DNA of 64,000 nucleotides from Lampris incognitus. Its lineage: Eukaryota; Chordata; Actinopteri; Lampriformes; Lampridae. The notes below the pieces were generated by a model. That model was not told the DNA's origin and did not search any database. It saw only the letters and a list, made by a program, of their open reading frames with translations. The position numbers and the translations under genes are program-made. The number at the start of each line of letters is the position of its first letter. Positions within the stretch are counted from its first letter, which is position 1. The stretch lies in the NCBI RefSeq assembly GCF_029633865.1, contig NC_079230.1:27445163-27509162 (forward strand), read 5' to 3'. Shown piece after piece: positions 1-64,000 of this stretch.

Positions 1-45
1 GGTTGAAAGTTGAGTCTTTCATTTATGTAATTTTGATTTTGGCCC

Positions 46-460
46 AGGGCAGCACAGTGGCGCAGTGGTTAGCGCTGTCGCCTCACAGCATTAGGTTCTG
101 GGTTCGAGCCCCGGGGTAGTCCAACCTTGGGGGGTCATCCCGGGTCGTCCTCTGTGTGGAGTTTGCTTGTTGTCTGCGTGGGTTTCCTCCGGATGCTCCG
201 GTTTCCTCCCACAGTCCAAAGACATGTAGGTCAGGTGTCTGTGGAAGGTTCTCCCCTGCTTTACGGTCTGTTGACAAGCAGCTAAATTCTCACCTGTTTA
301 GTCTGGCGTTTGTTTAATTTGTACATTGCTTGCTATTGTTTGGTTTATGTATTCTCTGTTATCGTTTTTTTCCCCCCCTTCTTTCGTTGTGGAGCACTTT
401 GTGACTGTCTGTGAAAACTGCTGTATAAATAAACTTTACTTACTTAACAAGTGCGGCTGC
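46..460 (+). repeat. tRNA-headed SINE (family B) with LINE-like 3' tail
   Basis: The head (about 50-120) resembles a tRNA gene, with a box-A-like GTGGCGCAGTGGTTAGCGC and a box-B-like GGTTCGAGCCCCGG. The body carries the stretch about hashed CTCCGGTTTCCTCCCAC and CCAAAGACATGTAGGTCAGG, shared with copies at 10.9, 11.4, 34.6, 49.2 and 57.1 kb. The 3' end (about 395-455) reads CTGCTGTATAAATAAAC then TTTACTTACTTA, like the 3' ends of fish L2-type LINEs. This fits the known pattern of a SINE borrowing a LINE tail. Not a gene. Confidence 0.75.
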
Positions 461-508
461 CCAGGATTACAGACGACGAGGTTTAAAATGAACAACAAAA
501 TAGCTCAC

Positions 509-577
509 CTTGTACCCAACCATCACATAGCCAGCCAGTAGCACTCCACACAATATGTAGCTGAGCAGAAATGCAAA
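509..577 (-). CDS. Possible single exon of an unidentified membrane protein
   Basis: On the minus strand an open stretch of up to 23 codons ends at a strong donor (TACAAG then GTGAGC at 509/508). It starts after an AG at 579-578, or after the better CTGCTCAG at 562-561. The translation is strongly hydrophobic, ending YILCGVLLAGYVMVGYK, and would suit a transmembrane helix. I do not recognise the family, and no adjoining exon is visible; the flanks are a SINE and an RTE LINE. It could be the end of a gene whose other exons lie left of the window, or chance. Splice sites plus hydrophobicity are the only evidence. Confidence 0.28.
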
Positions 578-770
578 CTGGATGTTAGGACTTCTTCACC
601 ATTCGAAGATCATTTTGTGCTGTTCATCAGAAAAGTGAAGAACCAAGAAAACAGATGATGTGGTTTTAAGTTGTTGGAATCGTTTTTTGTTTTGTTTGGA
701 TTTTTTGTCTGCCTATTTTAATTTCAATAACAATCTGTCGTCACTATTACATGTCAATTACGATATGGTT

Positions 771-1745
771 GTAATACTACTACTACTACTACTACTACTA
801 CTATTTTCGGCTGCTCTCGTTAGGGGGCGCCACAGCGGATCATCCGTTTCCATGTCTTCCTGTCCTCTGCATCTTCCTCTGTCACACCAGCCACCTGCAT
901 GTCCTCCCTCACCACATCCATAAACCTCCTCTTTGGCCTTCCTCTTCTCCTCTTCCCTGGCAGCTCCATATTCAGCATCCTTCTCCCAGTATACCCAGCA
1001 TCTCTCCTCCACACATGTCCAAACCATCTCAATCTTGCCTCTCTTGCTTTGTCTCCAAACCGTCCAACCTGAGCGGTCCCTCTAATATACTCCTTCCTAA
1101 TCCCGTCCTTCTTCATCACTCCCAATTAAAGTCTTATCATCTTCAACTCTACCACCTCCAACTCCACCTCCTGACTTTTCATCAGTGCCACAGTCTCCAA
1201 ACCATATAACATAGCTGGTCTCACAACCATCTTGTAAACCTTCCCTTTCACTCTTGCTGGTGCCCTTCTGTCACAAATCACTCCTGATACTCTTCTCCAC
1301 CCACTCCACCCTGCCTGCACTCTCTCCTTCACCTCTCTCCTGCACTCCCTGTTACTTTGGACAGTTGACCCCAAGTATTAAAACTCATATGCCTTCGTCA
1401 CCTCCACTCCTTGCATCCTCACCATTCCACTGTCCTCCCTCTCATTCACGCATAGGTATCCCGTCTTGCTCCTACTGACTTTCATTCCTCTTCTCTCCAG
1501 AGCATACCTCCACCTCTCCAGGCTCTCCTCCACCTGCTCCCTACTCTCACTACAGATCACAATGTCATCTGCGAACATCACAGAGACTCCTGCCTGAGCT
1601 CGTCCATCAACCTGTCCATCACCATTGCAAATAAGAAAGGGCTCAGAGCCGATCCTTGACGTAATCCCACCTCCACCTTGAACCCATCTGTGACTCCTAC
1701 CACACACCTCACCACTGTCACACTGCCCTCGTACATATCCCGCAC
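771..1745 (-). mobile_element. RTE-type LINE, 3' part, frameshifted
   Basis: Minus-strand reading frames at 1378-1707, 1126-1374 and 820-1125 are successive pieces of one reverse-transcriptase C-terminus. They include the catalytic FADDIVI motif, then KGKVYKMVVRPAMLYGLET, then RRWFGHVWRRDAG-type and KRRRGRPKRRFMDVVREDM blocks. The frame breaks show it is dead. The 3' end is a (TAC/GTA)n run at 771-803, the short-tandem tail typical of RTE elements. Related copies lie at 8.7-9.85, 43.4-44.1 and 50.0-51.4 kb. The 5' half, including the endonuclease, is missing. Confidence 0.85.
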
Positions 1746-1863
1746 CACTCTTAAATATAACCCGTTATTATTTTGAGTGTTGCTTGCCCATCCGTGGTCG
1801 TGGTTATTGGAGCTAGTCTTGGTTCATAAAGGATCATGACTGTCAGATGTTTTGCTGTTGCAG

Positions 1864-4800
1864 ACGGTGGAGCAGTGTGGAGGTGTGGACATCCTGGTGT
1901 CCAACGCAGCCGTCAACCCGTTCTTTGGAAACATCATGGACTCCACGGAGGCTGTGTGGGACAAGGTACAAACTAGAGTCCTCCAGACAAAATCTCAGCC
2001 CAAGCTGTGATCTCTGAAAAATGGATCTAGATGCCAAAATCAGCAGGTCGCATCATTTCTTCCTAAGTTTTTTATTTGTTATCCAAAATATGCATGGGAG
2101 CTAGACTTGGTTTTACTTTCTTACATTTTTAGAGGATTGAAAAAAACAACAAGGGGCATCCGGGTGGCGTAGCGATCTATTCCGTTGCCTACCAACACGG
2201 GGATCGCCGGTTCAAATCCCCGTGTTACCTCCGGCTTGGTCGGGCGTCCCTATAGACACAATCGGCCGTGTCTGCGGGTGGGAAGCCGGATGTGGGTATG
2301 TGTCCCGGTTGCTGAACTAGCGCCTCCTCTGGTCGGTCGGGGTGCCTGTTCGGGGGAACTCGGGGAAATAGCGTGATCTTCCCACGCGCTACGTCCCCCC
2401 GGTGAAACTCCTCACTGTCAGGTGAAAAGATGCGGCTGGTGACTCCACATGTATCGGGGGAAGCATGTGGTAGTCTGCAGCCCTCCCCGGATCGGCTCGG
2501 ACGGCTCGGAAGAGAGGGGTAATTTGTCGAGTACAACTGGGAAGAAAAAGGGGGAAGAAAAAAAATTTTTTTTTTAGAAATTATCCCCACAGGAAATGTT
2601 GTAATACACTCTGTCATTTAACGTGTGAATGTTAATTCCAGAAAAGTTAAAAAAAAGGCCCGGTTCTGTTTCCATCGTTTCTTTCCAGATCCTGGACGTA
2701 AACGTGAAATCGGCGTTCCTGCTGACCAAGCTGGCGGTGCCACAAATGGAGAAAAGAGGGTAAGAGCTAAAGAAAGGAGAATAAAGTGAATGTTTGTTCT
2801 GTTTTTTTACTCAAATAGGAGTACTGAGTAAGTTTTCCCCAGAGAAGCCATGTAAATGTCTTTTGGATGTGTGCGAGTGGGTTTTGGATAGACGTATTTC
2901 TGTGACGTTTTCTTTCAGAGGGGGAAGTGTGGTGTTTGTATCGTCTGTGGCCGGATACCAACCGATGCAGGTCAGTAAGTGACTGGTCAACACAGTCAAA
3001 ATTTGAAATTAATCAATTGGATGAGGGCCACATTTTGTGGAGGCCGGTGATGCACCAGTTTGTCCCTCTGGCACCAACAGCCAGTTCAAGAAAGAACCAG
3101 GCGCGTCCGGGTGGCGCGGCGGTCTATTCCGTTGCCTACCAACACGGGGCTCGCCGGTTCGAATCCCCGTGTTACCTCCGGCTTGGTCGGGCGTCCCTAC
3201 AGACACAATTAGCCGTGTCTGCGGGTGGGAAGCCGGATGTGGGTATGTGTCGTGGTCGCTGCACGAGCGCCTCCTCTGGTGGGTCGGGGCACCTGTTTGG
3301 GGGAGAGGGGGGAACTGGGGGTGATCCTCCCACGCGCTACGTCCCCCTGGTGAAACGCCTCCCTGTCAGGTGAAAAGAAGCGGCTGGTGACTCCACATGT
3401 ATCGGAGGAGGCATGTGGTAGTCTGCAGCCCTCCCCGGATCGGCAGAGGGGGTGGAGCAGCGACCGGGACGGCTCGGCAGAGTTGTCCGGATACAATTGG
3501 GAGAAAAGGGGGGGGGTCCAAAATACATGTATGAATAAATAAAACTGGGCCAAAATGTTCAAAGTTGTTTTTTTTTTACTAAAAACTACTCATCTCCACC
3601 CTCCGTAGTTGCACACGACTACTTGGCGACGGTGGTATATATGTATACAAAAACTTGCCAGCGGTTATATCTCCCGTTTTTTCCCTTCAGCGGCATCGGT
3701 AACAAGCCATTATTTGATCAGTGTGAGGGCCTAAGGGCGGCTGGCTTCCCTTGACATATAGGTCAAGTCAATTTTATTTGTATAGCCCAATATCACAAAT
3801 TACACATTTGCCTTCACCTCAAGGGGCTTTACAGCAACACAACATCCCGTCCTCAGACCCTCGCACCGGATAAGGAACAACTCCCAAAAAACAAAAAACT
3901 TTAACGGGAAGATAAACGTAGAAAGAAACCTCAGGGAGAGCAACAGAGGAGGGATCTCTCTCCCAAGAAAGACAAACCGGTTTTGACTAATCGCAGTTTA
4001 GCAGCGCATGACGGTAGCCTCATCCGACTGGTTAATCCTTCAATGTTTTTTCCCCAAGGGAAGCCATGCCTGACTACTACAGTATGAGTGCAATACCGTG
4101 TTTCACCACACTTACTGACCGACACTCGCCACATGTTAATATTAAGAGGGACGCCGCGTCACTCACTGTAAAATACTCCGCGAGAAATGGGCAAGAGATG
4201 GCAGCAACAGCACAGAAGAATTACTCCAACCTCTCACTCCAGTCACGCGTCATATTCGTCTCCAAATCTGCTTTCTTTCACCTCAAAAACATCTCCACCC
4301 TCCGGCCACTACTCTCAGACTCCGTGGCAGAGACGCTTATCCATGCCTTCATCACCTCCCGTCTGGATTATTGCAATGGAGTCCTGTCTGGGGTACCTAG
4401 TAAAGCCCCAGACAGGCGTCAGTATGTGCAGAATTCAGCTGCCGGGGTGCTCGCCCGCACCACATCACTTGTGTTGCCCTGGCAACACATCACTCCCGCC
4501 CTTGTCCACCTTCACTGGCTCCCAGTCAAATCCCCTATTTCCTATAAAATCCGCCTCCTCACATATAAATCCCTCCGTGCCCATGCCCCCCCCCCCACAT
4601 TACCTATCAGACCTCCTCAACCCCTATATCCGTCCCGGAATCTGCGGTCCGTAGACACGGCCCTGCTTTCCACCCCCCGCACCCGCCTGTGGACTTTTGG
4701 GGATAGAGACTTCAGCGTGGCAGCCCCCCACCCTTTGGAACTGTATTCCAGCAGAGATCCACAACGCTGCTTCTTTAGACAATTTTAAAAGACTACCGAA

Positions 4801-6168
4801 AACCTACCAATGGTCTTTTGATCCTTGTTTTAATCTTTTTCGTCATCTCGTGTAAAGCGTCCTTGGGTTCCTTGAAAGGCGCTGTACAAAACTACGTTGT
4901 TGCTGAAACTGTTAAAAGTGTTTTTATTAAAACGACGACTACAATTGGAAAAACAGGGAAAGCCTGGCTTCCCTTGGCCCTCGGGAGAAAACACCACTGC
5001 TGAGCTAATGAAAGTCCACTCATCATGTGGTGAGATATATAAGGCTATGTTTACACCACAGGTCTTGATGCCCAGCTCGGGTTTTACACCGGTATTAGAT
5101 TTTGTTTTACCGCCTGTTTACGTCTCCTTTTAAAGACCAACTCAACACTAATTAGTTTGCTTGACGTCTGCAGGTTAAAAATCATGCAAGGTTAAAACCA
5201 TGGCAGGCTGGTCTTGGTACTCTGTGGTGTTAGCATAGCAGGGTGAACACAGCTGCAGCTAATAACATTAATAATGGCTCTGCTGGATTTAGGTTTAGTT
5301 ATTTTCAGAGTTTTGTTGTCCAGTCTCCCATTTAGAAGCGCAAATGAACTTGATGCTTGTGCGTGTGTGTGTGTGTGTCTGTCTTTACGTGGCTATGTGG
5401 TTGCCATTTCCGCAGGCCTTGGGTCCGTACAGTGTGAGCAAGACAGCTTTGCTGGGGCTCACCAGGGCACTGGCTCCCGAACTGGCCCACAGTAACATCA
5501 GAGTCAACTGCGTGGCTCCAGGGGTCATCAAGACCCGCTTCAGCAGTGCGGTGAGGATTCGCATGCAAAACCTACTTAAAATCTTGTCATTATGAAATAC
5601 GGAGGAGGGGGGGGGGGTATTGGATTTCTCATATTTTCTATCAGGCTGCATCTAAGTTGCCCATCCCTCTGACTTCCACTTTCTTACAACAACCTCAACT
5701 CAAACTGTGTTTTTGCTCGGCTCTCTCCTTTCGTGTGAACGGTCTGCACATCTAAAACGGCGGGGAATCGGACCCGAGTCTGGCACAGCAGTTTCTTTTA
5801 CAATCGGTCCGTCACACAACATCGGTTGCACACTTGAGTCGTTGCGTTTGACTCAATACATCAAAACGTGCCACCGAGGAAAATGCGTATACGCGTTCTG
5901 GGCATGCATATCCCATGCAGAGATGAGGGCTTTGCATCCTAGTGGTCAAAAGTTCCTCCCTTTTTCCCCTCCCTGATGTTGAGGTGACGTAGTAGCAGAG
6001 AAAAAAAGCAACTGCATGTTGTGCAACTCGAGGCCATAGTCGAAAAACGGCAACACATCAGAAGAATCGGTTTTACCCATCATTTCAGCAAGCTCATCAT
6101 AAACAGTTAGGCGGTGTTAGGGGTGGAAATAGGACAGGACGGCAGCTGTCGTAACTGAACTGCAGAGC

Positions 6169-6245
<77 letters not shown>

Positions 6246-7145
6246 GGCCTTCCAGGAAAAAGCTGAAATCTTGAAAGGGTGTTTTTTCCCAACAACTCCT
6301 CGATCTGACTCCCAGGAAAACAGAAGCACCCCCCCCCCTTTCTCCCCAATTGTACCCGGCCATTTACCCCACTCTTCGAGCCATCCCGGTCGCTGCTCCA
6401 CCCCCTCTACCGATCCGGGGAGGGCTGCAGACTACCACGTGCCTCCTCCGATACATGTGGAGTCGCCAGCAGCTTGTTTTCACCTGACAGTGAGGAGTTT
6501 CACCAGGGGGACGTAGCGCGTGGGAGGAACAGGCGCCCCGACCCACCAGAGGAGGCGCTAGTGCAGCGACCAGGACACATACCCACATCCGGCTTCCCAC
6601 CTGCAGACACGGCCAATTGTGTCTGTAGGTACGTCCGACCACACCGGAGGTAACACGGGGATTCGAACCCGCGAGCCCCCGTGTTGGTAGGCAGCGGAAT
6701 AGACCGCCACGCCACCCGGACGACTCTAACAGAAGCATTTGCGTGTGAAAGTCTATATTTTGCTAAGCCACAACAACGTCATTTTCCTTTTAACGCGCCT
6801 TGTCGCCTACTAGTCCTGAATGGCCCCTGTCTTGTGGCTCGGTTGATGACACGCCGCTGTTTCCCTGCTCAGCTGTGGCAGAACGAAGACGCCGTGGAAG
6901 AGCTGAAGAAACAGCTCGGCATCAAAAGGTAAGCTTTCCAGTTCAGCGCATCCTCACAAACCCAGTAGCGCAGCACTCAAGTTTTGGCCTGGAGAGTCAT
7001 GCAGCCATAACCCGGTTCTGCCCCATTCAGGATCGGAGAGCCGGAGGAGATAGGCGGAGTGATTGCCTTCCTGTGTTCGGAGGAGGCGTCTTACATCACG
7101 GGCGAGACCGTCACGGTCACGGGGGGGATCAGCTGTCGACTTTGA
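1864..7145 (+). CDS. dhrs4: Dehydrogenase/reductase SDR family member 4, C-terminal exons (5' partial)
   Basis: Classical short-chain dehydrogenase/reductase. Family members use NADPH to reduce carbonyls and retinal, mainly in peroxisomes. Coding exons: 1864-1965, 2689-2759, 2919-2970, 5416-5550, 6873-6928 and 7031-7145. All have AG/GT borders and consistent phases (531 nt, 176 residues). Visible landmarks: the NAAV structural motif in [12 protein letters not shown], the catalytic serine in VFVSSVAGY, the active-site YSVSK (Y-x3-K), [14 protein letters not shown], and [11 protein letters not shown] near the end. The protein ends in CRL, which fits the peroxisomal PTS1 consensus; mammalian DHRS4 ends in SRL. 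About 100 N-terminal residues, including the glycine-rich cofactor loop, are absent and must lie left of the window. Introns hold SINE-A copies and L2 fragments. DHRS2 or a DHRS4-like paralog is the main alternative; the synteny with TINF2, CIDEB and GMPR2 favours DHRS4. Confidence 0.9.
2153..2575 (+). repeat. SINE family A, full-length copy
   Basis: About 420 bp with a tRNA-like head (GTGGCGTAGCGATCTATTCC and box-B-like GGTTCAAATCCCC). The body contains GTGTCTGCGGGTGGGAAGCC and CGCCTCCTCTGGTCGG, followed by a CTCCACATGTATCGG block and an A/G-rich end. Nine further copies occur here. It lies in DHRS4 intron 1 of the visible exons. Confidence 0.85.
3100..3520 (+). repeat. SINE family A, full-length copy
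   Basis: Same structure as the copy at 2.15 kb, in the same orientation. The box-B-like GGTTCGAATCCCC is intact. It lies in the DHRS4 intron between exons ending at 2970 and starting at 5416. Confidence 0.85.
3765..3985 (-). mobile_element. L2-type LINE 3' terminus
   Basis: On the minus strand it ends TTGTGATATTGGGCTATACA then AATAAAATTGAC. This matches the 3' end of the long L2 copy that ends at 29240. About 200 bp survive; it is 5'-truncated and non-coding. Confidence 0.8.
4070..4905 (+). mobile_element. L2-type LINE reverse-transcriptase C-terminal fragment
   Basis: An open frame (4066-4788) encodes the conserved tail of L2-group reverse transcriptase: [20 protein letters not shown], then [20 protein letters not shown], then [14 protein letters not shown]. 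The same blocks appear in the copies at 15 kb and 28 kb. The 3' end reads CTTGAAAGGCGCTGTACAAA. 5'-truncated. Confidence 0.85.
5356..5381 (+). repeat. Short (GT)n microsatellite
   Basis: Alternating GT with one CG interruption, about 30 bp upstream of the acceptor of the DHRS4 exon at 5416. Confidence 0.8.
5600..6170. other. DHRS4 intronic DNA without a recognised element
   Basis: Contains a G11 homopolymer near 5607-5620 and otherwise mixed-composition sequence. I see no exon, repeat family or regulatory motif that I can support. Confidence 0.5.
6171..6240 (+). repeat. (TG)n microsatellite, about 34 units
   Basis: Uninterrupted TG dinucleotides over about 69 bp in a DHRS4 intron. The long flanking frames on both strands are artefacts of the repeat. 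Confidence 0.95.
6328..6722 (-). repeat. SINE family A copy, inverted
   Basis: Reverse complement of the SINE-A consensus: C-rich start, CCTCCTCCGATACATGTGGA block, then box-B complement GGGGATTCGAACC and CACGCCACCCGGACG at the right. In the last large DHRS4 intron, ending 150 bp before the exon at 6873. Confidence 0.85.
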
Positions 7146-8132
7146 AACTCCCAAGTGGCACCAAAATGCACGGCAACTTTCATGAAAACCCGCACATTAT
7201 TCCCGTCATCGTTGGGGTGCTAAGTTTACCCGCACCACCCTTAGTGCACGTAACACCCACACTCACGTTACAGTGGTCAGGATAAGCTCATACCTGGCTT
7301 TTCCTTCTTTTTCCAAGAAACCTCCGTATGGGAGGATATTCCGATATAAACCAACATGTGGCACTGTTAGTAAGTGTTATACCCATGACACATCGAGGCT
7401 GCACAGGTAATGTGTTGGGGATATCTGTTGTTAAGGTAAAGCCAGCCTTTTCCTGGATGTAAAGTCAGCCAGGGTACGAGCTCATATCTGCACTCACCGA
7501 TCCAGGAGAGGCCATACTGGACGGTGCTGTAACCTCAGAGTCATGTGACCCCTGGAGGCATTTTTGAGGAAAAGTGGGTAACCAGCATTTTTTGAAAGTT
7601 CAAGGTGTCCCAAACCAGAATCCACCGGTTACCCTTCAAATAAGGCCCCCGGTTTTCTGTATTTCCCCCTCCAAGATAACCGCCCCCCCTATGGTAAATT
7701 GGATGTTAGATGCTGTTGCCTATCCTGGTTTAGGCTCATAGTTAAGGCACTTCCCAATGTTCAATAATATTGTGTTTGGTATCATTACAGGCAGAGAGAG
7801 ACCGTGCCTTCCAGACACCGAGCAGATCTGAACCAAGCAGACGACTCGGTTGTTGCGACCTGATGACTGTGATTCGTTAAGAGTAGAAAAATATCCACCG
7901 ATATGTTTGAGAGTGAAATTCAGGGATCAGATGTGAATGCAGGCTACCGTTTGTTTTCTTTATATTAATAATAGTGTTTGTTTAATTGGCTTATGTTAAC
8001 CGGGCTTTTAGACTATATATATATATGTATGTGTGTGTGGGTGGTAGAAAATCATGTTTTAGTTCGTGTCAAAAGTCATCTTATACTGGTGTTCAACCCT
8101 TAAATCATAAGTCCTAGTGTCAATGTAGAGTC
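7146..8132 (+). other. Probable DHRS4 3' untranslated region
   Basis: No coding potential after the TGA at 7143-7145. The sequence is unique-looking until the AATAAA at 8133. It is assigned as 3' UTR by position only; an intron inside it cannot be excluded. Confidence 0.5.
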
Positions 8133-8138
8133 AATAAA
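8133..8138 (+). promoter_or_regulatory. Polyadenylation signal for DHRS4
   Basis: AATAAA about 990 bp after the DHRS4 stop, followed by a GT-rich stretch (GTTGTTTTGTTATGTTG). It is the first canonical hexamer seen downstream of the gene. Confidence 0.6.
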
Positions 8139-8173
8139 ATGCACTTCAGTTGTTTTGTTATGTTGCCTTGATG

Positions 8174-8228
<55 letters not shown>
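8174..8228 (+). repeat. (AC)n microsatellite, about 27 units
   Basis: Uninterrupted AC dinucleotides just downstream of the probable DHRS4 cleavage site. Confidence 0.95.
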
Positions 8229-8231
<3 letters not shown>

Positions 8232-8679
8232 ATTTTACATAACTTGATTTTTACAAAATGTCTTAAAGCTCTAACCCTCTCGGCTCACACCGTCACGTTG
8301 GCGTCATGGTACAGGAAGTTGAAGAGCTCCGTTTTTTGGTCCTCGAACTTGTGATTGGTCGGCGGGCCTGCTACCCATCACATCCCTGGTAACTTCCTGC
8401 ATCATGTTCAAACAGAAACGGACGTCACAAACGTGGATACGATAGAGCACTATTTGAAAAACAACACTGCGAGTTGGGTTAACGAATAATTTCACTGCCG
8501 GTGATAAATATACTTAATTTATCTGAAACCCATCGTTACATGAATGACTTCTAATACAAAAGGAAACGAGTACAGTTGGCTTGATAAAATTGACGTTTTG
8601 GTGACGAAACCCAAAATAAGAAATGTTCTCGTTGTACACTCACTCGGCAGTCAGTATCTGCTCGACGGCGCTCGTGATA

Positions 8680-9850
8680 GTTTTGAGGCGACCAGCATGG
8701 GCCTAAGTCCGGGCATCCATCGCTTTACCTGGGCCCCCGTCCATAGGGTCCGTGGTTGTGTCCAGAAGGGCACCACCATGCCAAATCATCATGGGGATTG
8801 ACAAGGCCAGGAATGACACACCGGATCAGTTGAGGCCTGGGTTAACAACGTCGGTGCTGCGCCCTCACAGGGCGCTACTGGAAACTACGCGCCTGTTGGG
8901 GGACGCAGGGAAAGACGGAGGAGAGGAGGGGCACAAGCAAGACAGAAGAGAGAGAAGAGACAACTGAGGAAGAAAGACTTCAGAGTGGCCACACTTAACC
9001 TTGGGACGATGGCAAGCAGAGGGAGAGAAATAGCAGACATGACGGACAGGAGAAGAATACAAGTGAAGTGTGTTCAGGAGACCAAGTGGAAAGGAAGCAA
9101 GGCAAGAGAGATTGGAGGAGGTTATAGAATGTACTACCACGGGACAGACAGACAGTGGAAGGAAGGGTGTGGGAATAATCCTAGGCAGAGAGCTACAACA
9201 GGAAGTCATAGAAGTAAAGAGGGAATCGGATAGGCTGACTTGGATGGGGTTGGATTTTGTACGGACACCTGGGAAATATAATAAATCCGCATGCACCACA
9301 GGTGGGTCGCGATGATGAAGAAAAGGATTAATTTCTGGAGACAACTGGACAGTGTAATGGCAGGCATACCAGGGGGTGAGAGAGTTCACTGGAGCAGACT
9401 TGAATGGACACTTGGGAGAAGGAAATGGTGGCGATGAGGATGTCATGGGATGAGAATTGCAGGTGGGGGAGTCGATAGTTGAATTTGCTATAAGGAATGA
9501 TATGGCTATAGTTAATACGTGTTTCAAAAAGCGGGGAAATCAGACAGGCACCTTACAAGAGCGGGGGCAGGAACTGTGCCGCTAGACTACATCTGAGGGA
9601 AGCTGTAACTTGCAAAGAAATACCAAGCAAGTGTGTGACAAAACAACATGAGACCACTGCTATGCCAAATAAAGACGAGAAGCAAACTCAGAAAAATGCA
9701 AAGACCAGCAGCACGGAAGATTCAACGGTGGAAGCTGAAAGAGGAACCTTGCAGAGAAAGCTTTAGGATGAAGGTAAGAGAGCTGTTGGGAGACAGACTG
9801 CCACTAGACTGGGCTAGAGCAGCAGAAGGATGAAGGGAAGGGTGAGTGCT
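8680..9850 (+). mobile_element. RTE-type LINE, 5' part with endonuclease, decayed
   Basis: Translation at 8985-9233 gives the start of the apurinic-type endonuclease of RTE LINEs, the fold that also gave rise to CFDP2 in ruminants: ATLNLGTMASRGREIADMTD, then VQETKWKGSKAREIGGGY. A frame shift near 9160 moves the sequence to another frame (EVKRESDRLTWMGLDFV). Upstream, 8680-8930 looks like the element's GC-rich 5' leader. The reverse-transcriptase part is absent, so this is the 5' complement of the 3'-only copies elsewhere in the window. Confidence 0.75.
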
Positions 9851-10067
9851 AGGAGAGTCTCAAGGGGGTAAAAATAAGGGACAGGAAAGTTGGGGGTGGG
9901 AGGAAGAAGTGCGGCACTGAATAAAGAAAAGGTTTGCCAAAATGAAGCTGGACAAAAACAAGGATGAGCAAAACAAGAACGAATCCAAGGAAGCTAAAAA
10001 AAAAAGAAACTTAAGGGAGCGATAGCGATAGCAAGGGCAAGACCATATGAGGACCTGGGGCGTCCGA

Positions 10068-10234
10068 GTAGCGTAGTGGTCTATTCCGTTCCCTACAGAC
10101 ACAGTTGGCCGTGTCTGCGGGTGGGGAAGCCGGATGTGGGTATTGTGTCCTGGTCGCTGCACTAGCGCCTCCTCTGGTTGGTCGGGGCGCCTGTTCGCGG
10201 GAATGGCGTTATCCTCCCACGTGCTACGCCCCCC
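10068..10234 (+). repeat. SINE family A copy interrupted by a Mutator-like element
   Basis: The head is damaged (box-B region lost). The body from GTGTCTGCGGGTGGGGAAGC is recognisable up to CCCCCCTGGCGAAA. A short continuation, CTGGCGAAACTCCTGTCGG, follows after the inserted element at 10603. Confidence 0.75.
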
Positions 10235-10242
10235 TGGCGAAA

Positions 10243-10594
10243 GGTTGACGCTAGATTCAACGGGGTGTAGGCACGGAAGTAGACGTGATTGGTTGTTGCG
10301 TCGGCCAATAGACAGCGCGGAACCTCGAAGCGCGCTGACTGCCGGACCGACAGAGCAAAAGTTGGGGCAAATTAAGTTAACATTAGTTAGCTAGCGATAG
10401 CAATAGCAGTAGGGTTACTGTACGATATGGCAACGTTAAGGTCAGTTGTAAGCTAGCTAGCTAGCTAAATGTTTCAGTGTGCAGCGTTTGTTTCAAGTCG
10501 GGGCGCTTCGAGGTTCCGCGCTGTCTATTGGTCGACGCAACAGCCAATCACGGCTTCTTCCGTGCCCACAACCCCCTTGGGTCTAGCGTCAACC
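10243..10594. mobile_element. Mutator-like miniature transposon with long terminal inverted repeats
   Basis: A 352-bp element begins GGTTGACGCTAGA and ends with the exact complement TCTAGCGTCAACC. It is flanked on both sides by the 9-bp direct repeat CTGGCGAAA (10234-10242 and 10595-10603). The inverted arms extend about 100 bp each and share GCGGAACCTCGAAGCGC and a CCAATAGACAGCGC core. A 9-bp target duplication with long arms is the signature of Mutator-like (MULE) elements. There is no coding capacity, so it is non-autonomous. Confidence 0.85.
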
Positions 10595-10852
10595 CTGGCG
10601 AAACTCCTGTCGGCAGGAAGCTCAAATTAAGGCGGAACCATCCTGACCGTGCGCACACACGTGCATGTGTACCGTGCTTTCAACTGGCTCACGCACACAC
10701 TTTTTCTTTTACAAGCAACGTATTTTAGGAGTTCTAATAAGTTCACGATTGAAGAAAATTACAATTATCACTTTAAAGCATATTTTATTTAAAAAATAAA
10801 ATAAAAAGGTACCCTGTTCAACATTAAATTCAATACAACATAAACGCTAATG

Positions 10853-11205
10853 TGCGGCACGGTGGCGCAGTGGTTAGCGCGGTCGCCTCACAGCAAGAAG
10901 GTCCTGGGTTCGAGCCCCGGGGTAGTCCAACCTTAGGGGCGTCGTCGTCAGGTCGTCCTGTGTCGAGTTTGCATGTTCTCTGTGTCTGCGTGGGTTTCCT
11001 CCCACAAGTCCAAAGACGTGTAGGTCAGGTGGCTCGGCCGTACTAAATTGTCCCTAGATGTGTGAGTGTGTCAGCCCTGTGATGGCCTGGCAGCCTGTCC
11101 AGGGTGTCTCCCCGCCTGCCGCCCAATGACTGCTGGGATAGGCTCCCGCGACCCTGAGAGCAGGATAAGTGGTTTGGATAATAATGGACAATGGATAAAT
11201 GCTAA
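10853..11205 (+). repeat. SINE family B copy
   Basis: Intact tRNA-like head (GGTGGCGCAGTGGTTAGCGC, GGGTTCGAGCCCCGG). The body ends in CCCTGAGAGCAGGATAAG and GGTTTGGATAATAATGGA. In the gap between the convergent DHRS4 and TINF2. Confidence 0.85.
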
Positions 11206-11396
11206 TGTGTTAATTCACACACTTAACAGCAAAGTTATTTTAAATCAAATTCAACATAAGCCATTGTTTTCATTTAAAGTTCACATGGGCCCTCTTGCAG
11301 TGTAGTTGAACATAAAAGCCTTTGCTTTAATTAACACTTTTCACAACTGGAAACTTCTGGAAAAATTGCAGCTGTTTTTCCCCCCGTCTTTGTTAG

Positions 11397-11742
11397 TTTT
11401 AGGGCTAGGGTGGCAGAGGTTAGCGTGGTCGTCTCACGGCAAGAATGTCATCCCGGGGCATCAGGGCAGAGTTTGTATGTTCTCCCCATGTGTGCGTGGG
11501 TTTCCTCCGGGTGCTCCGGTTTCCTCCCACAGTCCAAAGACATGTAGGTCAGGTGAATTGGCCGTACTGAAATTGTCCGTAGGTATGAATGTGTGTGTGT
11601 GTGTGTGTGTGTGTTGGCCCTGTAATGGTCTGGCGGCCTGTCCTGGGTGTCTCCCCGCTTGCCGCCCAATGACTGCTGGAATAGGCTCCAACATCCCCAC
11701 GACCCTGAGAGCAGGATAAGCGGTTAAGATAATGGATGGATG
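11397..11742 (+). repeat. SINE family B copy
   Basis: Same family and orientation as the copy 200 bp upstream. The head is shortened and lacks a good box B. It carries a 24-bp (GT)n expansion at 11590-11614 and ends GGTTAAGATAATGGATGGAT. Confidence 0.85.
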
Positions 11743-11903
11743 TTAGTTTTGGCAGCACCTTTCCAGGTGCACTGTGCTAATTACGATACAGCGCCACCAC
11801 ATCGGCGACGGCGTAATGCCGCAATTGCAGTTAAAAAGGACATCCACAGACACCCGTTGAGAGCCGGAGGCAGGACAGAATTTGACGGAGGCGGCCGCCT
11901 CGT

Positions 11904-12375
11904 AATTGACCTTTCGCGAAGTCCCGCCCCCCTTAGTTACTGTCCGTCAGGCATTTCAGAACTATCCAGGAAGTAGCCGGAAAACACCAAAACATTAAGG
12001 ACGAAATCAGCGCATTGTGTGGGTAAAAATAACAGTAATAATACATTAGCTGTATTATCTATCAATAATAGCTAGTAGCAAGCTTAGCTTGGAGCAGACA
12101 GGTATTTGTGTTGATTCTGGATGGCTTAAGCTGGCCATGGGGTCTGCTATACTGCAAAATATATTGCCCACATCACGCTTCTTGCGTTCTGGGTTTCGGG
12201 AAGGGAAAGAAAATTACGCCCCCTCCAAACTTTTCAGATATCTAGTATCCGATTTGCAGATCCCATAGGCACACCGTTTCAGCATTTTGTTGTGTGTTTG
12301 AAAGCTTGACGGACCGTTACTAAGGTAGGATTGGACAAGCACCGTTCTGGGGCGGTACTTTGCGAAAGGTCAATT
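11904..12375. mobile_element. Unclassified DNA element with about 27-bp terminal inverted repeats
   Basis: The left end reads AATTGACCTTTCGCGAAG then TCCCGCCCC. The right end (12349-12375) is its complement with two or three mismatches. The interior is AT-rich, without a reading frame. I could not find a convincing target duplication, so the superfamily is left open. Confidence 0.6.
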
Positions 12376-12393
12376 CTCCATGCAGGAAAAACC

Positions 12394-12570
12394 CTGGTCA
12401 GGTGAAAAGAAGCGGCTGGCAGCTCCACATGTATCGGAGAAAGCATGTGGTAAGTCTGCGGCCCTCCCTGGATCCGCATAGGGGGTGGAGAAGTGACTGG
12501 GACGGCTTGGAAGAGTGGGGTAATTGGCCGGATACAATTGGGGGGAAACGGGGGGAAAAAGGGGGGGTTA
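12394..12570 (+). repeat. SINE family A, 3' half
   Basis: Starts at TCAGGTGAAAAGAAGCGGCT and runs through the CTCCACATGTATCGGAG block to the G-rich end. The tRNA-like head is missing. Confidence 0.8.
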
Positions 12571-12817
12571 ATCTGCTGTGGTGACAGGGAACAAGCTGGA
12601 AGAATGTCCTCATGATAGTTTTGCTCATTGTAGTCCTTCAATGATTCTTCTCTGAATTTCATAGCCATCTGTATGGATGCTGTGGCATTGATTTAGCAGT
12701 GGGAGCAAACAAAAGCAAAAAAAAAAAAAATAAAAATCCTTTCATAGTTGTTGTCCTATCGTGCCACACTGATTATGATGAATAGTCACGCACCATCTCA
12801 CCAACCACGAGACTGGT

Positions 12818-13265
12818 ATGGGCGTCCAGGTAGTGTCCAGGTAGTCTTTTTTGTTGCCTACCAACACAGGGATCTCCGGTTCGAATCCCCGTGTTACCTT
12901 TGGCTTGGTCGGGCATCTCTACAGACACAATTGGCCGTGTCTGCGGGAGGGAAGCCGGATGTGGGCTAGTGCAGCGTCCTGGTCGCTGCACTAGCGCCTC
13001 CTCTGGTCGGCCGGGGCACCTGTTCAGGGGGAAGGGGGAACTGGGGGGAATAGCGTGATCCTCCCACATGCGATGTCCCCCTGGTGAAACTCCTCACTGT
13101 CAGGTGAAAAGAAGCGGCTCGCAACTCCATATGTATCAGAGGAGGCATGTGGCAGTCTGAAGCTCTCCCTGGATCAGCAGAGGGGGTGGAGCAGCAACCG
13201 GGACGGCTTGGAAGAGTGGGGTAATTGGCTGGGTACAGTTGGGGAGAAAAATCCCCCCCCCCCCA
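12818..13265 (+). repeat. SINE family A copy
   Basis: Head with box-B-like GGTTCGAATCCCC, full body and C/A homopolymer end. It ends about 80 bp beyond the TINF2 stop codon and may sit in the TINF2 3' UTR. Confidence 0.85.
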
Positions 13266-13343
13266 AAAAAAACCCAAAAAGAGACTGGTACTTCAGAGTC
13301 TTGGCTGGGTAACTGCTTCAGTGGTCGGAAGAGAAAATCAAAC

Positions 13344-16300
13344 TCAAACGTTGTTTGTTTGGCTGTTGGTTTGTTTTGCTTTCCCTCTCTGCAGACATCT
13401 GCGTCGCTTCTCGGGTAAGAGCAGATTCCTCCTGACCATCCAAGGCTTAAGGAACTCCCTCAGCGTGGGAACGTAGGTGTTGTGTTTGGTCTTGAAATAA
13501 CGCTTCACAAACAGCTGAGGGGAAAAAGAGACAAGACCTTTGCTAGAGGTGCACTGGTGTGACAGAGTTCTGCAGATAATGGACATTGTATTACTGAGCG
13601 GGCTTCAGGTTGTTAGGACTTGGAAATGGACTGAGATCTGAGAACACATACCCTGCTTTTGAAGTTCTTTGTGGCCTCGTCCTCCGAGTCACCTATGAAG
13701 TCTTCACCGTCTCTTGGCTTGGAAAAGGTCTCTGAACAAGAAGTTGAGAACACAGGTGTTGAACAGGACAGGACTCGGGAGGTTGTCATGCATATACATT
13801 CAAAAATATTTTACTGACTGTTTGCAAGACTTACCTGCATCCCTTCCCTGAAGTGAGGAACTTCTCTGACCTGGTAATACAAGGTGATTCCTGCCAGACA
13901 ATATAACACAAGAAAATCTTGGGGAAAAAAAGCGATAGTTCATTTCAGTAGTTTCTTAATAGTGAATAAAGAGACGAGAAGTCTATGCATTAATTCAGGG
14001 CTAACTTCCTCGTCAGATTAGCAGTGACTCAAGCGACACACCAGAAGTTTTATCAGTAATTTGGCTTGACGATGCCAATTCCTTTAAGTGTTGTTGTTTT
14101 GACATGTGGTGACTGTGATAGGACTTGCAGTGCAACATTCAAACTATACTTTTGAGACAAGCTCAGTAACACACCAGAATGAAAAACTGGAAAATTAAAA
14201 TATAAAAGCAACAACAGAACCACTTCATAATCTTTATTAGAAGAGCGCACACGTTGCGTCGTAAAACTGCATATCACCATTGCCAGGCAGAGTGGCTCTC
14301 ACAAAGTGCTTGAGTAACATTCTCATGTAGAATCTATGAAGCTTGAATGATAGGTTCACGTTTTTCAAGCCAGACCTCATTAAAACATTTTCAGGCATCA
14401 TTCACGATCGACACAGAGAAAACCTTCAGTGATGGTTTCAGTATTGAGAAACTCAGCACTTTACTGCATATTCTAGTTGGGTTTGTGTACTGCAGGCTTT
14501 CCGTTGCTATATCATGGTTTTTGATGGAACAATTGTTCCATCGGACCGTATTGAAGCCCAATGAGAAGATTTAGCGAAGTGTTTACATTACATTACAGTC
14601 ATTTAGCCGACGCTTTTATCCAAAGCGACTTACAATACGTGCATTTAACGTAGAAAATCAGGAGAACTACTAGTCATCAGAGGTCATAAGTGCATCTAAA
14701 CAAGCATCTAAGAGCAAAACCTGTGCTAAAGTAAAAGCGCAAGAAAGAGATTTTTTTTTTTTTTATGAGTGAGTACAATAAGTGCTAAGAACAAGTAACG
14801 GGATAGTAGTTCTTAAAGAGGTGAGTTTTCAACCTGCGCCGAAAGATGGGCAGCGACTCCGCTGTCCTGACATCAGTGGGGAGTTCATTCCACAACTGTG
14901 GGGCCAGGACAGAAAAGAGCCGTGACCGGGTCGATCGGCAGCAACGGCCTCTGAGCGACGGGGCAACCAGGCGTCCCAAGGCAGCAGAGCGAAGTGGTCG
15001 GGCGGGGGTGTAGGGCTTGACCATGGCCTGGAGATAGGAAGGCGCTGTTCCTTTCACTGCCCTGTAGGCTAGCACCAGAGTCTCAAACTGGATGCGAGCA
15101 GCTACTGGGAGCAAGTGCAGGGACATGAGAAGGTGAGTTGTGTGGGAGAACTTAGAGCGGTTGAACACCAGACGAGCTGCATTTTTCTGAACAAGCTCCA
15201 GAGATCTGATGGCCGACGCCGGGGTGCCAGCAAGGAGGAAGTTGCCGTAGTCCAGCCGGGAGATGACCAGAGCCTGGATGAGCACCTGTGCCATCTCGTC
15301 GGTGAGGAATGGGTGAAACCTCCTGATGTTATAGAGGAGAAATCTGCAGGAGCGAGCAACCGATGCAACGTTTTCAGCAAATGACAGTTGGTCATCCAGG
15401 ATCACACCAAGATTCCTCACAGTCCGATTTGGCGTCACCACGGTGTTTTCAATGGTGATGGCCAGGTCTCGGTGTGGGCAACCTTTCCCCGGGAGGAACA
15501 TCAGCTCTGTCTTGTCCAGCTTGAGCTTCAGGTGGTGTGTCGCCATCCACTCCGAGATGTCAGTCAAGCACACTGCAATGTCTGTCTCTACTTGTGTGTC
15601 AGAGGGAGGAAAGGACAAGATCAGCTGGGTGTCATCGGCATAACAATGGTAAGAGAAGTCATGCGAGCGAATAACAGAACCCAGGGAAGTTGTGTACAGG
15701 GAGAAAAGGAGAGGACCCAGAACCGAACCCTGTGGAACGCCTGTAGTCAGTCTGCGAGGCTCTGACACAGATCCCCTCCATGTCACCTGGTAAGAGCGAC
15801 CCGTCAGGTAGGTTGCAAACATTGAGAGTGCAGAGCCTGTGACACCCAGCCCCTCGAGGGTAGAGAGGAGGAACTGGTGGTTCACTGTGTCGAACGCAGC
15901 TGACAGGTCCAGGAGTATCAGGACAGAGGAGAGAGAGAGTTTGCTCTCGCAGAGTGCAGCGATTCTGTCACTGCAAGGAGGGCTGTCTCTGTCGAGTGAC
16001 CCACCCTGAACCCAGACTGGTTGGGATCCAGGAGGTTGTTCTGATGGAGTTACAAAGAAAGTTGGTTAAAGACAGCACGTTCAAAAGTTTTGGATAGAAA
16101 GGGTAGAAGGGAAACTGGTCTGTAGTTTTTGACATCAGAGGGGTTAAGTGATGGTTTCTTGAGAAGGGGGGTGACTCTAGCAGTCTTGAAGGCAGATGGA
16201 AAGCATCCTGCCTGGAGGGAGGTGTTGATGAGGTGGGTTAGATAGGGAAAGAGTTCAGGTGCTATAGACTGAAGAAGAGAGGAGGGGACCGGGTCAAGGG

Positions 16301-19300
16301 AGCATGTGGTGGGGCGACTGGATGTGATGAGGTTTAGAACCTCGTAGGGGGAGAGGGGAGCGAGGTGGGATAGGGTGGGACGTGGAGAGGTGAATGAGGG
16401 TGCAGAGGGTTGGATAGTGCAAGCAGCACTAACCGGGTGGTGAGAAAAGGAGGGTCTGATGTCATTTACCTTCTTGTCAAAGAAGTTAGCGAAGTCATCA
16501 GGGAGAAGGGAGGAAGTAGAAGGAGGTGGTGGGGATTGAAGAAGTCTAGAGAAGGTTTCAAAGAGTTTCTTGGGATTAGAGGCAGAGGATAGGATTTTAG
16601 AGCGATAGAAGGCAGCCTTAGCAGCAGAAAGGGAGGAGGAGAAAGTGGAAAGAAGAGACTGGAAGTTGAGAAGGTCCTCTGGGAGTTTGCCTTTTCTCCA
16701 TTTGCGCTCTGCCACTCTCAGGCTCCGTCTGTCAGTACATACTGAGTCGGTCAGCCAAGGGGCAGGTGGAGTTGGGCGTGCAGGCCTGGAGGTGAGGGGA
16801 CAGAGATTGTCCAGAGAAGAGGAGAAGGTAGAGAGAAGAAGATCAGTAGCAGTGTAAGGGGGTAGGAGAGAGAAAGATTCAGGTGTAGGGAGGATAGAGG
16901 TAACAGAGGAAGAAAGATCAGTGGTGGAGAGAGAGCGGAGGTGTCTACGGGTGGAAACCATGTGGGTAGGAGAAGGGGCTGAGGGGGGTGAAGAGAGGGA
17001 GAGAGAGTAGGACATGAAATAGTGGTCAGAGAGCTGGAGGGGAGTAACAGAGAGATTGGAACTAGGACAGTGTCTAGTAAAGATAAGGTCCAGCTGGTTG
17101 CCGGCCTTGTGGGCAGACCTCGAAATTAACTTTTTTCCTCAGTGTCCCAAACTGTCCCGAATTCTACTTTGTATTATCCCGGATATAACCAACAGTGTCC
17201 CAAATTTTAATTCTTGTCGTCGCCCCCTCAATTATGCACAATACATATATTTGATCCTTTTTTGTCACTTAATCATCACACCATGGACTCTGGTCCACCA
17301 TATAAGTTTAAATACTTATTCTTTTATTAAACATATGAATATTAGTTTCAGGAGTTTCGGGAGTCGGCAGTATTGGGGCTTGCATCAGGGGGCTGTTTAT
17401 TCAACCACCTCAGCATTTCTTTCTTCTTCTTTTTTTTTTTTTATAAATTCATTTCTGATTTTCCCCTTTTTCTCCCAATTTAGTGGCCAATCGATCCCTA
17501 TTTTAATTCAAACACCCACCCTCGTACTGTATGTGTTCGCCAACTGCATCTCTCCAGCCGGCAGTCTCGAAGGATTCGCGACTCCAGGCCGAACCACTGC
17601 TTTTTCCAACACACAGAGACGTAGTCATGTGGCGAACACAAGCCGACTCCGCCCCCCTCCCAAAGACAACGTTGCCAATTATCGCTGCTTCATCGAGTCC
17701 GGCCATAGTCGGATCTGACGAGACCAAGGCGCGAACCCCTGTCCCCAGTGGGCAACTGCATCGACACAAAGCTGATGCTTAGACCGCTACACCACCGTGG
17801 ACTTCTTCTTCTTCTTTTAACTGTCGTTGATGATGGTCTATCGCTCTGGCTCTATGAATGTTCATTGGCGCGAGTCAAGCAGCAGCCACTGGCAGAGTGG
17901 ATGACGTAGAATGCATTCTATGATTTGCACGAACAGGCGATTGACTGCCCTATCGTGAGGTGCTGCAAGAACGTAAGCCTTTTGTAGTTTCGCCGTTCAC
18001 ACGTTTTTATTAAATTATTCAAACGACAAAGTAACGTCTAGATACTCACAATTAATGATTTTTCAAAGAACACCTATTTCGAAGTTTACTTTGACATTTT
18101 TTTTCACTGTCCCGGAATTGTCCCAGACAAAATATATTTGTGTCCCAGTAGGATTTTTTATGGTCCCCGGGACATCATTAATTTCGAGCCCTGCTTGTGG
18201 GTAGGAGGAGAGGGTGAGAGGTCAAGGTCAAAGGAGGAGAGGAAAGAGAGAAGAGGATCTAGCTTGTTAGTGTGGATGTTGAAGTCACCGAGAACAGGGA
18301 AGTGCGAGACAAGTGTGTCAAGCTCCTCCAGAAACTCACCAAGGCAGCCTGGTGGGCGGTACACAACCACGATGGTGAGTTTGACTGGATAAGAGACAGT
18401 AACAGCTTGAAATTCAAAAGAGGGCGGAGAAAATTGTGGAATGGAAACGAGAGTATTTCCATTTCAGGGAGATCAGCAGGCCAGTACCACCACCCCGCCT
18501 CCCAGCTCTGGGAGTGTGAGAAAAAGAGTACACATCAGACAGAGCTGCGGGTGTGGTAGTATTTTCTGGCATGATCCAGGTCTCAGTTAGAGCAAGAAAG
18601 TTGAGGGAGAGCAAGGATGCGTAGCCTGAGATATACTCAGCTTTCGGCACCGCAGACTGGCAATTCCAGAGCCCTCCTGTCACCACTTGCTCAACGTGAG
18701 TGGAAAATGGGATACATGAGATTGGTAGGGTCACAGCGCCTAGGAGTGACCCAACGTCTACGCCAGCCCCGGGAGGAAAGGACAGGAATGCGAAGGAAAC
18801 ACATAGTCTATACTAGGTACACAAAATACAGATGACTGACTGGATCTAAAAAGAGCAGTCCGTGCTTGCGGAATCTTGGCTTGAAAAAAATCGCGCTTGC
18901 GTTTGTTTACTCTAGCCTTCGTTCAATCTAGGGTTGTTTCCCTGAGGCTTGGAAGTAGCAGCAGTGATTTAAAGGACACTGATTGCTAATTGTCTGCCAT
19001 GAGTGCAGGCCACACCCTGGCCACTTAACACCCAATTGGCCAAAGAGGTACACTGAAAAGAGGCCTATTGCCTAGAAACTGGTCACTTATGTAAAACTCT
19101 ATTCAAACCTCACACAATACTATTAAAACTGCAAACAGCAAGTTACCAAGGAATATATTTATAAGCTAAAAGGATAACCAAGTCAAAACAGCTAGGCAAC
19201 AAGAAATATTTAAGGGCACACTACGTGAAAAACAGCTACAGCTAGAATAAGTAAATAAGACAAGTAAGTAAATAGAATAAGACAGCTATATATGACCCTC

Positions 19301-22300
19301 TATTTCTGTAATTTTAAAAACGACGATATAGGGTCAAGTGATAGATGTTTGGTTAAGATACTGCTGATTGCGGCTAAGAAGGCAATCACAAGAAAATGGC
19401 GCCAGGTGGACGCCCCCACACAAGGACAATGGATGGAAATAGTGGAAGACATTCATACAATGGAAAAACTGACTCATCGATTGAGACTTACAGTACCTCA
19501 GATGGAAGACCAGTGGAAGAAATGGACATGGTTTAAGGAGCAAACACGCAACAACATAATTCAATACAACACTTAAGACTGGAAAGTTAGACCCACAGGA
19601 AGCTCATGTAGTTCAATTTTTTGTGTGTTTTTTTGTTTGTTTGTTTTGAGTTGCCCTGTTGGGCTTGTGTGCAAGTAAATGTAGATAATTCAATGTTTAC
19701 TTCTGAATATGGATGCCATGTTTGTATTGACCTAAAAACTTCAATAAAAACTAAAGTGATAAAAAAAAAGAATAAGACAGCTACAGCTAGAATAAGATCC
19801 CACTAGGAACCAGCCGCAGATGTATAGACAAAAGGACTAATACTCAAGCAGCTGGAATAAGACTAGTAGCAACTTGTGATTCTGAATTGCTAGATGAACC
19901 AGCAATTCAGAATCACTCCAGAAGTTAATATGCACACTCATTTTACGTTTCACAATAATGAAGCCATCAGTACCTTTTGTCCGTATGATTCTTAAAAAAC
20001 ACCAAAAATTTAATTGAGATCTCCCCCCCCCCCAAAAAAAAGATCCTTTAAAGCAGAAATTCACTGGAAGCATCAGAACAGCACATTTTGAATCGTGCAA
20101 CTATTATAAAGGGCCCAAGGGGAGTCAAGTGTTGCTTGCAAACCATCTTGACATTTTTGCTAAAGATTTGCCATTTTGGAACACAAACAGAGAAATAAAG
20201 CAAATGTGTAGTTGCATGGTTTCCGAGACCAGAGACCAATGACCTAGTTTAAGCCGAAAGAAACATGAAAAATAATTCACCATATCAAGGAGGCTACAGA
20301 AAACCATAACATTGAGAAAACCTCTATCAACACTCCCCCTCCCCTTTCTCCCCAATTGTACCTGACCATTTGCCCCACTCTTCCGAGCCGTCCCGGTCAC
20401 TGCTCCACCCCCTCTGCCAATCCTGGGAGGGACGCAGACTACCACATGCCTCCTCCGATACACGTGGAGTCGCCAGCAGCTTCTTTTCACCTGACAGTGA
20501 GAAGTTTCGCCAGGGGGACGTAGCACTTGGGAGGATCACGCTATTCCCCCCAGTTCCCCCTCCCCCGAACAGGCACACCAACCGACCAGAGGAGGCACTA
20601 GTGCAGCGACCAGGACACATACCCATATCCGACTTCCACCTGCAGACACGGCCAATTGTGTTTGTAGGGAGCCCGACCAAGCTGGAGGTAATAAGGGTAT
20701 TCGAACCGGTGATCCCCGTGTTGGTACACAATGGAATAGACCACTATGCCACCCAGACGCCCTATCAACACTATTTAAATAATCCTGTGCTATCATACTG
20801 CAAACAAAACGGGTTATTTATGTAGACTTTATCTTAAATGCGGTCTAGCTGCTGAAGTAACTGGTCTCCAACTAGTTTATATAAGGCAAACCATACAATA
20901 GCCTATAAGCAGAAAATTATTAATGGCTGCCGAAAATTCAAATCTCCTGCAAGCAAAATGCAGAGAAAAGTCAAACATTGTTAAGTGCATCCAGTGCATT
21001 TCAGCTTCAAGCGAAGCCTGTCTGTCAGATGTACGACTATTTTATAGATGAACAGCTTAATGGTAAGTATTCTCAAGATGTTCTTTTTCCACAACTCGTA
21101 ACTTTCCTACTGCAGTGTCAAGATGGACTTAATGTTTTGCTAAGCCTGTGTATTCAAAACATCTCTTACTCTTTATCGTCTAAGCTAGGAAGTTCCAACT
21201 CAAGTCTCCTGAGGTTCACTCTTATGTTTCTTCTTATCACAGGTGTGTCAGGTAACTCCCTGGTGTTGTCCTGCAACTGCAAATCCTCCTCAGTGCTCTC
21301 CACGTTGTTACAAACTTGACTCGGTGTGAGCCGGCTAATGAGAACTCTGGGCTGCCGGTATAGACAGGACATCAAAATTGGGGAGAGGGCCAGATTTTCT
21401 GGTAGCTGCAGCCCTTCCAGATCCATCTGGGGTGAATGGGTTCCATTGTTCTCGCTGTCGGACTCCCTGTCGCTGCTCACATGCCTTTTCCGCCTTTTCT
21501 TCCTGTTTATGTTGGTCATAATCATCTCCTCCTCCTCAGATTCACTTTCTTTTCTCTCAGTCTGCTTGTATTTCGTTACTTGACCTCTGTTTGGTGTGAC
21601 GCTCTCAGTTATGAGTTGTTCATCGTGCTCGCTCATCTCTTCCTGTCTGGAGTCCTGCCTCGGTTTGACCCGAGTAAATTTTGAGCTACCTGGCATTTCC
21701 AGTTCCTCATCTGTTGAATCTTGTGAGTTTGCCAGGAGGTCACTCCTCGACTTTGTTGTATTGGTCGAAATCATGACCGGCACATCCTCACTGGATATTT
21801 GCCTAATTACTGGCTTTATTAACACTGTCTGGTCTCTTGTTTCTGCCTGACTGGTCTCTGGCGCTGGACTGGACACATCAGGCTCACCCACAGACTGCGC
21901 TTCAGATCCGCTTGATTGATTTGAAGGAACATTTCCGGAGGGTGGGAGAGAAAGTGAGGTCAGGATGGAGTCCCCCAATCCTGGAGGGAGGGATGCTGTG
22001 AAAAGCATAGAGAGAAAGAAAGTTAAAACTCTTGAATTAGATAATTTAAAAATGTTACCCGGCCCACTGCAAAAACCTTGCTGCCATAAAATTATAAGTA
22101 GAAAACTACTTATTAATATCAAAGAAGGTTCAATCAGTTCATCTGGATACGTTTATTGACAGATATATTTCATCACTCACCTAAGTGACACCTTCAGTCT
22201 AAAATGACTGCATGTATCCCCACCCCTTATAAACAACACAGTATATAAAATGCAACTTGACTGATTGGTTGACTGATTGCACAACGACCGAAACCAACGA

Positions 22301-25300
22301 CCTGTTTCACATGCAAATATGAGTATGACCATTAACTAGAGCAGGGATAGGCAACATGGTCCAGAAAGGTTCGGTGTGGGTGCAGGGGATTGTTCCAACC
22401 AAGCAGTTACACATCTGATTCTACAGATCAACCAATAGTCTTTTTCCAACCAAGCAGTTACACACCTGATTCTATTAGTGAACCAATAGTCGTTGCTAAG
22501 GACCTTGATTTGTAGACTCAGGTGTGTAACTCCTTGGTTGGAACAAAGACCTGCACCCACACTGGACCTTTCTGGACCATGTTGCCTATCCCTGAACTAG
22601 AGTTTCAATGGCCATGTGTACTATTAACAGAGGATCTGGGAATGTTTGCAATCACAACATTGTAAGATGGCATAACTGAAGATGGCGGCGCACACTCACG
22701 TTTGCAGTGGCTTCACCCAGTACCAACTATGCAGTGTGTTTGTCCATGTCTACGTCTAAGTTTGTGTTATCATGTAAAGTTTTTACTCTGCTCTTCGGTT
22801 ATTTATTTATTTTTGAGGAGAGCTAGTGTTGGATCGGCTGCGAGAGCTTCATCTGCTGCATCCTGTGGACGGCCCTGCTTGGAGCTATGCCCGAGAGGAA
22901 ACACCGAGGCGGCCAGGCGGCAACCTCACCTAGCATTGACTGTGCAGTGGTTTTGTCTGCGTCTGTGTCATTGTGTGGAGTGCGGGGGAGGTGTGTCGAA
23001 GGTGTCTGGCTGGGAGAGCTGGCATTGAATCGGCTGAGGGAGCTTGGGCTGCTGGCGTCCTGTGGGCCCAAGAACCACGGCCTTGCCTGGAGCAGCGCCC
23101 AGGACGCGGAAGCGGTGCAGCTAAGCTAATTGCTAGCCCATGCAGACCTGCAGTTCCGACAGTCATCCTGGCTGGCGTTCATTATCTGGGCAGCGGAATT
23201 TTTGGACTCTATTGCACTGAACAGACTGTGTAGTTAACTGTTTGTGTTTTGTTTTTTTGTGCTTTGTTTACTGTTTTTGGAAATTTGGGTATGTTTTTAT
23301 CTTTTGTGTTGCACTGCTGTGGGCTGGGTGAAACGATATTTCGTTTCTTTTGTGTCAAGTGCACGATAGAAATGACAATAAATTTTTCTTGATTCTTGAA
23401 ATGGTCTGTTGTTCCACAGCCAGGACGGAATCCGCATTGTTCCTCCTGGATCCGAGGTTCAACAATCGGTCGGAGCCTCCTTTCCAGTACCCTAGAGTAG
23501 ACTTTCCCAATGAGACTGAGCAGTGTGATGCCCTGATAATTGGAGCACACCCTCCAGTCCCCTTTTTTAAATACGGGAACCACCACCCCAGTCTGCCACT
23601 CCACAGGTACTGTCCCGGACCTCCACGCAACACTGAAGAGGTGTGTCAGCCAAGACAGCCCAACAATGTTCAGAAGCTTCAGCATCTCAGGGCGACTCTC
23701 ATTCACACCCGGCGCCTTGCCATCGAGCAGTTTCTTAATTTCCTCAGAGACCTCTGCCAGGGATATGGGTGGGACTTCCCCCAAATCTTCAGACTCTAGC
23801 TCCTAAACCGAGGACGTGTTAGCAAGATTCAGGAGCTCCTCAAATTGTTTTTTCCATCACCCGACAACATCCCCAGTCCAGGTCAGCAGTTTCCCTCCCC
23901 GGCTGAACACAGCCTGAGTCAAGCCCTGCTTCCCGTTTCTGAGTCACCGGATGGTTTGGCAAAACTTCCTCGAGGCCAACCGAAAGCCCTCCTCCATAGC
24001 CTCGCCGAATTCCTCCAACACCCATATTGTTTCTTCTGCAATTGCCGAAGCCGCAGGCCTTCTGCCCTCCCAGTACCTGTCTGTTGCTTCAGGAAACCCC
24101 TGGGCCAACCAAGCCCGAAAGATTCAAGATCCTTTATTGTTATGTCTCATTATACAAGCACAAGAGAGTAAAATTCTTGTGTTTCGGCTCCTCAACCCTG
24201 CAGCACAATAGCAATAAAATAACAAAACAAAACAAAAAAGCATTAATAATACTAAACAGTGTCTGGTGTATTTAAGGTGCTGAGTGTATGTAGGCTCTGT
24301 CTTAATAAATGTGCATATGTGTATGTAGTTGTTTGCCTATTTGTATGTGTTTGTGTATGCCAAGCTACGTGTGCATGTGTGTGCGCGCACGCGTCTGTGT
24401 AAATTGATGATCCGCTGAAGACCATGGGTCAGTACCAGCCAGTCTGGCAACAGGCTCAGTATCTTTAATGTTCTTTCTTCAAAAGCCTGGTTGCTTGGTG
24501 GAAATAGCTGTTCCGGACGGAGCCTACTGGTATAGGCTTTGAGGCTGCAGTACCACTTGCCTGACGGTGGCAGCTGGAACAGTCCGTAGTTGGGGTGGCT
24601 GGGGTCTTTGATAATCCTACGGGCTTTGCTGACACAACGTCCATTGTATATGTACTGGATGGAGAGAAACTCACATCCACTGATGTCCTGGGCCATCCAT
24701 ACAACCCTCTGCAGCATTTTGTGATTGTGGGCAGTACAGTTCCTATGCCAGGCGGTGATGCATCCAGTCAGGACAATCTCAGTTGTGCCTCTGTAGAAGG
24801 CCCATAGAATCTTGGGCCCCATGGTGAACTTCTTCAGTCGCCTGAGGTGAAAGAGGCTAGTATGTTCATCCCAGGTGAGGTCCTCAGTATTGTGGACACC
24901 GAGGAACTTAAAGCTCTTGACTCTCTCTACAGCAGTCCCATTGATGGTGATGGGGTCCAGCCTACCCCCTCTCTTCCTGTAGTCCACAATCCGCTCCTTG
25001 GTTTTGTCTATAACATTGAGACCGTCTCCCTACCCTGCTGTATTGCTCCCAAGCTCTCCTCTCCTAAATGTGTGAATCACAATAATCTAGTAATTATTCC
25101 TACCACTGGTAGTGGTGAAATGTGCAACAAAGTACCTAATAATCTACAGAACCAAACAGCTAATGTTATCAAGAATGTGACCACATATCGTCCAAAGCGT
25201 TGGTTGCCAAAACTGTCAACAAGGTGTCTAATCCCAATTAATCTTTCACCTATTGGTAGGCTCTAAAGTTCTGCCTACTAATGATCACTTCCACAAGATG

Positions 25301-28300
25301 CTTAAATTTGGTTTCATAAATATGAGATCACTGTCTACCAAAGCCTTACTAATAAATGATCTGATTCTTGAACATAGTTTCGATATGATTGAGTTATGTG
25401 AAACATGGCTGTAACCAAATGTTTTCCTTCCCTTAAATGAAGTGTTCCCCACCTGACTATACTTATGCCCATGTAGCTCCGGCAAATAAACAAGGTGGGG
25501 CTGTTGCCTTAATATATAAATCTACTAGAAGAACCCCGCTACAATGTTGCGGTTTGGTTATCCACCCGTCTAAATCTCCCTCCTCTTAATCCTGCCAGCC
25601 AACCGCCTTCCCCCTGCCCCTAACCCCCCTCCACTCAACTCCCTCCCCCAAATGCTCAGAATCATCTGAAATGCCGAGAAAAGTGGTTTTTAGCCATTTT
25701 TAGAAAAATGCATATTTTGCATATTTATGCATAATTATGCATAATTTTAATTTTCTGGGATTTTTCCCTTACGCTCTGTGACAATACCTACCACCTCCAA
25801 AAAGAATTAGGATCATAAATGCTTTAGTTTTCTGTCCCGCTATCTACACTATCACACACACACACTAACACCACACACATTCCGAAAATATATGAGTAGA
25901 TTTTCAATCTGACTTCTAGTCTCGAATCTACATTCCAGTCTTTTGAGTCTCTTGTTCTTAGTTCATCTCCCTCAGCCATGAATAGACTCGGCTCAGTCCA
26001 AATTGTGATACTCTTAACGGCCTCCTGGCTGTTACTCGTTATTGCTTGAAGAATTTGGAGAATTTGTCCCAGGCCTTGTTACTCACTCCGATGAGATTCT
26101 AATTCTTGGTGATTTCAATATTCATCTGAATAAGGCTGCTGATCCTCTAAGTAAAGCCTTTCTGGCACTAGTTGATACTTTTGGGTTCGCCCAGTTTGTT
26201 CAAGGGTCAACTCATTGCAGTGGTAACGCCCTTGATTTGGTTTTATCTAAAGGGATAGCCGTTTCTGATCTGAATGTCTTGCCAACCACATCTGCTGTGT
26301 CAGATCATGTTCTCATCAAATTTGAAGCTTTATTGGCCTGTCCCAGTTAATGTCAGCACAGATGTAATTGCAACTCACCATATTGGTTCCTCCACTGTAG
26401 CTGCATTTGGCCAGCAGCTGCCTGAATCCTGGCTCCTTTCACTTTGGTAACTGACTGTTGAAAATCTCACTAGTGACTTAAATGTGGCCCTCTCTAGTCT
26501 CCTCGATTCAGTTACACCTCTCACTACCAGAGCTAGGCGACTAAAGAGGCCTAAACCCTGGTTTGATGATGAGACACATGCTCTGCAGGAGACTGGAACG
26601 TAAATGGCGAAAATCAAAATTGGAAGTTTTTTTTACCCATCGTGGCATGGGTGTTTATTGAAATACAAGCATGCTTTATCTGCTGCAAAAACAGCGCATC
26701 TCTCTCACTAATAAATATTAATAAACATAACCCCAGAGTTCTCTTTGACACTGTATCTAAACTTACTAAAAAGCAGCCGTCTATTAGCTGCTCACCATTC
26801 ACAGCCCATGAATTTCTAGATTTTTTCTGCAATAAGGTTGATGAGATCTTAATCAAAATTAGTTCTTCAACTCCATCTACTCCTGCAGACCCTGTCTTAC
26901 TAAATTCATATCTACACAAGTCACTGACAGTCCCAGATATCTCGCTTGATACTTTGACTAAGTTAGTGTCAGCTTCTAAACCAACTGCTTGCCTACTTGA
27001 TCCTTTACCAGCAAAACTTTTTAAAGACCTCTGGCCTTTTCTTGGACCTACAATGCTAGACATTGTTATTTATCACTTACTACTGGCATTGTTCCCAGCA
27101 ATTTTAAGACAGCCGCGGTTAAACCTCTACTTAAAAAAACGCACTTCGATCCAGCATCTCTTAATAACTATCGACCAGTCTCTAATCTTCCATTCTTCTC
27201 TAAAGTACTAGAGAGAGTTGTGTATCAACAACTTTCGACCCATATAAAAGAAAACCATCTATATGAACCTTTTCAGTCAGCTTTCAGGCCCCGTCACTCC
27301 ACTGAACTGCTCTCACCAGAGTGGTGAATGATCTTTTACTAGCTATAGACTCTGATTCCACTTCTGTGCTTCTACTACTGGACCTCAGTGCAGCCTAGCC
27401 TTTGACACCATTGATGACTGTATACTATTAGATAGATGACATTGTAATTTTGGAGTCTCTGGCTTACCTCTCTCTCGGCTTAAGTACTACTTATCTGGAA
27501 GAACACATTGTGTCTGCTATAGTAATATTATATCAAAATTTTCTGATGTTAAATATGGTGAGCTTCAGGGCTCAGTTCTTGGCCCTCTACTTTTCTCTCT
27601 TTACATTACACCTCTTGGTCAAATTATACGCAGTTATGGAATAAATTTCCATTGCTATGCTGATGATACTCAGCTATATGTGCCTATAAAGGCTGATGAT
27701 CATACTCAAAGGAATACTTAGAGGCCTGCTTGGCTACTGTGAAAAACTGGATGTCACTTAACTTTCTGCTTTTAAACTTGGATAAAACCGAGATGCTGGT
27801 CATTGGCCCTGCTAGACACAGACATCAATTTGATCAAGTAATGATAACAATCGACAACTCTGTGGTTTCACAAAGTGTGGCAGCCAAAAATCTTGGTGTT
27901 ACGTTTGATCCCAGCCTTTCCTTTGATAAGCACATTAAAGAAATCACCAAGACTGCCTTTTTTCCACTTACGTAACATAGCTAAAATTCGGTCTTTTCTC
28001 TCCATGGCTGACGCAGAGACTCTAATACATGCATTTGTTTCATCCAGACTTGATTACTGTAATGTTCTGTTTTCATGTCTGCCACATGCTAGTTCTAAAA
28101 GTCTTCAGATGGTTCAGAATGCTGCTGCTAGAATCCTAACTAAAACTAGGAAATTTGACCATATTACACCAATTCTTGCCTCCCTTCACTGGCTTCCTAT
28201 CCATGTTAGATCAGAATACAAGGTGCTTCTGCTGACTTATAAAATCCTAAATGGGCTTGCCCCATCTTATCCGTCTGATCTCCTTAAACCGTACATTCCA

Positions 28301-31300
28301 TCTCGAGCTCTTCGCTCTCAAAATACAGGGCTCCCATGTATACCCAAAGTTAAAAAGAAGTCAGCTGGTGGCAGGGCCTATTTCTATCGGGCCCCGTTCT
28401 TGTGGGATAACCTGCCTGCTGCCATCAGACAACCAGAGTCTGTCGAGTCCTTTAAATCAAAACTTAAAACTCGTCTTTTTGCCTTAGCTTACAATTAGTT
28501 GCCTTTAAGTTGAGTGCTTCACAACCTGTACTGCATGGCGGGTCGGTTTCCGTCTCTGAATTTACCAAGCACTGTTCTGCAGACTAGATTATAGAGTATA
28601 GATTATGACTAGTTGATGACTTAATTGATTACGACTAATGACTATTGCAAACCGTTCTCTTCTCTCACATGTCTTTTCTCTCTCTCTGAATGATGTATTC
28701 TCCTTTCTCTTTTTCTGTGTGTGAATGGTGTCATGTGAGTCTCCCTTGTGTGCACTCGCAGTTGGTTCTCCTCCAGGTCTCTGTGGTAATGGTGGTTGCC
28801 ACTTGGCCGCTGCCTGGCATTCCGCTCTTCACAATTTTTTTTACATGATGATGCTGGTCGCGTGGCTTGGGTCCTGGACTGTTCCGATGGCATCGGGATG
28901 CTGCTTGGCATCCTGTGCATCATATTCTTCATAAATCTTATAAGTCCATTATAATTCTGTTATCCTCTTTCAATTTTATATTATGTAAATTGCGTAAACA
29001 CATCTATTGCATGCTGTCCGTCTTGGGAGAGAGAGATCCCTCCTCTGTTGCTCTCCCTGAGGTTTCTTCCTATTTTTTCTCCGTTAAAGTTTATTTTTTT
29101 TATTTTATTTTTTTAGGGAGTTGTTCCTTATCCGATGAGAGGGTCTAAGGACAGGGTGTTGTGTTGCTGTTAAGCCCACTGAGGAAAATTTGTAATTTGT
29201 GATATTGGGCTATACAAATAAAATTGATTTAATTTGATTTAACATTGAGAGAGGTTATTCTCCTGGCACCACTTTGTTAGACAGTTGACCTCTCTCCTGT
29301 ATGCTGTCTTGTCATCATTGGTGATCAGGCCCATCACTGTCGTGTCGTCAGTGAACTTTATCACCAAGTTGGAGCTATGTGTGGCCACGCAGTCATGGGT
29401 GTACAGGGAGCAGAGGAAAGGACTCAGGACGCAGCCCTGGGGGGCTCCTGTGTTGAGGGTCAGAGGTGTTGGGAGCCCTGGCGTCGGCTCGACGGGAAGT
29501 ACAAGATCCAGCTGCACAGGCTGGGGTTGAATCCTAAGTTCCCGAACTTGGTGTTCAGTCTGGAGGGGACAATGGTGTTGAATGCTGAGCTGTAGTCCAC
29601 AAACAGCATTCTCACATCGGAGTTCCTTTTCTACAGGTGGGTGAGAGCGGTATGGAGTGTAGTGGTTATTGCGTCATCAGTGGATCCATTTTGTCGATAG
29701 GCAAATTGGTGGGGGTCAAGAGTGGGCGATAACATGATACAGATTAGAGCCTTAACAAGCTTCTCAAAGCATTTACTCACTATGGGAGTGAGGGCAACAG
29801 GACGCCAATCATTCAAGAATGTTACCTTGGTCTTCTTCAGCACCAGCACACTGAATGATGATGTAAAGCAGAAGGGGACTACACACAGGGAAAGGAAGAG
29901 GTTGAGAATATCTGTGAAGACACCAGCCAGCTGCACTGCGCACGCTCTGATCACCTGGCCTGGAATGCCACCCGGACCGGCCGCTTTGTGGGTGTTCACA
30001 CGCATGAACGACCTGCGCACGTCGGACTCGGCGATGGCCAGTGCGCTGTTCATATCGGCAGCGGTGAGGGCTTCTCCCAGGAGGTTGGTGTCAAAAACCT
30101 CAAACCGAACGTAAAAACTATTAAGCTCATCCGGGAGGGACGCAGCGGTGTTGGCTGTGCTGCCGAGTCTCCCTTTCAAGTCTGACATTGTGTTTAATCC
30201 CTGCCAAATGTTACGTGGGTTGTTAGCACTTAGTTGTTCCTCAACCTTCTTGCTGTATTCTTGTTTGGCTGCTTTGATCGCTTTCCAGAGATCATAGAGG
30301 GCTTTCTTCTTCTCCGCTTCCTTTCCTAAGGCCTCATTCTTCAGCCTGACAGCTTACCTCACCGCTGGTGACAACCAGCAGGCTCTTAGGTTGCCAACTC
30401 AACAGGCACCCATGACCTTATGACCACAGCTCCTCCCTGCCCTGCCACATCTCCAATAGAGGCTTTGAACATGGCCCACTCAGACTCCATGTCCCCAGCC
30501 TCCCTTAGGATAAACGAGAACTTCTTCCAGAAGTGGGAGTTGAAGACCTCACGAAGAGGGGCCTCCGCCAGACATTCCCAGTTCACCCTCACTACACGTT
30601 TGGGTTTGCCATGTCTATCCGGCAGCCTTCCCCGCCATCTGATCCAACTCACCACCAGGTGGTGATCCGTTGACAGCTCTGCTCCTCTCTTCACCCAAGT
30701 GTCCAAAACATACGGCCGCAGATCTGATGATACAACCACAAAATCTATCATCGATCTTCGGTCTAAGGTGTTCTGGTACCAAGCACACTTATGAACTACC
30801 TTGTGTTCAAACATGGTGTTTGTTATGGCCAATCCATGACTCGCACAGAAGTCCAATAACAAGGCACCGCTCAGGTTCCGATCGGGAAGGCCATGCCTCC
30901 CAATCACACCCCTCCAGGTATATCCATTGTTGCCCACGTAAGCATTGTAGTCCCCCAGCAGAACTAACTATAGAGTCCCCAGGCGAAACCCTATCCAGAA
31001 CACCACCCAGAGACTCCAAGGCCAGATACTCCAAACTGCTTTTCGGTGCATAAGCACACACAACAGTCAGAGCCTTCCCCCCCAGCGACTTGCAGTCGTA
31101 TAGAAGTGACCCTCTCATTCCCTGGGAAGAACTTCAACACGGCGGCGCTCAACCAGGGGCTTGAAGGTATCCCCACACCCGCCCGGCGCCCGTCACCATG
31201 GCCATCTCCAGAAAAGTAAAGAGCCAGCCCCTCTCCAGGAATTTGGTACCAGAGTCCATGCTTTTTGTGAAGGTGAACCCAACGATATCGAGTTGGTACA

Positions 31301-34300
31301 CCTCCACCTACCGCACCTGCTAAGGCTCCTTCCCTGAGAGTTGACATTCCACATCCACATCCCAAGGACCAGTCTGCGATGCCGGAAGTCGGCACGCCCC
31401 AGTCCCTGCCTTTGCCTGTCGCCCAGTCTGCACGGCACCCTACCCCAATGTTCATCCCTGCAGGTGGTGGGTCCACGGGGTGGTGGCTCCATGTTGTTTT
31501 TTCGGGCTGGTTCCGACTGGGCCCCATGGGCCAAGGCCCAGCCACTCACCAGCGAGGTCCCTTCCCAGGTCTGGCTCCAGGAGTGGGCCATAGTTTCCCT
31601 TTTCCAGGCGAGGTGCTGTGGCTCTGCCGTTTTAAATTCATCAGGTTTCTTGGGACTTGCTCTTAGTCTGGCCCCTTACCTGGGACAAATTTGCCTTGGG
31701 AGACCCTACCAGGAGCTATTGCCCATGACAACACAGCTCCCAGGGTCAGCGGGTCACCCAAACCCCTCCACCACGTTAAGGTGGCAATTCTCAGAGGAGC
31801 TACCAGAGAGTGAATGGAGATACTTGTGATAAGAAGCAATGCTTATACAAAATCCTACCACCGCAAAATACTACTGCTTTTGTCCAAAGAGTAGTGCAAA
31901 GTCAACAAAAATCCAAAACTCCTCAATCTCCTACTGAAATCCTGTTATCATACACAAGATTAGGGCTGAATTGTACACGACATGTGAATGAGGCATGAAT
32001 TTAACATAGCCCACTTATATAACTCTAGTTAGCCATTGTCAGGGAGGAAAGATAATGAGGATAGCTGAAAGATGACTGGTACATAATACCAGAAAGTCGA
32101 ATCAATTCATCTGGACAAAACATTTAGTGGGAAAAACATTTCATCACTCATCTAAGCGACCTCTTCAGTCTAAACTGACTGCAGGTCTTCCCAAAATACA
32201 GTGGCATAACGACCAAAAATTATGGGTTTCATATACAAATTGCCATGACCATTAACTATAGTTAGTTGCAACAGCTGCAATCACAGCATTGAAAAATGGC
32301 AACAGATGTACTTTTAGGCCCCTCCCCTCGGTTAAGGGATGGTCTTTCCCTCTTCACACAGAGGCATAAGAGTACATCTGTCCCCACCTTACAATGCTGT
32401 GATTGCAACTATTTCCCAATCCATGAATAGTACACATGGTCATTGTAACTTAAGTTAATGGTCACAGGAAGTTGACTCAGTTCATCTGGACACAACGTTT
32501 ATTAAGAGAGAAACGTTTCATCACTCATCTACGTAACTATGAAATGTCTCAATAAACGTTGTGTTCCGATGAACTGATTCAACTTTCTGCGATTTTCTTA
32601 CCTGGATTATTGAGCATGGATAAAGACATTTAGTTAATGGTCACAGCAATTTGCATATGAAACCTATCGTTGGTTTCGGTCATTATGCAATTGTGCTGTT
32701 TATAATGTTAGAGGATACCGGCAGTCAGCTGAGACTGACGAAGTCACTTGGATTAGTGATGAAATGTTTCTCCATCTGAACGTTGTATCCAGAGGAACTG
32801 ATTCAATTTTCTGGGATTTCCTTACCTGGATTATTGAGCATGCATCAAGACATTGATACATAATATTCATATAATCTACAAGCTGCAGCAATGATGAAAG
32901 TTGATGGTGAATTTTTGAATGAGGGAAAACGATCTACTTTGTTTTACCAGCTGTTTCTAGATGGCCGAGACAGATCTGGTGCTGCAGGAGGATGTTCAGG
33001 AGCTGAGGCTGGGTGGCTGCCCGTGCACATTCCTCCAGGACAGGAGGGGCACAACTCAGCCAAGACACTGTCTGGAATTCCAGAGAGGCAGCAGTCAAAT
33101 AAATATGCATCAATAACCACATATTATTCATTAATAGTCAACATACATCATTGATACATACTGATAAAAATCAACAAATATACAAAATACTCTAAACCAA
33201 GCCATTACATTCCCATTCGGATATGGACACCTTTTGTAATTTTAGTCAACATTTACAGCATAAATCTAGAAAATTACATTGTCGAACAGGAAATACTCTG
33301 TCTGCAGCAACTCTTAGGAATATTCTAACCTTAGTACTAAACCATACTGTTATTTTCATTCATTTTTGACTAATCACTTTTTTATTTCCAATCAATTTGC
33401 AACAGAAATCTTTTTTTATTATTATTTTGGAGAATATAGCAGCATTAAATCAATACACAAATAGAATCAGGTGTCTGCACTATCACCCTTGTCAAAAGAA
33501 CAACAAAAGTTGTCAAGTTGGCTCAAACAATAAAAAAAAGGTCAACAACAGAGTAAGAAATATTTTTCCATTGTCAGAAGCCATTGAAATCTATTCTTCA
33601 CATAAATTAGCCATACCTGAGCAAGGTTAGGGACTGGGAGCAGCTTGTCTAGTCGGATCAGAAACTCCCACAGCAGCTTTTCCAGCTCATGGTCAAATTT
33701 CTGACCATACTCTATGGGGAACTGCTCCTATTAGAAGAGAAGGAAAGGGCAGCTGATCATCGTATCATCATGTGAACTTATTGTGAGATCATGAAGAAAG
33801 CAGAAGAAGGTGAACATATGAGGTAAATGTGATTAAATAATAAACTTTTACTCATGTGGTCCCTAAAAGGGAGACTGACCTTGAAGAAGTGTTCTCTTTC
33901 AGTAGGATCCCTTAACAGGATCCGAACAAACTTGTGGAAGTGGTTAATAGTCTTTTCAATTTTGAGATCCTTCTTCTGAAAGACATGAGCAAATATTACA
34001 TTTAATATCAAATATATTGACACTAGATGAGAGCGGAAATTACACTGACTTCCGTATTTCTTCTGGGGTAACATTAGATTTGAGAAAAGAAGTTTAAAAG
34101 CAGCATACTGAAACAATGAGGTTTCAAAGGGCTGAAGTTTGGCAGATGAAACAAAAAGCTAGATGTTATCTAAACCTACCGGTTTATGCTGTGAGGAAGA
34201 AGAAGAGGGGGCAGGAGAAGGAGCACGGATTCTCTCCAAATGTGGGCTGAGTGAATTGAGATCTGGTGGTTCCTGACCACGGCAAAGCTCTAAGATCAAC

Positions 34301-35731
34301 TGTAAACAAACAAACAAACGTGATGTGGGACCTGAATGAAACAAAGCATTTCATACACAGAAACTGGCTTTGAAGCATTTGGGTCACACAATGCTGCGAT
34401 AAAGTAGAATTGCATATTTATGGAAAGAGAAAAGAGAATTCCCCAGTGGTTCTAAACGTGAACCACAGAGTATGTAGGTTTACATTCATATCTTTCCCCC
34501 ACCCCTGGTGTTTCCCTCTTGTTGAAGTGTTAATTGGTGGGATCAGCTAGTGCAGTGTTTTTTTAATAGATTACTCTTTACTAGTCATTTTGTACATACA
34601 TACAAATGAAGTTATTTCTTCCCATTGCCTTGGTCAGGCGCACAGAAAGGAGTATTAACCCTAACATGCATGTCTTATTTGATGCTAGGAGGAAACCCAC
34701 GCAGACATGGGGAGAACATGCAAACTCCACACAGAAAGGACCTGGAATGGCCTGGGGTTCGAACCCAGGACCTTCTTGCTGTGAGGCAACAGCACTAACC
34801 ACTGGACCACCGTGTCACAAACTATTGGCCCATACAAGGAATACAGGGGCACCATGTTTGGCCCATGGGTACTCTACCTCTGAGGTAAGAACAGAGACTG
34901 ATGTTACATTCCCAAACATCTTACTTACCCGTCCCCTCAGTCCCAGTGTGAGCTTGCCCTGGTGTCTAAAGGTGAGCAACTCTGGGACAGTCTCACAGGC
35001 TGATGACACAAACTCTTCTAATATCCCATACTGCATCACATCCCTCTGTTTCATCACCTTCCAGACGGCCGCTGACACCAATCGGATTGGAGGGGCCAGG
35101 AGCTGAAGTGCAGAGAAAGGTAGGGTGGCATCTGCATGGGGGTAAAGAAAAAGTCTACTTAGTGCACTCCCAGCTAATGGCAGAATCCTTTTCGATGCAT
35201 TTTCATTATATCTACAGAGTAAAACAAAGACACAGGTCTTTAACCTTATTACGCTTAAACCTGGGCGTTTGTCAAGATACTTCAACATAACGCTCGCACG
35301 CGCCTCAGCCACGTCACCACCACAGAACCAAATGACAGTGAAAACTTTAGAAATCCGGGGGCACGTTTATCAGTGCGTCTTGGAAGCGCCTGGCCCAGCA
35401 TCCCGGGAGAATTTCAGACCCGGTCGTTCCAGTTCGGTCTCTATTCTCCCACAGTCATGTTGTTTAGCCGGCCGTTTTACTGGTTTAGGGTTTTATATTG
35501 TACGACACCCTCCGCTCACCACCAACCACTCGTCCATCTGCTGACATACTCACAACCCTGACTAACACGCCTCACAACTTCGTTTCAGTTTGAAAAGGGT
35601 ACCGTACCTCCCGTGTTGCCATGGCTCCCGAACCGAGTCACGACATCCACGTATATATATATTTATAAAACGTTTGCTACCATATAAATCCAACCAATCT
35701 TACCGTTTCCCGTGGGTTTCCTTGTCGCCAT
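13344..35731 (-). CDS. tinf2: TERF1-interacting nuclear factor 2 (TIN2), shelterin subunit
   Basis: TIN2 bridges TRF1, TRF2 and TPP1-POT1 on telomeric DNA. Coding exons from 5': 35704-35731, 34929-35131, 34180-34299, 33880-33975, 33617-33727, 32948-33071, 21170-21995, 13835-13890, 13652-13731 and 13344-13514. All borders are AG/GT, the phases chain without a break, and the total is 1815 nt (604 residues; human about 451). The N-terminal helical TRFH-like domain (roughly residues 15-225) aligns block by block with mammalian TIN2: [40 protein letters not shown]. The large exon is acidic, Ser/Lys-rich and probably disordered, with a basic KKRRKRH run and an LALSPI stretch that may stand for the TRF1-docking F-x-L-x-P motif. 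The last exon carries [13 protein letters not shown], like the conserved TIN2 C-terminus. The introns are bloated by nested transposons. An alternative start exon lies at 35608-35622. Confidence 0.92.
17114..18193. mobile_element. Non-autonomous hAT element inside the L2
   Basis: Termini CAGACCTCGAAATTAA and TTAATTTCGAGCCCTG are inverted repeats. Flanks 17106-17113 and 18194-18201 are both CTTGTGGG, an exact 8-bp target duplication as made by hAT transposases. The interior has GTCCC-rich subterminal repeats and no transposase. Another SINE is inserted within it. Confidence 0.88.
17432..17805 (-). repeat. tRNA-headed SINE (third family) nested in the hAT element
   Basis: Read on the minus strand, the head begins GTCCACGGTGGTGTAGCGGT, with box-B-like GGGTTCGCGCC. 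It ends in a run complementary to the T15 at about 17431-17446. CTTCTTCTT-type runs flank both ends and may be the target duplication. It differs from families A and B. Confidence 0.75.
19289..19768 (+). mobile_element. 5'-truncated L1 LINE with 15-bp target duplication
   Basis: The frame 19292-19576 is the C-terminus of L1 ORF2 ([13 protein letters not shown], then [13 protein letters not shown]). It is followed by a 3' UTR with AATAAA at 19743 and an A-rich end. The exact direct repeat AGAATAAGACAGCTA flanks it at 19274-19288 and 19769-19783. Confidence 0.85.
20330..20765 (-). repeat. SINE family A copy, inverted
   Basis: Complete reverse-oriented copy with CCTCCTCCGATACACGTGGA and a damaged box B (GGTATTCGAACC). 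About 400 bp left of the large TINF2 exon. Confidence 0.85.
22132..22680 (-). repeat. Penelope-type arm repeat, interrupted by a hAT element
   Basis: Contains CAATCAGTTCATCTGGATAC, the complement of a CTGAAGG-hairpin-GAAATAT motif at about 22165-22197, and CATATTTGCATGTGA-type sequence. After the inserted hAT (22342-22594) it continues as TTTCAATGGCCATGTGTACT. Same family as at 32.1-32.8, 37.0-37.3, 39.7-39.9 and 42.0-42.45 kb. Confidence 0.7.
22342..22594. mobile_element. hAT miniature element, 253 bp
   Basis: Ends CAGGGATAGGCAACATGGTC and its complement GACCATGTTGCCTATCCCTG. Both flanks are AACTAGAG (22334-22341, 22595-22602), an exact 8-bp target duplication. It contains a direct duplication of about 45 bp (CCAACCAAGCAGTTACACA at 22397 and 22448). 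Confidence 0.9.
22671..23398 (+). mobile_element. Short non-autonomous retroelement with LINE-like ends
   Basis: Begins GATGGCGGCGCACACTCACG and ends AATGACAATAAA then TTTTTCTTGATTCTTG. The tail resembles, in opposite orientation, the 3' end of LINE B at 24120 (ACAATAAAGGATCTTGAATC on the minus strand). The interior has no convincing product. Probably a deleted relative of LINE B. Confidence 0.55.
23400..24119 (-). mobile_element. LINE A, reverse-transcriptase N-terminal half
   Basis: The minus-strand frame 23209-23784 includes [40 protein letters not shown] and [20 protein letters not shown]. These are the early palm and finger motifs of a non-LTR reverse transcriptase. The catalytic region is lost at the left edge. 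Its endonuclease half lies at 30335-31830, separated by LINE B. The clade is not assigned. Confidence 0.8.
24120..25020 (-). mobile_element. LINE B, 3' half
   Basis: The minus-strand frame 24337-24987 carries [34 protein letters not shown] and [20 protein letters not shown], the C-terminal domain of a jockey-superfamily LINE common in fish. The 3' end is ACAATAAAGGATCTTGAATC. It continues at 29241 after the L2 insertion. Confidence 0.82.
25021..29240 (+). mobile_element. L2-type LINE, about 4.2 kb, inserted in LINE B
   Basis: Flanked by AACATTGAG at 25012-25020 and 29241-29249 (one further A matches). Endonuclease blocks: [20 protein letters not shown] (about 26090) and [20 protein letters not shown]. 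Reverse-transcriptase blocks: catalytic [11 protein letters not shown] near 27660, then [15 protein letters not shown] and [20 protein letters not shown]. The 3' end is GATATTGGGCTATACAAATA with an ATTTGATT-type tail. Several frame breaks make it inactive. It also holds an extra block of about 380 bp (25530-25910) that I cannot classify. Confidence 0.88.
29241..30334 (-). mobile_element. LINE B, 5' half of the reverse transcriptase
   Basis: Minus-strand frames 29631-30188 and 29239-29517 include [38 protein letters not shown] and [20 protein letters not shown], followed by the decayed catalytic box FTDD. It continues into 24120-25020. The right edge joins LINE A near GCCTCATTCTTCAGCCTGAC. Confidence 0.82.
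30335..31830 (-). mobile_element. LINE A, endonuclease half
   Basis: The minus-strand frame 30386-30937 contains [40 protein letters not shown] and [17 protein letters not shown], the C-terminal motifs of an AP-type endonuclease (SDHH-like). Upstream, broken frames to about 31600 contain the first half. The other half of LINE A is at 23400-24119. Confidence 0.78.
32095..32830. repeat. Pair of inverted Penelope-type arms
   Basis: The left part (32095-32230) and a second unit (32460-32560) read in one direction (CAGTTCATCTGGACAC, TTTCATCACTCATCTA). The right part (32690-32830) reads in the other (GACTGACGAAGTCACTTGG, GATGAAATGTTTCTCC). Each carries a version of the hairpin-GAAAC motif. It lies next to the TINF2 exon at 32948. 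Confidence 0.65.
33200..33600. other. TINF2 intronic DNA, no element recognised
   Basis: AT-rich intron between exons 32948-33071 and 33617-33727. No exon, repeat family or motif that I can support. Confidence 0.5.
34622..34816 (-). repeat. SINE family B, 5' half, inverted
   Basis: Reverse-oriented head (GGTTCGAACCCAGGACC at 34758, CACTGGACCACCGTG at the right) and the start of the body. Lies in the TINF2 intron before exon 34929. Confidence 0.8.
35608..35622 (-). CDS. tinf2: Alternative first coding exon of TINF2
   Basis: ATG plus four codons (MATRE), followed directly by a GTACGG donor, phase 0. It could join the internal acceptor CTTCAG at 35104-35103, which is also phase 0, giving MATRE-LLAPP. 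The upstream exon (MATRKPTGN, phase 1) fits the acceptor at 35133-35132. Both begin MATR, 107 bp apart, which suggests a duplicated start or alternative promoters. Confidence 0.4.
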
Positions 35732-36098
35732 GCCGTTGAGCTGAGTTCGTTAACTAACAGGTGAGTCAAGTGGAGTAGGGCGAGAATAGCGGCGTAACTA
35801 GACAAACAACTCGTTCCTATCACCGGGACATACTTAGCCGCGATAAACGTCAACGTCTGGGTACTAATTGTTTGGGTAAGACCCGCCGAGACCAGAGTGG
35901 CGTTTTCCCGCAGACTTTGCTTGCTGCCTTCCCGCCTTGGCGCCCTTACTTCTTCTTCGTCTTGTTCCGCTTCCTCCTCGTTCTCTTTTCCGGTTTCCGG
36001 CGGATTAGGCGCTTGCGCTAGGGCGTTGCTGCCATCCACCGATCACTCCCAAAACGCGACGCGTGCGCAACGTCAATCCCGCTAAACGTTGTCTAAAC

Positions 36099-36826
36099 CA
36101 GTGTTTCTCAACCGGGGGTCCGCGGACCCCTAGTGGTCCGTGGTGTAATTGCAAGGGGTCCGTGAAAATAAAATATCTTTTAAAAAAAAGATCCTATGAC
36201 ATTTATAGAAATAGGATTATTTTACTCAAATGTGACTGAGACCTTTATCTACCTGAACTAAAAAGGGTAACGGGACTTTTTTCTCTAATTACATCTGTTT
36301 CACAAGTGTAATTTATTGTATTTTAATAAGAGATCTCGCTCCCGTTTGCATTGTTAAAAGTTACTGCATAAAAATTCTGTTGTTACATATATCTGAAAGT
36401 TACTGAATACATATTCTGTTTTGTTACATATATCTGAAAGTTACTGAATACACATTCTGTGTTGTTACATATATCTGAAAGTTACTGAATACATATTCTG
36501 TTTTGTTACATATATCTGAAAGTTACTGAATACATATTCTGTTTTGTTACATATATCTGAAAGTTACTGAATACATATTCTGTTTTGTTACATAGATCTG
36601 AAAGTTACTGCATAAGAATTCTGTTTTGTTAACTATATCTAAGTTACAACTGAAAGCTCTTATTTTTGCCCCAAAGAGTGAATAAATGCTATAATGCAAT
36701 TTAAAATGCAGTTTCTACTGTTTCTACAAATTGCAACCCCCTCCCCCAAGATCAGGTGGAGGGGTCCTCAGGGTAGATCAAAAATACGCAGGGGGTCCAG
36801 GACCCCAAAAAGGTTGAGAACCACTG
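36099..36826. mobile_element. hAT element, 728 bp, with internal minisatellite
   Basis: Ends CAGTGTTTCTCAACC and GGTTGAGAACCACTG. Both flanks are GTCTAAAC (36091-36098, 36827-36834), an exact 8-bp target duplication. The termini match the widespread Charlie-like CAG-GGTTCTCAACC type. No transposase frame. It lies 370 bp upstream of the TINF2 start. Confidence 0.9.
36355..36640 (+). repeat. Minisatellite, about 42-bp unit
   Basis: About six to seven units of ACATATATCTGAAAGTTACT followed by GAATACATATTCTGTTTTGTT. Outer units are more diverged (GCATAAAAATTC). It is confined to the interior of the hAT element. Confidence 0.85.
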
Positions 36827-36971
36827 GTCTAAACGAGCCGATTCAACTTTCCAGGACAACGCCGGAGAGGTAAAGCGATTGGTTTGTGTGTGCAACGATA
36901 ACATTAAGGGTCATAACGATCAGTTAAAAAGAAACTGCACAGCATTAACCCAGCACTGAACATCACAGAAG

Positions 36972-37330
36972 GTTGAATTAGTTCATCTGGATGCAACGTT
37001 TATTGACGGATACGTTTCATCACTCAGCTGACCTCCTCAGTCTAAACTGACTGCAGGTATCCCCACCCTTGTAAACAATACAGTACAATACAACTGCATC
37101 ACCACCGAAACCAACGACCAGTTTCATATGCAAATATGGGTGTGACCATTAATTCGAGCTTCACAGGCTGTGTTTACTATTCAAAGAGGACTAGGGAATG
37201 TCGCAATCACAGCATTATAAGATGGCGGCAGATGTACAACGACCGAAACCAGTGACCAGTTTCATATGCAAATATGGGTGTGACTATTAACTAGAGTTAC
37301 AATGGCCATGTGTACCCCAAAGGAATTGAA
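36972..37330 (-). repeat. Penelope-type arm repeat
   Basis: Starts GGTTGAATTAGTTCATCTGG and contains the complement of the hairpin-GAAACGTATCC motif (about 37010-37045) and CATATGCAAATATGGGTGTG twice. It ends at GAATTGAATCAAGTGCAACT, a sequence also found in the Penelope copies at 39.4 and 62.5 kb. Confidence 0.7.
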
Positions 37331-37356
37331 TCAAGTGCAACTGGACTTGGTATTGT

Positions 37357-38336
37357 CGCGGGTGCCGGTTGGGTCTTCGCTCTTCGTCGGCGACGACGTG
37401 CAGCAGGCTGTCTACGGCTCTGCGTCGGCCGAGAAGATATCCCGGGGAACGCTCTGACCTCCGGCGGTCGCTTCATGGAGAGGTCGGGGGCATCTGTGTC
37501 GTCCTCGGCCGGATTCCCAGGATGAGTGGGGGTACTTGCAGGAGAGCTGGTGCGGACAGGCGGTGTATGTGCATCCTCCACTGCGTCCTTATCTTCATCT
37601 TGGAACCCAAGTGGTGTGCGACGTGTAGGTTGTCTAGCAGGCCGTCCGGTGTCTATCCTGTGTTTGACTACATCGAACCGGCCCAGGTCTCCATCGGTTG
37701 CCGCAAAGATGGACTGGTACTTCAGGAGAAGAAGGAGAAATGCCTCTTGCTGTTCATCACTCAGGCCCTCACTTGCTGAAGTGAACAGTTCTCGAAGATG
37801 GAGAGGCAGGTCTAGCACACTCGCTGGCTTCAGACATCATATCTGCTGCGAGAGCTCAGGAGCCGGTGGTGGGGTTTTGGAGAAGAGATCAGGGGGCTCC
37901 TCCATGGCTTCGACGAGGATTCCAAGGCAGGTGCCTCCCGGAAGGTTCGTGGTGGAAGGAGACAGGTTGCAGATTCTTATAGGCACCCTTTCCTCCATGT
38001 CTACGACGACGCTGCCTGAGGACACGCCGTCCGCCAGTCCAGCTGGCTCCAGGACTGCTGTCACTCCAGGTTTGGGATCCTCCACCACACCCCATACGTC
38101 ACATTCACTTTCCGGAGGAAGGGTTGATGGGTTCAAAAGAAGCACTCTGGAGACGGCATAGTTCTCCACTGACCTCCCAGCGATGAAGCTTGAACACCTT
38201 GATGAACACCTTGCCTTCGCCAGTGTTAGCGTTCCGAAGCTAGCTAGCTAACGTCAGCTGTTAGCACAAACGGCTAGGCTGCTGGACTGTTCCGAGACTT
38301 CTTCTGACAGACACAATCCCGTTTCCTGACACCATT
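37357..38336 (-). mobile_element. Ty3/Gypsy-type retrotransposon, deleted internal region
   Basis: Minus-strand frames 37837-38169 and 37297-37818 match the segment between protease and reverse transcriptase of Ty3/Gypsy pol: SRVLLLNPSTLPPESECDVW, then KYQSIFAATDGDLGRFDVVK and HRIDTGRPARQPTRRTP. Gag, the protease core and the reverse-transcriptase core are missing. Immediately beside the LTR (38318-38336), the minus strand reads TGGTGTCAGGAAACGGGA, a plausible primer-binding site. Confidence 0.7.
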
Positions 38337-38855
38337 TGTCGCGGCTGATATTTACACCTCAGTGTTGACGAGCGGTGTGGGCGAATACACGATGCCGCGA
38401 AAGACCGGGTGGCCGTTAGCCACTGTTAGCTAGCAATAGCGGCTAGCGACCGCGCTATGCTAACCTGCTGTCCTGACGCTCGCAGTGGCGCCCCCAAGGG
38501 GTGGCCAGATACTATCCCTGCCCCCCCCCCGCTGGCCCCCCCAGCCATGAGTCGAATATGCAGAATATGCTTCTGATTATGCATAATATGTTTCTATCTG
38601 ATATCTTACATTAGGTGCTGTTCATTTAAATCAATAATGTATATTTTTCTTAACTCTCATATTGGACAGTTTTCAACTAGCCTATACAGTACACTACAAC
38701 AGCAGCATAGAATTCCCGAAATTCAGTCATGGCTTTTGGTTTTGGTGTGCCACCCCATGATTTTCAGTGGCCCCATTTGCCCCCCCCATATGAAAAATTT
38801 CTGGGGGCGCCACTGGACGCTCGGTAGCGTAACGTTAACTTTATGTTTGTAGACA
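38337..38855 (-). mobile_element. Long terminal repeat of the Gypsy-type element, carrying a hAT insertion
   Basis: On the minus strand the segment starts TGTCTACAAACATAAAG and ends CCGCGACA, with TGTC/GACA termini. It abuts the primer-binding-like TGGTGTCAG. A 333-bp hAT element (38483-38815) interrupts it. The second LTR was not found, so the extent is an inference. Confidence 0.55.
38483..38815. mobile_element. hAT miniature element, copy 1
   Basis: Ends CAGTGGCGCCCCCAAGG and TTTCTGGGGGCGCCACTG. Flanked by GACGCTCG on both sides (38475-38482, 38816-38823). The same element, inverted, lies at 40435. The interior is AT-rich with GCATAATATG-type palindromes. Confidence 0.92.
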
Positions 38856-38862
38856 CAAACGG

Positions 38863-39470
38863 ATGGCCCAACACAGAAGGCCAAACTCCTCAGGGCAAGA
38901 CTCAGCAGTTTATCTACACCTAAAGGAGAAGACACACTCCTTCGAGGACAGCAACGTACACATTTTGGACAGAGAAGATAGATGGTTTGAAAGAGGGGTG
39001 AAGGAAGCCATCTATGTGAAACTAGAAAAACCATCACTCAACAGAGGAGGAGGAGGGAGGTCTGCGACACCACCTATCTCCCACTTACAATGCCGTCCTT
39101 TCTTCTCTACCCAGGAGACTCAAGAAGCCTAACCTCCAAGAACAACAGTCGCTCACTAACGGCTCCAACGACTCATGACCACTGAATGGAGCACTAACGA
39201 AGTCGAAACTAACACCCCCAACGACTGTCGCTGCTAAACATCGGATCACAAAGAGCCATGGACATCATTAGCTGTGATAACAACCCCAAAGAGGATAAAT
39301 ATCTGAGTTTCATCACCAGCCAGTCAGACTACCTTGGTCTAGTCAGAAAGGCACGAACTGATGAAGCCTCTTGAACGAGAGGCGAAACGTCTTCACGGAT
39401 ACATACCAAGTCCAGTTGCACTCGATTCAATTCCTTTGGATAACCATGACCTGGATGAATGAGAACATTC
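38863..39470 (+). mobile_element. Penelope-like element, 3' end with GIY-YIG nuclease remnant
   Basis: The frame 38863-39132 contains THSFEDSNVHILDREDRWFE and RGVKEAIYVKLEKPSLNRGG, the C-terminal part of the GIY-YIG endonuclease fused to Penelope-type reverse transcriptases. Non-coding sequence follows, with a hammerhead-like motif at 39355-39394 and an end at GTCCAGTTGCACTCGATTCA. A second copy lies inverted at 62.5-63.0 kb. Confidence 0.75.
39355..39394 (+). ncRNA. Hammerhead-ribozyme-like motif in Penelope-like element
   Basis: Order of parts: GAA (39355-39357), CTGATGA (39358-39364), one extra A, a perfect 6-bp hairpin GCCTCT/AGAGGC with a 6-nt loop (39366-39383), GAAA (39384-39387), C, GTC (39389-39391), TTC (39392-39394). 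This matches the hammerhead core CUGANGA-helix II-GAAA-NUH with a 3-bp helix I (GAA/TTC). Departures: one extra base before helix II, and helix III reduced to ACGU with no loop, which could only form between two copies. Activity is unproven. Confidence 0.45.
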
Positions 39471-39474
39471 CCAG

Positions 39475-39945
39475 ACACCACTATCGAGGATGTGCACATC
39501 CTCACCCCTGAAAGAGTGGCCACTGGCCTGTAGATGGGTGTAGACTGCGGAGTCCTGGCCTGAGGCGTTAGCTCTCCTGTGTTGTGCCAGCGTTTTTTGG
39601 TTTCCCCAGGCAATCCTCCCGGAACTTAACAGTGTACACTATATCGCTCTGTTTGTGCCAGAGGACCCGATCCTTGGGGTGGACCAAATTCTGGCGCAGC
39701 GTGTTCTGGGGTTTGATAGACAAGCTACAGCTGTCGCCATCTTACAATGCTGTGATTGCAAACATTCCCAAATCCTCTATGAACAGTAGTTAATGGTCAC
39801 GCCTATTTGCATGTTCATAAGGGCGGGGATACCTGCAGCCAGCTGAGGCTGGAGAGGTCACTGAGATGAGTGACGAAACGTTTCTCTCCATAAAGATGAA
39901 CTGAGTCAACTGTCTTTCTTACATTTTCCTAGCTGGATTATTGAG
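39475..39945. mobile_element. Penelope-type fragments in opposite orientations
   Basis: 39475-39715, read on the minus strand, gives the start of a GIY-YIG domain (NLVHPKDRVLWHKQSDIVYT-like in one frame, with stops). 39716-39945, on the plus strand, is an arm repeat (CATCTTACAATGCTGTGATT, GGTCACTGAGATGAGTGACG then AAACGTTTCTC). Confidence 0.6.
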
Positions 39946-40253
39946 CATGCATTAAAAACAAGATGAAGGTTGTTTGTTTTTTTTAAATAACAACCCCTTG
40001 AATGATAAAGTGAAAATACAAAGATAAAAAGGGTAACGATTTAAAAAAAAACCCACACAATAATCAGACGCGTATAAACACTCGTGTGCGTTCGCGCATG
40101 CGCACAAACAGCGGACTTCGCCTCGGGGCGCGCTGTGTCCAAATAATCAGCCGTGCTGAGGGTGAAGTCCACCTGAGTCAAACACCAGCAGGGGTAGTCC
40201 AGTTTAAACGTGTTAAGCGTTAACACAAACCAGTGACACACACGCAACAAAAC

Positions 40254-40283
40254 AGAACAAAACAAAACAAAACAAAACAACGA
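40254..40283 (+). repeat. (AAAAC)n microsatellite
   Basis: Five to six AAAAC/AAAAC-like units about 40 bp upstream of the CIDEB start codon. Confidence 0.85.
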
Positions 40284-40322
40284 AAAGCGAAGCTGACAAA
40301 AGAGAGCCAGTCACTGGGACAA

Positions 40323-43300
40323 ATGGACACCACAGCTTCAATGTTCAAGTAAGTGGATGTCCTTCGTTACAGACTCTGTTGATCTTCTCCGATAATTCTT
40401 GTTTTTGACAGCGACACAGTCAGCGCACTGTGTTCAGTGGCGCCCCCAGAACTTTTTCATAGGGGGGGGGGGGGCAAATGGGGCCACTGAAAATCTTGGG
40501 GTGGCACACCAAAACCAAAAGCCATGACTGAATTTCGGGAATTCTATGCTGCTACTGTGGTAGTGTACTGTATAGCCTAGTGGAAAACTGTCAATATGAG
40601 AGTTAAGAAAAATATACATTATTGATTTAAATGAACAGCACCTAATGTCAAATATCAGATAGAAGCATATTATGCATAATCAGAAGCATATTCTGCATAT
40701 GCGACTCGTGGCTGGGGGGGGCCAGCGGGGGGGGGGGGCTGGGATAGTATCAGGGTGGCCGTGGCCACACCTGGCCACCCCTTGGGGGCGCCACTGACTG
40801 TGTTGGCTGATCATCAAATGAAACAGGCAGAATGAGGTGAAAACACAACTGAACATGTCGTGTGTTGGCGGGTTTTCCTTGATCCTTTCGCTAATTCATA
40901 GGTAATTAAGTAATTAAGAGCCCGGGGATATACGCGTCTCAAATGACAACCAAGTCATACTTGAACAGTGGTTCTACTGCGGCGAATTGTTTACAAAAGT
41001 GAAAAATGGAAAACATGAGATTTAAAAAAAAAACACACTTATAGGGTAAGTAAAATTAATGAAACCAAAACTGATATGGCATGGGGGTATTCTGGGGGTA
41101 TTCTGGGGGTATTCTGGGGTGTAGTGTGGAAACACAAGTAACGAAGTCTCAATGGACGATGATGAAGGGCCTGCTGACGTGCCCTGTGTTGACCTACATT
41201 GTCTTTACCTGGCAAAGTCGAGACACGGAAGAATTGTGCCGTTTCTTCGTCTTTCCCTCACACGCACACCCATGCCTCAGTAATACGTATTGCACAACAG
41301 ATCAGTGTTGTATGACGTAACAACAGGCCTACGTATCCTCTGATAGCTGCGTTATCTGCCCGTTATCTACCAGCAGCCATGGATGACTGACGCTAAGCTG
41401 GGTGTGGGCTTGGCTAGTACTTGGATGGGAGACGTCCTGGGAAAACTGAGTTGCTGCCGGAAGTGGTGTTGGTGGGCCAGTAGGGGGCAGTCTTCCCTCT
41501 GGTCTGAATAAAATAAATCCCAACACATTTGCCTATACCTATCAGCAGCCTACCTGGGTGTTAAGTGAGAAGTGTTCCCTGTAGGACCGTGCCTTTTGTC
41601 TAGTTAAACGAGTGTTTACAGCTTCATTTCTCTTGTGTTTACTGGGCCTGTCAGCAGGGTGTCTCTACAGCGGCGTGTCATCAGCTCATACAGTCGATGC
41701 TAACGTTAACTCGTCTGTTTTGGCCCTCCTCAGGTCGGTAACCAGACGGGTGTGGTCGCCGGCGCAGAGGCCATTCAGGGTTTGTTCTCACAACAGGGAG
41801 AGCAGAAAGGGCATCACAGCAGGAAGCCTGGAGGAGCTGAGAGACAGGGTAAGGAGCGAGACCGAGAGAGAGAGAGATGACCACAAAGATAGAAATAAAC
41901 AGAGAAAGCAGGAAAATTGACCCCCAGTCAACCCGTGAGCCTCGACAGAAGGCTCGTCCTCATTCCAAATCAGAAGAATCTGCATATACTGTAATCACAG
42001 GAAGTTGAACCAGTTCATCTGGACACAACGTATATTGACAGATACGTGTCATCACTCATCTAAGTGACCTCTTCGGTCTAAACTGACTGCAGGTTATCCC
42101 CACCCTCATAGACAATACAGTAGCCCCCCCTCCCGGTTCAGGGATTGTCGTTCCCTCTTCACATAGATGGGATAAGAGTACATCTGTCGCCATCTCACAA
42201 TGCTGTGACTGCAAACATCTCCAAATCCTCTGTCAACAGTACACATGGCCATGGAAACTCTAGTTAATGGTCACACATATTTGCATATGAAACCAGTCAT
42301 TGGTTTGGGTCGTTATGCCACTGTACTGTTTATGAGGGTGGGGATACCTGCAGTCAGTTGAGACTGAAGAGGTCACTTAGACGAGTGAAGAAACGTATCT
42401 GTCAATAAACGCTGTGTCCAGATGAACTGATTCAACCTTCTTTCTTTCTTACCTGGATTACTGAAGCCTGCATCCAGACAATAGGACGGGGTCAATGCAT
42501 CAGACAATAGGACGGGGTCAATGCATCAAGACAGTAGGATGGGTTCATTGCATCAAGACAATAGGACGGGGTCAATGCATCAGACAATAGGACGGGGTCA
42601 ATGCATCAAGACAGTAGGATGGGTTCATTGCATCAAGACAATAGGACAGGTTCAATGCATCAAGACAATAGGACGGGTTCAATGCATCAAGACAGTAGGA
42701 CAGGTTCAATGCATCAAGACAGTAGGACAGGTTCAATGCATCAAGACAGTAGGACAGGTTCAATGCATCAAGACAGTAGGACGGGTTCAATGCATCAAGA
42801 CAGTAGGACAGGTTCAATGCATCAAGACAATAGGACGGGTTCAATGCATCAAGACAGTAGGACAGGTTCAATGCATCAAGACAATAGGACGGGTTCAATG
42901 CATCAAGACAGTAGGACAGGTTCAATGCATCAAGACAATAGGACGGGTTCAATGCATCAAGACAGTAGGACAGGTTGAAGGCATCAAGACAATAGGACAG
43001 GTTCAATGCAGAGAACAAATTCGTTGTCACAATATAATTAATTGTAAGAATACGATGACAAAACAGAGTGGCTTCATTTCTTTCTTCTTATATCCTCTTC
43101 ACTGTATATTGCGGTTGTTGCATATCTCTTCCTAAGTTTACTATTTTACGTCTAATTTTCTTCTTTTAGTACTGCCTTCGTTTTACGTGTGTGCTTTTTA
43201 TTTAATGTAAAGTACATTGCACTTTAATGTATGCAATGTGCTACATGGAGGAAGTTTGATTCTGTCCAAAGGTGCACGATGTATCGGTCATCTTATCGTA

Positions 43301-46011
43301 TTGGACGATAATTGCTTAAGATTTTGTTATTGGTATTGGGGCAAATATCAAAATGATGCCCAATGTGCTGCATGAATGAGAGGGAGGACAGCGGAATGGT
43401 GAGGATGCAAGGAGTGGAGGTGACGAAGGCGTATGAGTTTTAATACTTGGGGTCAACTGTCCAAAGTAACGGGGAGTGCAGGAGAGAGGTGAAGAAGAGA
43501 GTGCAGGCAGGGTGGAGTGGGTGGAGAAGAGTGTCAGGAGTGATTTGCGACAGAAGGGTACCAGCAAGAGTGAAAGGGAAGGTTTACAAGGTGGTTGTGA
43601 GACCAGCTATGTTATATGGTCTGGAGACAGTGGCCCTGATGAAAAGACAGGAGGTGGAGCTGGAGGAGGCAGAGATGAAGATGATAAGATTTTCATTGGG
43701 GGTGACGAAGAAAGACAGGATTAGGAAGGAGTATATTAGAAAGTATATTGTGTATATTGTATTGCTGTAAAGCCCACTGAGGCAAATTTGTAATTTGTGA
43801 TATTAGGCCATACAAATAAAATTGACTTGAAATTGACTTGAGGGACAGTTCAGGTTGGACGGTTTGGAGACAAAGCAAGAGAGGCAAGATTGAGATGGCT
43901 GGGACACGTGTGGAGGAGAGATGCTGGGTGTATTGGGAGAAGGATGCTGAATATGGAGCTGCCAGGGAAGAGGAGAAGAGGAAGGCCAAAGAGGAGGTTT
44001 ATGGATGTGGTGAGGGAGGACATGCAGGGTGGCTGGTGTGACAGAGGAAGATGCAGAGGACAGGAAGAGATGGAAACGGATGATCCGCTGTGGCGACCCC
44101 TACTGGGAGCATCTGAAAGTAGTAGTAGTGGTGTTGCACAGACATGATGACACATCAATTACACGCCATTATGTGATGAAAAGACAGGTGGTGCTCAAAC
44201 CTACACTAAAAACAGCGCATTTTGATATTCACAGCAAACAGACGTAAGAGACAGGAAGTTTGAAAACTTCTGCCAAAATAAACATCACGTTTTCTCCGTT
44301 TAAATCATAGTAGTCGGTGTTCATCGGGTCGTAATAAAGGCAGAAATAAAGCAGTGTTGTCTACAGACGTCTGCATCCGCACCAAGAATCACACTTACAG
44401 CATAATACAATCACAATAATAGTAATGACATAGATAAACTACACTAATAGAAACTACGTCACATGGTTGTATTGCAATGACATGTAAAATATCGGTGTAT
44501 CGGCCGAGGTGACCACGGTAATCATCGGTTATCGGCAATCATTTCAATATCCTGCATCCTTAATTGTGGTGACTGTCATTGTGGTGTGTGGTGTAGATGT
44601 GCCAGGCCTTGCTGCTGTCGCTGTCTGCGGCGTCCGTGGCCGTGGTGTGTGAGGAGGACGGTACCGAGGTCGACTCTGAAGACTTCCTGATGACGCTGCC
44701 CGACAACACGGTGCTCATGGCGCTGACGCCCGGACAGACATGGAGGCCACAGCCGGTACGCTGCACCACCGCAGGGGGAGTAAGTCCGCCTAGCGTGGCC
44801 CGGGCTCTGCATTTGTCTTGTTGTCCCTCGCTAGACATCGTGAAAATCACGGTCACAATGGGGTATTATCAGCCGAGTCGGGTTACCTATACGAATAATC
44901 GTGAGTGCGGTCCTTCTCACGAAACTTAAGCAATCACCTGACTTTATAAAAGTACATTCTACTGATGAAATGTGGACACATGTCCGTCGTCTTTGTTTCC
45001 CAGTCTTAAAAGTTTGAGTCCAGGTGTTTTGTCTCTGCCTCCCCCCCAGGGTGCCGTCATTACCAAATATCCAGAAAACAATCCCCGCACCGGAAAAGAC
45101 ATCGCCCGTGTGACCTTTGACCTTTACAGGTTGAACCCCAAGGATATCTTTGGCTCCTTGAACGTAAAGGCCACCTTCCAGGGTCTGTACTCGGTCAGTG
45201 CTGACTTCCAGTGTCTGGGCCCCAAGAAAGTCCTCAGGTAAACCCAGTTACAGGGGGCGAGCCCGGTATGAACAGACAGTAGAGACACAGCGGAAACAAA
45301 TCAAACGAGTTCCCTGTCCGGGTGTTGAGCTCGTTTACTTACACCATTTACAACGTATGCATGTGTAAGGACCACGGATGACCAGACTCGCTAGCCTTTG
45401 GCTATACGACTGGTAACGTAGTCCCCCGTGGTGCGGGAGATCTGGGTTCGCGTTCCGACTGTGGCGGTTCCCGGCTGCTGGCTGAGTTCACTACATTGGT
45501 GTCAGAAGTGGGATGGTGAGACCGTGAGGCCATCGGAAGCGGTGGCGCCCAGAGGCGTGAGGGAGCCGATATGCTGAAGCGCGGGGACGCGCTTCCTGAA
45601 GGAGGGGGGTAGCGTGACGATCACGAATGACTAGAACCGCTAGCCCGTTGGCTAACGGGTCAGACACTTTAGCCGACTGGTTAATGCAGTTGCCCGTGGC
45701 GCGGGCGACCCGCGTTTGCATCCCGGCTGCGGCGGTTCCCAGCTGCCCCCTGAATTCGCTACACATGCATTAATGACACCCTGCTAGCAGATGGTGGGCT
45801 TTGACTTTACTATAGTCTTTGGTGGGTGGTGGCAGGACATTGACGGCATTGTCTGTTTCTCCTCACTTTCAGGGAGGCCCTACGCGTCACCTCTGCTATT
45901 CTGCAGGCCGCCGGACACTTGCTCATCACCTCCGCTTCCATGATCCGCCGCGTCATCGAAGGCATGGAGCTGTGGCAGCCGCAGAGAGAGTACACCGCCA
46001 ACTGGAACTGA
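40323..46011 (+). CDS. cideb: Cell death-inducing DFFA-like effector b
   Basis: CIDE proteins sit on lipid droplets and the ER; CIDEB in mammalian liver promotes VLDL lipidation and droplet fusion. Coding exons: 40323-40348, 41734-41848, 44597-44755, 45050-45237 and 45873-46011. These give 627 nt and 208 residues (human 219), with all phases consistent. CIDE-N (about 10-98): RRVWSPAQRPFRVCSHNRES, CEEDGTEVDSEDFLMTLPDN, LTPGQTW. CIDE-C (about 112-205): GKDIARVTFDLYRLNPKDIF, GSLNVKATFQGLYSVSADFQ, LGPKKVLREAL, then a hydrophobic helix ILQAAGHLLITSASMI, the likely membrane/droplet segment. The start MDTTASMFK is chosen because exon 1 ends in phase 2 at a GTAAGT donor and joins exon 2 in frame. Introns hold a hAT element, a 5S-like repeat, a minisatellite, an RTE LINE and a TRIM-like retroelement. 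CIDEA or CIDEC are less likely given the synteny with TINF2 and GMPR2. Confidence 0.9.
40435..40796. mobile_element. hAT miniature element, copy 2, in CIDEB intron 1
   Basis: Inverted copy of the element at 38483. Ends CAGTGGCGCCCCCAGAA and TTGGGGGCGCCACTG, with flanks ACTGTGTT on both sides (40427-40434, 40797-40804). It starts 87 bp after CIDEB exon 1. Confidence 0.92.
41385..41500 (+). repeat. 5S-rRNA-related repeat fragment
   Basis: GGCTTGGCTAGTACTTGGAT followed by GGGAGACGTCCTGGGAA matches the 3' half (internal control region side) of 5S rRNA, then a unique tail (GTAGGGGGCAGTCTTCCCTC). It is probably the head of a 5S-derived SINE. It is not a functional 5S gene, because the 5' half is missing. 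CIDEB intron 1. Confidence 0.65.
42000..42450. repeat. Palindromic Penelope-type element in CIDEB intron 2
   Basis: The left arm (about 42004-42122) and right arm (about 42325-42446) are inverted copies of one another over about 120 bp: GTTCATCTGGACACAACG at the left, and its complement-like TGTGTCCAGATGAACTGATT at the right. The right arm carries CTGAAGA (42364-42370), a TCACT/AGTGA hairpin, GAAAC and GTA (42395-42397). Confidence 0.7.
42475..43008 (+). repeat. Minisatellite, 27-bp unit, about 19 copies
   Basis: Units of GACAATAGGACGGGTTCAAT followed by GCATCAA, alternating between AGACAGTAGGACAGG and AGACAATAGGACGGG variants. The first few units are slightly longer or shorter. Because 27 is a multiple of three, long frames stay open on both strands (204 and 152 codons). 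They are repeat artefacts, not genes. In CIDEB intron 2. Confidence 0.95.
43375..44125 (+). mobile_element. RTE-type LINE 3' part, split by an L2 fragment
   Basis: Translations 43447-43770 (REVKKRVQAGWSGWRRVSGV, KVYKVVVRPAMLYGLETVAL) and 43890-44147 (RMLNMELPGKRRRGRPKRRF) are the same protein as at 50.0-51.4 kb. The join is broken at 43757-43845 by an L2 3' end. The tail is a short AGTAGTAGTAG run. CIDEB intron 2. Confidence 0.85.
43757..43845 (+). mobile_element. L2 3' terminus nested in the RTE LINE
   Basis: TTGTAATTTGTGATATTAGG and CCATACAAATAAAATTGACT match the last 90 bp of the L2 at 29240. It interrupts the RTE at GAGTATATTAGA / GGGACAG, which is continuous in the 50-kb and 1-kb copies. 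Confidence 0.8.
44130..44590. other. CIDEB intron 2 end, no element recognised
   Basis: No exon or known repeat that I can support before the acceptor at 44595-44596. Confidence 0.5.
45364..45763 (+). mobile_element. Miniature LTR retroelement (TRIM-like) with tRNA-like LTRs
   Basis: A 400-bp unit in CIDEB intron 4. LTR1 is 45364-45495 (TGTAAGG...CTACA) and LTR2 about 45609-45763 (ends CGCTACA). They share blocks such as CGACTGGT-AA-G-AGT, CCCGTGG-GCGGG and GGCGGTTCCC-GCTGC. LTR1 is followed at once by TTGGTGTCAGAAGTGGGAT, a primer-binding-site-like sequence. LTR2 is preceded by the purine run GAAGGAGGGGGG. CATG flanks the unit on both sides (45360-45363, 45764-45767). Nothing coding lies between. 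Each LTR has box-A-like (ACTGGTTAATGCAG) and box-B-like (GGGTTCGCGTTCC) sequences, so the LTRs look tRNA-like. It could alternatively be two related SINE-like units. Confidence 0.6.
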
Positions 46012-46506
46012 GAAAGCGTGGAGAGACCTACACAGTACGGAAACAAGCGTTCAAAAGGGCAACACAGGAACACCCGGCGGACTGATGTCACTCTTCGCCT
46101 GTCTGTAAATAGCATGTAAATAGCTGGTTGGCTTTGCCCCCGCCCCCCTAACTGAGACGCTGGATGTCCACCTTGTCATGATTAATCCCTCTAACGGGGC
46201 TCCAGTGTCTTCGTCGTTGATCTGTCATGAAGCTCCTGCAGTGCTGGAGGTTAACTTTATCCTCGTGCTCTTACATTCAATTCTGTTGTGCGCTAAAAAA
46301 AAATACAAATTTCACAGAGCAGTAATTGAGATAGAACTAGCCAGGTGTATTGTTATATGCGTAGTGATCGTATGACTCTGTGATATGCCAATATACCATC
46401 GTGTCCAATCGTGTGCCATAGAGCTGCATGTGTACGTAGGTTTTCATTCCAACACATTACACCATCTGATGTCACTGATTTGTCCTCCATGTCTGGTTGA
46501 ATGTGT

Positions 46507-46930
46507 GCCCCCCCCCTCCCAATTGAGCCCGGCCAATTACCCCACTCTTCTGAGCCGTCCCGGTCGCTGCTCCACCCCCCTCTGCTGATCCAGGAGGGGG
46601 CCGCAGGCTACCACATGCCTCCTCCGATACATGTGGAGTCGCCAGCCGCTTCTTTTCACCTGACAGTGAAGAGTTTCACCAGGGGGACGTAGCAAGTGGG
46701 AGGATCACGCTATTCCCCCCCAGTTCCCCCCCCGAACAGGCACCCTGACCGACCAGAGGAGGCAATAGTGCAGCGACCAGAACACATACCCACATCCGGC
46801 TTCCCACCTGCAGACAGGGCCAATTGTGTCTGTACGGACGCCTGACCAAGCCAGAGGTAACACGGGGATTCGAACCAGCGATCCCCGTGTTGGTAGGCAA
46901 CGGAATAGACCGCCACATTACTCAGACGCT
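46507..46930 (-). repeat. SINE family A copy in the CIDEB 3' region, inverted
   Basis: Full-length reverse copy with GGGGATTCGAACC at the right. It begins about 500 bp after the CIDEB stop and, if the AATAAA at 47366 is used, lies within the 3' UTR. Confidence 0.85.
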
Positions 46931-47365
46931 CATGGTTGAAGGTGTCTTAATGTGTGACATCAGTGTTGCGTTGTGTTGCGTTGTAATGAAGCCCTGCATA
47001 CACATGGCTCTCTATGGCACATGGTTGGACTCCACCGCGATAAACCGTATGTTTGAACTTCACATATAAAATAAGTAACGGGATAAACAGACACATGCAT
47101 TAATTCTTTTTTTCTTGCTAGTTTGTGAAATTTAGCAACAGGCCTGTCAGTTTGTGATGAAGTGACCCGGGGTCAAATCCCCACGTGACAGCAGATAATG
47201 CTAAACGTCCTGTAAAATACTTGGATTTGATTTGCCCTTTGCTGATTTTCATTTGGAGTGTCGTTTTTCTCCAGTCAGCGGGCGACGGCTGAGCCTGTTA
47301 TTGGTTTCTAGTTTGACCTGGAAGATTGTACATTTCAGTGTAATTGTAACTGCTGACACCAACCT

Positions 47366-47371
47366 AATAAA
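47366..47371 (+). promoter_or_regulatory. Candidate polyadenylation signal for CIDEB
   Basis: AATAAA about 1.35 kb after the CIDEB stop, followed by a TGTGATTGTGACTTTG stretch. It would give a long 3' UTR containing a SINE. Confidence 0.45.
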
Positions 47372-47754
47372 ATGCTGTGATTGTGACTTTGAAAAGGGGG
47401 AAAATATATTCTAGTAAAGAGTTGAAATACAAAATCTGTAAATCTAACTGCATGCATTGAATTGAATTGTCTGTAAGTGATTCGTGAGTACAATAATGGA
47501 TGGAAGGGTTCGAATTCCCCCCACGACTGAGGAACAAACAAATTTATTATCTGAGTGGGGGGGGTGGGGGTGGGGGGGGCAGATAACCAGAGAAAAACGC
47601 ATTTCTTTCAAGATGAACAAAATTCTCCTGCTGCTGCGGACATTTGACAACAAATACAAACATCTAAAAATCATCTAACAACAACAGAACAATAGAAACC
47701 AACACTAATAGGTGAATTCACAAGAACTTGATAAACTAACTCAACCAATGTGAC

Positions 47755-47850
47755 CGGTTATTTTCTTGCCCGGTGCGGGATTCGATACGGGGTGTACTGC
47801 ACCACAAGGTGACACCGCTAACAGGTCCGACCCGTTAACTAGGGGCTAAC
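47755..47850 (-). repeat. Sequence related to the TRIM-like LTR
   Basis: On the minus strand, CTAACGGGT-like and GTTAGCGGTGTCACC, then CGAATCCCGCACCGGG, align with the order of blocks in LTR2 at 45609-45763. Probably a solo LTR or related SINE-like unit. Confidence 0.45.
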
Positions 47851-47871
47851 GTGTCTTATCAGTAGTTTACA

Positions 47872-48240
47872 CTAGCATAAGGAACAACGCGATTTCTTTG
47901 AACGTATCAGATCAGGGGATCCGCTGCTGTCGTGAAGGCTTCGTCGCTCATCCCGCCCCTTTTCCAGCGTCATTTCCGGATGAAGTTTCCCGTCTTCCTC
48001 GGTTGACTTGACAACGGCAAGCGCGTTCATCCGCTGCCGCCGTCTGACGCACGTCCTCAGCAGCTGGCTGCGCTCTCCCGCCGTCATCCAGCGCAGCTTT
48101 CCCCTCTTGATCTGATCTGGTAGTGCCTGTTGCCAAACCGCTGGACCAGTAAGCGGCGAGAAAGGTGGGTGGGTGCCGCCAGCTGGTCGTACTGCTGTTG
48201 GCGAGGAAGGGGAGGCTCGAAAACGTCTGCTGCAGTTTAT
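47872..48240 (-). CDS. Unassigned open frame
   Basis: A minus-strand frame of about 120 codons (IKRGKLRWMTAGERSQLLRT, then RRRQRMNALAVVKSTEEDGK) is GC-rich compared with its surroundings and ends at the L2 fragment. I recognise no family and see no clear splice sites. It could be an orphan exon or chance. Confidence 0.2.
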   Translation of the reverse strand: MNCSRRFRASPSSPTAVRPAGGTHPPFSPLTGPAVWQQALPDQIKRGKLRWMTAGERSQLLRTCVRRRQRMNALAVVKSTEEDGKLHPEMTLEKGRDERRSLHDSSGSPDLIRSKKSRCSLC

Positions 48241-49170
48241 CTGAATAAGGCTGCTGATCCAAAGCCTTTCTGGCACTTGTTGATACTTTTGGGTTCACCC
48301 AGTTCGTTCAAGGGTCGACTCATTGCAGTGGTAACGCCCTTGATTTGGTTTTATCTAAAGGGATAGCTGTTTCTGACCCGAATGTCTTGCCAACCACGTC
48401 TGCTGTGTCAGATTATTTTCTCCTCAAATTTGAAGCTTTATTGGCCTGTCCAGATGTAATCGCCACTCGCCACATTGGTCCCTCCACAGCAGCCGCATTT
48501 GGCCTGCATCTGCCTGAAGTCTTGGCTCCTTTCACTGTGGTAAATGACTCTGTCGAAAATGTCACTAGTGACTTAAATGTGGCTGTTACGACCCTCGGTC
48601 CGGAGAGAGTGCAACAATTAGTGTACTGAGGTGAGGGTGCAACACACGGCACTAGGGCCCTAACAGTGGCCCTCTCTAGTCTCCTCGATTCAGTTGCACC
48701 TCTCACTACCAGAGCCGGGTGACTAAAGAGGCCTACATTACATTACAGTCATTCAGCCAACACTTTTATCCAAATCCATTCTGCCGACTAGATTATAGCG
48801 TATAGATTATGACTAACTGATGACTTAATTGATTATGACTAATGACTGTTACAAACTGTCCTCTTCTCTCACATGTCTTTTCGCTCTCTCTCTGAACGAC
48901 GTCTTCTCCTTTTTCTTTTTCTGTGTGTGAATGGTGACATGTGAGTCTCCCTTGTGTGCATGTGCAGTCAGTCCTCCTCCCAGGTCCCCCTGGTGCGGGT
49001 GGTCGCCACCTGGATGCTGCCCGGCATTCCCCTCATCACATTTTCTTTTTATGTATCTTATAAATCCATATAGTTTTTTTTATCCTGTTTTTGTTTTTTT
49101 ACATGGTGATGCTGGTCGCGTGGCTTGGGTCCTGGGCTGTTCCGGTGGCGTCTGGACACTGCTTGGCATC
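48235..49170 (+). mobile_element. L2-type LINE, internally deleted copy
   Basis: The endonuclease segment ([20 protein letters not shown]) matches the L2 at 26.2 kb. It then jumps to the 3' UTR type seen at 28.6-28.9 kb (GTGTGAATGGTGACATGTGA, GGTGATGCTGGTCGCGTGGC). The reverse-transcriptase region is missing. Confidence 0.8.
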
Positions 49171-49179
49171 CTGTGTATC

Positions 49180-49418
49180 ATCTATCCATCCATTATCTTA
49201 ACCGCTTATACTGCTCTCAGGGTCGTGGGGATGCCGGAGCCTATTAAAGCAGTCATTGGGCAGCAGACGGGGAGACACCCTGGACAGGCTGCCAGGCCAT
49301 CATAGGGCCCACACATACACACATACACACACACACACACACACCCATTCATTCCTAGGGACAATGTAGTACGGCTGATTCACCTGACCTACATGTCTTT
49401 GGACTGTGGGAGGATATT
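49180..49418 (-). repeat. SINE family B, 3' half, inverted
   Basis: CCATCCATTATCTTAACCGC, CTCTCAGGGTCGTGGGGAT and CACCTGACCTACATGTCTTT in the order of a reverse copy. It contains an (AC)n tract at 49309-49344. The head is missing. Confidence 0.85.
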
Positions 49419-49967
49419 GGTGTATCATGATATCTGCTTACATGTGCAAAAAATACCATGTTTAAGAATCCAACTGAGGTGCATCACATTGAGCTGTCTG
49501 GTAACCTAATGCACAATATCAAACCAGAACTAGTTTTCAGATAATACTCCCTCCCGTAGCTATTTCAGAACTCATTTGGCGAGACATTTTCAGCAACAGA
49601 TTGTCGCTATCCCCAATTTACACAACAAAATTGTGTATCATGATAAAGACAGTATCCTAATTTCATCTTGCAGTGTGACAGCTTTCATCCAAAAGACCTT
49701 TTTGACTTGGCTGTCATCCACCGTGGATGGTGGATGCAGTGTCGCTGCCATTTCAACAACGCCACTGTGCAGAGGAAAGTGGATTTGCGTGTGTTGTGCA
49801 CGGCTGTGAGATGTTATTTTGTGTGTGCGATTGCACTGGTGCAAGTTAGGGTGAGTGTGTGTGGAAATCTAGAAATGACCACACATCCAACCAAGTGAGA
49901 TGACTGAATTCGGGTGGGGATCTAAGTCCTCACGATAGTATCTGAGTATTCAGTGTCTGAATATTGA

Positions 49968-49972
<5 letters not shown>

Positions 49973-50002
<30 letters not shown>

Positions 50003-51360
50003 TCGGCTGCTCCCGTTAGGGGTCACCACAGTGGATCATCCGTTTCCATCTCTTCCTGTCCTCTGCATCTTCCTCTGTCACACCAGCCACCTGCATGTCC
50101 TCCCTCACCACATCCATAAACCTCCTCTTTGGCCTTCCTCTTCTCCTCTTCCCTGGCAGCTCCATATTCAGCATCCTTCTCCCAATATACCCAGCATCTC
50201 TCCTCCACACATGTCCAAACCATCTCCATCTTGTCTCTCTTGCTTTGTCTCCAAAACGTCCATCCTGAGCTGTCCCTCTAATATACTCCTTCCTAATCCT
50301 GTCCTTCTTCATCACTCTCAATTAAAGTCTTAGCATCTTCAACTCTGCCACCTCCAGCTCCACCTCCTGTCTTTTCGTCAGTGCCACTGTCTCCAAACCA
50401 TATAACATAGCTGGTCTCACAACCATCTTGTAAACCTTCCCTTTAACTCTTGCTGGTACCCTTCTGTCACAAATCACTCCTGACACTCTTCTCCACCCAC
50501 TCCACCCTGCCTGCACTCTCTTCTTCACCTCTCTTCTGCACTCCCCGTTACTTTGGACAGCTGACTCCAAGTATTTCAACTCATACGCCTTCGTCACCTC
50601 TGCTCCTTGCATCCTCACCATTCCACTGTCCTCCCTCTCATTCACGCATGTGTGTTCCGTCTTGCTCCTACTGACTTTCATTCCTCTTCTCTCCAGTGCA
50701 TACCTCCACCTCTCCAGGCTCTCCTCCACCTGCACCCTACTCACACTACAGATCACAATGTCATCCGCGAACATCATAGTCCACGGAGACTCCTGCCTGA
50801 TCTCGTGTGTCAACCTGTCCATCACCACTGCAAACAAGAAAGGGCTCAGAGCCGATCCCTGATGTAACCCCACCTCCACCTTGAACCCATCCGTCATTCC
50901 TGCCGCACACCTCACCACTGTCACACTGCCCTCATACATATCCTGCACCACTCCTACATCTCTGCAACTCCCGACTTCCCCACACAAAACCACACCTCCT
51001 CTCTCGGCACCCTGTCGTATGCTTTCTCTAAATCCACAAAGAGACAATGTACCTCCTTCTGGCCTCCTCTATACTTCTCCATCAACATTCTCAAAGCAAA
51101 CATCACATCTGTGCTGCTCTTCCATGGCATGAAACCATACTGCTGCTCGCTGATCATCACCTCTCCTCTTAACCTAGCTTCTATTCCTCTTCCCCACATC
51201 TTCATGCTGTGGCTGATCAACGTTACACCTCTGTAGTTGCTGCAGCTCTGCACGTCGCCCTTGTTCCTGAAAGTCGGTACCAGTATGCTTCTTCTCCACG
51301 TCTCAGGCTGAATCTTGATCATGTACTTTACTATGACGAGCTGGAGCATTCCTGATCAGT
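49973..51360 (-). mobile_element. RTE-type LINE, longest 3' copy
   Basis: Minus-strand frames 50954-51349 (ILVPTFRNKGDVQSCSNYRG, then CLFVDLEKAYDRVPREE), 50322-51047 (GLHQGSALSPFLFAVVMDRL, MFADDIVICSVSRVQVEESL) and 50016-50321 (RRWFGHVWRRDAGYIG-like, RGRPKRRFMDVVREDM) cover most of the reverse transcriptase, including the FADD active site. A (TAC)n tail lies at 49970-50000. Only two frame changes separate the parts, so it is younger than the other copies. Confidence 0.88.
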
Positions 51361-52370
51361 GCTGTGCGATATCCCGCCATCCGTTATTGTGTTTATGGGA
51401 TGGATAGTGATACTAAGCAGTGCTAGTGCTTACAAAGGTGCCGAGTGTGAGCTTGGCTCTGAGGATCTTTCTTCCTCGACGCTCTGCAAAAGGCTTTTTT
51501 TCCCCTCTGAGGCTTGTTGAGGGTCGGCTGAAGCTTAAAGTGGATATTAAACAAAGTTATCAAGGTTATCGAGCTTCATTGTCGAGTCCAATGGAACGAG
51601 CGCGGCACCGCTGACGCTCATTGACGTTGCACACGTTCATTGGGCGATTGCGTGCCATGTACCGAAACGCCTGCAGCGCCACCCGGTGGCTCGATGTAAA
51701 ACAACACCCGCTTCCCGTTTTTATTCCACCAAACGTATAATAAAATAGGAACAAAGGAGGGTGCGTTACTACCGATGACCGCCAGCACAGCAGAGGGGCG
51801 CTCATCCAAAGAAATGCATTCGTAAGTAAACGAGTAACATTCGTTTACTTTACCCCTCCGGAGGGCAGACGTCGCAAAGTGCGTCCCAATATAACCGAAA
51901 CTTAAACATGCGTAAAAACGGCAAAACATGACACAAGAACGTCACACTAAAGACACAACACACGGATAAAACCAAACGCAGGCCAGTCCACACACGACGC
52001 AACCGAGCAGGTTTCACAGCCTGTTTTTTTTTTTTGCGAGTTTGGACGCAACGATCATTTTAACGCATCTTTTGGTTTCGATATCAAATAAGCAAATGCG
52101 GAAGGTGGATTAACGTATGCGGGCACGTGTCGACCAGTAAGATTCCATTTATGACATATTGATATTTTGTTTCCTTGCTTGTTAAACAAAAACAAAAAAA
52201 ACAACACATTTTTCAAACAGAGAGGGTAAAAATAAGTCAGGGTTAGCGTTATCAACTAGAAACGCCCTCAGGAAGTTTCCATTGAGGGGCAAAGTGCAAA
52301 AAAAACAAAACAACAAACGACCACCGCCTTGGACAGCGGTTAGGTTTCGTTTCCTCGTCTCGCCAGCCCG
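51361..52370. other. Gap upstream of the TRIM-like gene, no element recognised
   Basis: Mixed sequence with a T12 run at 52023. I see no gene or repeat family. GC content rises towards 52350, where the promoter region begins. Confidence 0.5.
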
Positions 52371-52700
52371 GCCACGCCCCTTTAAGGCGGGGCTTTGCGG
52401 GGTAATCTGCGTGGGTGACGTAAGACGCAGCGAGCCCGCCAGCGTAGCGTGGAAGCCTCCGGTGTCTCGCCAGCTAGCCTGTTTAGCTTAGCCCGGCAAC
52501 GCGCTTCACTGCGAGGGGTCCGGAGCAACTCCGCGGGGGGAGAGCGGGGCACTTCAGCGCAGTTTAATATACACAGCCTCTCTCCCCATACGATGCACTA
52601 GAATCCTAACGCGCGTGTACGTCACCCACACGGATCACCCGCAACCCCCGCCCCCGCCTTAAAGGGGGCGGGGCTCGGCTTGCAACGCTTATAAACAAGG
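52371..52700 (+). promoter_or_regulatory. GC-rich promoter with long inverted repeat
   Basis: CpG-rich stretch upstream of the 52872 start codon. Arm 1 (about 52371-52432: ACGCCCCTTTAAGGCGGGGC, then GCGTGGGTGACGTAAGACGC) is inverted in arm 2 (about 52611-52680: GTACGTCACCCACACGGATC, then CGCCTTAAAGGGGGCGGGGC). Each arm holds a GC box, a CCTTTAAGG-type palindrome and a CRE-like TGACGTA. A TATA-like CTTATAAAC follows at 52687. This predicts transcription of the TRIM-like gene starting around 52710-52760. Confidence 0.6.
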
Positions 52701-52871
52701 ATGTAGTGGGAGGAGACGGAAACTTGGGCAGTTCCTTTGCGCTGGAGAGCGATGAGTCGCAAGGCGAGCACCATTTCACCGTCGCCAGTGTAAAAAAAAA
52801 ACGCAAGAAAAAGAAGGAGGAGGAAAAAAAAGAAAAGGCACCAACACCGAGATCCCGCAGAACCGGAAAAC

Positions 52872-54344
52872 ATGTCTGACAACCTGAAAGAGAAAAAGAC
52901 GGGAGTTCTTCAGTGTGACATGTGCCCAGCTGACCATCCGTCACCAGCACGGAAGACCTGCATGAAGTGTGAGATCTCCATGTGCGTCCAACACCTGCAG
53001 GCCCACCTGACCACCCCGGTGCTGCTGCAGACGCACCCTCTGACCGAGCCCATCGCCCTGGCGGGGGACGCCGGCACCAAATGTCCCCAACACGGCAAGC
53101 TGTTGGAGTACTACTGTTTGGACGACCTGGTCAACGTGTGCGTGTCCTGCGCCATCGAGGGCCAGCACCGCCTGCATGACATGAAAACCCTCCCCACGGC
53201 TCACGAGGAGCTGCTGCAGCGGCTGGCCACCGAGCAGAAGGCCTTGGCCAATACCGAGAAAGGGAAACTGAGCCTGGAGACGTGGGACAGGAGCGAAAGA
53301 GACAAGCTGCAGCGTTCTGCCACGCGTCTCATTGAGGCCGTGTCGAGCCTGCGCGACCTCGCCCAGACCCGAGTCCAGAGCTCTGTCGCCGCCCGCCTGC
53401 TGGCCATCAAAACCGCCAAGAGCAGCGTGGAGGCGGCGAAAAGGGAGGAGGACGCCTTCCGTTTCCTCCAGCTCTACTCTCAGGTGTATCAGGATGTGCA
53501 AAAGGCCAAAGCGGTGGATCTGGGGAACGGGTTAGAGCCCGGCAGCGAGCGCAACAAACTGCTCCGGGAGTTGCAGCAAGGTGGCCAAACGATGATACAG
53601 CAGGCGACCCAGCTGCTGGACTCCACGCTGACTTTGGTCAACCCGAAAAACCCGACGAGCAACCAGGACGCCCCCGATTTCAACTCGCAGCTGACCTTTG
53701 ACCCGCAGAGTTTGGCAGCGCCCGTGTCGCTGTCCAAAGACCGCAAGAAAGTTTTCTGCCACAGCTGGGAGGGCAACTTCCCGAACTGCAACGTTCTCAT
53801 CCAGATGCCCCACACCGATTCCGACACCATCAGATGGACGCTCAGCCTCCCGATGCAGTTTGACTGGACCATCGGTTTATGTGCCAAAAACGTCACAGGT
53901 TACCTCGCAAATAATCTCTCATATATTCAAACACACGGAGACATCAGCGCCCTGGGCTGGCTGGGTAACCAGCTTACTCCTGTCATGTCGTCCCACACGT
54001 CGTCCCAGACGAGGCTGGCTTGCGCAAGCGACGCGTGCCGGCCCCAAAAGGTGGAAGTTGTGTGGAACGTTTCCAAGGCCTCGTTGTCCTTCCTCAACCA
54101 GTGCGACAGGACGGAGATACTGAAAATCCCGTTGCGCAGCCCCAGCCGAGAGTACGCTCCCTTTCTCAAGGTGGACGACAGTGCCCACAGTAATGCGTTC
54201 ACTTCCGGTTTTGGCTTTCCACGGCAGAACAGGTGCCGGTGTGGCAGATCCCGTTCAGCTGGTGCCTTTGGTAATAACTACTGCAGCTGTGGTCAAATGA
54301 CTGACAAATTCCGCACCACCGAGCTTCTTTGCGAACTTCTGTAA
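52872..54344 (+). CDS. TRIM-like protein: two B-boxes, coiled coil, divergent B30.2; no RING
   Basis: Single uninterrupted frame of 490 codons starting at ACATGT after an A-rich leader. N-terminal zinc-binding B-box 1 (C15, C18, C30/C33, C38, H41, H45) and B-box 2 (from C71-x2-H74: CPQHGKLLEYYCLDDLVNVC, then CAIEGQHRLHDM). A long helical coiled coil (about 115-260; LATEQKALANTEKGKLSLET, VAARLLAIKTAKSSVEAAKR) follows. The C-terminal region (about 285-465) resembles a divergent PRY/SPRY (FDWTIGLCAKNVTG, KVEVVWNVSKASLSFLNQCD, YAPFLKV). The last about 30 residues are Cys/Arg-rich (RCRCGRSRSAG, YCSCG). No RING precedes the B-boxes, so E3 ligase activity is not expected on its own; fish B-box/SPRY proteins often act in immunity or ubiquitin signalling. 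The gene appears intronless, suggesting retrocopy origin or the single-exon habit of some fish TRIM clusters. The exact ortholog is unknown. Confidence 0.85.
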   Translation: MSDNLKEKKTGVLQCDMCPADHPSPARKTCMKCEISMCVQHLQAHLTTPVLLQTHPLTEPIALAGDAGTKCPQHGKLLEYYCLDDLVNVCVSCAIEGQHRLHDMKTLPTAHEELLQRLATEQKALANTEKGKLSLETWDRSERDKLQRSATRLIEAVSSLRDLAQTRVQSSVAARLLAIKTAKSSVEAAKREEDAFRFLQLYSQVYQDVQKAKAVDLGNGLEPGSERNKLLRELQQGGQTMIQQATQLLDSTLTLVNPKNPTSNQDAPDFNSQLTFDPQSLAAPVSLSKDRKKVFCHSWEGNFPNCNVLIQMPHTDSDTIRWTLSLPMQFDWTIGLCAKNVTGYLANNLSYIQTHGDISALGWLGNQLTPVMSSHTSSQTRLACASDACRPQKVEVVWNVSKASLSFLNQCDRTEILKIPLRSPSREYAPFLKVDDSAHSNAFTSGFGFPRQNRCRCGRSRSAGAFGNNYCSCGQMTDKFRTTELLCELL

Positions 54345-55194
54345 CTGACGAGCAGGTCAGAGCCAAGCGCCGCAGTCAAGACGACGCTGCCAAAAGTCGA
54401 CCGCGTCCACATTATATCCGCACGGCGGCCAAGTCTAGTCTGCGCATGCGTGCCCGCACGGCCGCGTTTTATCCAGCCAGCTGTTTTGCTAGATGGCAAT
54501 CCCCCCCCCCCCGCAATTGTTGGCCTTCTCGTCCATGGCACTGTGTTTTGTGTTAAACTTGCTGTTTCATGACTGTGCGGCCCTGTTTTGGGGACAATCT
54601 CAAATTCACCATAACATTCGCAAGTGTTGTCGCAGCTCATCTTAAGGTGGTTCCTGAACTTTGGTCCGGATCACAACACCGGCTCTGGGACTTCCTCAAT
54701 TCCTGGCTACATTTTGTTTTGCATAGCTTCTTTCCCTTCTCCCCCCCCCCCCTCTATGCAGGTCCCTTAAGGGGGCTGTGGGATTTTTGTGTGCCAAGTC
54801 CTTGTTTTTTTCCATGTCACGTGAAGCGAGAGGAAGTGAGCTGAACAATGTCAACATGGGACTTTAAGTCAAATATTATGTACGACTATGTCAAGAATAG
54901 AGAAGACGGGGAAACGTGGAGCCTTAAAAGAAAATGTAGGGACATTTAAACTGCATATTTACCTGCTGTATATAGAAAGGGGCCGTGTTTTTGGCCAGAT
55001 GTGCCCCGCCGCTGCCACCCACACAGTTCAGTGAGTCGCAGGTTTTGCTGTGGTTGACGTTGCAGTGGGAAAAGTCACACTACACAGAGAAAAGACACTT
55101 CAGAGACGGGGCAACAGGAAGGCCGATGTGAAAACTGGTCCATAGCGAACGTTTAATACAGATCAGTGGAAGTGTGCCTGTTCAATTCTGACCA

Positions 55195-55200
55195 AATAAA
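55195..55200 (+). promoter_or_regulatory. Polyadenylation signal for the TRIM-like gene
   Basis: AATAAA 850 bp after the stop codon. The intervening 54345-55194 has no repeat family I recognise and is the presumed 3' UTR. Confidence 0.6.
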
Positions 55201-56292
55201 AACGAGAGTAAAACAAACCACGTGTACACCGTGTCCATTCCTACAACAAACCCACGTTAACTTTGGTATCCAGCGGAAGCAGCAACTGCCAGAGAAATCA
55301 CACAATTTTTTTTTTATGCTTAAAGGTCTGTACTGTGACCAGGTCAGCTGACAGATGTACGATAGACCTGCTGTTCCTGGAGGTAAATTGGCACATAAAA
55401 TGGCCCATAACCACCTCACAGTGGTAAATGACATCTGCAGCTACTGACCGAAACGTGTCATCATGCTTGCCAGCAAATGTGATTGGGGGGGGGGGGTGGA
55501 TAAATCACATGGCAGTTCTGAACACTAACTGGTCTGATTTTGTCAATAGTATATAATATCATCAGTTCAAAATTAATTAATTTCAATTTAACAAACAACT
55601 TTCATGACAAAATAAGGCAAGCTGACAATAATGGATCATTTCAAATGTCAAAGTGCAACACTCGCCAGTGAACAACTGACAACACAACTACGTTTTGATT
55701 CTTAATCCACCACTAAAAACTGTATATATCTTTAATCCTGTCCAAGTGCTCTTAAGACTCGATTTTTTTTTTTACTTTGGTGACAAAGACATACTATGTA
55801 TGTTGCTTACAGTGTGTAAATTTGCAACTTGGCAGTGAGACGCCTGGAATAATACACAAAAATAAAAACAGAACATTTGCATACAGCTAGGAAACAGACA
55901 AATACAAAACAGAGAGCTGGCGTGGAATGATCGATGGTGGGAGTTAAATGTGGGGATGGAGAGGAATGTTTCCAGAGCTGGAAAAGAAAACTGCCGTGTC
56001 TGATGTCTGGAGATGCTAAACATCAATTTGGTGACTGGTATCATATTTTCTAAAACACCTAAGGAGTCCGACATGACTCGATTACCACGATGAGGAGCTA
56101 CATTTGTGAGATCATACGAAGGCAGATGATAAAAAACTGCTGCACTGACCTTGATGGTTGTTTTTAACCACACGGCAGATTCATGTGGCCAGTACAAAGG
56201 ACATAAAGATATCTGGTATGCATGTATGTTCGTATGCAGGTGTGTGTGTGGTGACTGTGAGATCGACGGGGCCCCGCGGTCCAGACGCCAGC
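55201..56292. other. Gap between convergent genes
   Basis: AT-rich, with a G11 run at 55484-55497. Probably includes the 3' UTR of GMPR2 (minus strand). No other feature recognised. Confidence 0.5.
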
Positions 56293-63354
<7,062 letters not shown>

Positions 63355-63585
63355 CTAAAGGGGGGGAGAAAAGTACAGGGGGTGGTGGGTGAAATCTGTT
63401 GAATAATATAAATTCAGTTTACCGCTCTGGATTTGTTGCACCAAACTGAGAAAACCACAGCACCAGTTTGCATCTCTGCCCACAATGTGGGCTATTCTAA
63501 AATCATAGGGTTATGGTAGTCTAAATGAAAGACACGCAAGCGTGTTTCTTATAAGGTAATCATTTTTGTAGTCTCAACACCAACA

Positions 63586-64000
63586 ATGACAGCTGGGAAG
63601 GTTAATAAGCAAAGCGTAACCTTCTCCCCAACCTCTGCAGCTACCATCTACCCTCAATACAATTCAACGCCACCAGATGATCAAGAAACTCCACCATCTG
63701 AACATCCCTCCACCTCTCATCCACTGGTCCACAACTTCCTCAGCAACAGACCATGGGCTGTAAGAACAGGCATAGTAACATCATCAACCATCATCACCAA
63801 CGCCCGAGCCCCTCAGGGCTGGGTCCTTGGTCCCTTTTTCTACACACTCTACATAAACGACTGGATCAGCCCTTCACTCATCACCACTTACTACAACTAC
63901 TCTGATGATACTGCCATACTGGGACTATCAACACTCCATTTCTGATTTTATACATGGTGCACGGACAACTACCTCCAACTGAATGCGGACAAGACACAAG
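63586..64000 (+). mobile_element. LINE B-type reverse-transcriptase fragment, runs off the window
   Basis: Frame with FLSNRPWAVRTGIVTSSTII, NARAPQGWVLGPFFYTLYIN and the catalytic YSDD, then NYLQLNADKTQ in another frame. Same family as 29241-30334 but opposite orientation. It may lie in GMPR2 intron 1. Confidence 0.8.

Follow-up and report, generated by a model that had tools for sequence, protein, structure and literature searches.

An abundant TRIM family with tRNA-like LTRs and its primer-tRNA chimeras in the fish Lampris incognitus

Gene-less retroelements with pol III-type sequences in their LTRs

Among the described mobile elements, the closest to the one considered here are the Helenus elements (Kojima 2024, PMC10886601). 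In animals these are TRIMs whose LTRs resemble a tRNA and whose target site duplications measure 4 bp, and fish members are known. As presented in that article, the PBS of the vertebrate forms corresponds to tRNA-His, -Leu or -Lys, and the zebrafish LTR-11_DR represents a fish family, with tandem runs treated in section 3.8. A second point of reference is Cassandra, a plant element derived from 5S rRNA, which has a terminator inside its LTR (introduction of PMC10886601) and also forms tandem LTR-internal arrays (PMC7215508).

The window, i.e., the whole stretch of 64,000 nucleotides of Lampris incognitus DNA that was analyzed, contains a 400-bp unit (45364-45763) from a family with the makeup of a TRIM: two LTRs, a PBS, a polypurine tract (PPT), a length below 1 kb, no coding capacity and a target site duplication fixed at 4 bp. 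Like Helenus, this family is gene-less and combines 4-bp duplications with tRNA-like LTRs bearing box A and box B, and its PBS is one for tRNA-Leu(CAG). Compared by features rather than by Repbase sequence, it fits the Helenus type on every testable defining feature bar the partner; what it has in addition to published Helenus is a subfamily with a 54-bp internal part and chimeras of the order tRNA-CCA-LTR. With Cassandra it shares pol III-type promoter sequence in the LTRs, the lack of genes and the tandem arrays; it differs in being an animal element with tRNA-like LTRs, 78 of 81 of which are free of TTTT (the motif occurs in the other three). The Rfam 5S model matched nothing in the window at the gathering score, nor anything in loci L001-L008 up to E 10. 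The tRNA-derived SINEs (SINE2) resemble the fish TRIM in their tRNA-like box A/B part, shortness and abundance, but are set apart from it by its LTRs, PBS, PPT and 4-bp duplications.

The original prediction had seen in the unit a possible animal analogue of Cassandra. A TRIM with tRNA-like LTRs is indeed present in a fish, but this kind of element is already known, Helenus having been published in 2024 (PMC10886601), and it is the chimeras and the 54-bp subfamily that are worth following. On TRIMp3, Helenus, a fish pol III TRIM or a primer-tRNA/LTR chimera we found no report besides PMC10886601, which does not prove that there is none.

The window unit and its copies

Every part of the TRIM layout that had been predicted for the unit, namely two LTRs, a PBS, a purine tract, CATG on either flank and no gene in the 117 bp between the LTRs, is present (Table 1). 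The PBS and the purine tract had been placed directly beside the LTRs; they are adjacent, but the PBS starts one base past the end of LTR1, and TAG intervenes between the purine tract GAAGGAGGGGGG and LTR2, the first base of which is C, not T. BLASTN pairs the two LTRs with an E of 1e-14, at about 69% identity across 150 columns. Their K2P divergence is 0.358, and 22 of 56 other LTRs are nearer to LTR1 than its own partner is; LTR1 further shows a 19-nt deletion relative to LTR2, with part of the box A region gone. Given this divergence and the deletion, the window unit looks like an aged and degraded copy. It lies within a same-strand gene, in a GT..AG intron delimited by eye (45238-45872), and an open frame 0.4 kb upstream of it encodes a CIDE-N domain (E 2.2e-16). 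The related unit proposed at 47.75-47.85 kb is probably real: its alignment to a family LTR scores 56, against a maximum of 33 for shuffles and up to 38 on the opposite strand.

Table 1. Coordinates of the window unit, its relative and the minimal units (window positions unless a locus is named)
Feature	Position	Strand	Basis or remark
Target site duplication CATG, left copy, 4 bp	45360..45363	.	sequence
LTR1, 132 bp, TG...CA	45364..45495	+	BLASTN, alignment
Box B-like GGTTCGCGTTC, within LTR1	45445..45455	+	box scan
Internal region, 117 bp, non-coding	45496..45612	+	unit delimitation
PBS TGGTGTCAGAAGTGGGAT	45497..45514	+	18 nt complementary to mature host tRNA-Leu(CAG) 3' end
Polypurine tract GAAGGAGGGGGG	45598..45609	+	sequence
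LTR2, 151 bp	45613..45763	+	BLASTN, alignment
Box A-like TAGCCGACTGG, within LTR2	45670..45680	+	box scan
Box B-like CGTTTGCATCC, within LTR2, decayed, 3 mismatches	45713..45723	+	box scan
Target site duplication CATG, right copy	45764..45767	.	sequence
Diverged LTR fragment, TRIM family of window unit	47776..47871	-	alignment
54-bp-internal units	L082:1397-1707, L083:1343-1708	PBS forward	little besides PBS and purine tract

The window has several other repeats: a tRNA-type SINE at 46500-46940 whose minus strand shows a box B-like motif, translated pieces resembling it in open frames near 2.4, 3.4, 6.5, 20.4 and 58.8 kb (all by eye), an Rfam UnaL2 LINE 3' element at 14593-14646 (-) beside a reverse transcriptase frame (14785-15885), and a tandem repeat at 42521-43135, one frame of which reads MHQDSRTGS-like repeats.

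We searched the fish's own genome (1.48 Gb, 537 contigs) for further copies and found at least 53 matches to the window unit, with 40 of the 5,936 first-look candidates scored. A 20-mer of the PBS plus GG has 6,981 genomic sites at up to one mismatch and the LTR-PBS junction 7,036 at up to two, the reversed-pattern control giving none in either case, and exact LTR 3' ends of the family number 10,619 genome-wide. The family is thus very abundant, being scattered through the genome in thousands of copies. Close examination covered L009-L038, the first 30 sites of one contig with an exact PBS match (two of them, L025 and L026, lie 237 bp apart in a single array). Internal sequence continues past the PBS in 27 of them, the match in L011, L019 and L022 running for 21-26 nt only; same-strand LTR sequence lies upstream in 27 (all except L009, L026 and L038), within five bases of the junction in 21 of these; and LTR matches, partial hits included, stand at either side of the PBS in 19. 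The LTR-internal-LTR structure is hence common to the sampled copies, as the original prediction required of full units. Tandem LTR-internal-LTR-internal-LTR runs also occur, and two such arrays have, by eye, the same four bases at both outer ends (CAAG in L005, GTAT in L095). A different arrangement is seen at L062:97-1497 (reverse complement of the locus), a satellite-like array in which ten LTRs follow one another every 142 bp or so, without internal parts.

For the marks of insertion, we delimited 37 distinct units by end motifs around 101 PBS-like sites in L001-L038 and L059-L100; the sites include duplicates from overlapping loci, those lacking such motifs were excluded, and a few units are poorly defined. 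Where genomic flanks were available on both sides, an exact 4-bp duplication was found in 9 of 23 units, a number reached by one of 5000 shuffles; duplications of 3, 5 or 6 bp were found in none, which narrows the anticipated 4-6 bp to four. In a stricter set, 4 of 15 pairs (shuffle mean 1.1, maximum 5) and 2 of 7 single LTRs showed the 4-bp duplication, a result that is not clear when taken alone. The expected LTR pairing is borne out in the 29 units retained of the 37, with a mean within-unit K2P of 0.212 (range 0.019 to 0.614) and none of 5000 permuted partnerings as close. LTR2 is the closest LTR to its own LTR1 in just four of these 29 units, some ranks being worsened by LTR sharing in arrays.

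The primer tRNA, its chimeras and a minimal subfamily

The PBS was expected to match the 3' end of a host tRNA, and its complement forms the final 18 nt of tRNA-Leu(CAG) once CCA is added. A 22-mer from the 3' end of this tRNA has 39 places in the genome, the first 20 of which we inspected; ARAGORN, run on 14 of these 20 loci, called a tRNA-Leu(CAG) gene at L045 and L055, both ending in GGTTCGAATCCCACTTCTGACA. In seven of the 20 places (L041, L042, L052, L054, L056, L057 and L058) we instead found a chimera, in which a partial tRNA-Leu(CAG) is followed by CCA, an A and then the end of a TRIM LTR, the junction lying near position 1498 (PBS forward). By alignment, the tRNA part measures 29 to about 65 nt; in L056 the alignment extends further than the approximately 48 nt recognized by eye. 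BLASTN confirms an LTR directly at the junction in six of the seven; in L042 the LTR is recognizable, by eye, from its final bases alone, and L041 deviates in the final LTR bases. Across all 39 places, CCAA comes next in 13 and CCA plus another base in three more, while the other eight one-mismatch places of a 24-mer may be PBS sites with a chance resemblance to the tRNA.

Nuclear tRNA genes are not known to encode CCA; hence, the chimeras are copies of the mature tRNA joined to the LTR. They are what is expected if plus-strand synthesis passes its usual stop near tRNA position 58. Thus, they are fossils of primed reverse transcription and provide direct evidence of PBS use, with mature host tRNA-Leu(CAG) as the primer. 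Some run on into inverted LTR sequence or purine tract: in L054, the tRNA part leads into a purine tract and then an LTR, and L056 as a whole has GTAT on either side (by eye). We tentatively propose, at somewhat less than even confidence, that reverse transcription of the TRIM sometimes overruns the primer-tRNA stop and switches template, giving rise to chimeras, at least one of which would have inserted normally, and that the primer may in this way supply new internal sequence. Neither chimeras nor CCA came up in a term search of the main text of PMC10886601.

A further departure from the standard unit emerged among 30 loci picked because the PBS is followed by a base other than G. The internal part is strongly shortened in six (L063, L067, L072, L082, L083 and L086), down to 54 bp in two of them, L082 and L083, each with an ATAT duplication (Table 1); for comparison, PMC10886601 gives 85 bp for the internal part of the Selaginella element. 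A 31-mer from the start of the subfamily's internal part has 458 genomic sites at up to three mismatches, a count of that start alone.

Transcription, mobilization and alternative readings

We consider it very probable that the window unit goes back to an old insertion of a Helenus-type TRIM with many copies, one that would be read by RNA polymerase III and reverse-transcribed by the proteins of a partner. On this account, transcription would begin shortly before box A of the 5' LTR and proceed through the TTTT-free unit up to a T-run in the flank. The LTR might then need no terminator of its own, since pairing of strong-stop DNA could take place within the 3' LTR. The proteins that reverse-transcribe and insert the TRIM RNA would come from an element of Ty3/Gypsy type, or a retrovirus-like one, that shares the PBS.

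As for this partner, the Gypsy-type LTR at 38.3 kb had been put forward as sharing the PBS and as a possible mobilizing element. The likeness proved approximate (38315-38334 on the minus strand; aligned to antisense tRNA-Leu over 20 columns, of which two are mismatched and one is a gap) and escaped an ungapped scan allowing up to five mismatches; with this imperfect PBS and no Pfam match at E 0.1 in two open frames there, we set the candidate aside as unsupported. Other LTR families do share the PBS, namely those at L068, L064, L059, L081/L101 and L087. Two of these look Gypsy-like from their coding matches: L068, where a CCHC knuckle was recognized (E 9e-6), and L064, whose protease match (E 4e-4) falls short of the curated cut-off. 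The remaining ones look retrovirus-like by eye; L059 and L101 have a short open frame with MGNK after the PBS, which we take to be gag-like, and L101:10-5162, with repeats about 96% alike around a 4.3-kb stretch, looks like a defective retrovirus-like element. That such an element rather than a Gypsy one mobilizes the TRIM is rather unlikely: the shared PBS in another LTR family (L059, L087, L101) and the MGNK frames would agree with it, but the TRIM duplications are of 4 bp, L068 combines the same PBS with a CCHC knuckle, and animal Helenus elements are paired with Gypsy in the account of PMC10886601. Between the TRIM and the same-PBS families we detected nothing in common past the PBS and the LTR-end letters, the comparison covering 1.5 kb beyond the PBS for most.

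Transcription by RNA polymerase III is suggested by the boxes, which we compared in 81 full-length LTR copies, related and hence not independent. Box A and box B at up to three mismatches and with tRNA-like spacing occur together in 63 of the 81, as against 0.46 per 81 shuffled sequences and none on the reverse strand. For the window unit itself, the prediction of tRNA-like boxes in both LTRs holds less well: with an 11-nt form of box A allowed, its boxes are equaled by 37 and 30 of 1000 shuffles, and under our first definition (12 nt only) by 96 and 90 of 500. The boxes are thus weak in the window LTRs and strong at the level of the family. Further, when 12 LTRs were compared with seven human tRNAs, the best score was reached by at most two of 200 shuffles in ten, Asp or Gly being the most frequent best match and one alignment running ungapped over 55 nt; in the LTRs of L007 (at 1996) and L070, no similarity stood out over shuffles. 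A tRNA finder, suggested as a check, accepted none of the LTRs tried: ARAGORN reported no tRNA in the window or L002-L008, and the Rfam tRNA model no match up to E 10 in L001-L008 or one LTR slice. A functional tRNA gene inside the LTR accordingly finds no support in those examined, and the LTR appears to retain promoter boxes without a recognizable tRNA fold.

The missing cloverleaf would equally suit an ordinary TRIM that depends on RNA polymerase II for its transcription and in which the tRNA-like stretch, left over from a tRNA or SINE captured in the past, has ceased to be a promoter, as would the commonest box B, GGTTCGCGTCC, which has C where the consensus has A. We regard this as quite improbable in view of the correctly spaced boxes in most LTRs and the absence of AATAAA, ATTAAA, TATAAA and TATATA from all 81 copies. 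Finally, the notion of two tRNA-type SINEs side by side with a PBS by chance, to which the tRNA-like LTRs and their mere 69% identity in the window copy might have lent some color, can be dismissed as next to impossible, being ruled out by the LTR-internal-LTR structure of the copies with its thousands of LTR-PBS junctions and common internal part, by the 4-bp duplications and LTR pairing, and by the tRNA-CCA chimeras at the PBS. Alignments of three LTR copies with the window SINE were no better than shuffles, which also eliminates that SINE as the source of the tRNA-like part.

The Helenus-type TRIM favored here adds a high-copy fish case to the LTR elements that bear pol III-type promoter sequence. 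Its chimeras identify the primer tRNA from the genome itself, via the untemplated CCA, beyond what can be deduced from complementarity, and its 54-bp subfamily bears on the minimal needs of a parasite of LTR retrotransposons. Taken together, the amplified subfamily and the chimeras suggest that an element with a PBS and a PPT may need hardly more than a tRNA-like promoter for successful insertion.
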